Below are positions 1 through 64,000 of a stretch of DNA of 64,000 bases, in pieces. The stretch is from Denitromonas halophila (lineage in GTDB: Bacteria; Pseudomonadota; Gammaproteobacteria; Burkholderiales; Rhodocyclaceae): positions 124,001 to 188,000 of the forward strand of contig NZ_VMNK01000006.1 in the NCBI RefSeq assembly GCF_007625155.1. Reading direction: 5' to 3'. Position 1 is the stretch's first letter, and the number at the start of each line of letters is the position of its first letter. The position numbers were made by a program, and so were the translations under genes. The notes under the pieces were generated by a model. The model had not been told where the DNA came from. It did not search any database and saw only the letters and a program-made list of their open reading frames with translations.

Positions 1-429
1 GATGTCGCCCCACAGGTGGCCGAACTCGCTCTTGCGGCCGCCGAAGTGCTGCATGGCGGCGTAGGCCATGGGGCTGCCCACGCGCAGGCTGTCGCCGTCG
101 ACGTCGTAGTAGATCTGTGTCGAGAGCGCGCCGACTATGCCAATGAGCGGGCGCTTGCCCTGCACCACGGCAGCGCCGCGGGCGTTGATGCGGCCATCCT
201 TACGGGTGGTGTTGCGGTAGCGGCCAAGGTGCGCTTCGATCGTGGCGCGGCTGTTCATCACCCAGCGCACGCCGTCCGGGCCGGCGCTGTCGGCAAAGCG
301 CTGCTTGGTGGTGTCGACCAGCATTTCGCCGATTTCGACCAGGTAGGGCTGCGGGCCGCGCAGGGCTTGCGCCAGCTCGGCCAGGGTGTCGAAGACGCGG
401 CCTTCGTTGATCTCGATAGTGACGGGCAT
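1..429 (-). CDS. phage virion morphogenesis protein, Mu gpG-like (partial, 3' end outside window)
   Basis: The reading frame is open from an ATG at 429 to the window edge and gives 143 residues, starting MPVTIEINEGRVFDTLAELA. It resembles the phage virion morphogenesis/tail completion family that includes Mu gpG, which acts in tail assembly or head-tail joining. Conserved-looking segments are a mid-protein RFADSAGPDGVRW block and a C-terminal QHFGGRKSEFGHLWGD block. It follows the F-like gene by 2 bases, as G follows F in Mu. The stop codon is not visible, so the full length is unknown. Confidence 0.8.
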   Translation of the reverse strand, partial: MPVTIEINEGRVFDTLAELAQALRGPQPYLVEIGEMLVDTTKQRFADSAGPDGVRWVMNSRATIEAHLGRYRNTTRKDGRINARGAAVVQGKRPLIGIVGALSTQIYYDVDGDSLRVGSPMAYAAMQHFGGRKSEFGHLWGDI

Positions 430-431
430 GC

Positions 432-1397
432 TCAGGCCTCCGGCGCGAGATTGGCGATGGTCAGCGCGCCGTCGGCCGTCGCCAGGCGCAGGCGATCGCT
501 ACCCGCGTCGAGCAGCGCCTGCACTGCGCGCCATCCATCGGCGCTCACACTGCCGCGCTGGGCGGCGTCGAGCCACACCACTTCGTTGCCACGCACGGCC
601 ACCGGCCAGCGGCCGTCACGGCCCTCGGCCAGCCAGCGCTCGAAGGGTTCGCCGCCGGTCATCTCGGCCACATGGGCGCGGGCCAGTGGTGCGTCGCGCG
701 GCGCCAGGGCGCGGGCCTTGTCGGCCACCATGCGCGCCACGTCGTCGGCCACGCCGGCGCCGGGCATGTATGCCCAGCCTTCGTCGATGCCGGCCGGGCC
801 GCCGGTGGTGGGGTCGAGGCCGTCATCGGGCGGGGTGTCGGTGCGTGCGTCCATGCGGCCGGCGCGCTCGGGGCTTACGGCGGTCACGTAGCACTTGCAG
901 CCCCAGCCGTTGGGCGGGTAGTGGGTTTGCCACCAAACATCATCGGCCGGGCGGGTGATGCGGTTCCAGCTCACATGCAGCGGGCGCGGGTGCAGCACGC
1001 TGTCGCTGTGGCGGTACATCCACACCATGCCGTTGCGGGCCGCGTCGCGCAGCTGCACCAGGCGCCCGGCCGAGTAGCTGCTGAGCATGTTGGTCTGGTA
1101 GATCACCCGGCTGCGCCAGGCGCGCCCGCCGGTGTGGTCCCAGCCATGGCGCGCCACGACCTTGTCGAAGTCCTTGCGGAACGCGCCCAAGCCCGTGCCT
1201 TTGCTGATCGCGTCATCCACCGCCTGGCGCAGATCGCCCAGCAGGTCGGCCTTTGCCGCGCCGGCCACCACAAAGGCGCGGTCGTGCGCGCCGTGCATGA
1301 TGTCGCGCCAGCTCTCGGTGGGCAGGTTCAGCTTCTGGCGAAAGAAGGTTTGCTGCTCGGCGAAGGGCTGCTGGGCGAAGTCGAGGGCTAGGGGCAT
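432..1397 (-). CDS. Mu gpF-like minor head / head morphogenesis protein
   Basis: A 321-residue protein of the phage Mu F-like family (SPP1 gp7-type head morphogenesis proteins), a minor capsid component recruited with the portal. The N-terminus (PLALDFAQQPFAEQQTFF) and the central block with WKR-like arginines, HVSWNRITRPADD and HYPPNGWGCKCYV are typical: the family carries a C-x-C motif in the sequence 'P-N-x-G-C-x-C'. It overlaps the preceding small gene by 10 bases and is followed at once by the gpG-like gene, which matches Mu order. The start ATG at 1397 gives the usual family N-terminus. Confidence 0.92.
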   Translation of the reverse strand: MPLALDFAQQPFAEQQTFFRQKLNLPTESWRDIMHGAHDRAFVVAGAAKADLLGDLRQAVDDAISKGTGLGAFRKDFDKVVARHGWDHTGGRAWRSRVIYQTNMLSSYSAGRLVQLRDAARNGMVWMYRHSDSVLHPRPLHVSWNRITRPADDVWWQTHYPPNGWGCKCYVTAVSPERAGRMDARTDTPPDDGLDPTTGGPAGIDEGWAYMPGAGVADDVARMVADKARALAPRDAPLARAHVAEMTGGEPFERWLAEGRDGRWPVAVRGNEVVWLDAAQRGSVSADGWRAVQALLDAGSDRLRLATADGALTIANLAPEA

Positions 1398-1588
1398 GAG
1401 GGCGGGCCGGGTTTGTCTTGGCGGCTATCCACGGCCGTCAGGGCGCACCAGGTGCGTTCTTTGCGGGCCCGCACTTCGGCGTCCAGCTCGGCCCCCTCTT
1501 TGCTCGCGCCAACGGCGAGGATGCTACCGGGGTTGGCCGGGTCGGTGACTATCCAGCACCGCCGCACGTTGCACCAAATGGCGTTCAT
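1388..1588 (-). CDS. small phage protein of unknown function
   Basis: A 66-residue ORF between the portal and F-like genes. Its start overlaps the portal stop (ATGA type) and its end overlaps the F start by 10 bases, which argues for a translationally coupled, real gene. The sequence (MNAIWCNVRRCWIVTDPANP...) has two cysteines near the N-terminus and a charged middle, but no domain I recognise. No membrane segment. Function unknown. Confidence 0.55.
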   Translation of the reverse strand: MNAIWCNVRRCWIVTDPANPGSILAVGASKEGAELDAEVRARKERTWCALTAVDSRQDKPGPPSCP

Positions 1589-3186
1589 TCGCCGTTACTC
1601 ACGTCGAAGCGGCCGGCCAGTTCGGCGGTGGCCATGCCAGCCGCCATGACGCGCTGCAGCTCGCTGGCGGGCAGGCTGCCGTAGGCGTCGAGCAGGCGAT
1701 CGCGCACGTCTTCGAGCGAGCCGGCCTCGGCTACCAGGGCGGCGATGGCGGTGAGCCATTCGCCCAGGGGGGCGGCGGCGTCCTGCGCCAGGCGATCGGC
1801 GGCGGCGTCGGCATAGCGGGCTGGGCTGGGTTCTTGTGCGGGCAGCGTGGCGCGCAGCGCGGCAGGCACGGCGTCGGGGGGCGTGGCCTGTCCGGTCGGC
1901 GCGGGCTCAACCTTCGGCGGCGCGGACGGTGCGGCGGTAGCCAACACCTCTTCAGTGCCGTCGGGCAGCGGGATGCGCAGCTTTTCGTGCGCCCAGGTCG
2001 CCGGGATCTTCATGCCCACCCCCACGAGCTTGGGCAGGGCTTCGGCGTAGGCGGCCACGTCTTCGGACTCGCCCAGGTCAAACACCCAGCGCGGGCAGCG
2101 GCGCAGGCTGTCGACGCCGGTCTGGCTGAGCGCGATGAGCGGATACACCAGATCGCGCGTGAGCGTGCCGGCAATCTGGCGGGCGTCGGCGGCGAGGATG
2201 TCTTGCCGCACTTCGCGGTGCAGGTCGGCCACGCCGCTGCCCATGCCGGTGGCGTGCGCTTCGCTGGAGAGCACTTGCCCGAGGATGGCCTTTGATTCGG
2301 CCGAGTCCGCCCAGGCGGACATGGACAGGTGCGGCGTGCCGCTGCCGGTGCCGGTGATCTTGCTGATCTCGATCTGCATCTGCTCGGGCATGATGGCGCG
2401 GGCGTCGTGCCCCAGCGCGGTCACGGCCCGCAGCAGGCTGGCTTTCTCGGCGTTGTTGCTGGCCTGGCCGTATTTGCCGATGATGATCGGCAGGCCCCAG
2501 GTCTCCAAAAACTCGGCGAAGTCGCCGATGCTGTAGGCCTTGTAGATGAACGGCCAGATCAGCACGCGCAGGATGCCGGCGCGGGAGAGGTAGCCGGTCT
2601 TGACCTTGCCGGGCTGGTGCATGATCCAGCCCATGGGGTTGAGCAGCGCGCCGTCGGGCGAGTTGTCGCGCAGGCGCAGCTCGCGGCGGTCGGTGGAGGT
2701 ACGGAACCAGGTTTGCGGGCGCGGGTGAAAGGCCGGCAACCACTCGGCGCCATGGCGCCGCCACTCCAGCTCGATGGGCGCAAAGCCGTGGCCGACGCCA
2801 TCCATCATGGCCATGATCACGTCTTCGAGGTCATCGACCACGTCGCGCAGGATCTCTTCGACCCAGGCGGCGAGCTTCTTTTCGCGGGCGCTGGCGTTGG
2901 CCGGCGGTTCGATGGACCAGTCCAGCCCAACCACTGCGCCGGCGCGCTTGCCGAACTCGCACTGCATGTGCGCGTCGCGGTCGAGCATGTCGTCGAACAG
3001 CTGGTGCTGCGCCATGATGTCGCCCTGGTCGGCCTCGCGCAGGATGCGCACGGCGCGCGCCGGGGTGATGCCGTCCATGTGGCTTTGCAGGATCTCGTTC
3101 TGCAGCGCGGCCACGCGGGCGGTTTGCGGCTCGGAGAGGATGGCGCGGTTAATCGGGTTGCCGTGTTGGTCGAGGATGGTGGTCAT
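1585..3186 (-). CDS. DUF935 portal protein (Mu gp29-like)
   Basis: A 533-residue protein of the DUF935 family, the portal proteins of Mu-like phages, which form the dodecameric ring at the head vertex for DNA packaging. Recognisable features are the N-terminal TTILDQHGNPI segment, DWSIEPP, GYLSRAGILRVLIWPFIYK and FLETWGLPIIIGKY blocks, and a low-complexity Pro/Ala linker near residues 420-460 before a C-terminal helical part. Length is normal for the family. It lies directly downstream of the terminase large subunit and a 102-residue gene and upstream of F, the standard packaging arrangement. Confidence 0.94.
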   Translation of the reverse strand: MTTILDQHGNPINRAILSEPQTARVAALQNEILQSHMDGITPARAVRILREADQGDIMAQHQLFDDMLDRDAHMQCEFGKRAGAVVGLDWSIEPPANASAREKKLAAWVEEILRDVVDDLEDVIMAMMDGVGHGFAPIELEWRRHGAEWLPAFHPRPQTWFRTSTDRRELRLRDNSPDGALLNPMGWIMHQPGKVKTGYLSRAGILRVLIWPFIYKAYSIGDFAEFLETWGLPIIIGKYGQASNNAEKASLLRAVTALGHDARAIMPEQMQIEISKITGTGSGTPHLSMSAWADSAESKAILGQVLSSEAHATGMGSGVADLHREVRQDILAADARQIAGTLTRDLVYPLIALSQTGVDSLRRCPRWVFDLGESEDVAAYAEALPKLVGVGMKIPATWAHEKLRIPLPDGTEEVLATAAPSAPPKVEPAPTGQATPPDAVPAALRATLPAQEPSPARYADAAADRLAQDAAAPLGEWLTAIAALVAEAGSLEDVRDRLLDAYGSLPASELQRVMAAGMATAELAGRFDVSNGE

Positions 3187-3189
3187 GGG

Positions 3190-3498
3190 TTATTCCTGAT
3201 AAAGCGCCGGCTGCGCACGCTTCAGTACAGCCTCGCATGCGGCTTCTCTGACTAATGCTTTGACATGCAGGTGTGCTACCGAGAGCCCGCTTTCGACGGC
3301 GCGAAGAACGTCATCGCGCGGCAGCTCTGGCGAGGTGGTGACACGGATCGCAACGCTGTCGCGCCGGTCAATGCGTGTGGCGAGACGGCGCAACATGTCT
3401 CCGAGCGCATCGCGCCACGATTTGGCCGGGCCGTTGGCCATGAATGACGTTTCCGTCTCGACGTGGTAGCCGCCAGGGACTTTGGCGATCAGCATCAA
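3190..3498 (-). CDS. hypothetical phage protein between terminase and portal
   Basis: A 102-residue protein that overlaps the end of the terminase gene by 4 bases (ATGA) and ends 3 bases before the portal start. It is mixed alpha/beta in appearance (MMLIAKVPGGYHVETETSFM, then an arginine-rich helix), with no signal peptide or membrane segment. The tight packing in the packaging operon supports it being expressed. I do not recognise the family. Confidence 0.6.
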   Translation of the reverse strand: MMLIAKVPGGYHVETETSFMANGPAKSWRDALGDMLRRLATRIDRRDSVAIRVTTSPELPRDDVLRAVESGLSVAHLHVKALVREAACEAVLKRAQPALYQE

Positions 3499-5153
3499 AA
3501 CATCCTGCGCGAGCGGTACCCGCCAAAGTCGTCGTCATCGAAATAGCCCTCGGGCGCCTTGCCGTTGCGCGGCACCGAGACAAAGCCCTGCGCGCCGATG
3601 AGCCCGTTGGTGGCCACCTGCCACAGCATTTCGAGCGCGTCGGGGCCGTCGTCGTGGTCGGCCTTGGGGAAGTGGCGCAGCTGCTCGACCAGGGTGTTCT
3701 GGCTGGGGTGCAGGCGGATCAGGCCGTTGGTCATGTGCGGCTGCAGGGTCTCGATACGCAGCAGCTTGTCGGAGTTGGTCTTGATGGCGCGCGCCGGCAC
3801 GGGCACGCCGCGCGCCGCGCTGCGCTTGACCAGCTCGGAGTACAGAAACTCTTGAAACTGCACCGTTTCCACGCCCCACAGCAGGCAGCGGTATTCCATC
3901 TGTAGGCTGATCACGTCTTCGATGATGCGATCGGGCAGGCGCTTTTTGATGAGCGCTTCGACCACGTCGAGCACGCCGGTCTGGCGGTTGAAGCCGCCGA
4001 TGAGCAGCGCCGAGGGGTCGCGGCTCTTGCCTTCCTTGCCCAGCGAGGGGTCGCAGGCGCCGTACATGAGCCAGTCGGGCAGCCGATTGACCCAGAACTG
4101 GATGCACTTGGCAAAGGGCGCGTCGTCGCCCGACAGCGGGTCGTTCTGCAGCTCGCTGTCAAAGGCGTCGTGGCCGTCGCGGGCGCGGATCTGCATTAGC
4201 GCCAGCAGCGGGCGGCCGGCGGGCCAGCTCACCACGGCGCCGGCGTTCATTTCCGCCGCGTGCTCGGCGTAGTAACGGCCGGCGCGCTCTTCGCCCTCGT
4301 TGCGGTAGAGCTCCTCCCAGCGGTCCCACAGGGCCATGTTGTCGGGCCAGGTGATGAGGGCCTTGAACTTGCGGCTCTTCCACAACGGGTTCTTGAGTAG
4401 GCGCGCCAGCACCGAGTCGTAGTGCAGGATGGTGCCCACGATCACGGCGTCGAACTTCTCGCCCGCGCCGCCGAGCTTGAGCACCGCCTTGGTGATCCAG
4501 CCCATCAGCTTGTTGCGCTGATCGGGGGTCTTCACGTTCTCGTCGTTCTCGAGGTCATCGCCCACGAACAGGTCGGGCCGGTGCGGGCCGTGGCGCCGGC
4601 CGCGGATGCGCTTGCCGCTGCCCACAGCCTCGACCTTGCGGCCGTTGCGGGTGACGATCACCCCGGCCTGCCACACCGGCCCCTGGCCGCAGGCCTCGGG
4701 GAAGTCCATCACCAGGCGCGGGTTGGCTTCGAGCTCCGCTTTGATAGCCTCCAGCATGATGGCCGCCTGGTCGAAGGCGTCCATGCCGATCATGGGGTAC
4801 CACTTCATCTCGGCGATGAGGCACCACAGCACGAACAGCTGGCTGGTGATGGTCGACTTCGCCTCGCCCCGTGGCGCGGCCAGCGCGTCCGTCTCGCTCT
4901 TGGCGCTGCGCGCGATCGCCTCGAGGCGGTCATACAGGTATTCGTGCAGGACGCTGGGCGCCTTGGTGACGTAGTGCGGAAAGTAGGTCTGCACGAAGAA
5001 GCGGAAGCCGCCTGCACCCAGCACCCGGCGGCGGCGCTCGGCCACGGCGTCCGGGTCCGGGTCGAAGCCGGACACCTCCGCCTCGATGCGCGAACGGAAG
5101 TCCGCCGCGAGTTTGGCGATGTCGGCAAGGAAGGCTTTGCGGTTACTTGCCAT
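3495..5153 (-). CDS. terminase large subunit (Mu gp28-like)
   Basis: A 552-residue packaging ATPase/nuclease. Residues 93-101 (APRGEAKST) form the Walker A-like motif, and an acidic Walker B-type segment (YPMIGMDAFDQ) follows. The C-terminal half holds an RNase H-like nuclease fold with a MYGACDPSLGKEGKSRDPSALLI block whose aspartates are the expected metal ligands, plus a late D-x-x-D-A-L-E-M-L segment near the end. In Mu, gp28 makes the headful cuts during packaging. It is followed by the 102-residue gene and the portal, and preceded by the Gp49-family gene. Length and gene order match Mu-like phages. Confidence 0.94.
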   Translation of the reverse strand: MASNRKAFLADIAKLAADFRSRIEAEVSGFDPDPDAVAERRRRVLGAGGFRFFVQTYFPHYVTKAPSVLHEYLYDRLEAIARSAKSETDALAAPRGEAKSTITSQLFVLWCLIAEMKWYPMIGMDAFDQAAIMLEAIKAELEANPRLVMDFPEACGQGPVWQAGVIVTRNGRKVEAVGSGKRIRGRRHGPHRPDLFVGDDLENDENVKTPDQRNKLMGWITKAVLKLGGAGEKFDAVIVGTILHYDSVLARLLKNPLWKSRKFKALITWPDNMALWDRWEELYRNEGEERAGRYYAEHAAEMNAGAVVSWPAGRPLLALMQIRARDGHDAFDSELQNDPLSGDDAPFAKCIQFWVNRLPDWLMYGACDPSLGKEGKSRDPSALLIGGFNRQTGVLDVVEALIKKRLPDRIIEDVISLQMEYRCLLWGVETVQFQEFLYSELVKRSAARGVPVPARAIKTNSDKLLRIETLQPHMTNGLIRLHPSQNTLVEQLRHFPKADHDDGPDALEMLWQVATNGLIGAQGFVSVPRNGKAPEGYFDDDDFGGYRSRRMF

Positions 5154-5182
5154 TTGTGGATGCTCTATGATCCGCAGCCATT

Positions 5183-5749
5183 TCAGACTTCTTCATCGTC
5201 CGGGTAGCGGTAGTAGCCGACCACATTGCACAGCGCCTCCACCAGGCCGGGCGCCTCCTCATACACCCGGTCATCGCAGGTTGCCTCCGGGCAGCTCACC
5301 CGCTGCTTCTCGACGAACTCACGCACGATGGCAGCAAGCTTGGCCTCGGATTCCTGGACGACCGAGACGCCCGCGGATGCGGTGTCGATGGCGAACAGCG
5401 GCGACGCCAAGCGATCGCGCAAGGCGTATCCCATCAACGGCCAGATCTTCGCGAAGGCGTTCTGGCGCGCGATCTTCCGCCCGAGCGCAGCGTCGAAGTT
5501 CTCCGGGCTGACACATGCGGACTCGCCGGTTACGGTGAAGCCGTTGCACAGCACCAGGACGCAGAAGGTCAGTAGCTTCAAGGCTTCGCTGTTGGCAGGC
5601 TCGTCGCGAATAACACACCCATACTTTGCACCGCCGTAGGCCGTGAAGTAGTGCTCGCTGGCGATGTTCGCCTCGATATCGGCCGGCGTGATGCGCGGTG
5701 CAGTCAGGCCCTTGGCCTGGATCTCGTTTTCGATTTTCGGGTCAGTCAT
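5183..5749 (-). CDS. Gp49 (phage N4 Gp49 / Sf6 gene 66) family protein
   Basis: A 188-residue protein. The first 105 residues match the Gp49 family: HYFTAYGGAKY near residue 33, the conserved core LKLLTFCVLVLCNGFTVTGE, and N-F-D-A-x-L-G-x-x-x-A-R-x-x-A-x-x-K-x-W. The family is common in phages but has no agreed function. The C-terminal 70 residues (with paired cysteines SCPEATCDD) look like an added segment. It sits 29 bases before the terminase gene in the packaging operon. Confidence 0.8.
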   Translation of the reverse strand: MTDPKIENEIQAKGLTAPRITPADIEANIASEHYFTAYGGAKYGCVIRDEPANSEALKLLTFCVLVLCNGFTVTGESACVSPENFDAALGRKIARQNAFAKIWPLMGYALRDRLASPLFAIDTASAGVSVVQESEAKLAAIVREFVEKQRVSCPEATCDDRVYEEAPGLVEALCNVVGYYRYPDDEEV

Positions 5750-5760
5750 GATGCAAGTCC

Positions 5761-5961
5761 TTATTCAAAGTACTCAGGGAATCGGGCCACCAGGTCGGCG
5801 CGATCGCCGCCGGCGGTCTCGTACAGATAGGCCAGGCGCTCGAACACGGTTTCACCGTCGGTGAGCCACACGGTGTCGGTGGCGCCTTCGACCAGGTCGG
5901 CCATGGCGGCTAGGATTTCGGCCTGGGTGATGCTCAGGCGGCGTTCGGCGGCGTTATCCAT
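5761..5961 (-). CDS. small acidic phage protein
   Basis: A 66-residue acidic ORF (MDNAAERRLSITQAEILAAM...) that begins inside the last 8 bases of the DUF1804 gene and ends 11 bases before the Gp49-family gene. It appears fully helical with several aspartates and glutamates and ends in FPEYFE. No family recognised. Position in a tightly packed operon is the main support. Confidence 0.55.
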   Translation of the reverse strand: MDNAAERRLSITQAEILAAMADLVEGATDTVWLTDGETVFERLAYLYETAGGDRADLVARFPEYFE

Positions 5962-6454
5962 AGGTGCGCACCACTTCCTCGCCGAAGGGCTCCAGCACCG
6001 CGGCCACGGCGGCGCCGTGTTGCGGGTGGTGCTTGCGCACGTAGTCGAGCAGCAGCTTGATGACGCCCATGGCCACGCCGAGCTGGTCGGTTTGCGGCAT
6101 GAGGCGGCGGCTGGCGGCCATCAGCTTGTTGTAGCTGTCGGCCAGGCTGGCCAGCGCCTGCACCTTGGCGGCGGCGGGCATGTCGTCGGCCGCTTCGATG
6201 GCGTCCATGGTGGCCTGCGTCTGGCGCACGATCACGCCCAGGGTCTGGCGCATCACCTCCTCCAGCCCGCCGCCGGCGATCATCTGCGCGCCGCGCGCCT
6301 TGTCCCAGTCGTCGCCGGCCTTCTTGGCTTCGCTCTTCCAACGCCGGGCGGTGGCCACGGGCACGCCCTCCTTGGCCGCAGCGACCTCGAGGCCGAGCTG
6401 GTCGAACACAAAGGCGGCGCGCACGGCGCGGCGGGTCTCTTCACCGTGGGCCAT
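5954..6454 (-). CDS. DUF1804 family protein, probable small terminase
   Basis: A 166-residue DUF1804 protein. The first 50 residues (MAHGEETRRAVRAAFVFDQL, then AAAKEGVPVATARRWKSEAK) form a helix-turn-helix of the kind found in small terminase subunits, which recognise the packaging site. The remainder is helical. In Mu the corresponding gp27 position is occupied by the DUF3486 small terminase; DUF1804 is the B3-type alternative. It lies two genes upstream of the large terminase. The function as small terminase is inferred from family and position. Confidence 0.8.
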   Translation of the reverse strand: MAHGEETRRAVRAAFVFDQLGLEVAAAKEGVPVATARRWKSEAKKAGDDWDKARGAQMIAGGGLEEVMRQTLGVIVRQTQATMDAIEAADDMPAAAKVQALASLADSYNKLMAASRRLMPQTDQLGVAMGVIKLLLDYVRKHHPQHGAAVAAVLEPFGEEVVRTYG

Positions 6455-6624
6455 CAGATGCGCTCCTTGCCATCGCTGGCCGGCGCGGTGGGCGCAGCGT
6501 CCGCTGCCTCTTCCACGGTGATATTGCAGTTGAGCTTGATATTCATGTTCTGGATCGCCGCGCCGATCCGGTCAGCGCCGGCAACGAGCGCGACTGCGAG
6601 CACGATTGCATGGCCCCAGTTCAT
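6454..6624 (-). CDS. small single-span membrane protein
   Basis: A 56-residue protein starting at 6624 (MNWGHAIVLAVALVAGADRI). Residues 5-17 are hydrophobic and could span the membrane or act as a signal anchor; the C-terminal half is polar and acidic. Both ends use 4-base or 1-base overlaps with the neighbouring genes (winged-helix gene upstream, DUF1804 downstream). A longer upstream in-frame start at 6732 would lie inside the previous gene and is unlikely. No family recognised. Confidence 0.55.
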   Translation of the reverse strand: MNWGHAIVLAVALVAGADRIGAAIQNMNIKLNCNITVEEAADAAPTAPASDGKERI

Positions 6625-6896
6625 CACGCCTCCCCCGGCATCACGGCGCGATCCATCACCACATCGCGGCCGCGCTCGGTAATGCTGGCGGTGTCGGCGG
6701 CGTGGCTGATCAGGCCCACGTCGGCCAGCCACAGCAGGTCGGCGCGTACCTTATCGACGGTGGCCACCTGGCCGTGTACGGCTTCGAGCTCGTCGCGCAG
6801 GGCGCGGGCGGTGAGTGTTTGGCCGGGGGCGAAGAACAGCAGCGCGATGATGGCGCGGCGGCGGGTGAGCTCGGCCTGGCGTTCGGCGATGGTCAT
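6624..6896 (-). CDS. winged-helix-like phage protein (Mu gp26 position)
   Basis: A 90-residue protein, mostly helical with a C-terminal strand region (LLWLADVGLISHAADTASITERGRDVV) that reads like a winged-helix wing ending in 'T-x-x-G-x-x-V'. It occupies the place of Mu gp26, between the DUF2730 protein (4-base overlap) and the terminase genes. Whether it binds DNA is not established; winged-helix is my reading of the pattern. Confidence 0.65.
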   Translation of the reverse strand: MTIAERQAELTRRRAIIALLFFAPGQTLTARALRDELEAVHGQVATVDKVRADLLWLADVGLISHAADTASITERGRDVVMDRAVMPGEA

Positions 6897-7246
6897 GGCA
6901 TGCCCTTTTCTGCGATGCGGTTGAGGATCAGGCGCAGGTTGTCGTTCATCGCGTCGAGCTGGCCGCCAATCTTGGCCACGCCCTGGGCGGTGAGATTGAC
7001 CTTGTCGTGCAGGGCGCCGAGGTCTTCATGCGTGGGGGCGCGCTCCAGCGAGCCTTCCACCCGCGACAGGCGGCGGTCGTGCTCGTCGGCGCGGCGGTCG
7101 AACTCTTCGCTGAGCATGGCGAACTTGCGGTCGACCTCCTTGTTGCGGTCGCCATAGCGCACGTACAGCCACATGCCGCTGGTGGCGACGGCGTTGACCA
7201 CCTGGAAGCCCACCACCGTCCAGAACTTGGCTTCTTCAAAACTCAT
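6893..7246 (-). CDS. DUF2730 family protein (Mu gp25-like)
   Basis: A 117-residue DUF2730 protein: an N-terminal membrane helix (FWTVVGFQVVNAVATSGMWL, about residues 8-27) followed by a long heptad-rich coiled coil with many charged residues. In Mu-like phages this family lies just after the lysis genes and before the terminases, as here. Function is unknown; the anchor plus coiled coil resembles spanin or holin-associated accessory proteins, but that is speculation. Confidence 0.82.
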   Translation of the reverse strand: MSFEEAKFWTVVGFQVVNAVATSGMWLYVRYGDRNKEVDRKFAMLSEEFDRRADEHDRRLSRVEGSLERAPTHEDLGALHDKVNLTAQGVAKIGGQLDAMNDNLRLILNRIAEKGMP

Positions 7247-7563
7247 GCGCGGGCCTCCAGCTCGGCGGGGAGTACTTCATAGATATCGAAACGGTCGCCA
7301 CTGCTGACCAGGCGGCCAAGCGGCACGCGGTGGCCACGGCGCCGCTTGATGAGGATGCGGGTGACGCCCTCGGCGCCCAGGCCGGCGACGATGTCGCGCA
7401 GGTCGGCACGGTTGAGCTGGCCCATGGTGGCCATGACCTCCACCTCGCCACTGTCACGGCGATTGACCACGCCAACGGCGATGGGCTCGGCGCCGGCGGC
7501 AAAGGATTCGCCGGGCGCGTAGCAGCGGAAGACTCGCGTCAGGGTTTCAAAATGGACGCTCAC
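7243..7563 (-). CDS. hypothetical phage protein, GTG start
   Basis: A 106-residue protein. The GTG at 7563 is chosen because AAGGAG lies 7 bases upstream; the open frame extends further but without a ribosome site. It is alpha/beta, with a basic patch ILIKRRRGHRVPLGR near residue 72 and an acidic end. It overlaps the DUF2730 start by 4 bases. No family recognised, although the pattern around GQLNRADLRDIVAGL recalls small phage proteins of the head operon. Confidence 0.6.
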   Translation of the reverse strand: MSVHFETLTRVFRCYAPGESFAAGAEPIAVGVVNRRDSGEVEVMATMGQLNRADLRDIVAGLGAEGVTRILIKRRRGHRVPLGRLVSSGDRFDIYEVLPAELEARA

Positions 7564-7639
7564 CGGACATCTCCTTGGGTGATTGGGTGCCAGCCCCTGC
7601 CGCTGTTGCCCGGCCGAATGGCACCGGAAGGAAGCTCGT

Positions 7640-7825
7640 CTAAACACATGGCTGGCTGCCGGCGTTATTACCCCGCAAAGCGGGCGCCCCACTGGGCCGG
7701 CGATGGGTCGAGATTGGATTGCGCCCCGCGCTTGCCGCCATGCGGCTGCGCTGCCCACCAATGGGGCGGCGGGCGGCCTTGGTGCGGCCCTGCGGCTGCC
7801 CGTGCGTGCGCTGCAGGCGGCTCAC
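7640..7825 (-). CDS. possible small arginine-rich ORF in the holin-head gap
   Basis: The stretch 7564-7821 is the largest gap in the late region. One frame opens with a GTG that overlaps the holin stop (GTGA) and runs 61 codons, rich in Arg, Gly and Pro. Translational coupling is the only support; composition looks like a shadow of GC-rich DNA and no family is recognised. A short CCCCGC-AAA-GCGGG hairpin lies inside. It could equally be untranslated leader of the downstream operon. Confidence 0.2.
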   Translation of the reverse strand: MSRLQRTHGQPQGRTKAARRPIGGQRSRMAASAGRNPISTHRRPSGAPALRGNNAGSQPCV

Positions 7826-8253
7826 TTCGTTACACCCTTGCGCTTTTCGATCGCGCGGGCACCGGAGTAACCGAGGTAGCCGGCGCCAAAGAGCCACCAC
7901 AGCTCTTCGGGGATGGCGGCAAGCCAGGCTTGCACGCCGGCCGTAAAGGTGAGCACGGCCGCCGGGTTGATGACATGTGCGATGCCGATGGGGATGGCCA
8001 TCAAGATCATCACGTACATCACGTACAGGAAGCTGGGGCGGGCGCGGCTGGTCCAGGGGTCGGCGCTGTTGGCCTCGGCGAGGATGGCCGACAGGCGGAT
8101 GCGCATCTCTTCGAAGCGACCGTCCTGCTCCATCTTGAGCAGCTCCAGCTTGGCCTTGTCGCGCGCCTCGGGGTCCGGTATCACGCGGTCGAGGAGCTCG
8201 CTACCGAGCGAGAACAGGCCCTTGCCGACGGCGGCGATGGTGACGGGGTCCAT
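7822..8253 (-). CDS. 3TM-type holin (GTA holin-like)
   Basis: A 143-residue protein similar to the 3TM holin family: an N-terminal soluble part with LDRVIPDPEARDKAKLELL, then ARPSFLYVMYVMILMAIPIG and two more hydrophobic segments, and a C-terminal basic tail (EKRKGVTK). Such holins permeabilise the inner membrane so that endolysin reaches the wall. It starts 3 bases after the amidase gene, giving an endolysin-holin lysis pair. Confidence 0.8.
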   Translation of the reverse strand: MDPVTIAAVGKGLFSLGSELLDRVIPDPEARDKAKLELLKMEQDGRFEEMRIRLSAILAEANSADPWTSRARPSFLYVMYVMILMAIPIGIAHVINPAAVLTFTAGVQAWLAAIPEELWWLFGAGYLGYSGARAIEKRKGVTK

Positions 8254-8256
8254 AGC

Positions 8257-8763
8257 TCAAGCCCCCTCGAAGATATGCCCGGCCAGCGGCACCATGCCGC
8301 CGCGCAGCCAGTCGGCCACGGCAAAGCCGGGACAGGTTTTGGGAGCGCCCAGGTCGCGATGGCCGCACACGCCGGTGTAACCGTTTCCGGCATGCGCGAA
8401 CTGGCGTGGCACGCCGTATTTGCCGCACAGAAACTCCACCTGATCCTTGAGGGCATACCACTGCGGCAGGGTGAATTTGTCGGTGCCGATCAGGCACAGG
8501 CCCAGGCCGCGATGGTTGGCGCGCTGGTGCGTGGCGTGAGCGCCGTCCTCGAGCGGGCCGCGCCCGGTGGCGCGGGCACCGTTGGTGTAGATGGCCCAGT
8601 GGTAGCCGATGGCGGTCAGGTCGGGGTTAAGCAGCGAACGCGCCCTGTCGCCGCGACGGAAGCCGGCCTGGCGGTGCCAGTGGTCGATGTCGAGCGTGCT
8701 GGTCCATCGCCCGTTGGGCGTGGCCGAACAGTGGATAACGATGAGGTCAATGGCGCGAGACAT
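8257..8763 (-). CDS. endolysin, N-acetylmuramoyl-L-alanine amidase
   Basis: A 168-residue amidase_2 family enzyme (T7 lysozyme-like), cleaving the bond between N-acetylmuramic acid and the stem peptide. Expected zinc ligands are His11 (in HCSAT, 11-15), His135 (in GHRD, 134-137) and Cys144 (APKTCPG). There is no signal peptide, so export depends on the holin encoded next. It is the first gene after the terminator at 8845-8871, so a late promoter probably lies at 8764-8845; I saw no clear consensus there. Confidence 0.94.
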   Translation of the reverse strand: MSRAIDLIVIHCSATPNGRWTSTLDIDHWHRQAGFRRGDRARSLLNPDLTAIGYHWAIYTNGARATGRGPLEDGAHATHQRANHRGLGLCLIGTDKFTLPQWYALKDQVEFLCGKYGVPRQFAHAGNGYTGVCGHRDLGAPKTCPGFAVADWLRGGMVPLAGHIFEGA

Positions 8764-8844
8764 GGCGGGTTCCGGTACGATGGACAGCGCCCATCTTCCG
8801 CGCGCGCGCGAGGCTCAGTTAGGCGGAAGCGGTTCCGCCCGGAC

Positions 8845-8871
8845 GTAAAAAACCCCGCTCGGGGCGGGGTT
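8845..8871 (-). terminator. rho-independent terminator after the secreted-protein gene
   Basis: On the minus strand AACCCCGC pairs with GCGGGGTT around a 5-base loop and is followed by TTTTTT. It lies 18 bases after the stop of the 155-residue secreted protein and before the lysis genes, separating the middle and late transcripts. A second small hairpin (GGCGGAA-GCGG-TTCCGCC, 8822-8839) follows without a T-run. Confidence 0.85.
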
Positions 8872-8889
8872 GGTGGGGATTGGTGCCGG

Positions 8890-9357
8890 CTACTTCTTTG
8901 CGGGATAGAACACCATCCCCTTCCTGGCATCCATCCACATGGTGTGTTTCTTGCCGTTCCTGAGTGTGCCAGCGACGGCGAGCTGATTGTTTGCGACGTC
9001 ATCCATTACCGCGCCGATGATTGTCCCTGGCTGAGCCTGGAATCGATCCACCTTGATTGTGTCGCGCAGGTAGTCTTCATCAACGAACGTCATGCCCTTG
9101 ACGAACTGGCATGGCACCTCGCATTCCATCACGGTAACGACGCTTCCGTCGCGAGCGAGCACCTGGTGCTTTCCTTCCCTCGACCCGAGGTACATGAACG
9201 CGATGATCTGCTCTCCGATCTGTCCCGCCTGGCGCTGTTCGTCTGTCAGCGCCATGGTGTAGCCGTACTCCATGCCATCACGCATTACATAGTTGTGATC
9301 TTGTGCGGCCACAGTGAGCGAGAGCGCGGCCAGTAGCGCAAAAACCATTTTTTTCAT
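8890..9357 (-). CDS. secreted protein of unknown function, phage cargo gene
   Basis: A 155-residue protein with a clear signal peptide (MKKMVFALLAALSLTVAAQ, cleavage expected around residue 18). The ATG at 9357 is chosen because GGAGG lies 5 bases upstream; the longer frame to 9447 lacks one. The mature part has two cysteines (MECEVPCQF) that could form a disulfide and no known domain that I recognise. It has its own terminator and sits between Mor and the lysis genes, outside the usual Mu plan, so it may be a cargo (moron) gene acting in the host periplasm. Confidence 0.75.
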   Translation of the reverse strand: MKKMVFALLAALSLTVAAQDHNYVMRDGMEYGYTMALTDEQRQAGQIGEQIIAFMYLGSREGKHQVLARDGSVVTVMECEVPCQFVKGMTFVDEDYLRDTIKVDRFQAQPGTIIGAVMDDVANNQLAVAGTLRNGKKHTMWMDARKGMVFYPAKK

Positions 9358-9394
9358 GACTGCCTCCATTGAATGACGCAAGGATTGTAACGCG

Positions 9395-9808
9395 TTAAAA
9401 CAGCCCGTACTGCACGTCATCGTCACCCGCTTCGCATTGCCTTTCAATCATCCGGATGCCGCGCTCGGTCATGCCGTAGCGGCGGGCCACGGCGGGCTGG
9501 GGGGTGCCGCTGCGGCGTTCGTGCATGATGGCGGCGTTGCGCATGGCGCGGCGCCAGCCGTGGGCGACGGGGATGTCGATGCGGTCGCCGCCGTAGCGCT
9601 CTGCGAGCAGCAGCGCCTCGCCGTGGCCAAGGAGCGTGACCAGGGCGTGGCCACGGGGGATCTGCTCGGGCACATACAGGCGGGTGCCGCCGTGCCGATC
9701 GATGAGCTTGAGCGCGCCGGGCACACCGATCAGCCGGGCGATATCGGCCAGCAGCGCGGGCAGCAGCGCCAGCAGCGCTTCGTTGTCGGCGGGGGTGGCG
9801 GGCTTCAC
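9395..9808 (-). CDS. Mor-type transcriptional activator
   Basis: A 137-residue protein of the Mor/C family, which in Mu switches on the middle promoter with host sigma-70. The C-terminal half (AERYGGDRIDIPVAHGWRRA followed by the ARRYGMTERGIRMI recognition helix) is the family's helix-turn-helix. The GTG start at 9808 is chosen because it begins 1 base after the GemA stop with a GGGCGAG site upstream; the ATG at 9832 would overlap GemA. No separate C gene is visible, so this may serve both the middle and late steps. Confidence 0.88.
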   Translation of the reverse strand: MKPATPADNEALLALLPALLADIARLIGVPGALKLIDRHGGTRLYVPEQIPRGHALVTLLGHGEALLLAERYGGDRIDIPVAHGWRRAMRNAAIMHERRSGTPQPAVARRYGMTERGIRMIERQCEAGDDDVQYGLF

Positions 9809-9809
9809 G

Positions 9810-10445
9810 TTACTCGCCCTTGGCCAGCACACGGGCGCGGATGGCGGCGCGAAGGCGGTTCATCACCGTCTTGTTGCGCTCCCACTTGTCCAGGTGCACG
9901 CCGCTGTAGGTGGGCAGCAGGCGGGGGATGTCCGCCTCGGCAAAGCCGGCCTCGGCCAACTCGGCGCGCACGGCGGCGGCCAGGTCGCGCTTGCCCTGTT
10001 CGTAGGCCAGCGCGGCGATGACCTTGTGCAGCTGGGTGGGCGTGGCCCATTCAAAGCGATCGACGCCGGCGCGGCCCGTGGCCTTGTCGGCCGATACGCG
10101 CTTGAGCACGGCTTTGGCGTAGGCCCAGGGCAGTTTCATGTCGGCGAGCTGGGCCTCGACTTTGGCGATCATGTCGGCGGTGCCTGTACGGCCTGTTTGC
10201 GGTTTTCCGGGGTGCTGGCCTGCGGCTGGCTTCTTGTGGGCACCCAGGCGGCGCAACTCGTCGAGCACGGCGTACAGGCCGGTCATGGGCATTTGAGTGC
10301 ATGATTCGATTTCGCGGCCAAATCGCGACAGGCTGACGCGGCGCAGCAGGGCGCGATAGGTGTCATCGTCCATGTCCAGATCGCGCTGGCATGCCTTGAT
10401 CGCGCGGATGCGGCCATTGCGTTCGAAGGCCTCATTTTTGGTCAT
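9810..10445 (-). CDS. GemA-like protein (Mu gp16, regulatory)
   Basis: A 211-residue GemA family protein (formerly DUF1018). The N-terminal half (RIRAIKACQRDLDMDDDTYRALLRR) and the later MIAKVEAQLADMKLPWAYAK block are typical. In Mu, gemA affects DNA topology and host gene expression during early lytic growth. The start at 10445 overlaps the previous stop by 4 bases; the upstream alternative at 10478 would overlap more. It sits just before mor, the usual position. Confidence 0.87.
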   Translation of the reverse strand: MTKNEAFERNGRIRAIKACQRDLDMDDDTYRALLRRVSLSRFGREIESCTQMPMTGLYAVLDELRRLGAHKKPAAGQHPGKPQTGRTGTADMIAKVEAQLADMKLPWAYAKAVLKRVSADKATGRAGVDRFEWATPTQLHKVIAALAYEQGKRDLAAAVRAELAEAGFAEADIPRLLPTYSGVHLDKWERNKTVMNRLRAAIRARVLAKGE

Positions 10446-10840
10446 GGCAGCACCTCGATCGATTTGCACACCTTGCACAGGTGGTTGATGGCGGCCTTGC
10501 CGTTGGGCCAGTCAGGGGTGTAGCTGTGATGCTTCCGGTCGTAGTCCTCTGCTGCGTACCGCCGCTTGCCGAGCAGCTTGAGCATGTCGCGGCGGAACTT
10601 TGCCGGCCAGAAGTAGCGGCTCACGGGGCGCATGAACCGCTGCTCTGGGTGGGCTTCTTTCGCCGAAAACCAGGTGCACCGCCATTCGCCATTCACGTAG
10701 GTCATGACGCGGTAGGACAACCCCTTGGCGCGCTCGACACACAGCGTCACCCGGTATCCATCGCACATCAGCTCAGCACGCCCATAGGGCATCGACAGTT
10801 TCTCGGCCAGGGAGGCCTTCTGTTCTTTGGTCAGGGTCAT
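10442..10840 (-). CDS. hypothetical early phage protein
   Basis: A 132-residue protein starting at 10840 (MTLTKEQKASLAEKLSMPYG). It contains tryptophan and aromatic-rich central strands (VNGEWRCTWFSAKEAH), a basic middle, and a C-terminal C-x-x-C (LCKVCKSIEVLP) preceded by histidines that could bind zinc. It overlaps both neighbours by 4 bases. No family recognised. Confidence 0.6.
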   Translation of the reverse strand: MTLTKEQKASLAEKLSMPYGRAELMCDGYRVTLCVERAKGLSYRVMTYVNGEWRCTWFSAKEAHPEQRFMRPVSRYFWPAKFRRDMLKLLGKRRYAAEDYDRKHHSYTPDWPNGKAAINHLCKVCKSIEVLP

Positions 10841-11163
10841 GGCCGATCTCCACCCTTGCCGAACAGGTACTCTCTGCCGTTCATGCCGTCGATGAGCGCG
10901 TAGGTCAGCAGCATGGTCAGCATCTGATCTATTTCGGCCGGCGAGACAATGCGGCCGCCCAGCCAGGCTTCGGCGGTGACGCCCAGGGCGAGCCATGCGA
11001 CCAGCGTCACGACGCGGATGATGAGCGTGCCCCAGGCCGCCAAGCGCCGGTCAAGCTCGTCGCTGAATATGCGTGACTCTCGGCCAAACAAGCGCCATTC
11101 TTCTGTGCGCGAAACAGCCAGTGCGATGAACAGCGCTAGGGTGATGTAGTTGATTGAGTTCAT
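10837..11163 (-). CDS. small membrane protein of the early operon
   Basis: A 108-residue protein with a hydrophobic N-terminus (INYITLALFIALAVS), a stronger central span (LIIRVVTLVAWLALGVTAEAWL) and a weaker third segment. It is a multi-pass inner membrane protein of unknown role, translationally coupled to the next gene by ATGA. Early-phage membrane proteins often serve in superinfection exclusion, but nothing here proves it. Confidence 0.62.
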   Translation of the reverse strand: MNSINYITLALFIALAVSRTEEWRLFGRESRIFSDELDRRLAAWGTLIIRVVTLVAWLALGVTAEAWLGGRIVSPAEIDQMLTMLLTYALIDGMNGREYLFGKGGDRP

Positions 11164-11175
11164 TCGCCCCCCCTT

Positions 11176-11418
11176 TCAGAAAAGCCGGCCGGTGGCCGCC
11201 CGCTCTTCGGGCGTGGCCGGCTGGCTGAGCGGGTCGATCTCGATGGCCGCCTTGGCTTCAGCGCAGCACTCGTCGGCCGCCTCTTCGCGTCGGTGCGTCT
11301 TTTGGCAGACGGCGCACTCGTACCAGTACGAGACGCGGTCGCAGCAGTCGGCCGCGATGTAGTAGTTGTCGTGCATCTCTTCGCAGATGCCGCACTGGTA
11401 GCGTTCTTTCGATTTCAT
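11176..11418 (-). CDS. cysteine-rich zinc-ribbon-like small protein
   Basis: An 80-residue protein starting at 11418 (MKSKERYQCGICEEMHDNYY). It has C-x-x-C pairs (CGIC and CAVC), a CC near residue 25, another CC near residue 51, and nearby histidines, a pattern that suggests one or two zinc sites. The start is preferred over 11454 because MKSKERY begins after a purine-rich upstream stretch. No family recognised. Confidence 0.6.
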   Translation of the reverse strand: MKSKERYQCGICEEMHDNYYIAADCCDRVSYWYECAVCQKTHRREEAADECCAEAKAAIEIDPLSQPATPEERAATGRLF

Positions 11419-11477
11419 GGCGTTCCTCGCTTGTGGTGATGACAGGAGCGGCACCGCGCCACCCCCTGGCCGGATGA

Positions 11478-11493
11478 CCCCGCCGTAGCGGGG
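11478..11493 (-). terminator. possible weak terminator hairpin
   Basis: CCCCGC-CGTA-GCGGGG forms a 6-bp GC hairpin in the gap between the HU-like gene and the zinc-ribbon gene. There is no T-run, so it is more likely a pause or partial attenuator than a strong terminator. Confidence 0.3.
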
Positions 11494-11511
11494 CCATCGA
11501 GCCAGGAGGCG

Positions 11512-11811
11512 TTACGCGTTGAGGAAGTCCTTCAGTTGCTTGGCGGGCACGAACTTGACCGCCGTGCTGGCGGCGATCTGCACCGGCTCGCCGGTTTGCG
11601 GGTTGCGGCCGGTGCGGGCCGGGCGCTCGACGGCTTTGAACTTGCCGATGCGCGGCAATATGGCTTCGCCGGCACTGATCCCGTCTTCGATCACGTCGGC
11701 AATGGCCGTCAGCACCTGTTCAGCTTCCTTCTTGGTGGTGCTGCCAGCGGTTTGTTCGCGGCGGTGGTCGAGGGCGATTTGCAACTGGGTGATGAGTTCA
11801 GCCTTGTTCAT
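11512..11811 (-). CDS. HU-family DNA-binding protein
   Basis: A 99-residue HU/IHF family protein (MNKAELITQLQ... GISAGEAILPRIGKFKAVERPARTGRNPQTGE). The arm motif around RPARTGRNPQTGEPV is the conserved DNA-wrapping hairpin. Start at 11811 is the standard HU N-terminus; the ORF could extend 4 residues. Mu transposition uses host HU and IHF to bend the ends and enhancer, so a phage-coded HU may make the transpososome less dependent on the host. Its start lies inside the 49-residue gene upstream. Confidence 0.92.
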   Translation of the reverse strand: MNKAELITQLQIALDHRREQTAGSTTKKEAEQVLTAIADVIEDGISAGEAILPRIGKFKAVERPARTGRNPQTGEPVQIAASTAVKFVPAKQLKDFLNA

Positions 11812-11947
11812 GGTTTTCTCCATGGGTGGTGGTAAAGCGGATGGTGTCGCGGGTGACAGGCGGGTAAAACGAGCGGCCGATCACGCCGAGAAAGAAAGCT
11901 CCGGCGGCGATGGCCAGTAGCGCGAGGGGGTGGATTGCGATGGTCAT
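11798..11947 (-). CDS. 49-residue single-span membrane protein
   Basis: A short ORF starting MTIAIHPLALLAIAAGAFFL. Residues 6-25 are hydrophobic and would span the membrane once. Its ATG overlaps the RdgC stop (ATGA) and its end overlaps the first 14 bases of the HU-like gene, so it is probably translated by coupling. Too small for family assignment. Confidence 0.5.
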   Translation of the reverse strand: MTIAIHPLALLAIAAGAFFLGVIGRSFYPPVTRDTIRFTTTHGENHEQG

Positions 11948-12855
11948 TGGCTCAGCTCCCCGCCAAGGGCTTCGATGAGCGCAGGGACGAGTTGGCGGAG
12001 CTCGCCTGCCATCAGGGAAAAGTGGGCGTCGGCCAGTTCGGCGGCGTCTTTGCTGTCGGTGGCGGCTTCCTGCACGACGTCGAGGAACTGCAGGCGTTTG
12101 ATCTCGCCGCGCTCGGTGAGCACGAAGGAGACGCGGTCGTTCCAGGTGAGCGCCAGGCGGGCGGGCAGCTTGCCCTGCGCCAGGTGGCTCTTGATCTCGT
12201 CGCCGTCGAGGCTGTGGTGCTGGTAGCGCACGGACGCTCGATCTTCGGTGGTGGCCTTGAGCTCGCAGTCCATGTCGATGGTGAAGCCGGCGGGCTCGTC
12301 GCCGGCAAGCCAGTCGGACATGGCACTGATCGGGCTGAGCTCGGTGCGCAGCAGCTTGACCGGGAAGCTGTCGAGGCTCTGACGCAGGGCTTCGAGCACG
12401 TCCTCGGCGCGGGTCGGGCTGGGCGCGTCGATGGCGAGCCAGCCGTCTTTCGGGTCAATCCAGGCGAACACCTTGTGGCGCTTCTGGAAGGCGCGCGGCA
12501 TGAGCTCGCGGGTGACTTCGTCGCGCAGCTCTTTCATCAGCCGGCGGCCGGGCTTGAAGCCTTGCTCGTGTTCGATCATGGCGGCGCGCGCTTCGGCTTC
12601 GTCGCGCACCACCGTGGCGGGCAGTAGCCGCCGCTCAACACACAGGGCGATCAGCCACTGGCCGCCGACGTTGTGCACCAGGGCGTCGGTGCCGCCGACG
12701 GGCGGCGTCCAGCCGCGGGCCTCGGGGTCTTGCGATCCGCAAGGCATGAAGCGGCGGCGGGCGAGCTGCGCGTCGAGCTGGTCGACACACAAGGCGATGG
12801 ACCACGGCTCGGGCAGGCGGTAGAGCTGGAGGTTTCTGAACCAGGTGAAATTCAT
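11944..12855 (-). CDS. RdgC-like recombination-associated protein
   Basis: A 303-residue protein with the RdgC signature at the N-terminus (TWFRNLQLYRLPEPW, then FMPCGSQDPEARGWTPP) and the typical QWLIALCVERRLLPATVV segment. RdgC forms a ring around double-stranded DNA and restrains RecA-dependent recombination. Length matches host RdgC (about 300). A phage-borne copy in the early operon could protect replicating transposition intermediates from host recombination. The start at 12855 is the family N-terminus. Encoded between a possible Gam-like gene and an HU-like gene. Confidence 0.88.
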   Translation of the reverse strand: MNFTWFRNLQLYRLPEPWSIALCVDQLDAQLARRRFMPCGSQDPEARGWTPPVGGTDALVHNVGGQWLIALCVERRLLPATVVRDEAEARAAMIEHEQGFKPGRRLMKELRDEVTRELMPRAFQKRHKVFAWIDPKDGWLAIDAPSPTRAEDVLEALRQSLDSFPVKLLRTELSPISAMSDWLAGDEPAGFTIDMDCELKATTEDRASVRYQHHSLDGDEIKSHLAQGKLPARLALTWNDRVSFVLTERGEIKRLQFLDVVQEAATDSKDAAELADAHFSLMAGELRQLVPALIEALGGELSQ

Positions 12856-13460
12856 GCTGCAACCCCCGCTTTGGCGGCCTTGGCCTTGCCCTTCTTGGCC
12901 TTTGGCGTGTCGTCTTCGCCCTGGCGGCGCATGGCGTCGGCGATGAGGGCCTTGGCGGTTTTCTCGACGTCGCTGTCGCCCACGGTGATGTAGCTGCGGT
13001 CCGCGCCGCTGATGCGGTTGATGCCGAGCTGGCGCATCACGGCGGCGTCGAGCTGGGGGATGGCGTCGAGTACGAGGCTTTCTTGCGAGCGGATCAGCAG
13101 GGCGACCAGGTCGTCGGGCAGCAGCGCGTGGATGCGCTCGATGAGGATCTCGTCGCTGGGCCAGTCGAGGGTGTCTTCGCCCTTGCGGTAGCCGGCCTTG
13201 ACGCCGTCGATCGCCACGGAGCGCGGCTGCACGAAAAGGTGCGGGGCGGCGTCGATCATCTTTTGCAGGCGGGCCGTGGTGGCGGCTTCGGCGGCGGCGG
13301 CGGTGTCGAGCTCGACGCGACGGCGATCCATGACGGGGGCGATGGCGGCGCGGATTTCGTCCTGCATCTGCGCGGCGATGCCGGTGGTGACGACATGCGC
13401 GGCGGCCAGTGCGGCGGCGGCTTCGCGGATGGCGTCGAGGGTGATGCCGGGGGTGCTCAT
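12852..13460 (-). CDS. early phage protein, possibly Gam-like
   Basis: A 202-residue protein: a helical N-terminal half, a central block with PHLFVQPRSVAIDGVKAGYR, a helical C-terminal part and a lysine/alanine-rich tail (KAKKGKAKAAK) that should bind nucleic acid. Layout and position resemble Mu Gam, a Ku-like protein that coats DNA ends against exonucleases, whose core also has an R-P-x-S-V-x-I-x-G segment. The similarity is weak by eye, so Gam is a hypothesis. Overlaps RdgC by 4 bases. Confidence 0.6.
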   Translation of the reverse strand: MSTPGITLDAIREAAAALAAAHVVTTGIAAQMQDEIRAAIAPVMDRRRVELDTAAAAEAATTARLQKMIDAAPHLFVQPRSVAIDGVKAGYRKGEDTLDWPSDEILIERIHALLPDDLVALLIRSQESLVLDAIPQLDAAVMRQLGINRISGADRSYITVGDSDVEKTAKALIADAMRRQGEDDTPKAKKGKAKAAKAGVAA

Positions 13461-14035
13461 TGGGATTTCTCCTGTGTGGGTTTTGGTTTGCGGAAACTGG
13501 CCATGAAGGCTTTGATGTCCTCGGGCATTTCGGACTTGGGTTGCGACACGCGGGGCGCGGCGCTTGGCGGCTGCGGCGGGGGCAGGCCTTTGGCGGTGTG
13601 CCCGGCGCGGGCAGCTTCGGCGCGGCCTTCGGCCTTGGCACTGGCGCGGTCGGTCATGCCGGCGACGATGCTCTTGAGGTAGCCGTGGCTGGTGAGCGGC
13701 AGGCGCAGGCGATCGCGGTTGGCGAGCATGTCTTCCATGGCGTTGATCCAGTAGTCGACCGGGGCGGCGGCGCTGATGCCCTTGTGCTCGATGCGGCCGG
13801 CGCGCACGGCCTCGCCAAGTTCGTTGAGCAGGCTGGCGATGCGGTCGAAGCGCATGGTTTGCTTGGCCGGGGCGAACAGGGCGAGGTAACGGACGGCGGC
13901 GCCGACGAGCTTTTCGCCGGGGTGAAGGTAGGCGAGCGCGAGGATGGCGTCGCGCGCGCCCTGGTGGCCGAGTAGCGCGTCGAGGCTCATCTGGGCGTTA
14001 CACGCCGGGCATGAGACGAGGGGCAGGCCGCTCAT
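13457..14035 (-). CDS. hypothetical early protein with N-terminal C-x-x-C
   Basis: A 192-residue protein starting MSGLPLVSCPACNAQMSLDA. The CPAC pair suggests half of a zinc knuckle. Then come helices (ILALAYLHPGEKLVGAAVRYLALF) and a Pro/Ala/Lys-rich C-terminal third. The start at 14035 overlaps the previous stop by 4 bases; the open frame upstream is an overlap of other genes. I have seen proteins of this layout in B3-like phages but cannot assign a function. Confidence 0.6.
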   Translation of the reverse strand: MSGLPLVSCPACNAQMSLDALLGHQGARDAILALAYLHPGEKLVGAAVRYLALFAPAKQTMRFDRIASLLNELGEAVRAGRIEHKGISAAAPVDYWINAMEDMLANRDRLRLPLTSHGYLKSIVAGMTDRASAKAEGRAEAARAGHTAKGLPPPQPPSAAPRVSQPKSEMPEDIKAFMASFRKPKPTQEKSQ

Positions 14036-14256
14036 TGGGCGATGACCTCGGCGGCGAGGCGCAGGCCGGTGAGCGGGTGCGGGGCGAACACGGACAGGCC
14101 GGCCTGAGCGCAGTCGATCATGACGGCGGCGTCTTCGATCAGGGCGGCGTCGGCATCGTGTCCGTCGGCACGCAGGGTGGCGGCGCGCGCGTGCAGGGTG
14201 GCGGCCATGGCCTGAAACTTGGCGCGTTCGGCGTTGGGCTGGGCGTTGAGGCTCAT
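14032..14256 (-). CDS. small helical early phage protein
   Basis: A 74-residue, alanine-rich, wholly helical protein (MSLNAQPNAERAKFQAMAAT...). It has 4-base overlaps at both ends within the early operon, which supports translation. No family recognised. Confidence 0.5.
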   Translation of the reverse strand: MSLNAQPNAERAKFQAMAATLHARAATLRADGHDADAALIEDAAVMIDCAQAGLSVFAPHPLTGLRLAAEVIAQ

Positions 14257-15068
14257 TGTGCGACTCCTTCAAGGGCAACCAGGAAGCGGGTGATTTTTCG
14301 GGTGGTGACGGCGGGCACGGTGATGCGGTGGCCGCCGGACTCGATGACCAGGGTGGCGTCGTCCCACAGGCACAGGCGGACGTCATCGCCCAGGGCAATG
14401 TCGCCGGTGGCGGGCGCTGTGGCTTGTGTTTTGGCCTGTGGTGCGATGTCGGCGCGTACGGGGGCAGGCTTGGCGGTGGCGTCCCATACCAGCCATCCAG
14501 CCCGCCCCCCGCTGGCCGGCTTGCGCTTGGCGCGGCAGACCACCCCGGCGTCAACCAGGCGATCTAACGCGTGGGTGAGCATGGGCGTGGCGGCGGATGA
14601 CGCGATGCCGAGCGCGGCGGCAATCTCGGTGAGCTTGATCGGGTTGTCTCCGCCGCGGCCGGCGACGTGTTTGCGGATGGCGTCCATCCGCGTCTGAAAT
14701 GTGGTGGTGTTCATGGAAGCTCCTTTGGAGGCGGGTTTCGGGGTGATCGGCGACGGCACCATGGCGTGGGGCTGCGGGGCCTGCGGGAAGCGGCGCGGGG
14801 TCCGCGGGGCGAACAGGCCGGAATGGCTGTCGCTGACCCAGCTGCCAGAGGGCACGACGGTGTCGGTGGGCCAGATCAGCAGCGCGGTGGTGCCGCTGCG
14901 GGTGACCGAGCAGCTGTAGAGCCGGCGCTGGGCGGTGAGCTGGGCGATCGCGCTATCGAACTGCGCGGCCGGCACGTCGCCCAGGCCTGAGCGCACCTCG
15001 GCGGCGTTGCGCGGCTGTCGGCTGCTGGCGCCGGCGATGGCGGCGAGGATGCGCTCGGCGGTGGTCAT
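14253..15068 (-). CDS. double winged-helix early protein with an internal start site
   Basis: One open frame of 271 residues from the ATG at 15068. Residues 1-70 look like a first winged helix (MTTAERILAAIAGASSRQPR... ending TALLIWPTD), then a Pro/Ser/Lys linker, then a second winged helix (MNTTTFQTRMDAIRKHVAGR... ending AGWLVWDAT) and a C-terminal strand-rich part. Inside the frame, AAAGGAG sits 6 bases before an ATG at 14714, so a 153-residue second product is likely. Either a fusion of two genes or dual initiation. Probably a DNA-binding regulator. Confidence 0.65.
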   Translation of the reverse strand: MTTAERILAAIAGASSRQPRNAAEVRSGLGDVPAAQFDSAIAQLTAQRRLYSCSVTRSGTTALLIWPTDTVVPSGSWVSDSHSGLFAPRTPRRFPQAPQPHAMVPSPITPKPASKGASMNTTTFQTRMDAIRKHVAGRGGDNPIKLTEIAAALGIASSAATPMLTHALDRLVDAGVVCRAKRKPASGGRAGWLVWDATAKPAPVRADIAPQAKTQATAPATGDIALGDDVRLCLWDDATLVIESGGHRITVPAVTTRKITRFLVALEGVAQ

Positions 15069-15271
15069 GGCCGGGCGGCCTCGGGCAGTTCGCCGGCGGC
15101 GGCCATGCGCAGGCACTCGGTGTGGGCGGTGGCGCGCAGTTGCTCGGCGGCAATCTGGGCGTCGCGGCGCTCGTGCATGGTGTTGCTGACGATGACGCCG
15201 GCGGCGAAGGCGAGCACGATGGGCAGCAGGATGCGCTCGGTGATCTGGGTGGCGAGGCGTTCGCGGTTCAT
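15065..15271 (-). CDS. small single-span membrane protein
   Basis: A 68-residue protein starting MNRERLATQITERILLPIVL, with a hydrophobic helix over residues 13-28 and a polar, charged C-terminus containing one cysteine. It overlaps the next gene by 4 bases (ATGA) and directly abuts the previous stop. Function unknown. Confidence 0.55.
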   Translation of the reverse strand: MNRERLATQITERILLPIVLAFAAGVIVSNTMHERRDAQIAAEQLRATAHTECLRMAAAGELPEAARP

Positions 15272-15600
15272 TATTCGACCTCCGGTTTGTGGGGGCAGCG
15301 CTGGCAGGTTTTCCAGATGCGCATGGACAGGGGGTTGTGGGTTGGCGCGGCGCCGCGCGACAGCCGGCGGCATTCGCTGCGCGGTTGCTCGCGCTCAGTG
15401 GCCGGGCATTCGGCGACGACGAAGTAGCGGTCGATGACGCGCTGCTGAAACTTGCCGCTGCCCGGCACATGGCCATTGGCAATGCGCGAGACCAGGGTGT
15501 GGTTGTTGTAGCCAAGGCGCGCGGCGACACGCACCGCGCCGTCCTTTTCTACGGCGGCGTCGAACAGGGCGCGCCAGTCGGGGGTGGCGTTAGTTGCCAT
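15271..15600 (-). CDS. HTH protein with C-terminal cysteine cluster
   Basis: A 109-residue protein starting at 15600. Residues 10-50 (LFDAAVEKDGAVRVAARLGYNNHTLVSRIANG) read as a helix-turn-helix similar to those of small phage regulators. The C-terminal part has C-x-x-C (TCQRCPHKPEVE) and another cysteine (SECRRL). It overlaps the preceding gene by 11 bases. Probably a DNA-binding protein; target unknown. Confidence 0.6.
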   Translation of the reverse strand: MATNATPDWRALFDAAVEKDGAVRVAARLGYNNHTLVSRIANGHVPGSGKFQQRVIDRYFVVAECPATEREQPRSECRRLSRGAAPTHNPLSMRIWKTCQRCPHKPEVE

Positions 15601-16255
15601 AGATGCAGTCCTCTTCGGTAACCGTTTGCTGTTGCCAGACCACGGCGTTTTCGTTGGGGTCGAACACGGCGCCGACGCGGCAGACCATGGGTGGGCGCGG
15701 GCCGGTGTTGCGATCGGCGCGCAGGCGGTAGCGGGCTTGCTGGCTGCGGCGCTGCGGGTCGCGCACGCATTCGGCGGTGATGTCGAGGTAGCCGGCCAGG
15801 TCGAGCATGCGCAGGTAGGCGCCGGCGGCGCTCTCGGCCACGGGGATGGCGGGCGTGCTGGCGTGGGCGGCCAGCTCGCGGGCGTTGGTGTCGCCGCTGA
15901 GCATGCGCAAGGTGCGCCACATCTGCTCTTGCGCCAGGCCTTGGGTGACGCGCTCGCCATTGCGGCGCAGGCGCGGGGCCTCCAGCCCTTCGTCACGCGC
16001 CAGACGGTAGCGGCCGGGGCTTTGTTTGACGGGCTGGCTGGTTTGCACCAGCACGCCGGCGGCGATCAGACAGCGGCGGTAGTCGACGATGGCGGTCATT
16101 TCGAGCTGGTCGCGCCCTTCGGCAGCGCCCCAGATCTCGCGCTCGGTGAAGTCGCCGGCATCGGCTGCGGCGGACAGCCTGCGGATGGACTCCCAGATGC
16201 GCTGGCGCGGCCCCTTGCCGCCGACCATGGAGAGGGTGACGGGCTTACGGGGCAT
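15590..16255 (-). CDS. winged-helix early phage protein
   Basis: A 221-residue protein starting MPRKPVTLSMVGGKGPRQRI. The N-terminal 90 residues (REIWGAAEGRDQLEMTAIVDYRRCLIAAGVLVQ) look like a winged helix with a basic N-terminal arm; a second helical domain follows and the C-terminus is strand-rich. The start at 16255 is preferred over 16360, which would overlap the upstream gene by over 100 bases. The family is common in Mu-like phages without known function. Confidence 0.62.
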   Translation of the reverse strand: MPRKPVTLSMVGGKGPRQRIWESIRRLSAAADAGDFTEREIWGAAEGRDQLEMTAIVDYRRCLIAAGVLVQTSQPVKQSPGRYRLARDEGLEAPRLRRNGERVTQGLAQEQMWRTLRMLSGDTNARELAAHASTPAIPVAESAAGAYLRMLDLAGYLDITAECVRDPQRRSQQARYRLRADRNTGPRPPMVCRVGAVFDPNENAVVWQQQTVTEEDCIYGN

Positions 16256-16460
16256 GGCTGGCCTCCGCTGACAGGTCTCGAAGATCGGCGGCGATCTGCA
16301 GCATCTCGTCGTGCTCGGCCTTTGCCTCGTCCGATCCGGCCCCCGCCCACTCACCTGCAAAGGAGTGGCACATAAACAAGGTTTGCGCCTCGCTCTCCAG
16401 CATCTCGGCGGCGCGGCGCATGACGCGCTTGGCGCGAAGGATTCGTCGCATTGCGGCCAT
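16245..16460 (-). CDS. small helical early protein
   Basis: A 71-residue protein starting MAAMRRILRAKRVMRRAAEM: a strongly basic N-terminal helix followed by an acidic helical C-terminal half. It shares one base with the MuB-like stop and overlaps the next gene by 11 bases. No family recognised. Confidence 0.5.
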   Translation of the reverse strand: MAAMRRILRAKRVMRRAAEMLESEAQTLFMCHSFAGEWAGAGSDEAKAEHDEMLQIAADLRDLSAEASHAP

Positions 16461-17176
16461 CACACCCCCCTGCGCGGCGCTTCGCCGGTGTAGAGCGGGC
16501 GGTTGCCCCAGGTGCTGCGATCGATGGCGAGCCAGCCTTCGATGGCGGCGGCTTCGGCGATGGCGGCGAGGTTGACCGAGACGCGGCGCACCGAGCCGTT
16601 GGACAGGCGCACCAGGTGCTCGAGCATGTCGCTGGCGACATGAATGCCGGGGCAGTAGATGGGGGCGAGCAGCTCGGCGTCGGCGGTGCTGACGGGCTGT
16701 GCGGGAATCCACGACAGCACGCGGCTGTGGAAGCGCTCCCAGCGCTTGAGCTTTTGCGGCAGCATCTCTTCGCCGAGCAGCAGCAGCGTTGACTGGCTGC
16801 CTTCGTAGATGTCGCGCACCAGCTCGATCATGGAGTCGTTGCGGGTGCAGTAGTCGAACTCGTCGATGATCAACATGCGGCCGCTGGCGGCGAGCTGGCT
16901 GCATACCTGGTCGAGCAGCGCGCCGATGGTGCCGGCGGGCTTGAGGCCCATTTCGTGCAGGATCTTTTCGAGCAGCACCTTGCGCGTCCAGGCGCTGCGC
17001 ATCTGCACGAAGTAGCTGCGGTTTTCGTTTGAGACGGCCAGCGCGGCGGTGGTTTTGCCGTAGCCGGCCGGGCCGTAGAGCGCAGCCATGCCGGGCAGGC
17101 CTGCCACGCGGCCGGTGAGACGCTCGGCGGCGGTGCGGGCCATTTCAAGGTTTTGGATCTGTGCGGTTTGGGTCAT
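16460..17176 (-). CDS. MuB-like AAA+ ATPase, DNA transposition protein B
   Basis: A 238-residue AAA+ ATPase with Walker A at 35-43 (GPAGYGKTT) and Walker B at 101-108 (MLIIDEFD). In Mu, B filaments on target DNA, delivers it to the transposase and enforces target immunity. This version is shorter than Mu B (312 residues) because it lacks the N-terminal HTH domain, as in B3-type phages. It lies 30 bases after the transposase gene. The C-terminal part resembles the helical domain of MuB. Confidence 0.93.
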   Translation of the reverse strand: MTQTAQIQNLEMARTAAERLTGRVAGLPGMAALYGPAGYGKTTAALAVSNENRSYFVQMRSAWTRKVLLEKILHEMGLKPAGTIGALLDQVCSQLAASGRMLIIDEFDYCTRNDSMIELVRDIYEGSQSTLLLLGEEMLPQKLKRWERFHSRVLSWIPAQPVSTADAELLAPIYCPGIHVASDMLEHLVRLSNGSVRRVSVNLAAIAEAAAIEGWLAIDRSTWGNRPLYTGEAPRRGV

Positions 17177-17205
17177 GGGGTTCCTCGGGTCGGTGAGTGG
17201 ATGGG

Positions 17206-19302
17206 TTATGCCGCGTTGCTGCGGGCGGCGAGCTTCTTGCTGTGCGCCTTGAACTGGGCGCTGGTGGGGTAGCTGGCGTGCCAGCGGGCGTCGGCCTCGC
17301 TGACGGGTTCGTCGCGGTTGATGCGTTCGTCGAGGGCGAGCCACTCGGCGTAGTTGTCGGCGGCGCTGCGCTCGGAGCGCGATAGCGCGGGGGCCGGTTT
17401 GGCGGCGGGCTGGCTCAGCGCGATGGGTTCGGCGTCGGCAACGTCGGCGGTGCGCTTGGCCAGGGCGGCTTCGCGCTGGATGACGCGCCCACCGATGACC
17501 ACCGGGGCGGCTTCGAGAGCGGGCAATGCTTCGGCGCCGTGCAGTTCGGCGAGGATCTCCTCGCGCTTGACGTCGACCCGCGCCAGGCGGCCTTTGGCGC
17601 GCTTCTGGCGGGCCTGCTCGATGACCGGTGTGGGGAAGTAGTGTTTGGTGTTGCCGCTAACCTGGGCGCGGCAGATGAGGCGGCCGTCGGGTAGATAGAC
17701 CCACACCTGGTCGGCGTTGTGAATGTCGAAGGCCACATGCACCTCGGTGCCGTGAAACTCTTCGAGTTCGCGGGCGAAGTAGATGTTGTTGAACAGGCGG
17801 ATCTCGGCGCGGGCCAGCGTGCGGGTGACGCGAGGGCGGAACAGGGTGTCGAGCTCGGCCGGCGCCATGGTGTGTGGCACCCAGTCCTTGGCTTCGAAGT
17901 TGGCCCAGGCGAGCGCGGGCGATAGCCCTTTGAGGCTGCGATGGACGCGGGCGTTGTATTCGTCAATGCGCGTTTCGCACCACTGCACGAACAGGTGCCA
18001 TGGCATGAGGGGCATGACGCCGCCTTGCTTGAGGGCGCGGCGCGAGAGCTTGAATTGCTCCAGCCGGGCTTCGCGGTCCATGGCGGCGCCGATGAAGCCG
18101 GGAAGTTGCTTGGCGCCGCTGACCCACAGCGTTTGGTGCAGGCGCTCGATAACGCCGCGGGCCTGTGAGTTGTAGGGCAGCGAGTGGGTGAGCGTGGCGC
18201 CGATGCGGCCGACCAAGCCGGTGGCGGCGTCGTTCATGAAGGCGTTTTTGTAGCCCGAGCCGTTGTCGACGTAGATCAGCGCCGGGATGCCGTAGCGCTC
18301 AACGCCGCTGCGCAGGGCGTCGGCCACGGCCATGGAGGATTCGGCCAGATCAACCGACCAGCCCACGGCGCGGCGGGTGGCGATATCGACAAAGGTGGTG
18401 ATCTCTGGGCGGAAGGGGCGCCCGTGCATGGGGTGCTGAACCTCGGCGTCGAAGGTGTGGCCGTCGGCGGACCAGACGTCATTTGGCACCAGCAGGGAGA
18501 AGTCGCGGCGGACGAAGGGGCGGATGTTTTTCAGTTCGCGATCGCCCATGCGGCCGCGCTCCTTGGTGACGGCGCCGAGCTTGTCGAGGAAGCGGCGCAC
18601 CTGGTGGATGCTGGGGTGCTGACCACGCGGCAAGGTGGCGAGGAAGGCGTCGTACGCTTGCTGGACGGTGGGTTTTTCTGGCTTTTGGTAGTGCGCCAGG
18701 AAGGCTTTGGCCCAGGTCGGCACCTTCATGGATGTGCGGGGCCCTTTGGGGGCCAGGTCGGTGGCCGATAGCCAGCGCTTGAGCGTGCGCACCGAGGGGT
18801 AGCCGTCGCCGGCGCGGCCGCGCGGATCGCGCGCCAGGCGTAGCAGGCGGTCGACATGGGCGTCGAGCTGGCCGGCGCGGGCGTTGATGAGCAGCGTGGT
18901 GAGCGCGGCCTCTTGGCTGCACCCGGAGCCGGCCTGCAGTTTGTGGATGGCGGTGAGCACACCGGCGCGGGCATCGCGCTCGAGGCGCTGGCGGTCGGTG
19001 AGGTCAGAAAGATCGGGGGCAGCATGGACGACAACCGCCCCCGACAAAACCGCGGGGGTCGGAGGAGTGACCGTAGCGGTGGAGACACTGGTGAGCGCGA
19101 GGTCGAGCTGCTGCGACTGCAGGGCGCGGCGGGTATCGGCGGGCAGCGCGGAGACGGCGTATTCCATGCCTTTGCCTGCCTGGCGTTTCCGGGCTTTCCA
19201 GCCCTCGCGCTCAGCGGCAACACGAACACCACGGTCTGTTCCAGGCATGCCGGGCAGGCCGGCCAGATCCTGGGCGGAGTACCACTCGCGCACGGAGTTC
19301 AT
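17206..19302 (-). CDS. MuA-type DDE transposase A
   Basis: A 698-residue transposase. N-terminal residues 1-60 are a Mu-type DNA-binding domain (REWYSAQDLAGLPGMPGTDR); the RNase H-like catalytic core carries Asp280 (DVWSADGHT), Asp346 (IYVDNGSG) and Glu386 (ARGVIERLHQ), the same spacing class as Mu A (D269, D336, E392); the Mu-type C-terminal beta-barrel domain follows. It cuts both phage ends and joins them to target DNA for integration and replicative transposition. Complete, with no disrupted frame, so transposition could be functional. Confidence 0.96.
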   Translation of the reverse strand: MNSVREWYSAQDLAGLPGMPGTDRGVRVAAEREGWKARKRQAGKGMEYAVSALPADTRRALQSQQLDLALTSVSTATVTPPTPAVLSGAVVVHAAPDLSDLTDRQRLERDARAGVLTAIHKLQAGSGCSQEAALTTLLINARAGQLDAHVDRLLRLARDPRGRAGDGYPSVRTLKRWLSATDLAPKGPRTSMKVPTWAKAFLAHYQKPEKPTVQQAYDAFLATLPRGQHPSIHQVRRFLDKLGAVTKERGRMGDRELKNIRPFVRRDFSLLVPNDVWSADGHTFDAEVQHPMHGRPFRPEITTFVDIATRRAVGWSVDLAESSMAVADALRSGVERYGIPALIYVDNGSGYKNAFMNDAATGLVGRIGATLTHSLPYNSQARGVIERLHQTLWVSGAKQLPGFIGAAMDREARLEQFKLSRRALKQGGVMPLMPWHLFVQWCETRIDEYNARVHRSLKGLSPALAWANFEAKDWVPHTMAPAELDTLFRPRVTRTLARAEIRLFNNIYFARELEEFHGTEVHVAFDIHNADQVWVYLPDGRLICRAQVSGNTKHYFPTPVIEQARQKRAKGRLARVDVKREEILAELHGAEALPALEAAPVVIGGRVIQREAALAKRTADVADAEPIALSQPAAKPAPALSRSERSAADNYAEWLALDERINRDEPVSEADARWHASYPTSAQFKAHSKKLAARSNAA

Positions 19303-19787
19303 TCGTCGTCGCCCCCTTCAAACAGGGACAGCTCGGGCGCGCCGGTGCGTTCGACATTGGCGCGATGCCAGGCGACGGCGGCGAGCGTGGTGTCGAGCGC
19401 GGCGAGCGTGCTGGCGGCGTCGGCTTCGCCTTTGTAGAAGTGGATCAGCAGGGCCAGGGCGTCGCTGAACCCGGCCTGCAGCTCCATGACGTCCGTCTCG
19501 TCGGCGGGGCGGCCTGTCGGCATGCGGATGGCGAGCAGATGCGCGGACGCGGCGAGGTATTCGGAGACGTACGTGGCGCCGCAGGCATGCTCAAACGGGC
19601 GGATACGCACCGCCGGCAAGCGGCCGGTGGCCAGCCACTTGTAGACGGTGCTGGTGGAGTGCTCGCCCATCAGGTCGCACACCCGGTCAATGCTCAGGTT
19701 GTGCTTGGCGCGTGCGTGCTCGAGGCACAGCTCCATCGCGTGAATGAGTGAGCGGGCGCGGATGCGCTTCCAATTTCTGCGCGTCAT
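19299..19787 (-). CDS. HTH protein upstream of transposase
   Basis: A 162-residue protein. Residues 15-60 (AMELCLEHARAKHNLSIDRVCDLMG then STSTVYKWLATGRLPAVRI) contain a helix-turn-helix similar to MerR/excisionase-type modules. The rest is helical. Its stop overlaps the transposase start by 4 bases. Such a gene occurs between ner and A in B3-type phages; role probably early regulation. No clear homology recognised. Confidence 0.68.
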   Translation of the reverse strand: MTRRNWKRIRARSLIHAMELCLEHARAKHNLSIDRVCDLMGEHSTSTVYKWLATGRLPAVRIRPFEHACGATYVSEYLAASAHLLAIRMPTGRPADETDVMELQAGFSDALALLIHFYKGEADAASTLAALDTTLAAVAWHRANVERTGAPELSLFEGGDDE

Positions 19788-19897
19788 TGCGCCACCCCAC
19801 GACGGGCGTGGCGCAAAAAAATGCTTCCGCTGCAGCTATCGGAGGCACTGGCCGGGCCTCTACGATGGGAAGCGTCAAACATGGAGAACAAAGTCAT
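19784..19897 (-). CDS. possible 37-residue leader ORF
   Basis: A short ORF (MTLFSMFDASHRRGPASASD...) whose stop overlaps the ATG of the 162-residue HTH gene (ATGA). The coupling suggests it might be translated, but there is no good ribosome site and the length is marginal. Could be spacer between ner and the HTH gene. Confidence 0.2.
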   Translation of the reverse strand: MTLFSMFDASHRRGPASASDSCSGSIFLRHARRGVAQ

Positions 19898-19916
19898 GAC
19901 AATCACTCCCCCGCTC

Positions 19917-20222
19917 TCAGGCCGCAGCCCGGTCACCAGCCGTTACACGACGGCGGGAACGGCCGTTACTTCTGGCGGTAGAATCGGAGGGGTAGCGGGA
20001 CGGCCAGATCTCGTCAGGGCGCTTGCCGATGGCTTCGGCAATCAGTCGTTCGCCCTTTGGCCAGGGACGATGGAGCGCATGACTAAGAGTGTGCCTAGAG
20101 GCGTAACTGTGATGCAGAGAGAGGCTGGATATCGACCAGCCGGCCATTTTCAGGGCGCATAGGATTTGCGCGCGATGCCAGTCGTTTGGACTGGTTTTTT
20201 TGGTGCCAGAGTTTTTGCCCAT
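19917..20222 (-). CDS. Ner-like transcriptional regulator
   Basis: A 101-residue Ner/Nlp (SfsB) family protein. Residues 12-70 (NDWHRAQILCALKMAGWSIS ... SHALHRPWPKGERLIAEAIG) are the characteristic Ner helix-turn-helix ending in K-x-P-x-E-I-W-P-S-R-Y. In Mu, Ner turns down both the repressor and early promoters. AAGGA lies 8 bases before the ATG. It is the first early gene, divergent from the repressor. The C-terminal 25 residues are basic and low complexity. Confidence 0.92.
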   Translation of the reverse strand: MGKNSGTKKTSPNDWHRAQILCALKMAGWSISSLSLHHSYASRHTLSHALHRPWPKGERLIAEAIGKRPDEIWPSRYPSDSTARSNGRSRRRVTAGDRAAA

Positions 20223-20265
20223 GGTTCAATCCTTTTCTGGTCACGAGTGTGACGCATGGGCAAAA

Positions 20266-20472
20266 CTTTACTCTAGTTTGTTCTTGTTGCGCAAGAACAA
20301 ACTAGAAGAAATCTCTGGGTTCCGATTCAGTTCCGATTTGGCAGTTTTCGAAATCGCAACCCGCTTTACGTAAGCCTTTGAAAAACAGGTGATTTATATG
20401 GAATCGGAAAAGAAAAAAAAGATTGGCCGTCCAGTTCCGATTCTGGCGCCAGGATTCGGAACTAGAGTAAAG
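20266..20472. promoter_or_regulatory. divergent early/repressor control region with operator-like repeats
   Basis: Between Ner (minus) and the repressor (plus). Three direct GTTCCGATT copies start at 20319, 20330 and 20434, with an inverted TTCCGATT at 20402-20409. A 13-mer CTTTACTCTAGTT (20266-20278) recurs inverted at 20460-20472 inside the repressor gene. A candidate early promoter on the minus strand is TTGCGC, 18 bases, TAAAGT across this region. Repeats of two different sequences suggest separate sites for Ner and the repressor. Confidence 0.65.
20272..20306. repeat. perfect 15-bp inverted repeat (operator-like palindrome)
   Basis: TCTAGTTTGTTCTTG and its exact complement CAAGAACAAACTAGA are separated by 5 bases (TTGCG). 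It lies about 50 bp upstream of Ner in the divergent promoter region, where a repressor or Ner dimer would bind. It is too far from a gene end to act as a terminator. Confidence 0.8.
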
Positions 20473-21255
20473 GTGGCGGCAGACGCCTTCGAGACAAGAA
20501 AAAAGGCAGCGGATGCTGCCGGAGTCTCTCCTGACATGATTCAGCGCTACATAAGAGAGGCGAGCGTTCCAGGCCTTGAAAAACTTGAGTGCTTGGCATC
20601 CGGCTCCGGCGTCCGCTATCGCTGGTTGGCCTATGCCGAAGAGCCAGAACGCATCTCTCACGGTGGCGGCGGAAGTTGGCTTGATGGCCTGACGATTGGG
20701 CACCGCATTCGTCTTGTTCGTTGCGGCGTGGAAAACCGCACTGAAGCAGCTTTTTCGAGTCACCTCGGCATTCCACTCAATCACCTTAGGCAGCTGGAGT
20801 CTGGCGAGGACAGCGCCGACACGGAGCTCTTGGATGAGATCGCAAGGCATGCCGGGGTGAGGAGGGAGTGGCTGGAGACGGGGGAGCCGCCAATGCTAGA
20901 GCCAAACAATCGCGGCTTTCGACAGATCGTCGATGCGAGGCTTAAGCGAGCCGAGGCGGCAGAAGATAGGTCTCTTTTGGTGTCGGCGGCTCAAAAGCTG
21001 TCGCCCTACCCATCCGCCCTGGATTCAGCGGCAGAAGGCATGCCGCCGTCCGCAGCAGTGAAAACCGGGCGCGTATCGCCAGAGCTGCTGGCGAAGGTGG
21101 TCGATAGCGTCGAACAGTGGCTGGCCGAAAACCGCGGCAAAGTGAGGGTCGCGCCCGACAAGCGGGCCATGCTGATCGCCGTCTGCTACGCGCACTTCGA
21201 AGGCCGAGAGTTCCGAAAGCAAGAGATGGAGCGGTTTTTCAAGCTTGTTGCATGA
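20398..21255 (+). CDS. phage repressor with tandem HTH domains
   Basis: A 285-residue protein, the only plus-strand phage gene, divergent from the lytic operon like Mu c. ATG at 20398 is chosen because AGGTG lies 6 bases upstream; an in-frame GTG at 20389 overlaps that site. It has two XRE-like helix-turn-helix segments: residues about 31-80 (RKKAADAAGVSPDMIQRYIR) and about 115-165 (EAAFSSHLGIPLNHLRQLES). The C-terminal third has no peptidase S24 serine-lysine pair that I can see, so SOS cleavage is not obvious. Likely maintains lysogeny. Confidence 0.82.
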   Translation: MESEKKKKIGRPVPILAPGFGTRVKVAADAFETRKKAADAAGVSPDMIQRYIREASVPGLEKLECLASGSGVRYRWLAYAEEPERISHGGGGSWLDGLTIGHRIRLVRCGVENRTEAAFSSHLGIPLNHLRQLESGEDSADTELLDEIARHAGVRREWLETGEPPMLEPNNRGFRQIVDARLKRAEAAEDRSLLVSAAQKLSPYPSALDSAAEGMPPSAAVKTGRVSPELLAKVVDSVEQWLAENRGKVRVAPDKRAMLIAVCYAHFEGREFRKQEMERFFKLVA

Positions 21256-21471
21256 CGCGAGGGCTTTTTGCATACCTGATTGGTATGCGCTGGCGGGTAT
21301 CATCCCCCGCCCATGGACGACGACGACCTGACCCTGCAACTACGCGCCGCCATGAGCGGCGCCGTCAGCTTCGTCAACATCGGCGGCACCTGGGTGTCGC
21401 CGGCAGCCGCGCCCCCGGTCCCCGCTGCAAACGACGCCGAGTGGTGCCACGATCAATCGGCGATCACTCCT

Positions 21472-21485
21472 GTGACAAAAAAATC
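21472..21485. repeat. putative transposase-binding site, inner copy
   Basis: GTGACAAAAAAATC, 12 of 14 bases identical to the copy at 21596-21609 and in the same orientation, 124 bp away. MuA sites in Mu also occur as several similarly spaced copies in the left end. Assignment is inference. Confidence 0.45.
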
Positions 21486-21595
21486 GCAAAAACCACCAGA
21501 TCACGCGCATTTTTGCGCATTCCTGCGTTATTCCGGTATCTGCCCCATTCCCGTGCAAAACAGGGCTTTTCGCGACTTTTTTTTCTTCTCTCTAA

Positions 21596-21609
21596 GTGAC
21601 AAAACGATC
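21596..21609. repeat. putative transposase-binding site next to the left end
   Basis: GTGACAAAACGATC lies 10 bases inside a CA (21619-21620), which on the minus strand gives the 5' TG expected for a Mu-type terminus. Compare the inner copy at 21472. The exact end cannot be confirmed from one junction. Confidence 0.45.
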
Positions 21610-21739
21610 ACCTCCCCACATTGTGGCACGGCACACGCAGTCCGTCTGGGGCGCTTTTTAACAAAAACTTCTTTTGCCCCCACCCCGCCTCGCTTCATAG
21701 ACTCGCGCCTTCTCCTCTCCTTGCGGGGTGCGTTTGCGC

Positions 21740-22645
21740 ATGGTGTTTCGACGAGCGGCAGTCCTGACGATGGTGGCGTGCACGCTGAGCGCCTGTTCGG
21801 TGCAGCAGCTGGCCGTCGATCGGTTGGGCGATGCGCTGGCGGGCTCGGGGGCGACGTTCAGCGCCGATGATGACCCCGCGCTGGTGCGCGACGCGGCGCC
21901 GTTTTCGCTCAAGCTGATGGAGAGCCTGCTGGCCGAGCGACCGGCGCACGCGGGTTTGCTGCTGGCGGCGGCGCGGGGCTTCACGCAGTACGCCTACGGC
22001 TTTGTGCAGCAAGGTGCGGACGAGATCGAGGCCGAGGACGTCGGCGCCGCCTTTGCCCAGCGGGAGCGCGCGCGGCGCTTGTATGTGCGCGCCAGAGGCT
22101 ACGGCCTGCGCGCGCTGGCGGTGGCACATCCGGGCATCGATAGCGCGCTACGCACCGACCCGGCGCAAGCCCTCGCCCCGACCACGGCCGCCGATGTGCC
22201 GGCGCTGTACTGGACGGCGGCAGCCTGGGCGGCGGCGATTGCGCTGTCCAAGGACGATCCGGAGGCGGTCGCCGACCTGCCAGTGGTGGGCGCGATGATG
22301 GACCGCGCGCTGGCGCTCGATCCGGGTTTCGACGCCGGGGCGCTGCACACCTTCATGATCACCTTCGCCATGGCGCGCGCCGGCGAGCCGGATCCAGCCG
22401 GCACCGCACGCGGGCACTTCGACGCCGCCGTGGCCCTCTCCCACGGCCGCCAGGCCGGACCGTATCTGGCGCTGGCCGAGGCGGTGGCGGTGGCCGAGCA
22501 GAACCGCGCCGAATTCCTCCCCCTGCTCGACACCGCGCTGGCCATCGACGCCGACGCTGACCCCGCCCATCGCCTCGAAACCCTGATTCTTCAACGCCGC
22601 GCCCGCTGGTTGCAGGGGCGTGTCGACGACCTCTTTCTGGAGTAA
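21740..22645 (+). CDS. TRAP transporter TatT component family lipoprotein
   Basis: A 301-residue outer or periplasmic lipoprotein with a signal ending in LSAC (Cys19 as lipid site). The body is helical, in TPR-like repeats, matching the TatT family, first described in Treponema pallidum as a trimer with TPR pockets that associates with the TRAP solute-binding protein. The next two genes are exactly that partner set. An in-frame GTG at 21728 is an alternative start, but ATG at 21740 gives a normal signal peptide. First host gene after the prophage, about 120 bp from the inferred end. Confidence 0.85.
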   Translation: MVFRRAAVLTMVACTLSACSVQQLAVDRLGDALAGSGATFSADDDPALVRDAAPFSLKLMESLLAERPAHAGLLLAAARGFTQYAYGFVQQGADEIEAEDVGAAFAQRERARRLYVRARGYGLRALAVAHPGIDSALRTDPAQALAPTTAADVPALYWTAAAWAAAIALSKDDPEAVADLPVVGAMMDRALALDPGFDAGALHTFMITFAMARAGEPDPAGTARGHFDAAVALSHGRQAGPYLALAEAVAVAEQNRAEFLPLLDTALAIDADADPAHRLETLILQRRARWLQGRVDDLFLE

Positions 22646-22648
22646 TGC

Positions 22649-23656
22649 ATGCCCGACCGGATTCGCCGCCTCCTCCTGATCCTGCTCCTGCTCGCCACCG
22701 GCCCGGCCCTGGCCGAGAAGGTGACGCTGCGCCTGGGCACGCTGGCGCCCAAGAACTCGCTCTATCACCGCGCGCTGCTCGAAATGGGTGAGGCGTGGCG
22801 GGTGGCGCAGGGCGACGGTTCGAAGCTGATCGTGTTCACCGACGGCGCCCAGGGCGGCGAGGCCGACACCGTCAAGCGCATGCGCATCGGCCAGCTCAAC
22901 GGCGGCCTGCTGTCGGTGGTCGGGCTGCGCGAGATCGATCCGAGCGTGTCGGCGCTGCAGACCCTGCCGCTGATGTTCCGCAGCTGGGATGAAGTCGACT
23001 ACGTGCGCGAGCAGCTGCGCCCGGCGATGGAGCAGCGTTTCTTCGACAAGGGTTACGTGGTGCTGTCGTGGGGTGACGCGGGCTGGGTGCGTTTCTTCTC
23101 GCAGCGGCCGGCCGCCGCGCCGGAGGACTTCAAGTCGATGAAGATGTTCACCTGGGCCGGCGAGCCGGAGCAGATGGAAGTGATGAAGGCGCTCGGCTAC
23201 CAGCCGGTGTCGCTCGAGACGGCCGACATCCTGCCCGCGCTGCAGACCGGGCTGATCGAAGTCGTGCCGGCCACGCCATACTACGCGTTGGCGGCGCAGT
23301 TCAACGGCCCGGCGCCGTACATGCTCGAACTGAACTGGGCGCCCATCGTCGGTGCGCTGGTGGTCACCCGCAAGGCCTGGGAGGGCATGAGCCCGGCCGG
23401 CCAGACGGCGCTGCGCGAGGCGGCCAGAACAGCGGGCGAGAAGATGCGCGCACAGGCCCGCACCGAGGTGGATGAGGCGGTGGCGGCGATGGTCAAGCGC
23501 GGGCTCAAGGTCACCCGGCCGAACGCCGAGCAGATGGCCGCCTGGCAGGCGCTGGCCGAGTCGGTCTATCCGCAGATCCGCGGCCGGCTGGTGCCCGCCG
23601 AGACCTTCGACACGGTCACCCGCCTGCTCGCCGAGTACCGCGCACGCCACAAGTAA
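22649..23656 (+). CDS. TRAP transporter periplasmic solute-binding protein (DctP/TatP type)
   Basis: A 335-residue protein with a signal peptide (LLLILLLLATGPALA) and the DctP-family fold: TLRLGTLAPKNSLYHRALLE at the mature N-terminus, GLREIDPSVSALQTLPLMFR, and the MFTWAGEPEQMEVMKALGYQ block. It captures a solute for the permease encoded downstream, driven by ion gradients. The usual carboxylate-binding arginine region is replaced here by WAGEPEQ, so the substrate need not be a C4-dicarboxylate. It begins 3 bases after tatT; operon likely. Confidence 0.88.
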   Translation: MPDRIRRLLLILLLLATGPALAEKVTLRLGTLAPKNSLYHRALLEMGEAWRVAQGDGSKLIVFTDGAQGGEADTVKRMRIGQLNGGLLSVVGLREIDPSVSALQTLPLMFRSWDEVDYVREQLRPAMEQRFFDKGYVVLSWGDAGWVRFFSQRPAAAPEDFKSMKMFTWAGEPEQMEVMKALGYQPVSLETADILPALQTGLIEVVPATPYYALAAQFNGPAPYMLELNWAPIVGALVVTRKAWEGMSPAGQTALREAARTAGEKMRAQARTEVDEAVAAMVKRGLKVTRPNAEQMAAWQALAESVYPQIRGRLVPAETFDTVTRLLAEYRARHK

Positions 23657-23700
23657 GCCCCACCCCGGGTGCCGCGCCAGGCGCCCCGCCGGACTCGCCC

Positions 23701-25539
23701 ATGCCCCAAGCCGCTGACACCCCGCCGATCTACCACGCCCCTTCCGAACGCGCCGGCCCGTGGTGGCGCGTGCATCGCGTCGAAGACACCGTGCTGTCAC
23801 TGGTGCTGGCGACCATGGTGCTGCTGCCGGTGCTCGAGATCGTCTTGCGCAGCACGCTGTCGATAGGCGTGGCCAACGCCGCCGCGCTGGTGCAGCACGG
23901 CGTGCTGCTGGTCGGCATGCTCGGCGCGGCCGTGGCCGCACGCGAGGGGCGGCTGCTGAGCATCGCCGGTCTGGGCCGCTGGCTGCCCGAGCGTCTCCAC
24001 TGGGTGCATCGCGCCGCGGCCGGCGGCCTGGCGATGGCGGTGACCGGCGTGCTGGCCAGCGCGGCATGGGACTTCGTCGCTGTCGAGCGCGAGGGCGGCA
24101 ACCTGCTCGCCTACGGCGTGCCGGTGTGGTGGGTGGAGGCGGTGATGCCGGCCGGTTTTGCGCTGATCGCGCTGCGGCTGTGGATCCGCTCGGGCGAGCG
24201 TTTTGCCGACCGGGCGCTGAGCCTGGCGGTGGCGGCCGGCCTGCTCGGCGTGGCAACCCTCAGCAGCACCGCCACACCGGTGGTCGCGCTGCTGGCGTTG
24301 GCGGTGCTGCTGGGCGCGCCGGTGTTCGTGGTGCTCGGCGGGGTCGCGCTGTTGCTGTTTGCCGGCGACGACCTGCCGCTGGCAGCGATCCCGCTCAACC
24401 ACTACCAGCTCACCGTCAATCCCTCGCTGCCGGCGATCCCGCTGTTCACGCTGGCCGGCTATTTCCTCGCCGAGGGCGGCGCGCCGGCGCGGCTGATCCG
24501 TGTCTTCCGCGCGCTGTTCGGCCGCTTTCGCGGCGGGGCGGCGCTGGTCACGGTGCTGCTGACCGCGTTCTTCACCTCCTTCACCGGCGCCTCGGGCGTC
24601 ACCATCCTGGCGCTCGGCGGTCTGCTCATGCCGCTGCTGCAAGGGGTGCGCTACCCGGCGCGCGCGGGCATCGGGCTGATCACCAGCGGCTGTTCGCTCG
24701 GCGTGCTGATCCCGCCCGCGCTGCCGCTGATCCTCTACGCCATCATCGCCCGCCAGCCGATCGAGACCATGCTGCTCGCCGCGGTGGTGCCGGCCGCGGT
24801 GATGACCACGATGCTGGTACTGCTGGGCATCTGGCGCCAGCCCAAAGACACGGCGCCCACGCCCTTCGATGCGGCCGAAGCATTCGCTGCGCTCAAGGCG
24901 GCCAAGTGGGAACTGGCGATTCCGCTGGTGACCTTCGGCGGGCTGGCCAGCGGCCTGGTCACGCCCACCGAAACCGCCGCGCTGACCGCACTGTATGCCT
25001 TCATCGTCGAGGTGCTGATCTACCGCGACCTGTCACTCACCCGCGATGTGCCGCGGGTGATGGCCGAGTGCGGCCTGCTGGTCGGCGGCATCATACTGAT
25101 CCTGGGCATGGCGCTGGGCTTCACCAACTACCTGATCGACGCGCAGATCGCCGACCAGGTGTCCGAGTGGGTGCAGGCCAGCATCGCCTCGCCGTGGGTC
25201 TTCCTGCTGGCGCTCAACGGCTTGCTGCTGCTGGTCGGCGCCTTCATGGACATCTACTCGGCGATCATCGTGGTGACGCCGCTGATCGTGCCCATTGGCC
25301 TGGCCTTTGGCATCCACCCGGTGCACCTGGGGGTCATCTTCCTGGCCAACATGGAGCTCGGCTTCCTGACCCCGCCAGTGGGCATGAACCTGTTCTTCGC
25401 CTCCTACCGCTTCGGCAAGCCGATCGGCGAGGTCGCCCGCGCCGTGCTGCCGGCGCTGGCGGTGCTGGCCGTCGGCGTGCTGCTGATCACCTACATCCCG
25501 GCCTTCTCGATGTGGCTGCCGGGCGTGCTATTGCGCTGA
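23701..25539 (+). CDS. TRAP transporter fused QM permease
   Basis: A 612-residue membrane protein. The first 190 residues are a DctQ-type small subunit (four helices, starting at VLSLVLATMVLLPVLEIVLR), and the rest is a DctM-type large subunit with about 12 helices. DctM motifs include ITSGCSLGVLIPPALPLILY, TPTETAALTALYAF and ANMELGFLTPPVGMNLFF. A fused QM is common in TRAP systems. It ends with TGA directly abutting the stop of the convergent iron-binding gene (TGATCA). Confidence 0.93.
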   Translation: MPQAADTPPIYHAPSERAGPWWRVHRVEDTVLSLVLATMVLLPVLEIVLRSTLSIGVANAAALVQHGVLLVGMLGAAVAAREGRLLSIAGLGRWLPERLHWVHRAAAGGLAMAVTGVLASAAWDFVAVEREGGNLLAYGVPVWWVEAVMPAGFALIALRLWIRSGERFADRALSLAVAAGLLGVATLSSTATPVVALLALAVLLGAPVFVVLGGVALLLFAGDDLPLAAIPLNHYQLTVNPSLPAIPLFTLAGYFLAEGGAPARLIRVFRALFGRFRGGAALVTVLLTAFFTSFTGASGVTILALGGLLMPLLQGVRYPARAGIGLITSGCSLGVLIPPALPLILYAIIARQPIETMLLAAVVPAAVMTTMLVLLGIWRQPKDTAPTPFDAAEAFAALKAAKWELAIPLVTFGGLASGLVTPTETAALTALYAFIVEVLIYRDLSLTRDVPRVMAECGLLVGGIILILGMALGFTNYLIDAQIADQVSEWVQASIASPWVFLLALNGLLLLVGAFMDIYSAIIVVTPLIVPIGLAFGIHPVHLGVIFLANMELGFLTPPVGMNLFFASYRFGKPIGEVARAVLPALAVLAVGVLLITYIPAFSMWLPGVLLR

Positions 25540-26553
25540 TCAGCGGTAGCCGGCGCGGTCGAGCAGCTTTTGTGCTGCCACGAGATTGTTGGCCAGCGTG
25601 GGTAGCGCCAAGGTGTCGGCGGTGAAACTGCCGAGTTCGTCGAGTTCGGGGTTGTCGATCTTCACCCCCGGCACGGCCGGCCACTCGTTGTTGGCGTTGG
25701 CGAAATAGCGCTGGGCCGCGTCGCTGGCGAGGTATTCGAGGAAGGCCACGGCCGCTGCGCGGTGCTTGCTTGTCTTGACCATGCCGCCGCCGGACACATT
25801 CACATGCGTGCCATACGCGCCCTGGTTGGGCCACACGATGCCAACCCGCTTGAGCAGGTTGCGCTCTTCGACCCGCTCGGAGGCCATCATGCGGGCCAGG
25901 TAGTAGCTGTTCGACACGGCCACGCCGCACTCGCCCACCGCCACCGACTTGATCTGATCCGAGTCGCCGCCCTTGGGCGCGCGCGCAAAGTTGGTCACCA
26001 TGCCGCGCGCCCAGGCTTCGGTGGCCGCTTCGCCATTGTGCGCAATCTGCGAGGCGACGAGCGACAGATTGTAGGGGTGGGCGCCCGAGCGGCTGCACAG
26101 CAGGCCTTTGAGCTTGGGATCGGCCAGCGATTCATAGGTCGGCACATCGGCAGCCTTGAGCTTGCGGGCGTTGTAGATGATCACCCGCGCGCGGGTCGAG
26201 AAGGCGAACCAGTGCGACGAGCGCAGGTGCGCGGGAATGCGCGCCTCCAGCACCGCCGACTGCACCGGGGCGAAGATGCCGTAGGCCTCGGCTTGCGCCA
26301 GGCGCGCGGCGTCGACGGTGATCAGCACATCGGCCGGGCTGTTGTCGCCCTCGGCGAGGATGCGTTCGAGCAGCTCCTGCTCGTTGCCTTCGATGCGGTT
26401 GATGCGGATGCCGGTCTGGCGGGTGAAGTTCTCGTACAGCGCTTCGTCGGTCTGATAGTGGCGGGCGGAGTAGAGGTTGAGGACCGCCTCTTCGGCGAAC
26501 GCCCCCTGACTAACAAAGACCACGGCGAGCACGGCGGTAAGCTTGCGAAGCAT
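25540..26553 (-). CDS. periplasmic Fe3+-binding protein of an ABC transporter
   Basis: A 337-residue ferric-binding protein (FutA/FbpA/IdiA family). A signal peptide (MLRKLTAVLAVVFVSQGAFA) is followed by LNLYSARHYQTDEALYENF and the metal-site tyrosines in AVSNSYYLARMM (the paired YY typical of FbpA). The start at 26553 is chosen because AAAGGA is 8 bases upstream; the 346-residue version adds nine residues with no ribosome site. No membrane or ATPase genes are adjacent, so permease partners must be elsewhere. Follows the dioxygenase gene by 13 bases. Confidence 0.9.
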   Translation of the reverse strand: MLRKLTAVLAVVFVSQGAFAEEAVLNLYSARHYQTDEALYENFTRQTGIRINRIEGNEQELLERILAEGDNSPADVLITVDAARLAQAEAYGIFAPVQSAVLEARIPAHLRSSHWFAFSTRARVIIYNARKLKAADVPTYESLADPKLKGLLCSRSGAHPYNLSLVASQIAHNGEAATEAWARGMVTNFARAPKGGDSDQIKSVAVGECGVAVSNSYYLARMMASERVEERNLLKRVGIVWPNQGAYGTHVNVSGGGMVKTSKHRAAAVAFLEYLASDAAQRYFANANNEWPAVPGVKIDNPELDELGSFTADTLALPTLANNLVAAQKLLDRAGYR

Positions 26554-26566
26554 GGATCGCATCCTT

Positions 26567-27250
26567 TCAAGTCGCGGCATGCAGCCGCAATAGGTTGTGG
26601 TAGACGGCGGTCAGCTTCAGCAGATTGGCGTCATCTGCCGCCACGGTGGCGTTGAGGCCCTGAATGGCCTGATCGAGGTCGAACAGCACGGTGCGCGCGG
26701 CGTCGTTGTGCACCAGGCTCTCGATCCAGAAGAAGGAGGCCACCCGGGCGCCGCGGGTCACCGGGGTGACGCGGTGCAGGCTGCTCGACGGGTAGAGCAC
26801 CATGTCGCCGGCCGCCAGCTTGACCGCCTGGATGCCGAAGGGGCCTTCGATCTCCAGCTCGCCGCCGTCGTACTCGTCCGGCTCGGCGAGGAACAATGTG
26901 GCCGACAGGTCGGTGCGCAGCGACACGCCGGTGCCGGGCACATGCATCACCGCGCTGTCGACATGCGCGCCATAGGTGCCGCCGTCGGCATAGCGGTTGA
27001 ACTTGGGCGGGTAGATCTTGCCGGGCAAGGCGGCGGACACGAACAGCGGCGTCTCGCCGAGGCGGCGCAAGATCGCCTGCCCCAGTTCCACCGCCAGCGG
27101 TGCGGCGTCATCGAGTTGGGTGTTGCGCTTCACATGGCGGGCCAGCGTGCCCGCGGTGGCCAGGCCGTCCTGCCAGTCGGCGGCATCGAGGCGTTCGCGG
27201 AAGCGGCACACTTCCGCCTTGCTCAATACGTTTTCAATCGGGATCAACAT
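26567..27250 (-). CDS. PiuC-like PKHD-type Fe(II)/2-oxoglutarate dioxygenase
   Basis: A 227-residue enzyme matching the PiuC/YbiX family. The double-stranded beta-helix carries the iron triad His96, Asp98 (HVD) and His159 (SSSLHRV), with Arg169 likely binding 2-oxoglutarate. Members are encoded with TonB siderophore receptors and iron proteins and are usually Fur-regulated; substrate unknown. Its start overlaps the end of the FMN oxidase gene by 17 bases, showing an operon that goes on to the Fe3+-binding protein. Confidence 0.9.
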
Positions 27251-28346
27251 CAGGGTTCTCGCAAATCAGGGAGGAATCGATCTCGGCCAGCGTGGCGCAG
27301 CCGGCCATGGCCATGCACAGCTCAAGCTCTTGGTGCAAGGTGCGCAGCAGGTGCGCCACGCCCAGCGCACCGGCCACGCTCAGGGCGTACACCTGCAGGC
27401 GGCCAACCAGCACCGCCGAGGCGCCCAGGGCCAGCGCCTTGAAGATGTCACTGCCGCTGCGCACACCGCTGTCGAGCAGCACCGGCAGGTCGCGGCCCAC
27501 CGCCCGGCGGATGGCCGGCAGCGCAGCCAGGCTGGCGGGCACGCCATCGAGCGCGCGGCCGCCGTGGTTGGACACCACCAGCCCGGCCACGCCCGCCTCG
27601 CCCAGCGCCAGCGCATCGTCGGCACGCAGCACGCCCTTGACCAGCACCGGCAAGCGGGTGGCCGACAGCAGCCAACGCAGGTCGGCCCAAGTGGGCGCCT
27701 CGCGCATCGCGCCCTGGAAAATGACGCTCGCGTCGGCGGCCAGCGCCCGCTGCGGCGCCGCGCCGTAGCGCGCCAGATTGACCGCGTCCGGCAATGACAC
27801 GCCGGTGCGGAGTGCCCGCCGGCTGGGGCTTTGCACCGAGGCGTCGAGTGTGACCACCAGCGCGGTATAGCCGGCCTGCTCGGCGCGCTGGATGAGGTCC
27901 AGCGTGGCCTCGCGCTTGGGCTGGAAGTACAGCTGAAACCACTTCTCGCCTTCACTGGCGCGGGCGATGTCTTCGATCGGGCAGGTGGCGAGCGTGCTCA
28001 CCGTCAGGCAGGCGTCGGCGGCAGCGGCACCGCGCGCGGTGTCGGTCTCGCCGGCCGGATGCACCAGCGTCTGGTAGGCCAGCGGCGCCAGCGCGATGGG
28101 ATGCTGCCACGCACGCCCGAACAGCGTGGAGCGCGTGTGCCCAGCGGTGACATCGCGCAGCAGCCGCGGCAGGATCTGCCAACGATCAAAGGCTCGGCGG
28201 TTGGCGCGCAGGGTGCGCTCCTCGCCGCTGGCGCCGGCGATATAGGCCAGCGCGGGCGCGGCGATGAACTGCGGCGCCAGCGCTTCGTAGTCGGCGGCGC
28301 AGAGAATCTCGCGCGGGATGTGGTCCAGCGTGGCGTGTGCGGTCAT
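27234..28346 (-). CDS. FMN-dependent alpha-hydroxyacid oxidase/dehydrogenase
   Basis: A 370-residue TIM-barrel flavoenzyme of the lactate oxidase/glycolate oxidase/LldD family. Features: [18 protein letters not shown] near the FMN edge, [15 protein letters not shown] (lysine binding FMN) and the catalytic histidine in [15 protein letters not shown], followed by [13 protein letters not shown] phosphate-site residues. The start at 28346 is used because the extra 11 residues of the longer frame are not conserved-looking. Unusual partner for iron uptake; possibly oxidises a hydroxyacid released from a siderophore. Substrate not predictable. Confidence 0.88.
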
Positions 28347-28369
28347 GACGCTCCCATCAATGCAAGAAC

Positions 28370-28389
28370 GCCGGGCCACGCGGCCCGGC
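28370..28389 (-). terminator. possible terminator between receptor and downstream operon
   Basis: GCCGGGCC-ACGC-GGCCCGGC is an 8-bp hairpin located after the receptor stop. Downstream on the minus strand are only scattered Ts (GTTCTTG), so termination would be partial and the receptor may be co-transcribed with the FMN oxidase gene. Confidence 0.4.
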
Positions 28390-28407
28390 GCGGGACACCC
28401 GCTGTGC

Positions 28408-30756
28408 TCAGAAGTCGTAGTTGAGCGTCAGGCGGGCGTTGCGGGCATCGCCCATGTAGAGCATGGCGCCGGAGCGATAGGCCGCGAGGTAGTAGGTTTC
28501 GTCGGTGACGTTGCCGATGTTCAGGCGCACGCTGGTGTTGCGGTCGATCTTGTAGGCCGCAAACAGGTCGAGCACGGTGTACTCGGGCACCTTGATGTTG
28601 AGCGACTCGGGCGACTCGGGCGTACCGGAGAACTTCTTGCTCTGGTAGGTCACGTTGCCGCCAAAGCTGAACTTCGGCGTGGCCTGGTAGTTGAGCAGCA
28701 CCGAGGCGGTGGTCTCGGGGAAGTTGGACAAGCCGTTGCCGACACGCGTGCTGTCCTGCGAGCGCAACCACTTGGCGTTCATGAAGGCCACCCCGCCCTG
28801 CGCGGTCAGCTTGGGCATGACTTCGCCGGCCAGCGAGAACTCCACGCCGCGCACCCGGTACTTGCCCGAGTTGATGGCGCCGATGTCGGTGTAGCTGGCG
28901 CCGCCAATCACTTCCATCACATCGCGCTTGGTCACCTGGAACACCGCCGCCGTGGCCAGCATGCGACCGTTGTTGAGGTTCCACTTGGTGCCCAGCTCAA
29001 TGTTTTCTGACAGCTCCGGGCTGCTCTGCGCGAACAGCGCCTGACGCTCTGCGGTGGTCAGCGCACCGCCCGGGCCGTTGGCCGGCACGCAGATGCCACC
29101 GTAGTCGCACGAGGTCACGTCCGACTCGCCGCCGTTGAAATCGCTGGCGGTGCTGTAGGTGAAGTACACATTGGCGTCGGGGCGGAACTTGTAGGTCAGG
29201 CCAAGGTGGCCATTCCACAGGCCGTCGTCGAGTTCCCACTCGGTCTTGGTGGTCGTCCCCGCCAGCGTGCGGTAATCGAAGTGGTCATAGCGCAGGCCGC
29301 CGAAGAGCGTCCATTTGTCGTTCAGGTCGACGGTGTCCATGGCCGACAGGGAGATCGTCTTCACGTTCCAGTCGATGTCCGAGGGGCCGCGGCTGACCTG
29401 GCGGTTGAGCAGGCGGTCGATGCCCGCCACGTAATTGCCCGAAGCGTCGGTGAGGCATCCGCTGTTGCTGGCGCCGCCACCCCGGCCGCTGGTGACGCAG
29501 TTTGACGCGTTGCTGGTCTGGTACTGACCGTTGAGCACGCTATGGTCGGAGAACTCCAGGCCGAAGATGAACTCGTGCTTCATCCCGGCGATCTCCTCCT
29601 CCACATACAGATTGGTCTGGTTGGCGAAGTACTCGACCTCCTGCCAGCCCTGGTGGGTGCCGAGCACCACGGTGTCGTACACACCGCCCGGGTTGGTGGC
29701 GTGGGTGGTGGTAGCGCGGGCGCTGGTGGCGACATAGCCGTTGTCGGTGGTGCCGTAGCGGGTCAGGTTGGTGACGCGCACACTGGGATTGACCTGGTAT
29801 TTGGCGCGCACGGTATAGGTATCCACCGTCGATTCGAGGAAGTCGCCCGACTGCGCATACACCGGAATATGGGTCTGCGGCTTGCCGTTGACCAGCCACG
29901 AACCGAGGTCCGGCTTGTCGATGGCGTCGAGGTGGTAGTAGTCGGCCGTGATGTCGAGCTTCTCGGTCGGCTTGATGTTGAATGACAACGCCACGCCATT
30001 GCGCTCGCGGTCGGCCGGCGCGCGGTCGGGCACGTCCTGGTAGCCGTGCAACAGGTTCACCCGGATGGCGGCAGTGTCGGTCAGCACATAGTTGGTGTCG
30101 GCCGTCAGGCGGCGGTAGCTGTCGGTGCCGATGCCGGCCGACAGCTTGGTGAAGTCCACATCGGTGGTGGCCTGCTTGGTCACCGCGTTGATCGCACCAC
30201 CGGTAGCGCCACGACCGGCGAAGGTCGAGCTCGGCCCCTTGGTGATCTCCAACTGCTCGACGGCGAAGCTCTCGCGCACCGTCATGCCGGGGTCGCGCAG
30301 GCCATCGACAAACACGTCACTGCGCGCTTCCTGGCCGCGGATGATGTAGCGGTCGCCAAAGGCGTTGCCGTTCTCGCCGGTGCCCAGCGTGATGCCCGGC
30401 TGGGCGCGCAGGATGTCGCGCAAGTCGCTGCGGCCGGTATCGAGCATCTGCTGCTGGGTCAGCACGGTGATGGTCTGCGGCGTCTCGGCCAGCGGACGGG
30501 TGTGGCGCTCATCGCCTGAGGTCCTGGCCTTGTAGGGCACGCCCGGTTCGGCATTGGGGTTGGGGTCGATCGCAGTCTCCACCACGGTCACCGGCGCGAG
30601 CTGTTGTGTTTCGTTCGACTGCGCAAACGCGGCCGGCATCAACACGGCGGTGGACACCCCCAGCGCCAGCCCGGTACGCGCCACGGCGCCGGACTGGGTG
30701 CGGGTCTGAACGCGAAAACTCGCGGGGATCTTGGTCTTGACGGTCTTGTTTTTCAT
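28408..30756 (-). CDS. TonB-dependent siderophore receptor (Fiu/CirA-like)
   Basis: A 782-residue outer-membrane receptor. Signal peptide ends near AAFA (residue 45). The plug domain has ARPLAETPQTITVLTQQ-type, GTGENGNAFGDRYIIRGQEA and ITKGPSSTFAGRGATGGAIN motifs, then a 22-strand barrel ending in the Omp85-type terminal aromatic (LTLNYDF). Closest in pattern to catecholate receptors such as Fiu. ATG at 30756 has a weak AGGG site. Lies upstream of the FMN oxidase, PiuC and Fe-binding genes, so one iron-uptake unit. Long loops contain two disulfide-like cysteine pairs. Confidence 0.93.
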   Translation of the reverse strand: MKNKTVKTKIPASFRVQTRTQSGAVARTGLALGVSTAVLMPAAFAQSNETQQLAPVTVVETAIDPNPNAEPGVPYKARTSGDERHTRPLAETPQTITVLTQQQMLDTGRSDLRDILRAQPGITLGTGENGNAFGDRYIIRGQEARSDVFVDGLRDPGMTVRESFAVEQLEITKGPSSTFAGRGATGGAINAVTKQATTDVDFTKLSAGIGTDSYRRLTADTNYVLTDTAAIRVNLLHGYQDVPDRAPADRERNGVALSFNIKPTEKLDITADYYHLDAIDKPDLGSWLVNGKPQTHIPVYAQSGDFLESTVDTYTVRAKYQVNPSVRVTNLTRYGTTDNGYVATSARATTTHATNPGGVYDTVVLGTHQGWQEVEYFANQTNLYVEEEIAGMKHEFIFGLEFSDHSVLNGQYQTSNASNCVTSGRGGGASNSGCLTDASGNYVAGIDRLLNRQVSRGPSDIDWNVKTISLSAMDTVDLNDKWTLFGGLRYDHFDYRTLAGTTTKTEWELDDGLWNGHLGLTYKFRPDANVYFTYSTASDFNGGESDVTSCDYGGICVPANGPGGALTTAERQALFAQSSPELSENIELGTKWNLNNGRMLATAAVFQVTKRDVMEVIGGASYTDIGAINSGKYRVRGVEFSLAGEVMPKLTAQGGVAFMNAKWLRSQDSTRVGNGLSNFPETTASVLLNYQATPKFSFGGNVTYQSKKFSGTPESPESLNIKVPEYTVLDLFAAYKIDRNTSVRLNIGNVTDETYYLAAYRSGAMLYMGDARNARLTLNYDF

Positions 30757-31055
30757 GTCGCCCTGCAGCAAAAGCGCCAAAGCCCGGCGACAGGGACAAC
30801 ACAAACCGGCGCTCCTGCCACCTGCACCATCGCACCCACTGCAAGCGATACGGCGATGTGTCAGCAAGAGACTTCCAACACCCGGCAAACATGCGGGCAT
30901 GGGCGCTCAGCCTGTGCGCCACCTGCGCACCATCCTTCAGCGAAGGGGTTGAGTACGATTGGCTGGCGATGGCTGGCTATCGGGGAATTTTGTTCTGGAT
31001 CAAGCGCGCTCGATCCGGGCGCAAACGCGGCTCCGCACCGCACAATGCAAATGCG

Positions 31056-31084
31056 AATCTATCTTATTTACAAATTGAGATCAA
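31056..31084 (-). promoter_or_regulatory. candidate promoter for the siderophore receptor
   Basis: In the 449-bp gap 30757-31205 the minus strand carries TTGATC, a 17-base spacer and TAGATT in an AT-rich island, about 300 bp before the receptor start. The bases around the -10 region (AATAAGATAGATTCGCATT) have a loose resemblance to a Fur box but match the 19-bp consensus at only about half the positions. I see no other gene in the gap. Confidence 0.4.
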
Positions 31085-31205
31085 GGCTTTTCGACAGCGC
31101 ATGTGCGCAAGGCAACGACAGACGCGTCAAGGCCGCCCACACACAGCAGACTCGACCCAAACACGTCGATTGAATTGCGCCGGCCGCTGACCGGCGCACC
31201 AGCCC

Positions 31206-31886
31206 TCAGCCGCCGGGCAGGTTGTCCAGCATCGCCCGCAGCAGCATCTCGGCGGGCTGCGCACCACTCAGACCCACCGAGTCATTGAGGATGAAGAACG
31301 GCACGCCATTCACCCCTCGGGCGCTGATCGCGTGGTGCCGGCGCTGCACTTCGTCGGCCAGCTCATCGCCATCCAGCCAGGCAACCAGGTCCGGTGCGCC
31401 GAGGCCGGCGTCGGCTGCCAGCGCGGCCAACACCTCGCTGCGGCCAATGTCCTGCCCCTGCTCGAAGTAAGCGCGGAAGATCGCTGCCACCAGCGCATCC
31501 ACCCGACCGGCCTCGGCCCCCGCGTTTTGCAGACGCAGGATCAAGCGATGTGCCTTGACCGTCGACGGCCGGCGACTGATCGCCGCGAAGTTGAAGTGCG
31601 CGCCACTGCCCTCGGCCGCCGCGCTCACCTGCGCCTGCAAGCCCTTCACCGCGTCCATGCTGCCAAACTTGCGCACCAGATGCTCGGGGTAGGCATGGCC
31701 CTCCGCTGGCATGTCGGGATCGAGCATGAAGGGCCGGTGGCGTACCACCACTTGCGCGTTCGGTCGCTGCTCGGCCAGCGCCGCCAGCGCCGTGTCGAGT
31801 CGCGCGGTGCCCACATGGCACCACACGCACACGAAATCGGCGACCACATCGATGCTCAGCACGGGCGTATCTACAGAGGCATTCAT
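31206..31886 (-). CDS. DsbA/FrnE-family thioredoxin-like oxidoreductase
   Basis: A 226-residue cytoplasmic-looking protein (no signal peptide) of the DsbA-like FrnE family. The redox motif is C-V-W-C near residue 20 (DFVCVWCHVG), with the cis-proline region NGVPFFI towards the C-terminus. A TTG 12 bases upstream has a better spaced AGGAG (8 bases) and may be the true start. The frame also continues upstream without support. Function: disulfide exchange with unknown partner. Transcribed toward the receptor. Confidence 0.86.
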   Translation of the reverse strand: MNASVDTPVLSIDVVADFVCVWCHVGTARLDTALAALAEQRPNAQVVVRHRPFMLDPDMPAEGHAYPEHLVRKFGSMDAVKGLQAQVSAAAEGSGAHFNFAAISRRPSTVKAHRLILRLQNAGAEAGRVDALVAAIFRAYFEQGQDIGRSEVLAALAADAGLGAPDLVAWLDGDELADEVQRRHHAISARGVNGVPFFILNDSVGLSGAQPAEMLLRAMLDNLPGG

Positions 31887-32221
31887 CGTCTGGCTCAAAC
31901 TGCATTCTCCTGAAAGCACGCTCGGTCGCGCTGACCATTGTAGGCCGGGTTTCAACCCGCCATGGTCGGCTGAAGCCGACCCGACACAACATCGAGACGC
32001 TGCAAACCTGACAGACACAGGCAGCCATTCAAGGTTCCACGCCGGACCCCGTCGCGCGATCCTGATTCCGCGCCTCAAACACAAATTTTATCTACGCCGA
32101 CGCCCCCCGCGCCGCCATTGGCATCGCGCCCGAAAGCGCACTTTTCCCGCCCGACAAGTCGCTTGACACCCACGCCTCAGCGACAACAATGAGAGCATTC
32201 CCCCGCGTGTTTTGATGCCCC
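31887..32221. other. divergent intergenic region upstream of imuA
   Basis: 335 bp between the DsbA-like gene and imuA. It includes a partly palindromic GGCCGGGTT-containing stretch and AT-rich AAACACAAATTTTATCTA at 32080-32097. No CTGT occurs on the plus strand, so no canonical CTGT-N8-ACAG LexA box is present, although the operon is usually SOS-induced. Confidence 0.5.
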
Positions 32222-32920
32222 ATGTCCGCCACCCCCGCCGCCCTCGATGACCTGCTCCAACGTGCCGATCTCTGGCGCGGCGGCGCCTGCGCGCATCACG
32301 CCGAGGCGACGCTGGGCAGCGGCTTTGCCGCGCTCGACGCGGTGCTGCCCGACGGCGGCTGGCCCTGCGGCGGGCTCACCGAAGTGCTCAGCGGCGGACT
32401 CGGCATTGGCGAGCTCAGCCTGTTTCTGCCCGCGCTGCGCCAGCTCGACGCCGAGGCCGGGTGGATTGTCATCGTCGCGCCACCGGCGCAGTTGCACGCC
32501 CCGGCCTGGCAGGCGCTCGGCTTGCCGCTGTCGCGCCTGCTGGTGGTCGAGGCCGAGGGCGCGGACGCCGCCTGGGCTTGCGAGCAACTGCTCGGCAGCG
32601 GCGCGCTCGCCGCGCTGCTCGCCTGGCTGCCCAGCGCCGACACCCGCGCCCTGCGCCGCCTGCAACTGGCCAGCAGCAACACCCGCTGCCTGAGCCTCAT
32701 CTTCCGCCCCGAGCGCGTCGCCACCCAGCCCTCGCCCGCCCCGCTGCGCCTCGCCCTGCGCGGCAGCAACACCGGCCTGCAGGTCGACATCCTCAAGCGC
32801 CGCGGCCCGCCGCTGGCGCAGGCGATCAGCCTCGCCATCGAGCGGCCGCTGCCGTGGTCGCGTCTGGTGCGCCGTGTCCGCCCGGCCGCGCCGGTGGTTC
32901 GGGAGCCGCACGTCGCCTGA
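32222..32920 (+). CDS. imuA: ImuA, translesion synthesis-associated RecA-like protein
   Basis: A 232-residue SulA/RecA-like protein. N-terminal part has TLGSGFAALDAVLPDGGWPCGG (the RecA-like G-x-G-x-L-T-E-V-L turn) and a mid-region IVIVAPPAQLHAPAWQALGL. ImuA works with ImuB and DnaE2 to recruit the error-prone polymerase after DNA damage. Length matches other proteobacterial ImuA. Followed by imuB after 12 bases. Confidence 0.9.
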   Translation: MSATPAALDDLLQRADLWRGGACAHHAEATLGSGFAALDAVLPDGGWPCGGLTEVLSGGLGIGELSLFLPALRQLDAEAGWIVIVAPPAQLHAPAWQALGLPLSRLLVVEAEGADAAWACEQLLGSGALAALLAWLPSADTRALRRLQLASSNTRCLSLIFRPERVATQPSPAPLRLALRGSNTGLQVDILKRRGPPLAQAISLAIERPLPWSRLVRRVRPAAPVVREPHVA

Positions 32921-32932
32921 CGGCCCTGACCC

Positions 32933-34336
32933 ATGCAGTGGCTGGCGATTCATTTTTTCCGACTCCCCGTCGAGGTGCTGGCGCTGCCCGCGCCGGCCGC
33001 TGCCATTGCGCAGCAGCGCATCGTGGCGGCCGATGCCGCGGCGGCCGAGGCCGGCATCCGCCCCGGCCAGCGTCTGGCCGACGCTCTCGCCCTGCTGCCC
33101 GGCCTGCGCCCGCATGAACGCCAGGCCGAACGCGAACTCGCCGCGCTCGAATCGCTGGCCTGCTGGGCCGGCAACTTCACCCCAACAGTCAGCCTCGCCC
33201 CGCCCGACACCTTGCTGCTCGAAATCGGCGGCTGCCTGCAATTGTTTGGCGGGCTGACCCCGCTGCTGGGCAAGATCCGCGACGGCGCCGAGTCGCAAGG
33301 GCTGAGCCTGCGCCTGGGCCTCGCCCCCACGCCACTGGCCGCGCGCTGGCTGACCCACGCCGACAGCATCACCGAACACTGGCAAGCCGCGCTCGCCACT
33401 TTGCCGGTCGAGGTGCTTGGCCTCAATGACGCCGCCGAGCGCCGGCTACACGCCCTCGGCCTGCGCACGCTGGCGCAGCTCTTCGCCCTGCCCGGCGCCA
33501 CCGTTGGCCACCGCTTCGGCAAAGCCCTGCCGCTGCAACTGGCACGCGCACGCGGCGAGCTGCCCGACCCGCAGCCGCCCTTCGCCTTCCCCGAGCGCTT
33601 CGTCCAGCGGCTTGAGCTGCCGGCCAAGGTCGAGGTCGCCGATCATCTGCTCTTCGCCGCCCGCCGCCTGCTGATGGCGCTGGCCGGCTGGCTGCAGGCG
33701 CGCATGCTCGGCATCACCACCTGCACCCTGGTGCTCGACCATGAAGACATCCCCGCCACGCACCTGCCCCTTGGCTTTGCCTCGCCCACCCGCGACGCCG
33801 AGCGCCTGATCCGCGTCGCCCGCGAGCAGCTCGAACGCCACCGCCTCGCCGCCCCGGTCACCGAGCTGCACCTGCAGGCCGACGCGCCGCAGGCGATGGC
33901 CGGCAGCAGCGTGGCGCTGTTCGGCCAGCACGACGCCGGCAACATCGCGCCGGTTATCGAACGCCTGCGCGCCCGCCTCGGCGACGCCGCCGTGCATGGC
34001 CTGGCGGCGCACGACGACCACCGCCCCGAGTGCGCCACCCGCGCCGTGCCCTGGCCCGAGCCCAAAGATGCGCCCGACACCGCCTCGCCGCCACGTCCAC
34101 TGTGGCTGCAAGCCCAGCCGCAGTCACTGCACGAAGTCGCCGGCCGGCCCACCTACGCCGGCGCCGCGCTCAATCTGCTGACCCGCGCCGAACGCCTGGA
34201 GAGCGGCTGGTGGGATCAGGACGAAGCCACCGGCGACCTGCGCCGCGACTACTTTGTCGCCACCACCGCGCAGGGCGCGTGGCTGTGGATCTACCGCGAC
34301 GCCCAAGGCTGGTGGCTGCATGGCCAGTTCGCTTGA
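32933..34336 (+). CDS. imuB: ImuB, Y-family polymerase-like adaptor
   Basis: A 467-residue Y-family protein (MQWLAIHFFRLPVEVLALPA). It has the palm-finger-thumb organisation but, as known for ImuB, the first catalytic Asp position (D-x-D in active Pol IV) is replaced here by HFFRLP, so it is expected to be catalytically inactive and to serve as a bridge between DnaE2 and the beta clamp. The C-terminus is long and Arg-rich. Overlaps dnaE2 by 17 bases. Confidence 0.91.
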   Translation: MQWLAIHFFRLPVEVLALPAPAAAIAQQRIVAADAAAAEAGIRPGQRLADALALLPGLRPHERQAERELAALESLACWAGNFTPTVSLAPPDTLLLEIGGCLQLFGGLTPLLGKIRDGAESQGLSLRLGLAPTPLAARWLTHADSITEHWQAALATLPVEVLGLNDAAERRLHALGLRTLAQLFALPGATVGHRFGKALPLQLARARGELPDPQPPFAFPERFVQRLELPAKVEVADHLLFAARRLLMALAGWLQARMLGITTCTLVLDHEDIPATHLPLGFASPTRDAERLIRVAREQLERHRLAAPVTELHLQADAPQAMAGSSVALFGQHDAGNIAPVIERLRARLGDAAVHGLAAHDDHRPECATRAVPWPEPKDAPDTASPPRPLWLQAQPQSLHEVAGRPTYAGAALNLLTRAERLESGWWDQDEATGDLRRDYFVATTAQGAWLWIYRDAQGWWLHGQFA

Positions 34337-37300
34337 TTCGGCAAAACGGGCACCGCGGCCGGCCTTCGCCGAGCTGCACTGCGTGTCCAACTACAGCTTT
34401 CTGCGCGGCGCCTCGCACCCGGAGGAGCTGGTCGAGCGCGCCTGGCAGTTGGGCTATCGCGGCCTGGCGATCACCGACGAATGCTCGCTGGCCGGCGCCG
34501 TGCGCGCGCACGAAGGCCTCAAGCTGGCAGCCGAAAAATTCAACGCGGACCCGGCCGATTTCAAACTCATCTACGGCGCCGAATTCACCCTCGCCTGCGG
34601 GCTGAAGCTGGTGGTGCTGGCCTGCAACCGCGCCGGCTACGGCAACCTCTCGGCGCTCATCACGCTCGGCCGCCGCCGCGCCGACAAGGGCGACTACCAC
34701 CTCACCCGCGGCGACATCGACGCCCTCGCCCCCGCCGCCGCGCTGCCCGACTGCCTCGCGATCTGGCTGCCGCACGAGGCTGCCACCGAGGTAGACGCGC
34801 GCTGGTTTGCCGAGCGCTTTGCCGGCCGTGGCTGGGTCGGCGTCGAGCTGCACAGCGGGCCGGACGACACCGCCCGCCTCGCCCGCCTGCGTGCCCTGGC
34901 CGACGCGGCAGCCCTGCCGCTGGTAGCCGCCGGCGATGTGCACATGCACCGCCGCCACCGCCGCCCGCTGCAAGACACGCTCACCGCGCTGCGCCACAAA
35001 GTCACGGTGTTCGACGCCGGCCGGCGGCTCTTCCCAAACGCCGAGCGTCACCTGCGCCACCCGCTGCGCCTCGCCCGGCTCTACCCGCCCGAGCTACTCG
35101 CCGAGACTACCCGCATCGCCGATCGCTGCCAGTTTTCACTCAGCGAGCTGCGCTACGAATACCCGCAAGAGATCGTCCCCGCCGGCGACACCGCCACCAC
35201 GTATCTGCGCCGCCTCACCGAGGCCGGGCTGCTCACCCGCTACCCCGACGGCGTGCCCGCCGAGGTGGCCCGCACCGCCCACAAGGAGCTCGCGCTCATC
35301 GCCGAGCTGCGCTACGAGCCCTTCTTTTTGACGGTGTACGACCTCGTCTGCTTCGCGCGCGGCGAGGGCATCCTGTGTCAGGGGCGGGGCTCGGCAGCCA
35401 ACTCGGTGGTGTGTTTCGCGCTCGGCATCACCGAGGTCGACCCGCAGCGCGCCTCGCTATTGTTTGAGCGTTTCCTCTCGCGCGAACGCGGCGAAGCACC
35501 CGACATCGATGTCGACTTCGAGCACGAGCGGCGCGAAATCGTCATCCAGTACATCTACCGCAAATACGGGCGCGAGCGCGCCGCGCTGGCCGCCACCGTC
35601 ATCCGCTACCGCACCCGCGGCGCGCTGCGCGACGTGGGCCGCGCGCTCGGCTTCAGCCCCGAGCAGATCAGCGCGCTCACCCGCTCCATGGCCTGGTGGG
35701 ACAAGCGCGACCAGCTGCCCCACCGCCTGCGCGAGATCGGCCTCGACCCCGCCAGCCCGCGCGTGTCCAAATGGCTGGCGCTCACCGAGCAACTCGTCGG
35801 CACGCCGCGCCACCTGTCGCAGCACGTCGGCGGCTTCATCATCTCCGACGGCCCGCTGGCGCGGCTGGTGCCGGTCGAAAACGCCGCCATGGCCGAGCGC
35901 TCCGTCATCCAGTGGGACAAGGAAGACCTCGAATCGCTCGGCCTGCTCAAGGTCGACGTGCTGGCGCTGGGCATGCTCTCGGTCATCCGCCGCGCGCTCG
36001 ATCTGGTCAGCCAGCGGCGCGGCACGCCGGTGACGATGGCGGACATCCCCGCCGCCGACCCCGCCACCTTCGAAGCCCTGTGCAATGCCGACTCCATCGG
36101 CGTGTTTCAGGTCGAATCGCGCGCGCAAATGAGCATGCTGCCGCGCCTCAAGCCGCGCCAGTTCTACGATCTGGTGGTGCAGGTCGCCATCGTGCGGCCC
36201 GGCCCCATCCAGGGCGACATGGTCCATCCCTACCTCAGCCGACGAAACAACCCTGCCGAAGCCGCGCGCAAAATGGCCAAGCTGCCCGCCGCCGTGCGCG
36301 CCGTGCTCGAACGCACGCTGGGCGTACCGATCTTTCAGGAGCAAGTCATGAAGCTGGCCGAAGTGGCCGCCGGCTTCACCCCCGGCGAGGCCGACGAGCT
36401 GCGCCGCGCCATGGCCTCGTGGCGGCGCAAAGGCCACATGCAGCAGTTCAAGGACAAGCTGCGCGACGGCATGGCCGAGCGCGGCTACACGCAAGAGTTT
36501 GCCGACGCCCTGTGCCGGCAGATCGAAGGCTTTGGCGAATACGGCTTCCCCGAATCGCACGCCGCCAGCTTCGCCCTGCTCGCCTACGCCTCCGCCTGGC
36601 TCAAGTGGCACGAGCCCGAAGCCTTCCTGTGCGCCCTGCTCAACAGCCAGCCCATGGGCTTCTACCGCCCCGCCCAACTCGTGCACGACGCCCAGCGCCA
36701 CGGCGTGCGCGTGCGCCCGGTCGACGTCACCCGCAGCACCTGGGACAGCACGCTCGAAGCCACCGGCGCCCTGCACGAACGCCCCGCCGTGCGCCTCGGC
36801 CTGCGCGAAATCGCCGGCCTCAGCCACGCCACCGGCGCCCGCATCGACACCGCCCGCGCCCAGGCGCCCTTCACCTCGCTGCACGACCTCGCCCACCGCG
36901 CCGACCTGAGCCGCGCCGACCTCGACCGCCTCGCCGCCGCCGACGCCCTCAAAGCCCTCAGCGGCCACCGCCGCGCTGCGCTGTGGCAAACCAGCGGCCT
37001 GCACCGCCAGGGCGACCTCTTCGACACCGCCCCGCCGCAAGAAGCCGCCGTGAGCCTGCCCGAAGCCAGCGAAGGCGAAACCATCCTCACCGACTACGCC
37101 AGCCTCGGCTTCAGCCTCGGCCGCCACCCCCTCGCCCTGCTGCGCGAGCGCCTCACCGAGCGCCGCTTCCTCCCCGCGGACACCCTCCAGCACCTCCCCC
37201 ACGCCGCCCTCGTGCGCGCCGCCGGCATCGTCACCTGCCGCCAGCGCCCCGGCACCGCCAGCGGCATCGTCTTCGTCACCCTCGAAGACGAAACCGGCAT

Positions 37301-37487
37301 GAGCAACATCGTCGTCTACTCCGACCTCGCCGAACGCCAACGCCAGATCCTCCTCGGCGCCCGCCTCCTCGGCGTCTACGGCCAGCTCCAACGCGAAGGC
37401 CGCGTCGTGCATGTGCTGGCGAAACGACTGGTGGATTTGACGGACTGGATGGCGGAGCTGACGACGCAGAGTCGGGATTTTCATTGA
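34320..37487 (+). CDS. dnaE2: DnaE2 error-prone DNA polymerase III alpha
   Basis: A 1055-residue C-family polymerase, shorter than DnaE1. N-terminal PHP domain (ELHCVSNYSFLRGASHPEEL; H-x-H-type residues), palm motif with PDIDVDFEHERREIVIQYIY (catalytic aspartates), GRGSAANS, and a C-terminal OB-fold (GIVTCRQRPGTASGIVFVTL). The start at 34320 is preferred because the longer frame begins inside imuB. It copies past lesions with mutagenesis when ImuA/B are present. Order imuA-imuB-dnaE2 is the standard cassette in proteobacteria without UmuDC. Confidence 0.95.
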   Translation: MASSLDSAKRAPRPAFAELHCVSNYSFLRGASHPEELVERAWQLGYRGLAITDECSLAGAVRAHEGLKLAAEKFNADPADFKLIYGAEFTLACGLKLVVLACNRAGYGNLSALITLGRRRADKGDYHLTRGDIDALAPAAALPDCLAIWLPHEAATEVDARWFAERFAGRGWVGVELHSGPDDTARLARLRALADAAALPLVAAGDVHMHRRHRRPLQDTLTALRHKVTVFDAGRRLFPNAERHLRHPLRLARLYPPELLAETTRIADRCQFSLSELRYEYPQEIVPAGDTATTYLRRLTEAGLLTRYPDGVPAEVARTAHKELALIAELRYEPFFLTVYDLVCFARGEGILCQGRGSAANSVVCFALGITEVDPQRASLLFERFLSRERGEAPDIDVDFEHERREIVIQYIYRKYGRERAALAATVIRYRTRGALRDVGRALGFSPEQISALTRSMAWWDKRDQLPHRLREIGLDPASPRVSKWLALTEQLVGTPRHLSQHVGGFIISDGPLARLVPVENAAMAERSVIQWDKEDLESLGLLKVDVLALGMLSVIRRALDLVSQRRGTPVTMADIPAADPATFEALCNADSIGVFQVESRAQMSMLPRLKPRQFYDLVVQVAIVRPGPIQGDMVHPYLSRRNNPAEAARKMAKLPAAVRAVLERTLGVPIFQEQVMKLAEVAAGFTPGEADELRRAMASWRRKGHMQQFKDKLRDGMAERGYTQEFADALCRQIEGFGEYGFPESHAASFALLAYASAWLKWHEPEAFLCALLNSQPMGFYRPAQLVHDAQRHGVRVRPVDVTRSTWDSTLEATGALHERPAVRLGLREIAGLSHATGARIDTARAQAPFTSLHDLAHRADLSRADLDRLAAADALKALSGHRRAALWQTSGLHRQGDLFDTAPPQEAAVSLPEASEGETILTDYASLGFSLGRHPLALLRERLTERRFLPADTLQHLPHAALVRAAGIVTCRQRPGTASGIVFVTLEDETGMSNIVVYSDLAERQRQILLGARLLGVYGQLQREGRVVHVLAKRLVDLTDWMAELTTQSRDFH

Positions 37488-37827
37488 GAGAGGGGTGTAG
37501 ATCGGCAGAGCCTGCCGGCGGGGGAGACGCCAGAACAACCGCACTCGCTCGCCAACCATGACGCGGGGGTGGCGCCTTCCATATGGAATGGTGTAGCGTT
37601 CGTGCTATCCGGCGTGGCGGTGAAGACGTGTCGATCTTGGTGCGCGTGACGTTGCGAAGAGTCGTGGCCTGCACCCGACTTCTCGAAAATGCCGAATTTC
37701 ACAACTTCAGCCTAGCCTTCGCGCCGGCACCTTTCTGTCGCGTCTTTGCCCCAATCATTCCACTGAGCCAACGAAAAATTTCATAACCCGGTGACTTCGC
37801 ACGATAGATCTAGGTTTGGAGAACACA
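37488..37827. other. junction between dnaE2 and the AT-rich FRG/DUF262 island
   Basis: 340 bp with no convincing gene. It contains a perfect 12-bp palindrome TTCCATATGGAA (37577-37588). Base composition shifts from GC-rich host DNA to AT-rich after about 37,680. GGAG at 37818-37821 serves the FRG gene. Confidence 0.5.
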
Positions 37828-38574
37828 TTGAATCAACGCGAGATAACATCTTTACAGTCATTGCTGGAGGCGCTCGGCGAAGACAATGATGGGTATACAG
37901 GTGCCGTCTGGTATCGAGGTCAAGCCAGGGCGGAATGGACGCTCACACCCGGATACGTACGACTGGAAACCCCCCCTTCAGAAGCGACGCTCCTAAAACG
38001 CTTCAAACAAAGCGCGGCCATGCTTATCGAAATGGCTCCACGCGAGTCTTTTGATTGGCTTTTCCTAATGCAGCACTACGGAGTGCCGACACGTCTTCTT
38101 GACTGGAGTGAAAGCCCGCTTGTTGGGCTATATTTTGCGGTGGAGGATCTCGTCAACGATCCCGATCACGACGGCTCACTGTGGTTACTTCGCCCTTCCG
38201 AGCTAAACAAGAATGCACGTATAAACAACCGAGATGAAGAAGGTTACATTCCTTCTTTCGAAGACGAAGAGTTGCAGAACTACTCCGTAGAAAGCCTAGC
38301 TCAGAATCGCAGAATTCAACTTCTACCCGTCGCAACAATTGCGACCAGAAACAATGCACGAATTCAAGCACAGCTCGGTGTATTCACAATTCATCACCAT
38401 GAAAACACTCCCATTGAAGAAGTCGGCGACTCGACTCATGTTATCAAATACGTCATCCCAAAATCCGCAAAGCCGCTCATATACAAGCAGCTACAACTTC
38501 TCGGATTTAGCAGATTTCAACTTTTCCCTGAACTTGCAAGTATTGGGGCGATCATCAAGGGTGGTATCCAATGA
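37828..38574 (+). CDS. FRG domain-containing protein
   Basis: A 248-residue FRG-domain protein. Family motifs: WYRGQARAEWTLTPGYVRLE (the Y/F-R-G core) and HYGVPTRLLDWSESPLVGLYFAVEDL. The TTG at 37828 is chosen because GGAG is 6 bases upstream; an in-frame TTG at 37816 lacks a site. FRG proteins turn up in bacterial defence islands, role unknown. Base composition is much lower in GC than either neighbour (about 48% by eye), and it overlaps the next gene by 4 bases (ATGA), so the two work as a unit. Confidence 0.88.
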   Translation: MNQREITSLQSLLEALGEDNDGYTGAVWYRGQARAEWTLTPGYVRLETPPSEATLLKRFKQSAAMLIEMAPRESFDWLFLMQHYGVPTRLLDWSESPLVGLYFAVEDLVNDPDHDGSLWLLRPSELNKNARINNRDEEGYIPSFEDEELQNYSVESLAQNRRIQLLPVATIATRNNARIQAQLGVFTIHHHENTPIEEVGDSTHVIKYVIPKSAKPLIYKQLQLLGFSRFQLFPELASIGAIIKGGIQ

Positions 38575-39647
38575 GCTACATCGAAACTTTTGCCCTCAAA
38601 AATAGCACCATAATGCTTCTATATTCTGAAAAAGAGGAAATACAACTTGATCCTCAATATCAAAGAATGGGCGGAGTGTGGACAAAGGAAAAAAAGCAGC
38701 TTCTCATTGATTCAATACTGAACGACTACGATGTTCCCAAGCTATATTTTCACGAATTCTCAAGAGATCAAAAAGCAGCAACCGGGTCGTCCTATGCTGT
38801 AGTTGATGGCCGTCAACGGCTGCAAACCATCTGGGATTTTATCGATGGCCGCTTTCCGCTTTCCCAGGATTTTGAGTTCCAAAGAGACGATTCGATAAAC
38901 CTCGCCGGGCTCACGTATGAAGACATTGCCAAGGCTCACCCAAAAATCCGGATTGCATTCGACTCTTTTGTACTTCCAGTTGTTGGCATCAGAACGGACG
39001 ATGAAGACCTAATCGAAGACATGTTCTCACGACTCAATGAGGCGGTTCCACTAAATGCAGCAGAAAAGAGGAATGCGATTGGCGGCGATTTGGTAGCGGC
39101 GATTCGCGACATTGCAGCCTCCGATCTTTTTTTTCGTTGTGTGAAATTTGGCAACAATCGTTATCAACATCGTGAGGTTGCGGCCCGGATGCTACTTGTT
39201 GAGGAGAGCCTTAAAAGCACTGGCCGTTTAATCGACACAAAAAAGGTCTACCTAGATGCTTTAGCCAGAAACTATCACTCTGGAGAATCAGCGCACGTAG
39301 AAGAGCTGAGGCGTGCATCCGAGGAGGTCTCGCGCGCGATGTCTGGAACGTTTTCTGAAAAAGATGAACTACTACAGGCTCAGGGAAACATGATTGTGTA
39401 TTACCTTGTTTTTCGCGCTGGACTACGAACGAACGAAGTGCACAAAATAACCCGAAGAAAACTCCTTAGTTTCCGGGAGCGCCTCAGAGAAAACCGAATC
39501 ATGGCTGCCGAAGAGTACGCAGAATCATCATTTGAGCTTCTTGAATATGATCGATTGAGCCAGCAGGGCACTAACGACTCATCCAACATCAAAGAACGCT
39601 TCGGTATATTGGCAAAAGAGCTCGGTTTGAGTGCGATCGAAATCTAA
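38571..39647 (+). CDS. DUF262 protein, partner of FRG protein
   Basis: A 358-residue protein. Residues 25-85 contain the DUF262 signature (LDPQYQRMGGVWTKEKKQLL, VPKLYFHEF, VVDGRQRLQTIWDF): the D-G-x-Q-R motif of ParB/Srx-like NTP-binding folds, here DGRQR. Unlike GmrSD restriction proteins it has no DUF1524/HNH nuclease domain; the C-terminal 170 residues are helical with no recognised motif. AT-rich, codon use unlike the flanks (AAA, ATA, TTA common). Together with the FRG gene it forms a probable defence-type module. Confidence 0.88.
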   Translation: MSYIETFALKNSTIMLLYSEKEEIQLDPQYQRMGGVWTKEKKQLLIDSILNDYDVPKLYFHEFSRDQKAATGSSYAVVDGRQRLQTIWDFIDGRFPLSQDFEFQRDDSINLAGLTYEDIAKAHPKIRIAFDSFVLPVVGIRTDDEDLIEDMFSRLNEAVPLNAAEKRNAIGGDLVAAIRDIAASDLFFRCVKFGNNRYQHREVAARMLLVEESLKSTGRLIDTKKVYLDALARNYHSGESAHVEELRRASEEVSRAMSGTFSEKDELLQAQGNMIVYYLVFRAGLRTNEVHKITRRKLLSFRERLRENRIMAAEEYAESSFELLEYDRLSQQGTNDSSNIKERFGILAKELGLSAIEI

Positions 39648-39658
39648 CGATTAAGGTT

Positions 39659-39688
39659 AGATCGTGATCGCGAAGCGAGCCACGATCT
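39659..39688. repeat. nested hairpin after the FRG/DUF262 operon
   Basis: AGATCGTG pairs with CACGATCT 14 bases later, and the loop itself contains TCGC-GAA-GCGA. It lies 12 bp after the DUF262 stop. There is no T-run, so it may be an RNA-stabilising or REP-like element rather than a classic terminator. Confidence 0.45.
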
Positions 39689-39751
39689 GAACCGGTTGTT
39701 GGACCGACGTCCCCCCGGTTTTGAGTAGCAGCGGGCTTTAGAGTCCGTGGG

Positions 39752-39793
39752 TCAAGGTGCCGGGGTCAGGTTTTCAAGGTGCCGGGGTCAGGT
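39752..39793. repeat. tandem 20-bp repeat TCAAGGTGCCGGGGTCAGGT
   Basis: Two perfect copies at 39752-39771 and 39774-39793, spaced 22 bases start to start. The GTGCCGGGGTCAGGTCTTG motif is familiar from flanks of REP-associated (Y1) transposases in Burkholderiales and related bacteria, but no transposase gene is present here, so this is probably a non-autonomous remnant or integration scar next to the island. Confidence 0.6.
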
Positions 39794-39835
39794 CTTGAAA
39801 TACCACATCGCCATTAGTCAACCAACGAGAAGCCA

Positions 39836-40351
39836 GTGACCATCACCAAAGTGCAATCCCCCGACCAGATCTCCGCCGTAGCCAATCTGGCCCGCGAGAT
39901 ATGGACGGAGCACTACGCGCCGATCATCGGGCTGGCGCAGGTGGATTACATGTTGGCGACGTTCCAGAGTGAGCAGGCCATCGCGGGTCAGATTGCTGGC
40001 GGGTATACGTACTACCTGGTGACGCATGACGGGCAGTACGTCGGCTATTTGGCGCTTGTTGAGAACGCGGATGGCACCACGCTGATGATCAGCAAGATCT
40101 ATGTGACCAAGGCCGGACGCGGTGGTGGGTTTGGGCGAAAGCTGCTGGACTTTGCGGAGGACGTTTGCCGCGAGCGGCAGATTCCGGCGCTATGGCTGAC
40201 AGTGAACAAGAACAACACGGGCTCCGTCGCGTGGTACACCCGCATGGGGTTCAAGAACGCTGGGGCGATCGTTCAAGATATCGGGGCAGGATTCGTGATG
40301 GACGATTACCGGATGGAAAAGACGATCAGCTCGCACGCGCCGGGGGTCTGA
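39836..40351 (+). CDS. GNAT-family N-acetyltransferase
   Basis: A 171-residue GNAT acetyltransferase, GTG start at 39836. Acetyl-CoA motif A is ISKIYVTKAGRGGGFGRKLLDFAE (R-G-x-G-x-G/K type), motif B LWLTVNKNNTGSVAWYTRMG follows. Substrate unknown. Its last 60 codons are the parent of a decayed copy at 44374-44574. Following the repeat pair at 39752, it may have arrived with the island or be host. Confidence 0.9.
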   Translation: MTITKVQSPDQISAVANLAREIWTEHYAPIIGLAQVDYMLATFQSEQAIAGQIAGGYTYYLVTHDGQYVGYLALVENADGTTLMISKIYVTKAGRGGGFGRKLLDFAEDVCRERQIPALWLTVNKNNTGSVAWYTRMGFKNAGAIVQDIGAGFVMDDYRMEKTISSHAPGV

Positions 40352-40679
40352 GCAAAAAGCGGGGGAAAACCACGGTTTTTGGGCACGTGCGCCAAGGCCG
40401 ACGCACCTTCGATCAAAACGGGGGCCGCCGCTGTTTTTCACATTGCGTTCGGCACTGAATAGCGTTTTGCCCCACCCGTACAGGCGGTGCGTACTCACAC
40501 CAAGGCGGGCGGCACCTCGGCCACTGTCCGGCCGCTTCAATCCTGAAACTTTTCTGCGGTGCGTCGCGGCGACTTCTTCGTTTCGATGGATGCCTCGGTT
40601 GCGGCTCATTCGCAAGGCGGCGGAGAGTTCAGAAAGCCGAGGGGTGATTCACGGCGTCGGGCTGCGCCTGCCTTGACGA
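40352..40679. other. intergenic stretch after the GNAT gene
   Basis: 328 bp between GNAT and the convergent glutaminase gene. A small AAAACC-AC-GGTTTT hairpin (about 40368-40381) could end the GNAT transcript. Apart from GC-rich noise ORFs I see no gene or repeat. Confidence 0.45.
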
Positions 40680-41627
40680 TTAGAAGATCGACTTTTGCGT
40701 TAGCGAAGTGAGTGCTTCGAGCGCCAGCGAACCGGCCAGCGAGTTGCCCGACACCTCCAGCGCCGGCGACCACACGCAGATGCCGCACTCGCCCGGAATC
40801 AGCGCCACGATGCCGCCACCCACCCCGCTCTTGGCCGGCAGACCGACGCGGAAGGCGAAGTCGCCCGCCGCGTCATAGGTGCCGCAGGTGAGCATCAGGG
40901 CGTTGAGCCGCTTGGTCGGGCTGACGCCGAGCACCCGCTCGCCGGTGGCGGCGACGCAGCCATGGTTGGCCAGCAGGGTCATGGCGCGCGCCAGATCGAC
41001 ACAGCTCATTTCGATCGCGCACTGCCCGCAATAGGCGTCGAGCACCGCAGGCACCGGGCTGTGCAGATTGCCGAAGCTCTTCATCAGGTGCGCCATGGCC
41101 GCGTTGCGGTCCGAGCAGCCCAGCTCCGACAACGCCATGTGCCGGTCGAGGTTGAGCCCCGGGTTCGCCGACAGCTTGCGCAAGAATTCGAGCACTGCGT
41201 TGGCCGGCACCGCGAAGCGCTGGCACAGGATGTCGGTGATCACCAGCGCACCGGCGTTGATGAAGGGGTTGCGCGGCTTGCCGTGCTCGTATTCGAGCTG
41301 CACCAGCGAGTTGAAGGCCGAGCCCGAGGGCTCGCGCCCGACACGGGTCCACAGCGCATCGCCTTCGGCAGTGAGCGCCAGGATCAGGGCAAACAGTTTG
41401 GAGATGCTCTGGATCGAAAACGGCTGGCGCGCCGCACCGATCTCGAACACCTGGCCGTCGAGCCCGACGATGGCCATGCCGAACTGGTCGGGGCGCACCC
41501 GCGCCAGCTCGGGAATGTAGTCGGCCACCCGGCCCTGGCCGAGGATGGGCGTGACCTGCGCCAGAATCGCGTCGAGCGCGGCGGCGTAATCGGCGGGCCC
41601 GGCCGCCTCGGGGGGTGCCAGCGTCAT
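40680..41627 (-). CDS. glsA: glutaminase (GlsA/GlsB family)
   Basis: A 315-residue beta-lactamase-fold glutaminase hydrolysing glutamine to glutamate and ammonia. The Ser-x-x-Lys motif lies in FSIQSISK (Ser74 to Lys77), with the conserved FNSLVQLEYEHGKPRNPFIN and LPAKSGVGGGI blocks. Length is normal. The ATG at 41627 fits the family. It lies 3 bases after the DUF3422 gene, so the two are one operon, with a LysR gene divergent upstream. Confidence 0.94.
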   Translation of the reverse strand: MTLAPPEAAGPADYAAALDAILAQVTPILGQGRVADYIPELARVRPDQFGMAIVGLDGQVFEIGAARQPFSIQSISKLFALILALTAEGDALWTRVGREPSGSAFNSLVQLEYEHGKPRNPFINAGALVITDILCQRFAVPANAVLEFLRKLSANPGLNLDRHMALSELGCSDRNAAMAHLMKSFGNLHSPVPAVLDAYCGQCAIEMSCVDLARAMTLLANHGCVAATGERVLGVSPTKRLNALMLTCGTYDAAGDFAFRVGLPAKSGVGGGIVALIPGECGICVWSPALEVSGNSLAGSLALEALTSLTQKSIF

Positions 41628-41630
41628 CGC

Positions 41631-42941
41631 TCAGCCCCCCTGGACGGCCGTCTGGCCATGCAGGCGATGCCGCAGCCGGCGCAGGCCGAACCAAGTGGCC
41701 CCGAGCACCAGCGGCAGCACCACGCCGATCAGGCCGTCGACATTCAGCCCGGCCCCCCAGCCCTTGACCGCCTTGAGCCCGTAAGCCGCGAGGCCGACGC
41801 CGTAGTAGGACACCGCCACCACCGACAGCCCCTCGACCGCCTGCTGCAGGCGCAGCTGCATCGCGGCGCTGTGGCTCAGGCGTTCGAGCACGCGCTGGTT
41901 CTGGCCTTCCTGGGCGATGCTGACGCGGGTACGCAGCAAGTCGTTGGAACGGCTGATCTTGTTGGCCAGCGCCTCCTGCCGCGCCGCCACCGACACACAG
42001 GTGTCCATCGCCGGCGCCAAGCGCCGCGCCATGAATTCGCCCAGCGTGGGCACGCCTTCGATGCGCCGCTCGCGCAGCTCACCGATGCGGTCTCGCACGA
42101 TGCGGTAGTAGGCCTGGGCGGCGCTGAAGCGGTAGCCGCTGTCGAAGGACATCGAGCGCACCCGGGCGGCCAGGCGCGAGATGTCTTGCAGCAGCCGGGC
42201 CTCGTCGGCGCTGTCGCCCGCCGCCTGCATCTGCAAGCCGAGCCGGGTCACATCGGCTTCGATGGCGGTCAGCCGCGAGGCATGGTCACGCGCCAGCGGC
42301 AGCGCCAGGAGCGCCATCAGGGTGTAGGTTTCGATTTCGCAGATGCGCTGCACGATGCGCCCCAGCTGCATCTCGCGCAGGCCGGTGTCGCGCAGCAAAA
42401 AGCGCGAGAAGCCGTCGGGGCCGACCTGCAGGTCGGTCCATAGCTCGCCGCCGGCCAGTACTCGGCTGCCGACCAGCAGCGGCGCCGGGAAGATCCGGCG
42501 CAGGCGCGGGTTGTCCAGTTCGTAGGCGTCGCCCTGCTCGGCCAGGATGTGCGAGGCCACAATCACCTGCCCCGACAGCGCCTCCAGCCAGTCGCGCGGC
42601 ACATGGCGCATCGGCGTTTCGGCAAAGGCTTCGCCCGACACGCCCTGCTCGATGAAGCTGAAGGTGCAAAACTCGGTATGACGCTCCCACTTGAGGCGGA
42701 AGGCACCGAAGTCATGGAAGAAGTGCTGCGCCCCCGGCCTCGGCCCGGCCACGCCGAAGCGTGCACACAGCGTGCTCAGGATGCGCTCGTCGGGCGCACC
42801 GCCGTTCTCGCCATGGATGGCCAGGTGCGAGACGCAGGCCGGGGCACTCAGGCGGACAAACGGGCGCGCATGCAGCTCGGCCGCGAGTGTCAGGCGCAAG
42901 GGGTGATTCAAGCCGGCAGCCAGCACCGTCCGCTCGGGCAT
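41631..42941 (-). CDS. DUF3422 family membrane protein
   Basis: A 436-residue DUF3422 protein. The N-terminal half is soluble with HARPFVRLSAPACVSHLAIH and FHDFGAFRLKWERHTEFCTF blocks; the C-terminal end has two membrane helices (LSVVAVSYYGVGLAAYGL and IGVVLPLVLGATWFGL) after a long helical stalk. Function unknown. ATG at 42941 used; a TTG at 42953 is less likely. Forms an operon with glutaminase, which suggests a link to glutamine or pH homeostasis. Confidence 0.88.
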   Translation of the reverse strand: MPERTVLAAGLNHPLRLTLAAELHARPFVRLSAPACVSHLAIHGENGGAPDERILSTLCARFGVAGPRPGAQHFFHDFGAFRLKWERHTEFCTFSFIEQGVSGEAFAETPMRHVPRDWLEALSGQVIVASHILAEQGDAYELDNPRLRRIFPAPLLVGSRVLAGGELWTDLQVGPDGFSRFLLRDTGLREMQLGRIVQRICEIETYTLMALLALPLARDHASRLTAIEADVTRLGLQMQAAGDSADEARLLQDISRLAARVRSMSFDSGYRFSAAQAYYRIVRDRIGELRERRIEGVPTLGEFMARRLAPAMDTCVSVAARQEALANKISRSNDLLRTRVSIAQEGQNQRVLERLSHSAAMQLRLQQAVEGLSVVAVSYYGVGLAAYGLKAVKGWGAGLNVDGLIGVVLPLVLGATWFGLRRLRHRLHGQTAVQGG

Positions 42942-42964
42942 ATCGAGAACCAAGGCGTGTCCGA

Positions 42965-43126
42965 TCAGTTGTAACCCAGGTCAACCACCCGGTCGAGCTC
43001 GGCCGGTTCGGTGCGCAGCGGCACCACAACGCCACGCGGTGCCAGTTGCGGCATACGCTTTGCGGCGGTCTGTGGCGTGTTGGCCGGGCGGAAAGCATTG
43101 GAAGGAACGGACTGGCTAGCCTGCAT
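42965..43126 (-). CDS. 53-residue small protein upstream of DUF3422 gene
   Basis: An ORF of 53 codons starting MQASQSVPSNAFRPANTPQT, basic and proline-rich in the middle, ending DRVVDLGYN. GGAG is 9 bases before its ATG, third positions are GC-rich like real genes here, and it ends 23 bases before DUF3422. It is not in standard gene calls for its length. May be a leader peptide or a small protein partner. Confidence 0.5.
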   Translation of the reverse strand: MQASQSVPSNAFRPANTPQTAAKRMPQLAPRGVVVPLRTEPAELDRVVDLGYN

Positions 43127-43315
43127 TGTCTCTGTCTCCGGGGATCATCTATCGGGAGCATCGCTACCCCCATTTAATATCGGCAAGCACACGCACGCAC
43201 CGAATCATGCGTCGCAACAACGACTTGCCTCCTTTGGCGGGCGCCATTCTCTCGGCTGGGCAAGGCTTTATCAAACGAAATACACTACGAAGATTGTGAG
43301 TTTGAGGAATGATCC

Positions 43316-44239
43316 ATGCGTCGACGCGTCCCGAGCATCGAATCGCTGTCGGCCTTCGAGGCCTCGGCCCGTCATTTGAGCTTCACCCGGGCGGCGGACG
43401 CGTTGTCATTGACCCAAAGCGCGGTGTGCAAGCAGGTGGCGGTGCTGGAGGCTTATCTGGGCGTACGCTTGTTCAACCGCATCAAAAAACGCATCTCGCT
43501 GACCGAGGCCGGTCAGGTATATGTGCGCCAGATCAGCGACGGTCTCGACCGACTGGAGCGCGACACCGCGGCGATCATGACCCACCGCGGCGAGGGCGAC
43601 GTGCTCGAACTGGCGGTGATCCCGACCTTTGCCACCCGCTGGCTGATCCCGCGCCTGCCGGACTTCCAGCGCCGGCATCCGGGCATCACGCTCAACCTCA
43701 CCACCCGCGCCGAACCCTTTCTGTTTACCGACACGGTCTTCGACGCCGCGGTGCATTTCGGCTCCGCACAGTGGCCCGGCGCGGTCAGCAACTATTTGTT
43801 CGACGAGGAGATGGTGCCGGTCATGGCCCCGGCCTTGCTGCATCAACAGCCCTGCCCGAATCCGGCCGCACTGGCCGGTTTTCCGCTACTGCACCAGTCG
43901 GCCCGCCATCACGCCTGGCGGCGCTGGTTCGAAGTGGCCGGCGCCCCCGACATGGAAGCCATTGGCGGCCCCCGCTTCGAGCTCTTTTCGATGCTTGCCG
44001 AAGCCGCCCGTGCCGGGCTCGGCGTGGCCTTGGTGCCGCGCTTTCTGGTGCAGGGCGAACTGGCCTCGGGCGAGCTTGTCGCCCCCTTCGACATCGCCCT
44101 CACGGGCGATCTGGCCTACTACCTGATCTGCCCCGAAAACCGACAGGACCGGGCCGCCCTGCAGCACTTCTCGCACTGGCTGATCGCGCAGGCCAGCGAC
44201 TATCGCGGCGAGCCGTCGGATGACACTACGGCAGCTTAA
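43316..44239 (+). CDS. LysR-family transcriptional regulator (GcvA-like)
   Basis: A 307-residue LysR regulator: HTH at residues 8-65 (SIESLSAFEASARHLSFTRA), effector domain with AVIPTFATRWLIPRLPDFQ, typical of the GcvA subgroup. Divergent from the DUF3422-glutaminase operon across 43127-43315, which points to control of those genes. Effector unknown. Confidence 0.92.
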   Translation: MRRRVPSIESLSAFEASARHLSFTRAADALSLTQSAVCKQVAVLEAYLGVRLFNRIKKRISLTEAGQVYVRQISDGLDRLERDTAAIMTHRGEGDVLELAVIPTFATRWLIPRLPDFQRRHPGITLNLTTRAEPFLFTDTVFDAAVHFGSAQWPGAVSNYLFDEEMVPVMAPALLHQQPCPNPAALAGFPLLHQSARHHAWRRWFEVAGAPDMEAIGGPRFELFSMLAEAARAGLGVALVPRFLVQGELASGELVAPFDIALTGDLAYYLICPENRQDRAALQHFSHWLIAQASDYRGEPSDDTTAA

Positions 44240-44373
44240 ATGTCGCCCGCCGCGACCTCTGCGCCTGCGCAAGCCATACGAGTCGGCAGGCATCGAACCA
44301 TTCGAGTCGTATGGCCTCGCAGGGCGCACTGCCAACGTGCCGTGCCCTCCGCGCAATGGTTTCATGGGCGGGA

Positions 44374-44574
44374 CTTATTGAATCTGGGCAGACGACGTCT
44401 GCCGGGAACGGCGGATTCCTACCCTATGGCTGACCATCAGCAAGGGCAACGCGGGTGCCATCGGTTGGTCCGCACCCATGGGGTTCAAGAACGTCGGCGT
44501 GATCGCTCAAGATGTCTGGGCGGGATAGGTGAAGGACGATTTCCGAATGAGAAAACGACCGGCCCACACGCGCC
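44374..44574 (+). pseudogene. degenerate C-terminal fragment of a GNAT acetyltransferase
   Basis: Translation gives DDVCRERRIPTLWLTISKG, then FKNVGVIAQDVWAG, an in-frame stop (TAG) and VKDDFRMRK. It aligns with the C-terminal third of the GNAT protein at 39836-40351 (EDVCRERQIPALWLTVNKN, FKNAGAIVQDIGAGFV) with clear but diverged identity. A 2-base shift is needed near its 5' edge, and the N-terminal part is missing. An old, partial duplicate in the same orientation 4.2 kb away. Confidence 0.82.
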
Positions 44575-44742
44575 AGCGCATTGAGGAAAAACTGGGCTTT
44601 GCCCCCGATTATTTCCCTTGCCGGCTTTTTCAAACGGGCCCAAGGCGCCCGGGCAATTGAATGACGGCCTGCCCGGCAGACCGAAAGCGGGCTAGAGTTC
44701 CTCTTGGTGGCCAAGGTGCAAAACAGACAGGGAGGGCAAGGC

Positions 44743-46023
44743 GTGTCGATTCTCATGTCGGCGGACCGTTTCAGAATGCTTGTTGCGCGCTTTCGCGAGC
44801 GCTTGTGGGTCAAGCCACTGTTGATGTGCGTGGTGTCGATTGCGGCCGCGGTCGGGGCGAGCCTGGCCGATGGCACAGGACTGGCGCATGTAGTGCCGGC
44901 AACAGCATCGGTGGCACTCGAGACCTTGCTGTCGATCATGGCCTCCAGCATGCTGGTGATTGCGACGTTCTCCGTCGGCTCGATGGTGGCGGCCTACGGT
45001 GCCGCGAGTAACACCGCAACGCCCCGGTCGTTTGGTCTGGTGGTCGCCGACGATGTGTCGCAAAACGCGCTATCGACCTTTGTCGGCGCGTTCATTTTCA
45101 GCATCGTGGCGCTGACCGGCGTCAAGAATGGCTATTTCCTGGCGGCAGGCCTGTTCGTGCTGTTCATTCTGACGGCGGCAGTCTTCGGCCTGGTGATCGT
45201 GACCTTCGTGCGCTGGGTCGACAACATCGCCCGACTCGGGCGGATGAACTCAACGATCGAGAAGGTCGAGCAGGCGACGGCGGATGCCCTGGTGCGACGG
45301 CGTAACAGGCCAACGCTCGGCGGTGTGCCGGTGCGCGCCCTTCCGCGCGGGGTGCCGGTGCATGCCACCGAGGTGGGCTATGTTCAACAGATCGACGTCG
45401 CTCGGCTTCAAACGTGGGCGGTTTCAGTTGATGCGCGAGTGGTTGTGGCCGCCTTGCCCGGCGCCTTTGCGTTCCCCGATCGCGTGCTGGCCTATGTGAG
45501 CGTGGCAGCGGAGGGCGACGCGACGCCCGAGCTTGGTGAAGTGATGGCGAGTTTCACTATTGGTCGCGAGCGACGCTTTGAGGATGACCCCCGCTTCGGG
45601 CTGGTGGTGTTGTCGGAGATTGCCGGCCGGGCGCTGTCACCGGCGGTGAACGACCCCGGCACGGCGGTGTCTATCCTTGGCGCGCTGGTCCGGCTCTTTG
45701 CACAGTGGTGCCAGCCGGCGGCGGACGATGACGCGCCGGCATGTGATCGTATCGAGGTGCCCGAATTGTCGGTCCACGACATGTTTGACGATGCCTTCAC
45801 GGCGATTGCCCGAGATGGCGCCGGCTCGATCGAAGTGGCGCTTCGTTTGCAGAAGGCCTTGCAATCGCTGGCAACGCTTGGCGGTCCGGCAATGCGTACA
45901 GCGGCCGAAGATCACGCACGACGTGCCTTGGAACGCGCGACATCCCGGATGGATCTGCCCTACGATCTGGCGCAGGTTCGCAAGGCGGCTGCGTTTGCCA
46001 CGCCAGCGCTGCGTGACGATTGA
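44743..46023 (+). CDS. DUF2254 family membrane protein
   Basis: A 426-residue DUF2254 protein: four membrane helices in the first 160 residues, then a soluble domain. GTG at 44743 is chosen because GGAGG is 7 bases upstream; a TTG at 44704 would add 13 poor residues. Motifs include ASSMLVIATFSVGSMVAAYG and GRALSPAVNDPGTAVSI. Function unknown in the family. The region before it (44240-44742) holds only the GNAT relic. Confidence 0.88.
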   Translation: MSILMSADRFRMLVARFRERLWVKPLLMCVVSIAAAVGASLADGTGLAHVVPATASVALETLLSIMASSMLVIATFSVGSMVAAYGAASNTATPRSFGLVVADDVSQNALSTFVGAFIFSIVALTGVKNGYFLAAGLFVLFILTAAVFGLVIVTFVRWVDNIARLGRMNSTIEKVEQATADALVRRRNRPTLGGVPVRALPRGVPVHATEVGYVQQIDVARLQTWAVSVDARVVVAALPGAFAFPDRVLAYVSVAAEGDATPELGEVMASFTIGRERRFEDDPRFGLVVLSEIAGRALSPAVNDPGTAVSILGALVRLFAQWCQPAADDDAPACDRIEVPELSVHDMFDDAFTAIARDGAGSIEVALRLQKALQSLATLGGPAMRTAAEDHARRALERATSRMDLPYDLAQVRKAAAFATPALRDD

Positions 46024-46139
46024 CTCGGCACCAGACGACAACCGAGACCAGGGACCCCACGCCACCGGGCGAGGCGATGATCAAGCCTTGAAACCCGACA
46101 TTTCACCCATCGCCTATCTGTACCAGGAGACCCCTCACC

Positions 46140-46571
46140 ATGCTGATCCAGGGCAGTTGCCACTGCGCCAACATCTCCTTCCAGCTCGACTGGTCGCCCT
46201 CGCCGTCCGACATTCCGGCGCGCGTGTGCGACTGTTCTTTTTGCGTAAAACACGGCGGCGTGTGGACGGCGCATCCACAAGGCACGCTGACGGTCAGCGT
46301 CAAGAACGACGCGCGGGTGTCTCGCTACACATTTGGCACGCGCACGGCGCGCTTTCATGTTTGTCAGCAATGCGGCGTGGTGCCGGTTGTGACGAGCAGA
46401 ATTGAGGGGCGAGAGCTTGCGGTGGTCAATGTAAACACGTTCAACAATGTGCCAGCGGCGATGCTCCGGCTCGCCCCGGTATCGTTTGACGGCGAGGACA
46501 CGTCGGACCGTCTGGCGCGGCGCGCGCGCAACTGGATCGGGGATGTCAGGTTTGTGACGGGCGACGTCTAA
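46140..46571 (+). CDS. GFA-family protein (CENP-V / glutathione-dependent formaldehyde-activating fold)
   Basis: A 143-residue zinc-binding Mss4-fold protein. Cysteine positions fit the family: GSCHCANISF at the N-terminus, CDCSFCVKHGG, then FHVCQQCGVVPV. Enzymatic role in this family is varied and mostly unproven. Alone on its strand after the DUF2254 gene by about 115 bp. Confidence 0.9.
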   Translation: MLIQGSCHCANISFQLDWSPSPSDIPARVCDCSFCVKHGGVWTAHPQGTLTVSVKNDARVSRYTFGTRTARFHVCQQCGVVPVVTSRIEGRELAVVNVNTFNNVPAAMLRLAPVSFDGEDTSDRLARRARNWIGDVRFVTGDV

Positions 46572-46658
46572 CGGCGTGTTTTTGCTGGGCCGTCAGCAGC
46601 CGCGGTTTGGCTGACAAAGGAAGACCTCCATCGGCCGGACGATGTCTGCATGCGGAGT

Positions 46659-46685
46659 GTTGGGCTTCGCCACGCTCAACCCAAC
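46659..46685. repeat. short dispersed repeat with hairpin
   Basis: GTTGGG and CCCAAC flank a CTTCGCCACGCTCAA core. Similar hairpins are scattered in many proteobacterial intergenic regions. One copy only in this window. Confidence 0.5.
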
Positions 46686-46758
46686 CTGCGTCCGGGACGC
46701 AATGACGCGATGCCGTCACTGGCACCCACAGGCCGGGCTGATTCAAATGGCCTGCGCG

Positions 46759-46920
46759 CTACCGCCGACTAAGCACCACGCTCGCCCCGGTGCTGGTGAT
46801 GGAGCCGAGCGTGCCGCGCCGGTGTTCGTCGCGCGAAGCGAGGAAGTGCCGTTTGTCGAGAAACAGGGCGCCAAAGAAAACGCCGATGACGATATGACAG
46901 AAATGTAATATCGCCGGGCC
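46759..46920 (-). pseudogene. possible C-terminal remnant of a membrane protein gene
   Basis: In one minus-strand frame the codons read ILHFCHIVIGVFFGALFLDK, a charged stretch, then GTLGSITSTGASVVLSRR and a stop, with a membrane helix and natural-looking codon use. There is no start codon upstream before a stop (at the TGA near 46960), so if real it is a truncated relic. No family assigned. Confidence 0.3.
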
Positions 46921-47085
46921 GTTTTCTCCGGCGATGTCTCGCGCTGTGGGCGATGCTCAGGCTGCTGTCGTGCCGGGTCGACACAGCAACACATCCGCTT
47001 GCCACGCAATCACGAAAAGCGCCACGCAATCCATTAAACTACGGGGTTTCGCTCAATCCCTCTTTCGGAACGGGGGATTTACGTC

Positions 47086-48507
47086 ATGCAAAGCTCGGGG
47101 GCACCCATGATCTCGGTTGAAAAAATCGGCGGCACGTCGATGTCGGCTTTTGGCGATGTGCTGCGGCACATCATGCTGTACGACAAGGCGCGCATTAACG
47201 GCCGCATTTATGTGGTGTCGGCCTATTCAGGCGTGACCAACCAGTTGCTCGAGCACAAGAAGACGGGCGAGCCCGGCATTTACGCACTGTTCGCCAATGG
47301 CGAGGATTACCACGAAGCGCTCAATGGCCTGGCGGTGAGTCTGAAGCAGCTGAACGCGGGCTACGCCGACATTGGCCTGCCGCTGGATGTGGCCGATGCC
47401 TTCGTCGATACGCGCATCAGCGAGGCCAAGCGTTATCTGGAGGCCATGCACCATGTGCTGGCCAGCGGCTACCTCAATCGCAGCGACGTGCTGCTGGCGG
47501 CACGCGAGGTGCTGGCCTCGATTGGCGAATCGCACAGCGCCTTCAACGCGGTCGAGATGCTCAAAACCTACGGCGTGAACGCCATCCTGCTTGACCTGGC
47601 CGGCTTCGACGACGACGAGCCGCTGAGCATCGACGAGCGCATTCGCAACAGCTTCAAGGGGCTGGACCTGGCCAATAACGTGGTGGTGGCCACCGGTTAC
47701 ACCAAGGGCGTCGAAGGCATCATGCGCGAGTTCGACCGCGGTTACTCCGAGGTGACTTTCAGCAAGATTGCGGTCGAAGTGCGCCCCGCCGAAGCGGTGA
47801 TCCACAAGGAGTTCCACCTGTCCTCCGCCGACCCCAACATCGTCGGCCTGGAAAACGCAGTCATCGTCGGTGCCACCAACTACGACGTGGCGGACCAGCT
47901 GGCCGACGTGGGCATGGAGGCCATCCACCCCAAGGCCGCCAAGCCGATGGAACGCGCGGGCATCCCCATTCGCCTGAAAAACACGTTTGAACCCGAGCAC
48001 CCGGGCACGCTGATCACCAAAGATTACGTGGGCGAACGCGCCCGCGTGGAGATCGTGACCGGCAGCGACAAGGTGACACTGGTCGAGATTCACGACCCGA
48101 GCATGGTCGGCACGGTGGGCTTCGATCTGGGCATCATGGAGATCTTCCGCCGCCACAAGGCGTCGTACATCCTCAAGGCCACCAACGCCAACTCCATCGC
48201 CCACCTGCTGTGGGACCGCGCCGTGACTCGCGCCCTGATCGACGAGCTCGAGGCCAACTACCAGGTGGTCACGGTCAAGCCCAGCGCGGTGGTGTGCACC
48301 ATCGGCTCGAACATCAGCATCCCCGGCGTGCTGGCCCGCGCGGCGCAGGCGCTGGCCGATGCACAGGTCAATGTGAACTGCGTATCGCAAACCCTGCGGC
48401 AGGTGAACATGCAGTTCATCATCGAGCGCGAAGACTACAAAAAGGCAATCATCGCCCTCAACCATTCGCTGTGCGTCAATTCGGGCACGCCGGTGCCGGT
48501 GGCCTGA
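47086..48507 (+). CDS. aspartate kinase, ectoine-type (Ask_Ect-like)
   Basis: A 473-residue aspartokinase. N-terminal kinase motif VEKIGGTSMS (residues 11-20), the VVSAYSGVTNQLLEHKKTGE block, then GRGYSEVTF-like and IHKEFHLSSADP segments that match the ectoine-specific Ask_Ect subfamily rather than the common LysC. Two ACT regions follow near residues 345 and 405. It catalyses aspartate to aspartyl-4-phosphate. ATG at 47086 assumed; MISVEK at 47107 is possible. No ectABCD in the window, and no lysine or threonine genes. Confidence 0.88.
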   Translation: MQSSGAPMISVEKIGGTSMSAFGDVLRHIMLYDKARINGRIYVVSAYSGVTNQLLEHKKTGEPGIYALFANGEDYHEALNGLAVSLKQLNAGYADIGLPLDVADAFVDTRISEAKRYLEAMHHVLASGYLNRSDVLLAAREVLASIGESHSAFNAVEMLKTYGVNAILLDLAGFDDDEPLSIDERIRNSFKGLDLANNVVVATGYTKGVEGIMREFDRGYSEVTFSKIAVEVRPAEAVIHKEFHLSSADPNIVGLENAVIVGATNYDVADQLADVGMEAIHPKAAKPMERAGIPIRLKNTFEPEHPGTLITKDYVGERARVEIVTGSDKVTLVEIHDPSMVGTVGFDLGIMEIFRRHKASYILKATNANSIAHLLWDRAVTRALIDELEANYQVVTVKPSAVVCTIGSNISIPGVLARAAQALADAQVNVNCVSQTLRQVNMQFIIEREDYKKAIIALNHSLCVNSGTPVPVA

Positions 48508-48529
48508 AACAACACTCGGTAAAAAGCGC

Positions 48530-48559
48530 AGAGGCGGCCCGCGGGTCGCCTCTTTTTTT
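48530..48559 (+). terminator. rho-independent terminator after aspartokinase
   Basis: AGAGGCG pairs with CGCCTCT around a GC-rich inner part and is followed by a run of Ts (TCTTTTTTTG). It starts about 23 bases after the stop. Confidence 0.88.
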
Positions 48560-48581
48560 GCCGCGATTGCGCGAGCACCGC

Positions 48582-50318
48582 CTACTGCAAAACGGCGTGA
48601 GTGCTCAACAAAATCAGCACGCAAATGGCCAGCACGAAGGACAGCCCCTGCCAGAAGCGCAACGGATTGCGTTCGATCAGCGGCGGCGGGCGCTCATTGA
48701 GCAGGCTGCGATTGGGATGCCGGAGGTCGTAGGTGAATTCCGACAGCTCCTGATAGCGCTTGTCGGGGTTGGGATGCACCGCCTTGGCGAGCGCAGCGTC
48801 GACCCAGGCGGGGATCTCGCGATCCTCGTCGAGCACACTGTCGTAGCGCAGTTTTTTCTGCGCCGCGCGGCTGCGGGTCTTGGCCACTTCGGCGCCATAG
48901 GGCAGCCGCCCGGACAGCATCTGATAGGTGATGACGCCCAGCGAAAACAGGTCGGAACACGGCCGGCCAGCCTCGCCCAGAAAATACTCGGGTGCAGTGT
49001 ATTGCGCGGTGCCGAGAATCGGCGGCGGCAGGTTATCGGTCTCGGCTTCGGCCAGGCCGGCCACGCGGGTGGCGCCGAAGTCGATGATTTTCACCGTGCC
49101 GGCGGTGTCGATCATGATGTTGTTGGGCCGCAAGTCCTGATGCAGCATCTCGAGCCGGTGGAAGGCGAGCAGGCCTTTGGCAATCTGCTCGACGATGCCG
49201 CGCACGGTTTCGAGCGAGGGCGCCGGGTTGTCGCGCATCCACTGCGCCAGGGTCTGACCGTCGATGTATTCGGTGGCCACATAGAGAAAATGGCGCTTGC
49301 GGGTTTGCGTGCTCGGCTTGAGCACATGCGCGCTGTTGATGCGCCGCGCGATCCACTCCTCGAGCATGAAGCGTTCGAGATAGGCGGGATCGCCACGCAT
49401 GTCGACCGACGGCGTCTTAAGCACTTGCAGCGCGCCACTGTCGATGTCTTCCGCCAAATAGATATGGCTGCGACTGCTGCCGTGCAGCGCGCGAATGACC
49501 CGGTAGCCTTCGAACACCTGCCGGGGTTCGAGCACCGGCGCTGGCGGCAGCTCGGCCCATTGTGAATAAATCGCGCTGGCGTCGCCTTGCGCCAGGCTGT
49601 CGACACGCAGGATCTGGATCGTCAGATTGTCATCACTGCCCTGCGCATAGGCTTCCTGCGCAATGCTTTGCGCCGCCGCACCGAGATCGTCGGGCGAGCG
49701 AGTGATGGTGTCGATGATGAAAGGCGCCGCGGCAAATTCATACACGCCATCGGTGGCCAGCACAAAACAGTCGCCCACTGCCAACGGCACGGCCTGGTAA
49801 TCGATGTCGAGCTGATCGCTGATGCCGAGCGCGCGCGCCAGATAGCTGGTGTCTTCGGACACCACGAGCCGGTGATCTTTGGTCAGTTGCTCGAGGGCGC
49901 CGTCGCGCAGCCGGTAGATGCGGCTGTCGCCGACATGAAAAATGTGCGCGGTGGCCGCCTTGATGACCAGCGCGCTGAAGGTGCACACATAGCCGCGATC
50001 GCGGTCGTAGCGATGCTCGCTGTGGCGGGTTTGCGAATACAACCAAGCGTTGCTTGCGGTGATGACACGCTGCGCCGCCGTCTTGACCGACCACGCCTCC
50101 GAGGTGCAGTAGTAGTCATCCAGAAAACTCTTGACCGCCGACGCGCTGGCAATATGGCTGACCGCGCTGCTGCTGATGCCGTCGGCCAGCGCAATGGCAA
50201 TGCCCTTGGCGCTGAGCTGCGGCTCGTCCGGCATGCACAGGCCATGAAAGTCCTGATTGCTTTCCTTGCGGCCCTTGTCGGAATACTGGCCGGTGGCGAC
50301 GGTAAGTTGAGATGGCAT
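48582..50318 (-). CDS. bifunctional PP2C phosphatase / Ser-Thr kinase, membrane-anchored
   Basis: A 578-residue fusion. Residues 1-245: PP2C-type phosphatase with ESNQDFHG, ALADGIS and FHVGDSRIYRL and GSDDNLT metal-site motifs. Residues 270-540: protein kinase with LQVLKTP (Lys), HQDLRPNNI (HxDxxxxN) and IIDFGATR (DFG). One membrane helix at the C-terminus (LSFVLAICVLILL). Start at 50318 gives MPSQLTVATGQ; the 12 extra upstream residues are unlikely. Sits beside the FNT channel gene; similar kinase-phosphatase genes occur near nitrate/nitrite transporters. Confidence 0.92.
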   Translation of the reverse strand: MPSQLTVATGQYSDKGRKESNQDFHGLCMPDEPQLSAKGIAIALADGISSSAVSHIASASAVKSFLDDYYCTSEAWSVKTAAQRVITASNAWLYSQTRHSEHRYDRDRGYVCTFSALVIKAATAHIFHVGDSRIYRLRDGALEQLTKDHRLVVSEDTSYLARALGISDQLDIDYQAVPLAVGDCFVLATDGVYEFAAAPFIIDTITRSPDDLGAAAQSIAQEAYAQGSDDNLTIQILRVDSLAQGDASAIYSQWAELPPAPVLEPRQVFEGYRVIRALHGSSRSHIYLAEDIDSGALQVLKTPSVDMRGDPAYLERFMLEEWIARRINSAHVLKPSTQTRKRHFLYVATEYIDGQTLAQWMRDNPAPSLETVRGIVEQIAKGLLAFHRLEMLHQDLRPNNIMIDTAGTVKIIDFGATRVAGLAEAETDNLPPPILGTAQYTAPEYFLGEAGRPCSDLFSLGVITYQMLSGRLPYGAEVAKTRSRAAQKKLRYDSVLDEDREIPAWVDAALAKAVHPNPDKRYQELSEFTYDLRHPNRSLLNERPPPLIERNPLRFWQGLSFVLAICVLILLSTHAVLQ

Positions 50319-50374
50319 TGTCAGGATGAAAGCGCCTCGCCCCACGCGGGGCAAGGCGCTCGCATCGAGGCAGA

Positions 50375-51187
50375 TCAGGCGGCGTTGCGCTTGGGCGCGG
50401 TACGCACGTGGGTCGAGTAGAGCGTGAGGCCAACGAAGGCCAGGCCGCCCACCAGGTTACCGATCACGGTCGGGATCTCGTTCCAGACCAGGTAGTCATA
50501 GATCGAGAAGTTGCCGCCCAGCATCAGGCCCGACGGGAACAGGAACATGTTCACGATGGAGTGCTCGAAGCCCATGTAGAAGAACAGCATGATCGGCATC
50601 CACATCGCGATCACCTTGCCCGACACATTGGTCGACACCATCGCGCCCACCACCCCGGTCGACACCATCCAGTTGCACAGCACACCGCGGATGAACAGCG
50701 TCAGCATGCCGGCGGCGCCGTGCTCGGCGTAACCCACCGTCCGGCCTTCGCCGATGTGGCCGATCTTCTGCCCGACGACATTGGGATCGACGCTGAAGCC
50801 GTAGGTAAAGATGATCGCCATCATCACGGCAACGGTCAGCGCGCCGGCAAAGTTGCCAATGAAGACCAGCCCCCAGTTGCGCAGCACGCCATTGAGCGTG
50901 ACGCCCGGCCGCTTGTCGATCAGCGCCAGCGGGCACAGGGTAAAGACGCCTGTCAGCAGATCAAAGCCCAGCAAATACAGGATGCAGAAACCGACCGGAA
51001 ACAGCACGGCACCGGCCAGCGCCGAGCCGGTCTGCACGGTGATGGTGACCGCAAAGGCGGCGGCGAGCGCAAGAATGGCACCGGCCATGTAAGCGCGAAC
51101 GAGGGTGTCGCGGGTGGACATGAAGATTTTCGCTTCGCCCGCATCCACCATTTTGGTGACGAACTCTGTGGGTGCTATGTAGGACAT
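50375..51187 (-). CDS. formate/nitrite transporter (FNT) family channel
   Basis: A 270-residue FNT channel with six membrane helices. Family motifs: AGAILALAAAFAVTITVQTG, NWGLVFIGNFAGALT, NVSGKVIAMWMPIMLFFYMG with conserved His (FEHSIVNMF) at the pore. Moves formate, nitrite or hydrosulfide; next to a cyanase and kinase-phosphatase. Start at 51187 (MSYIAPTEFV). Lies 57 bases upstream of the fusion gene in the same direction, so co-transcription is likely. Confidence 0.9.
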   Translation of the reverse strand: MSYIAPTEFVTKMVDAGEAKIFMSTRDTLVRAYMAGAILALAAAFAVTITVQTGSALAGAVLFPVGFCILYLLGFDLLTGVFTLCPLALIDKRPGVTLNGVLRNWGLVFIGNFAGALTVAVMMAIIFTYGFSVDPNVVGQKIGHIGEGRTVGYAEHGAAGMLTLFIRGVLCNWMVSTGVVGAMVSTNVSGKVIAMWMPIMLFFYMGFEHSIVNMFLFPSGLMLGGNFSIYDYLVWNEIPTVIGNLVGGLAFVGLTLYSTHVRTAPKRNAA

Positions 51188-51661
51188 GTGATTTCCCCGT
51201 AGGTAAGTAATGAATCGCGCTGGCAAGAGAGCACCCGTCTCCTGCCCCGCTCTGCGGCAGGGTCAAGGATGTCTTGTCCGTGATCGCGTCGGTGCCGCCT
51301 GCTGGATGCGCGGCGCTTCAAGCAGGCTGCGCACCGACTTGGCACCGATAAAGCATGTCTCATGCCAGCGGCGCCAAAGCCATGAAGCAACTCGGTTTCG
51401 CCCCCTTCGGCATCACCACTCGCCGCACTCATCGCCCCCAATTGGGGCGCGCGGGTCACCGCTTCGCCTTGTCTCAGTGCGGCGGCGCAACAAAACGCCC
51501 CCGTCCGGCCCTGCGCCCACCGCGCCAGAACGTGGTCGCCACGGGGCATCCCGGCGCAAGCGCAGCGCCGAAGCCTGACTCGGCACGCATGCTGCTTTAC
51601 GCAACAAGGGAAGGAGGCTTGCCTCCGACACCGACACCACCCAGCACACAAGGAGCACCCC
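51188..51661. other. divergent control region between FNT and cyanase genes
   Basis: 474 bp with no convincing gene. It includes a CCCCAATTGGGG palindrome (51436-51447) and the sigma-54-like site listed separately. The region is long enough to hold promoters for both directions plus enhancer-type sites. Confidence 0.55.
51339..51355 (+). promoter_or_regulatory. candidate sigma-54 promoter for cynS
   Basis: TTGGCACCGATAAAGCA has GG and GC exactly 10 bases apart, as at -24/-12; TTGGCAC matches the -24 element fully and the -12 side is AAGCA instead of TTGCA. About 305 bp before cynS. A nitrogen-controlled promoter would fit a cyanase. Single-site match, so moderate support. Confidence 0.4.
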
Positions 51662-52105
51662 GTGAATCGACTCGAAGTCACCGAAATGATCGTCGCCGCC
51701 AAGATCCAGAAAGGCATCAGATGGACGGATGTCGCCAAGGAAATCGGCCTGTCCAAGGAATGGGTCACCGCCGGCTGTCTGGGCCAAATGGCGTTTGACG
51801 CGAACCAGGCCAGCATCATCGGCAAGGTCTTCGATCTGCCGGCCGAGGCAGTCGCCCTGCTGCAGGCGGCGCCCTACAAGGGCTCGCTGCCCACCGCCGT
51901 CCCAGCCGACCCGCTGATCTACCGCTTCTACGAGCTGATCAACGTCTACGGCTCAACCTTCAAGGCGCTGATCCACGAAGAGTTCGGCGATGGCATCATG
52001 TCGGCCATCGACTTCAACATGAATGTCTCGCGCGAGCCCAACCCGGCCGGCGACCGGGTGAACATCGTCATGTCGGGCAAGTTCCTCCCCTACAAGACGT
52101 ACTGA
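51662..52105 (+). CDS. cynS: cyanase (cyanate hydratase)
   Basis: A 147-residue cyanase, GTG start with AAGGAG 6 bases upstream. N-terminal helical domain (HTH-like, KGIRWTDVAKEIGLSKEWV) and C-terminal catalytic dimer domain with Arg88, Glu91 (IYRFYELI) and Ser114 (GIMSAIDF), equivalent to E. coli R96, E99 and S122. Converts cyanate plus bicarbonate to ammonia and CO2. It supplies nitrogen and detoxifies cyanate. Divergent from the FNT gene. Confidence 0.96.
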   Translation: MNRLEVTEMIVAAKIQKGIRWTDVAKEIGLSKEWVTAGCLGQMAFDANQASIIGKVFDLPAEAVALLQAAPYKGSLPTAVPADPLIYRFYELINVYGSTFKALIHEEFGDGIMSAIDFNMNVSREPNPAGDRVNIVMSGKFLPYKTY

Positions 52106-52125
52106 CGCGCCATTGGCGGCGCCCC

Positions 52126-52168
52126 AAAACAGGATCGCCCGACACGAGGTGTCGGGCGATCCTGTTTT
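52126..52168. terminator. strong bidirectional terminator between cynS and glmS
   Basis: AAAACAGGATCGCCCGACAC pairs perfectly with its complement around a GAG loop: 20 base pairs, ending in A and T runs on either strand. Serves the convergent cynS and glmS genes. Confidence 0.9.
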
Positions 52169-52195
52169 CAGCGCACGTACTGCACTCCGATACGC

Positions 52196-54025
52196 TTACT
52201 CTACCGTCACACTCTTGGCCAGGTTGCGCGGCTTGTCCACGTCGGTGCCTTTGACCAGCGCGGCATGGTAGGACAGCAGCTGCAGCGGGATCACATGCAG
52301 CACCGGGGAGAGCATGCCGTAGTGCTCTGGCATGTGCAGAATGTGCACGCCTTCGGATTCTTCGATGGCGCTGCCGGCGTCGGCGAACACATACAACTCG
52401 CCGCCGCGGGCGCGCACTTCCTGCAGGTTGGACTTGAGCTTCTCGAGCAGCTCGTCGGCCGGGGCAACGGCGATGACGGGCATGTCCTTGTCCACCAGCG
52501 CCAGCGGGCCGTGCTTGAGTTCGCCGGCGGCGTAGGACTCGGCGTGGATGTAGGAGATTTCCTTGAGCTTGAGCGCGCCTTCCATGGCGATGGGCCAGTG
52601 GCGGCCACGGCCGAGGAACAGGGCGTGCTGCTTGCTGGCGAAGCGCTGGGCCCATTGTTCGATCTGTGGTTCAAGTTCAAGCACTTTGCCGACGGCAACC
52701 GGCAGGTGGCGCAGGGCGGTGAGGTAGCGGGCTTCGTCTTCGTCGCTCAGGCGGCCATTGAGCTTGGCCAGCGACAAGGTGAGCATGGCCAGCGCGGCGA
52801 GCTGGGTGGTGAAGGCCTTGGTGGAGGCGACACCGATTTCGGGGCCTGCGCGGGTGATGAAGCGCAGCGCGGTTTCGCGCACGATGGCCGACTCGGGCAC
52901 GTTGCAGATCGCCAGCGTCTTGCCCATGCCGAGGCTCTTGGCATGCTTGAGCGCGGCGAGGGTGTCGGCGGTTTCGCCGGACTGGGAGATGACGACGACC
53001 AGGGTGTCGGCGTCGGGCACCGATTCGCGGTAGCGGTATTCGCTGGCGATTTCAACCACACACGGAATGCCGGCGATGGATTCAAGCCAGTAGCGGGCGA
53101 CCAGACCGGCATGGAAGCTGGTGCCGCAGGCGATGATGAGCACGCGGCGCGTGGCGCCGAGAATTTCACCGGCGTGGGCGCCGAACACCTGCGGCGAAAT
53201 GGTGTTGCCACCAGCGATCATCTCAAGCGTGTTGCCCAGGGCCTGCGGCTGCTCGAAGATCTCTTTTTGCATGTAGTGGCGATAGGTGCCCAACTCGACC
53301 GCATCGGCCGACAGCGAGGACAGATGCACCGGCCGTTCGACCACGGTGCCGTCGGGGCGCACGATGCGATAGCTGCCCAGCTTGAGTTCGGCCACATCGC
53401 CGTCTTCGAGATAGACCACCTTGCGCGTGACCTGCAGCAGCGCGGAGGTGTCGGAGGCAGCGTACATGCCGTCATCGCCCACGCCCAGCAGCAGCGGCGA
53501 GCCACGCCGTGCCACCACCAGACGGAAGGGGTCGGACTCGGTCACCACGCCGATGGCGTAGGCGCCTTCGAGTTCGTTGGTAGCGAGGCGGACGGCTTCG
53601 GTCAGATCCAGCCCGGCGCTGAGTTTGTGGTTGATGAGGTGCGCAATGGCTTCGGTGTCGGTCTCGGAGGTGAAGACATAGCCCTTGGCGGTCAGATCGG
53701 TCTTGATGCGCTCGAAGTTCTCGATGATGCCGTTGTGCACCACCGCCAGGCCGCCCGACACATGCGGGTGGGCGTTGCGCTCTGAGGGCTCGCCATGGGT
53801 GGCCCAGCGGGTGTGGGCGATGCCGATGTTGGCGCTCAGGTGGCGGCTGTCGGCAATGGCGGCCAGTTCGGCCACACGGCCGGCCGAGCGGGCGCGGACC
53901 AGGTCGCCTTCATGCAACACGGCGAGGCCGGCGGAGTCATAACCCCGGTACTCAAGCTTGCGCAGCCCTTCGAGCAGCACGGGAACGACATTCTGGGTCG
54001 AGATAGCGGTGACGATGCCACACAT
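52196..54025 (-). CDS. glmS: glutamine-fructose-6-phosphate aminotransferase
   Basis: A 609-residue GlmS: N-terminal Ntn glutaminase domain with Cys2 (MCGIVTAIS), then two SIS domains ([20 protein letters not shown]-type, [20 protein letters not shown]) binding fructose-6-phosphate. It makes glucosamine-6-phosphate for peptidoglycan and LPS. Length normal. Follows glmU on the same strand by 44 bp; operon. No glmS ribozyme-like element was seen in the short gap. Confidence 0.97.
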
Positions 54026-54069
54026 GGTGTTCTCTCCTGAGGCCGACCCCGAGAGCCGGCAGGGACGCT

Positions 54070-55431
54070 TTATTTGGGTTTTTTGATCGGGCGTTTCCAG
54101 CCCGGGATTGTGATCTGTTTGGCCCGCGAAACGGTGAGCTGGTCGGCCGGCGCATCTTTGCTGAGCGTGGTGCCGGCACCGAGCGTGGCGCCTCTGCCGA
54201 CGCGCACCGGCGCGACCAGCTGCGTGTCGGAGCCGATGAACACATCGTCTTCGATGATGGTGCGGAATTTGTTGGCGCCGTCGTAGTTGCAGGTGATGGT
54301 GCCGGCGCCCACGTTGACCCGCTGGCCGATGTCGGCATCGCCCACATAGGCGAGGTGGTTGGCCTTCGAGTGATTGTCGATGCGGCTGTTTTTGACTTCA
54401 ACGAAATTGCCCAGATGCACATCTTCGCCCAGCTCGGTGCCCGGGCGGGTGCGCGCATAGGGGCCGATCACGCAGGCCGGGCCCATCACGGTGTCTTCAA
54501 TATGCGAATACGGGTGGATTCGGGTGCCGGCGCCGATGCGCGCGTTGCGAATGACGCAATTGGCGCCGATCTGCACGCCTTCGCCGAGGGTCACGTTGCC
54601 TTCAAACACGCAGTTCACGTCGATGCGCACATCGCGCTCGCAGGTGAGCTCGCCGCGCACGTCGATGCGCGCCGGGTCGGCCAGGGTCACACCGGCGTCG
54701 AGCAGGCGCTCGGCGCAGGACTGCTGATAGCTGCGCTCGAGTTCGGCCAGCTGGCGGCGATTGTTGACGCCGAGGGTTTCGACCACAGTATCGGGCTGGG
54801 TGGCGACCACCGGCACACCGGCCGCGACGGCCATGGCGATGATATCGGTCAGGTAGTACTCGCCCTGGGCGTTGTCATTGCCCAGGCGGCCCAGCCAATC
54901 GCGCAGCAGCGCGGCGGGGGCGGCGAGAATACCGGTATTGACCTCCCGCACGGCGCGCTCGGCCTCGGTGGCGTCCTTGTGTTCGACAATACGCTGCACC
55001 TGCCCATCAGCGCCACGAACGATACGGCCGTAGCCGGTCGGGTCGTCGAGTTCGACGGTCAGCAAGCCGAGGCAGTCGCCTTCGGTGGCGTCGAGCAGGC
55101 GGCGCAAGGTGGCCTCGCCGATGAGTGGCACATCGCCATAAAGCACCAGCGCGAGCTGCGCGTCGTCGAGATGCGGCAAGGCCTGCTGTACGGCGTGTCC
55201 GGTGCCCAGCTGGGGGCTCTGGAGTGCCCAGGCCAGATCAGGCGCGGCCAGCGCCTCACGCACCGTCTCGCCGCCATGACCGTAAACCACGCAAATCTTG
55301 CTCGCACCCAGAGTACGCGCGGTGCCCAGCACATGCGCCAGCATCGGCCGGCCGGCGAGCGGCTGCAACACCTTTGGCAGCGCGGAACGCATCCGGGTGC
55401 CCTGTCCGGCAGCGAGGACCACAACTTGCAT
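54070..55431 (-). CDS. glmU: bifunctional UDP-GlcNAc pyrophosphorylase/GlcN-1-P acetyltransferase
   Basis: A 453-residue GlmU. N-terminal pyrophosphorylase: [20 protein letters not shown]; mid linker; C-terminal left-handed beta-helix with hexapeptide repeats ([20 protein letters not shown]) and KNSRI catalytic segment. The start at 55431 is the family N-terminus; the longer frame has a poor upstream part. Provides UDP-GlcNAc. Transcribed before glmS. Divergent from the MaoC-Pta gene across 196 bp. Confidence 0.97.
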
Positions 55432-55627
55432 GACAACTCCATTTTTACGGGATTTGCGGCGGATTCTAGCATGTGCCACATGGCAGTTCCGTGAGCAGTT
55501 CCGCGCCAAGATACAACAAGACATGTATCGTATATTGCAACGCACCAAATATTGACCAGCATCTAACTTTTGAAATACCCCGAAGACTAGAATGCGATTT
55601 GCTGCAACGCATAAAGGAAAAACAAAC

Positions 55628-57040
55628 ATGCAACGGGCCGTCCATCAGTACATCGAGAATCGCACCTTTGACGAGATCGCCATCGGCGATCAAGCGCGCC
55701 TCATCCGCACGCTCAAGCCCAACGATATTCACCTGTTCGCCGCCATGTCCGGCGACGTCAACCCCACCCATGTGGACCCGGAATTCGCGCGCTCCAGTCA
55801 GTTCCGCGAAGTGGTCGGTCACAGCATGTGGGGCAGTACGCTGTTTTCCACCATCCTGGGCACCGAGTTTCCCGGCCCCGGCACGGTGTACATCACCCAA
55901 TCGCTGAAGTTCTGGCGCCCGGTCGGCATCGCCGACACGCTGGAAGTCACGGTGACCTGCCGAGAAAAGTTTGCCCACAACTCGCACATCATCTTCGACT
56001 GCGTGGCCATCAACCAGGATGGACTGAAGGTCATCGACGGCACGGCCGAAGTCGCCGCCCCGACCGAAAAGATCAAGCGTCCGCGCATCAGCTTGCCGGA
56101 AGTCACCATCTCCGACAAAGAGCTGCGCTACCAGCACCTGCTGTCGCTGACCACCGGCCTGGCCCCCGTGCCGACGGCAGTGGTCCACCCCTGCGACGCG
56201 GCATCGCTGGGCGGCCCGCTGCAGGCGGCTGACGAAGGGCTGATCATCCCCATCCTGATCGGCCCGGAGGCCAAGATTCGCGCCGTCGCCGAAGAAGAAG
56301 GCTTCGACCTGACCGGCATTCGCATCGTCGACGTCCCGCACAGCCATGCGGCGGCCGAAACCGGCGTTGCCATGGCGCGCAAGGGCGACGTCGAAGTGCT
56401 GATGAAAGGCTCGCTGCACACCGACGAGCTGATGAGCGCGGTCGTGAACCGCGCCCACGGCTTGCGCACCGCGCGCCGCATCAGCCATGTGTTCATCGCC
56501 GAAGTGCCGACCTATCCGCACCCGCTGCTGATCACCGACGCGGCCATCAACATCGAGCCGACGCTGGAAGAGAAGGTCGACATCGTCCAGAACGCCATCG
56601 AGCTGGCGCAGATCATGGGCATCATCGAGCCCAAGGTCGCCATCCTGTCGGCGGTCGAAACGGTCACCTCCAAGCTGCGCTCGACCATCGACGCGGCCGC
56701 GCTGTGCAAAATGGCCGATCGCGGCCAGATCAAGGGCGGCATCCTTGACGGCCCGCTGGCTTTTGACAATGCCATCTCACTGGTCGCCGCCAAAACCAAG
56801 GGCATCGTCTCGGCGGTGGCCGGTAACGCCGACATCCTGTTGGTGCCCGATCTCGAGTCGGGCAACATGATGGCCAAGCAGCTCGAATATTTTGCCGACG
56901 CCGTCCTGGCCGGCGTGGTGGTCGGCACCAAGGTCCCCATCGTCCTCACCAGCCGCGCCGACACCGCCGAGGCGCGCGCCGCCTCCTGCGCCATCGCGCA
57001 ACTGATGGCCCACCACCGTCGCGGGGTCATCGTCCAATGA
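55628..57040 (+). CDS. bifunctional MaoC-like hydratase / phosphate acetyl-butyryltransferase
   Basis: A 470-residue fusion. Residues 1-150: MaoC-type hot-dog domain ([44 protein letters not shown]), as in R-specific enoyl-CoA hydratases. Residues 160-470: PTA_PTB phosphotransacylase ([56 protein letters not shown]). ATG at 55628 with AAAGGA 10 bases upstream. Coupled by ATGA overlap to acetate kinase, so acyl-CoA to acyl phosphate to acid plus ATP. Function in ATP recovery or PHA/fatty acid branch point is inferred. Confidence 0.94.
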
Positions 57041-58230
57041 AGGCGCTCTGGGTTCTCAATGCCGGTTCGTCGAGCCTGAAGTTTGCGCTCTACCCGGTCG
57101 AGCCGGACCTGGCCGACGCGCCCGCCCTCGCCGGGCAGATCGAAGGCATTGGCACACACCCGCGCCTGCACGCACGCGCCGCCACCGGCGAGCGCTTCGA
57201 ATCCAGCGTGCCGCACCCGGCCGGCAACGATCAGGACAGCCACCACCAGGGCGCGCTGGATTTTCTACTCGACTGGATGAAGACGCACACCCCGCGTCTT
57301 GACCTGATCGGCGTGGGCCACCGGGTCGTGCATGGCGGCGCCGCCCACAGCGCCCCCATTCAGCTCGACGCCGCCTTGCTGACCGAGCTGGCCGCGTTCG
57401 AACCGCTCGCACCGCTGCACCAACCACACAACTTGCGCGCCATTCGCGCCGTGGGTCGAATCATGCCGCAACTGCCGCAAGTGGCCTGCTTCGACACCGC
57501 CTTCCATCGCACACAACCCGCCCTCGCGCAGCGCTTCGCAATCCCGCGCGCCTTGCACGACGAGGGCGTTCGCCGGTATGGCTTTCATGGGCTGTCGTAT
57601 GAGTACATCAGCCGGCAGCTGTCGGCGGTCATCGGCCCCGAGCGCGCGCATGGCGCGGTGATCGTCGCCCATCTGGGCAACGGCGCCAGCATGTGCGCCA
57701 TGCGCGACGGCAAGAGCGTGGGCTCCAGCATGGGCTTCACCGCCATCGACGGCTTGATGATGGGCACCCGCAGTGGCAGCATCGACCCGGGCGTGCTCCT
57801 GTATCTGATGGATCAGAAAGGGCTCGACTCATCCGCCTTGACGCGCTTGCTGTACAAGGAATCCGGCCTGCTGGGCGTATCCGGCATCAGCGCCGACATG
57901 CGCGACCTGCTCGCCTCGCCGGTACCCGAAGCGCGCGAAGCGATTGACCTGTTCTGCTACCGCGCCGCACGCGAACTGGGCTCACTGGCCGCGGCGGCCG
58001 GGGGTTGTGACGCCGTCGTGTTCACAGGCGGCATTGGCGAACACGCCGCCGCGGTGCGCGAAGCGATCGTCGCTCACTCCGCCTGGCTCGGGTTGAATCT
58101 GGACACGGCAGCCAACGCCAAGGACGCCCGTCGCATTGATCAGGCCGACAGCCAGGTGGCGATTGCGGTCATCCCGACCAACGAGGAATGGATGATTGCC
58201 CGGCATACGCTGGATTTGATCGGCGGCTGA
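57037..58230 (+). CDS. ackA: acetate/propionate kinase
   Basis: A 397-residue acetate kinase of the ASKHA superfamily. Motifs: LNAGSSSLKFAL at the N-terminus, GHRVVHGGA, CFDTAFHRT, YGFHGLSYEYIS, AHLGNGASMCAM and FTGGIGEHAAAVR. It phosphorylates acetate with ATP or makes ATP from acetyl phosphate. It overlaps the preceding PTA gene by 4 bases. Length matches the family. Confidence 0.96.
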   Translation: MKALWVLNAGSSSLKFALYPVEPDLADAPALAGQIEGIGTHPRLHARAATGERFESSVPHPAGNDQDSHHQGALDFLLDWMKTHTPRLDLIGVGHRVVHGGAAHSAPIQLDAALLTELAAFEPLAPLHQPHNLRAIRAVGRIMPQLPQVACFDTAFHRTQPALAQRFAIPRALHDEGVRRYGFHGLSYEYISRQLSAVIGPERAHGAVIVAHLGNGASMCAMRDGKSVGSSMGFTAIDGLMMGTRSGSIDPGVLLYLMDQKGLDSSALTRLLYKESGLLGVSGISADMRDLLASPVPEAREAIDLFCYRAARELGSLAAAAGGCDAVVFTGGIGEHAAAVREAIVAHSAWLGLNLDTAANAKDARRIDQADSQVAIAVIPTNEEWMIARHTLDLIGG

Positions 58231-58249
58231 TTCCTTGTCACGGCGATCC

Positions 58250-58339
58250 GTAGCCCGGATGCAGGCCAAAGGCCGGAATCCGGGATCATCGGTTGAATCG
58301 CCACCGTTCCCGGATTCCGCTACGCTGCATCCGGGCTAC
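58250..58339. repeat. 90-bp inverted repeat of the GTAGCCCGGATGCAG class
   Basis: GTAGCCCGGATGCAG (58250-58264) and CTGCATCCGGGCTAC (58325-58339) form the arms, with a second inner pair GGAATCCGGGA / TCCCGGATTCC (58275-58285 and 58308-58318). Such elements are dispersed intergenically in many proteobacteria and fold into long hairpins. It lies 20 bp after ackA. Confidence 0.75.
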
Positions 58340-58380
58340 CCATCTACCACCCGATTCGCGCAACACGTTGTTTTAAATAG

Positions 58381-58405
58381 AAAAAGGCGGCCGCGGCCGC
58401 CTTTT
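58381..58405. terminator. bidirectional terminator between ackA and gltD
   Basis: AAAAAGGCGGCC and GGCCGCCTTTT form a GC hairpin flanked by A- and T-runs. It ends the gltD-side transcript (minus) and can stop ackA (plus). Confidence 0.88.
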
Positions 58406-58426
58406 CCATTACACACGAGATGTCGC

Positions 58427-59893
<1,467 letters not shown>

Positions 59894-59894
59894 C

Positions 59895-64000
<4,106 letters not shown>

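Follow-up and report, generated by a model that had tools for sequence, protein, structure and literature searches.

The two overlapping genes examined here, one encoding an FRG-domain protein and the other a DUF262 protein, are best explained as a mobile two-gene conflict (defence) module, a reading to which we assign a probability of about 0.58. In this module DUF262 is predicted to act as the sensor and FRG as an ADP-ribosyltransferase (ART)-like effector. Positions of all features are listed in Table 1, within the 64,000-nucleotide stretch of Denitromonas halophila DNA analysed (the window). The two genes are inherited together as a consistent pair, which has moved between distant bacteria and is found on viral contigs. 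Mechanistically, the DUF262 NTPase would recognise foreign or wrongly modified DNA and undergo a conformational change via its helical domain, activating or licensing FRG. The latter would then consume NAD+, either by hydrolysis or by ADP-ribosylation of a target, leading to abortion of the infection.

Table 1 Coordinates of the FRG-DUF262 pair and adjoining repeats in the window
Feature	Position	Strand	Details
FRG-domain gene	37828..38574	+	248 aa, TTG start, GGAG at 37818-37821; predicted ADP-ribosyltransferase-like effector
FRG domain proper	37906..38148	+	residues 27-107; WYRG at 37909-37920, plus TRLLDWS
ATGA shared by the FRG stop and the DUF262 start	38571..38574	+	
DUF262 (GmrSD_N) gene	38571..39647	+	358 aa, ATG start; putative NTPase sensor of ParB/Srx fold, C-terminal domain helical
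GmrSD_N/ParB-like NTPase domain	38640..39077	+	residues 24-169 (Pfam, model)
DG[RK]QR nucleotide-pocket motif	38805..38819	+	residues 79-83; DGRQR in the window copy
All-helical C-terminal region of DUF262	39048..39644	+	residues 160-358; no nuclease found
Hairpin repeat	39643..39704		adjoins the stop codon of DUF262; likely end of a repeated element, tentatively labelled IS91-like
Two tandem copies of a 22-bp unit	39752..39795	+	no sign of belonging to the module

Both open reading frames are intact and are recognised by Pfam as FRG (PF08867, E 4e-24) and GmrSD_N (PF03235, E 9e-18), respectively. The four-base overlap and the AT-richness described in the initial annotation were confirmed, the overlap as ATGA and the composition as 48.6% GC for FRG and 45.8% for DUF262 against 65.7% for the window. 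The pair as a whole has 47% GC in a window of 66%, and of 3109 sliding windows of that length, the only three with GC this low all overlap the pair. Neither protein was matched in NCBIfam (E up to 1), and nothing near a gathering score was found by Rfam between 37400 and 40000. A sequence search of solved structures left DUF262 unmatched (E up to 1) and gave FRG two weak, chance-like matches (0.45 and 0.6).

When genome loci were retrieved by DUF262 alone, an FRG gene was found directly upstream on the same strand in 63 of 65. The two unpaired loci correspond to a contig edge (L034) and a broken DUF262 gene (L092). The four-base overlap recurs in 32 of the 63 paired loci, and FRG and DUF262 distances correlate with r 0.951 over 52 pairs, a value reached by none of 2000 permutations. 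The coupling proposed at the outset, and sought here by searching for FRG next to DUF262 across genomes, is thus well supported by pairing and correlated distances alike. FRG also occurs without an adjacent DUF262 gene, in 29 of 38 viral FRG loci, and a related DUF262 gene (38%) occurs without FRG at locus L202. Comparison of 860 neighbour ORFs from the 65 loci revealed no cluster beside most pairs that could represent a third component; the largest comprises 13 loci (ABC transporter genes, by eye) and the next 8 (C5 methyltransferase). Strong purifying selection acts on the two proteins: compared with the Pseudomonas copies, nonsynonymous differences are 0.12-0.15 and synonymous differences 0.85-0.91.

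The pair recurs in several phyla. Its closest relatives found are from Pseudomonas (83%, 79%), with which the window protein nests in the tree (100/100), and the 11 phylum labels on that tree require 18 changes where the minimum is 10. The pair was matched in none of the nine other genomes of the host genus and is carried by 5 of 398 sampled genomes of the host phylum, the window genome included. Relative to its flanks the pair is lower in GC at 58 of 59 loci, the mean difference being -14 points. Fifteen IMG/VR contigs, of which two are identical (14 different viral contigs), have copies of the pair, and the viral neighbourhoods sampled contain integrase, repressor and terminase genes. One further copy resides on a Bacteroidota plasmid. 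Tyrosine integrases are not enriched near the pair, with 3 matches in 1.15 Mb of loci and about 2 expected from the host-genome count (9 in 4.4 Mb). The patchy distribution, viral contigs and cross-phylum spread support the horizontal acquisition proposed initially: the pair is not confined to vertically inherited, syntenic contexts, and its co-occurrence exceeds chance.

The top fold matches of the DUF262 protein are BrxU and SspE. A model of residues 1-159 aligns with SspE_40224 (Z 7.9, rmsd 4.2, 147 aligned) and with ParB CTPases (Z about 7, rmsd about 3). Full-length superposition on BrxU and SspE gives an rmsd of 17-21, so the modelled match is firm for the N-terminal domain only. Foldseek returned no match with E below 0.001 (BrxU, 0.002), and the AlphaFold model has a pTM of 0.59. 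The C-terminal 170 residues had been suspected of harbouring an unrecognised fold; approximately 200 residues are in fact conserved and helical in the model, with a weak resemblance to the SspE C-terminal domain (7dri; Z 3.7, rmsd 5.2, 149 aligned). The reported absence of a DUF1524/HNH domain holds, as Pfam gives no match past residue 169 (E up to 0.01), nor was this domain found at the same threshold in FRG itself or in the GNAT gene that follows the pair. The DG-x-QR motif is given a role in the nucleotide pocket in a passage of PMC10952713. Its residues D79, G80, Q82 and R83 are kept in 60 of 60 relatives. DGRQR had been regarded as a departure from a commoner DGQQR, a view that fails within this family, in which 47 of the 60 have R and 13 have K at position 81. 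We infer, with good support from these models, that DUF262 belongs with the ParB/Srx-fold NTPases of GmrSD, BrxU and SspE but lacks the DUF1524 nuclease.

For the FRG protein (AF2 model, pLDDT 90.5), ADP-ribosyltransferases account for 49 of the best 50 fold neighbours (VIA), the toxin-antitoxin toxins ParT and MbcT among the neighbours. The best match reaches Z 5.8 and rmsd 3.3 over 106 aligned residues, with an identity of about 10%. A Foldseek search of the PDB gave a best E of 0.62 and none at or below 0.001, with 5 of 47 matches ADP-ribosyltransferases by title and the rest unrelated, and the best BFVD match is an ART-PolyVal-like protein (E 0.009). The ADP-ribosyltransferase catalytic triad is R-S/T-E or H-Y-E. 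In FRG, all 54 of 54 relatives share R30, G31, E52, H83, T88, R89, D92 and W93, among other invariant residues. R30, S/T94 and Q182 are conserved, and by our assignment the position of the usual catalytic Glu seems to be taken by the invariant Gln182. Taken together, an ADP-ribosyltransferase-like fold is probable for FRG, but the structural similarity is weak. The earlier statement that FRG function is unknown is outdated at the level of prediction: a passage of PMC9503650 assigns Frg to the ADP-ribosyltransferase superfamily and suggests it to be an NADase, citing Burroughs and Aravind 2020 (J. Bacteriol.).

Downstream of the pair, where the initial annotation placed host metabolic genes, Pfam identifies GNAT, glutaminase and DUF3422. 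The imuA-imuB-dnaE2 neighbourhood it named on the other side is substantiated in part, as the ORF at 32222 has the SulA/RecA match expected for imuA, dnaE2 and imuB being recognised from sequence only. Pfam and PADLOC profiles detected no defence gene beside the window copy, nor was a C5 methyltransferase seen by eye among the window ORFs. The host genome has a second FRG gene, located inside an hsdM-AlbA_2-hsdS-FRG-hsdR locus. The nested hairpin noted behind the pair is present but probably lies outside the module, because the repeat ends a longer element in two sister genomes. Eight copies share the hairpin with unrelated 5' flanks, six of them (L115, L158-L162) continuing into longer common sequence, and the hairpin-bearing stretch shared by L161 and L162 measures 542 bp. 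A nearby fragment has a weak IS91-type transposase match (Y2_Tnp, 8e-4) below its cut-off, hence the tentative label. The tandem repeats also exist, as two copies of a 22-bp rather than a 20-bp unit. An integron gene cassette with the hairpin as attC was considered because the host genome encodes four integron integrases above the TIGR02249 cut-off and attC-like folds occur near two of these (L164, L166), although this crude scan also gives hits within coding genes of the window. This was rejected given that the 5' flanks vary and the hairpin ends a longer repeated element; moreover, no GTTRRRY or RYYYAAC recombination site is found between dnaE2 and FRG.

A C5 methyltransferase lies within 4.2 kb of the pair in 8 of 65 loci against 0.45 expected (P 3e-8), and in 6 against 0.35 expected among the 48 genomes not chosen for it (P 2e-6). 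It was undetected in the other 57 genome loci, some of the stretches searched being short. Nucleases (R.HinP1I, NgoFVII or Eco29kI) or Vsr accompany several of these loci, a Vsr-like gene is found in 5, and the closest relatives of the window pair lie directly behind a methyltransferase, a 366-aa protein and Vsr. In contrast, the type I methylase profile N6_Mtase gave no match in 1.15 Mb of loci, with 0.50 expected from 99 genome-wide matches in 49 genomes; as a control it recovers 21 of 21 loci, 20 of which trained it. The PADLOC and Pfam neighbour scan covered 150 of the 449 ORFs within 4 kb. The best 25 of 138 PADLOC families are all C5-methylase models, matched by three proteins, and further defence genes may thus lie among the families ranked below these. 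The best 25 of 159 Pfam families include three C5 methylases and one Eco29kI nuclease and are mainly metabolic. The anticipated enrichment near defence genes is seen for C5 methyltransferases but not for N6_Mtase, listed neighbours being mostly metabolic. Since C5-methyltransferase systems and Vsr recur beside it, the pair may be able to back up cytosine-based restriction as a second line of defence, by analogy with BrxU beside BREX.

Alternatively, the pair could be a toxin-antitoxin (addiction) module, in which DUF262 keeps an ART-like FRG toxin inactive, addiction of mobile elements maintains the unit and any effect on phage is secondary. Two small overlapping genes, toxin-like fold neighbours including ParT and MbcT, and copies located among ordinary genes, on contigs that also have temperate-phage genes, or on a Bacteroidota plasmid (one case) would all suit such a module. 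DUF262, however, is an NTPase-like protein of 358 aa whose nucleotide motif is retained in all 60 relatives, which sets it apart from usual antitoxins. The DUF262 relatives in PADLOC are defence-system subunits and the C5-methyltransferase association is unexpected under pure addiction, and we consider this explanation unlikely. The same association would fit a restriction-modification accessory that protects or controls a C5-methyltransferase system, for instance by targeting wrongly cytosine-methylated cells or DNA, with solitary copies as strays. The eight methyltransferase loci, the five with a Vsr-like gene, the arrangement in the closest relatives and the hsd locus around the host's second FRG gene speak for it. 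Against this, the methyltransferase was detected neither in 57 of 65 loci (some stretches short) nor by eye in the window, which makes an accessory role quite improbable. A stress or housekeeping function without a conflict role, such as NAD+ or nucleotide metabolism, would account for the presumed imuA-imuB-dnaE2 damage-tolerance cassette adjoining the pair, but is hardly credible for genes missing from all nine other genomes of the genus, present in 5 of 398 from the phylum, AT-rich, borne on viral contigs and spread across phyla.

Beyond the conflict-module reading, the pair could represent a distinct, widespread and so far undescribed defence class, which we put forward tentatively at slightly less than even odds. 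Here a nuclease-less type IV sensor (the DUF262 NTPase) would drive a separate ART-like FRG effector, responding to foreign or wrongly modified DNA with NAD+ depletion or ADP-ribosylation, and the pair would back up cytosine-specific type II restriction. If true, restriction-type DNA sensing would be linked with NAD-based abortive infection, and FRG could be assayed together with its natural activator. DUF262 occurs in several defence systems with differing effectors (DUF1524, HEPN, OLD nuclease). FRG proteins have so far been candidates, with no assay in the literature searched; through the fixed pairing, FRG acquires a specific partner and a role that can be put to experiment. The pairing also suggests a general role for type IV-like DNA sensors as input modules to which NAD-consuming effectors can be coupled.

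The literature search, which did not cover Burroughs and Aravind 2020, found no FRG-DUF262 pair; that article may already mention FRG beside DUF262. In PADLOC, the FRG gene matches 14 models of the FRG candidate PDC-S15 (best 4.6e-50), called uncharacterised in a passage of PMC12482510. These models match FRG only, the DUF262 partner matching others. The initial description as undescribed can thus hold for the pair but not for its halves, each already a PADLOC model (PDC-S15; NsnA/PD-T4-2_A). Members of the ADP-ribosyltransferase superfamily (RES/MbcT, ParT, Rhs toxins and others) are fold neighbours of FRG, which differs in a Z of at most 5.8 and in Gln182 for Glu in the putative third motif. 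The DUF262 protein matches NsnA, presumably the Menshen protein, over nearly its full length (1.2e-32, residues 13-348). The Menshen DUF262 gene accompanies a predicted OLD nuclease (PMC10952713), whereas here the partner is FRG; no match to an Nsn partner model was found by PADLOC in FRG or GNAT, the other window genes being judged by eye. PD-T4-2 of E. coli likewise has a related DUF262 protein (PD-T4-2_A, 6.7e-19, residues 19-318), and the same article gives it DUF262 and HEPN without DUF1524. Its HEPN effector is replaced by FRG here, and Pfam and PADLOC found no HEPN or PD-T4-2 partner in the adjoining FRG and GNAT genes. Finally, the pair resembles the type IV and phosphorothioate-dependent restriction systems GmrSD, BrxU and SspE in the DUF262 NTPase domain, the DG-x-QR motif and the helical region behind it, and differs from them in that the DUF1524/HNH nuclease is missing and a separate FRG protein stands in the place of the effector.

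The FRG and DUF262 genes share the four bases ATGA (38571-38574) at the 3' end of the former and the 5' end of the latter, exactly the overlap described in the initial annotation. Their AT-richness is likewise borne out, with a GC content of 48.6% (FRG) and 45.8% (DUF262) compared to 65.7% for the window, and a third-position GC of 47% and 45% compared to 89% in the presumed dnaE2 ORF. At E values up to 0.01, Pfam reveals nothing besides FRG and GmrSD_N in the two proteins, in agreement with the proposed lack of a DUF1524/HNH nuclease, and neither protein has an NCBIfam match. PADLOC assigns the FRG protein to the candidate model PDC-S15 (4.6e-50) and the DUF262 protein to NsnA (1.2e-32, covering almost the whole protein) and PD-T4-2_A (6.7e-19).

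Coordinates of the gene pair, repeats and related features (window positions unless a locus, L, or genome and contig, G and C, is named; G000 is the source genome).
Feature	Position	Strand	Remark
FRG gene	37828-38574	+	intact; Pfam FRG 4e-24
DUF262 gene	38571-39647	+	intact; Pfam GmrSD_N 9e-18
Variable place behind dnaE2	37504-39780		also L115, L116, L117, L118, L025
Hairpin repeat	39643-39704		also L115, L157-L162; four copies at contig ends
GNAT gene	39836-40351
Partial second copy of GNAT gene	44388-44574		76%; also in G199
Second FRG gene of source genome	L120 (G000:C14:98000-116000), 8190-9116
Second, different GmrSD_N protein	L073, 11860-13599		Pseudarthrobacter
FRG-family ORF of P2-like phage	L098 (LR595870.1), 320-1684		near one end of genome; annotated only as hypothetical protein
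Integron integrase	G000:C23:415-1350		TIGR02249
Integron integrase	G000:C28:542449-543393		TIGR02249
Integron integrase	G000:C14:150965-151906		TIGR02249
Integron integrase	G000:C18:119460-120401		TIGR02249
Loci with C5 methyltransferase	L032, L050, L067, L073, L074, L077, L079, L096

Within the host family, DUF262 protein matches were found in 20 of 297 genomes. FRG lies directly upstream in the three best, namely the source genome, G182 (66%) and G194 (38%), and is absent from the ~1.5 kb flank examined in the other 17 (≤36%). An alignment of the three FRG-linked DUF262 proteins was used as seed to scan 84,980 species genomes, yielding 65 loci. In 63 of these FRG is immediately upstream on the same strand, truncated at a contig edge or broken in a few cases (e.g. 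L052); the exceptions are a contig edge (L034) and a broken DUF262 gene with FRG absent (L092). As the search relied on DUF262 alone, each FRG gene is an independent observation, with the caveat that the seed members were picked from FRG-linked proteins. The 4-base overlap is exact in 32 of the 63 paired loci. FRG and DUF262 distances correlate with r 0.951 over the 52 loci common to both alignments, a value reached in none of 2000 permutations (maximum 0.37). The two genes are thus paired and inherited together.

The AlphaFold2 model of FRG (54 sequences; pLDDT 90.5, pTM 0.87) has no confident Foldseek match in the PDB (best E 0.62), and by title 5 of 47 rows are ADP-ribosyltransferases (ARTs), the others being unrelated. 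When 355 Foldseek candidates were realigned with VIA-align, 49 of the best 50 rows were by title ART toxins or antitoxin-bound ARTs (we take TreX, ParT and MbcT to be ARTs), the sole exception being an NAD-binding DNA ligase. The best match has Z 5.8 (rmsd 3.3, 106 aligned), in a range (Z under 8) that may reflect a common arrangement; the ART assignment is favoured by the dominance of a single superfamily among the matches. Among viral proteins, an ART-PolyVal-like protein matches best (E 0.009). Residues R30, G31, L39, P41, E52, H83, T88, R89, L90, D92, W93, F103, L121, P167, R178, Q182, F186 and P234 are invariant in 54 of 54 sequences. WYRG, TRLLDW[ST] and AQ-x-G-x-F would represent the first, second and third ART motifs, the putative third motif containing Gln where ARTs usually have Glu. 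Frg has been placed in the ART superfamily as a possible NADase in PMC9503650. An ART-like effector role of FRG is predicted with good support.

The DUF262 model (60 sequences; pLDDT 90.4, pTM 0.59) is most similar to BrxU (Z 9.0, rmsd 17.6) and SspE (Z 8.2, rmsd 21.1), the large rmsd values indicating that the domains are packed differently. The N-terminal domain itself is alike: residues 1-159 align with SspE_40224 (Z 7.9, rmsd 4.2, 147 aligned), and residues 7-159 with ParB CTPases (Z ~7, rmsd ~3). BrxU is also the best Foldseek match (E 0.002). The initial annotation allowed for a toxic activity in an unrecognised C-terminal fold; residues 160-358 form helices with weak similarity to the C-terminal domain of SspE (Z 3.7), and the model displays no sign of a nuclease. 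The DUF262 protein is probably an NTPase-type sensor without nuclease, a well-supported reading.

An all-against-all comparison of 860 neighbour ORFs revealed a C5 cytosine methyltransferase as the second most frequent cluster, present in 8 of 65 loci and never more than 4.2 kb away; 5 loci have a Vsr-like endonuclease. When 50 of these genomes were searched with PF00145, there were 89 matches in 229.5 Mb, with which all 8 neighbour methyltransferases coincide by coordinates. Hence, 8 were observed against 0.45 expected in 1.15 Mb of loci (Poisson P 3e-8), the expectation being inflated since gene fragments were counted separately. The genomes of L074 and L096 were included because the methyltransferase had already been seen there; omitting both leaves 6 against 0.35 (P 2e-6). 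The pair is therefore linked to C5 methyltransferase loci. Adjoining nucleases are R.HinP1I (L067), NgoFVII (L074) and two Eco29kI (L079). The two nearest relatives of the window pair both show the gene order C5 methyltransferase, a 366-aa protein with no Pfam match, Vsr, FRG, DUF262. In L073, the second GmrSD_N gene and a Vsr-like gene sit between the methyltransferase and the pair. The enrichment near defence genes that the initial annotation suggested testing is seen for C5 methyltransferases and not for N6_Mtase (0 found, 0.5 expected). Also speaking against a defence neighbourhood, most of the Pfam families listed for a sample of 150 from the 449 ORFs within 4 kb are metabolic, the PADLOC families listed for neighbours are C5 methylases only, and next to the window copy no defence gene was apparent. 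A type I restriction locus (hsdM, Schlafen AlbA_2 protein, hsdS, FRG, hsdR) contains the second FRG gene of the source genome.

The proposed horizontal acquisition is supported by the DUF262 tree (60 rows), in which the window protein groups with Pseudomonas fluorescens PS858 (83%) and P. capsici (79%) with support 100/100, while none of 9 other genomes of the genus (two 86% complete) has a match at 1e-8. The 11 phylum labels of the tree require 18 changes against a minimum of 10, some rows being metagenome bins. A 398-genome sample of the phylum contains 6 matches with E up to 1e-40, source genome included, 5 of them with FRG alongside; the weakest (L270) is without. DNA similarity to two Pseudomonas loci (query 37600-39800) spans ~37837-39648, i.e. 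both ORFs. Synonymous differences from these copies are saturated (0.85-0.91) and nonsynonymous differences low (0.12-0.15), implying purifying selection on both genes. Of the 59 loci whose flanks are long enough, 58 have a lower GC in the pair than in the flanks, the mean gap being 14 points. Integrase enrichment was sought around the genome loci and none was found.

Two IMG/VR scans gave 41 DUF262 and 38 FRG loci. The adjacent pair occurs on 15 contigs, 14 of them different (L194 equals L195 over 11,953 bases). Among the 26 unpaired DUF262 contigs L202 looks closest (38%, 194 residues), the others being ≤38% and mostly short segments. Adjacent DUF262 is lacking in 29 of 38 viral FRG loci (L236 carries both, apart), suggesting the FRG domain works elsewhere too. 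Viral neighbours, sampled from 12 paired loci (150 of 171 ORFs drawn, 129 proteins without the pair; 25 of 200 families listed), include up to 4 integrases, up to 5 DNA methyltransferases, CI/CII-like regulators and terminases; an integrase directly follows the pair in L191 and lies within 1 kb in L198. Among the best 40 of 47 DUF262 matches on annotated plasmids, that of Hymenobacter volaticus has an adjacent FRG, which is absent from one further match inspected.

Window DNA is shared with the sister genomes G199, G220, G238, G110 and G253 as far as 37504-37651, just past dnaE2; two of them, G199 and G220, rejoin it from ~39775-39781. Between these parts, in a partial view as contigs end there, G199 carries a different small ORF and G220 other DNA in place of the pair; in G238 and G110 an excisionase-type antitoxin with PIN toxin is apparent by eye. 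This place might act as a conflict-gene hot spot. L025, a further instance, begins with an attC-like fold. The hairpin, initially annotated as following the module, does start at the DUF262 stop and forms the right edge of the Pseudomonas-shared segment; it is 97% identical in G199 (5 copies) and G175 (2), and in 6 of 8 copies it forms the end of a longer element. A fragment nearby has a weak Y2_Tnp (IS91 type) match. Integron integrases exceed the TIGR02249 cut-off in 7 of 10 genomes of the genus, with four in the source genome, and attC-like folds lie near those on C28 and C18 (L164, L166).

The pair is a real, widespread, mobile two-gene unit that provides FRG with a fixed partner, and its predicted role is most likely defence, as a new version of DUF262 systems. 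In the mechanism we propose, the DUF262 protein would sense foreign or wrongly modified DNA and thereby activate FRG, which would consume NAD+ or ADP-ribosylate a target. Literature searches limited to open-licence papers found none on the FRG-DUF262 pair. For the 20 commonest DUF262 clusters of Enterobacteria, PMC12373910 names DUF262-nuclease and double-DUF262 systems. According to PMC10952713, NTP hydrolysis is a function of DUF262 in both BrxU and SspE, and in SspE the domain also triggers the nuclease; PD-T4-2, Menshen and Dazbog have DUF262 but lack DUF1524. The FRG-DUF262 pair would represent a further effector swap.
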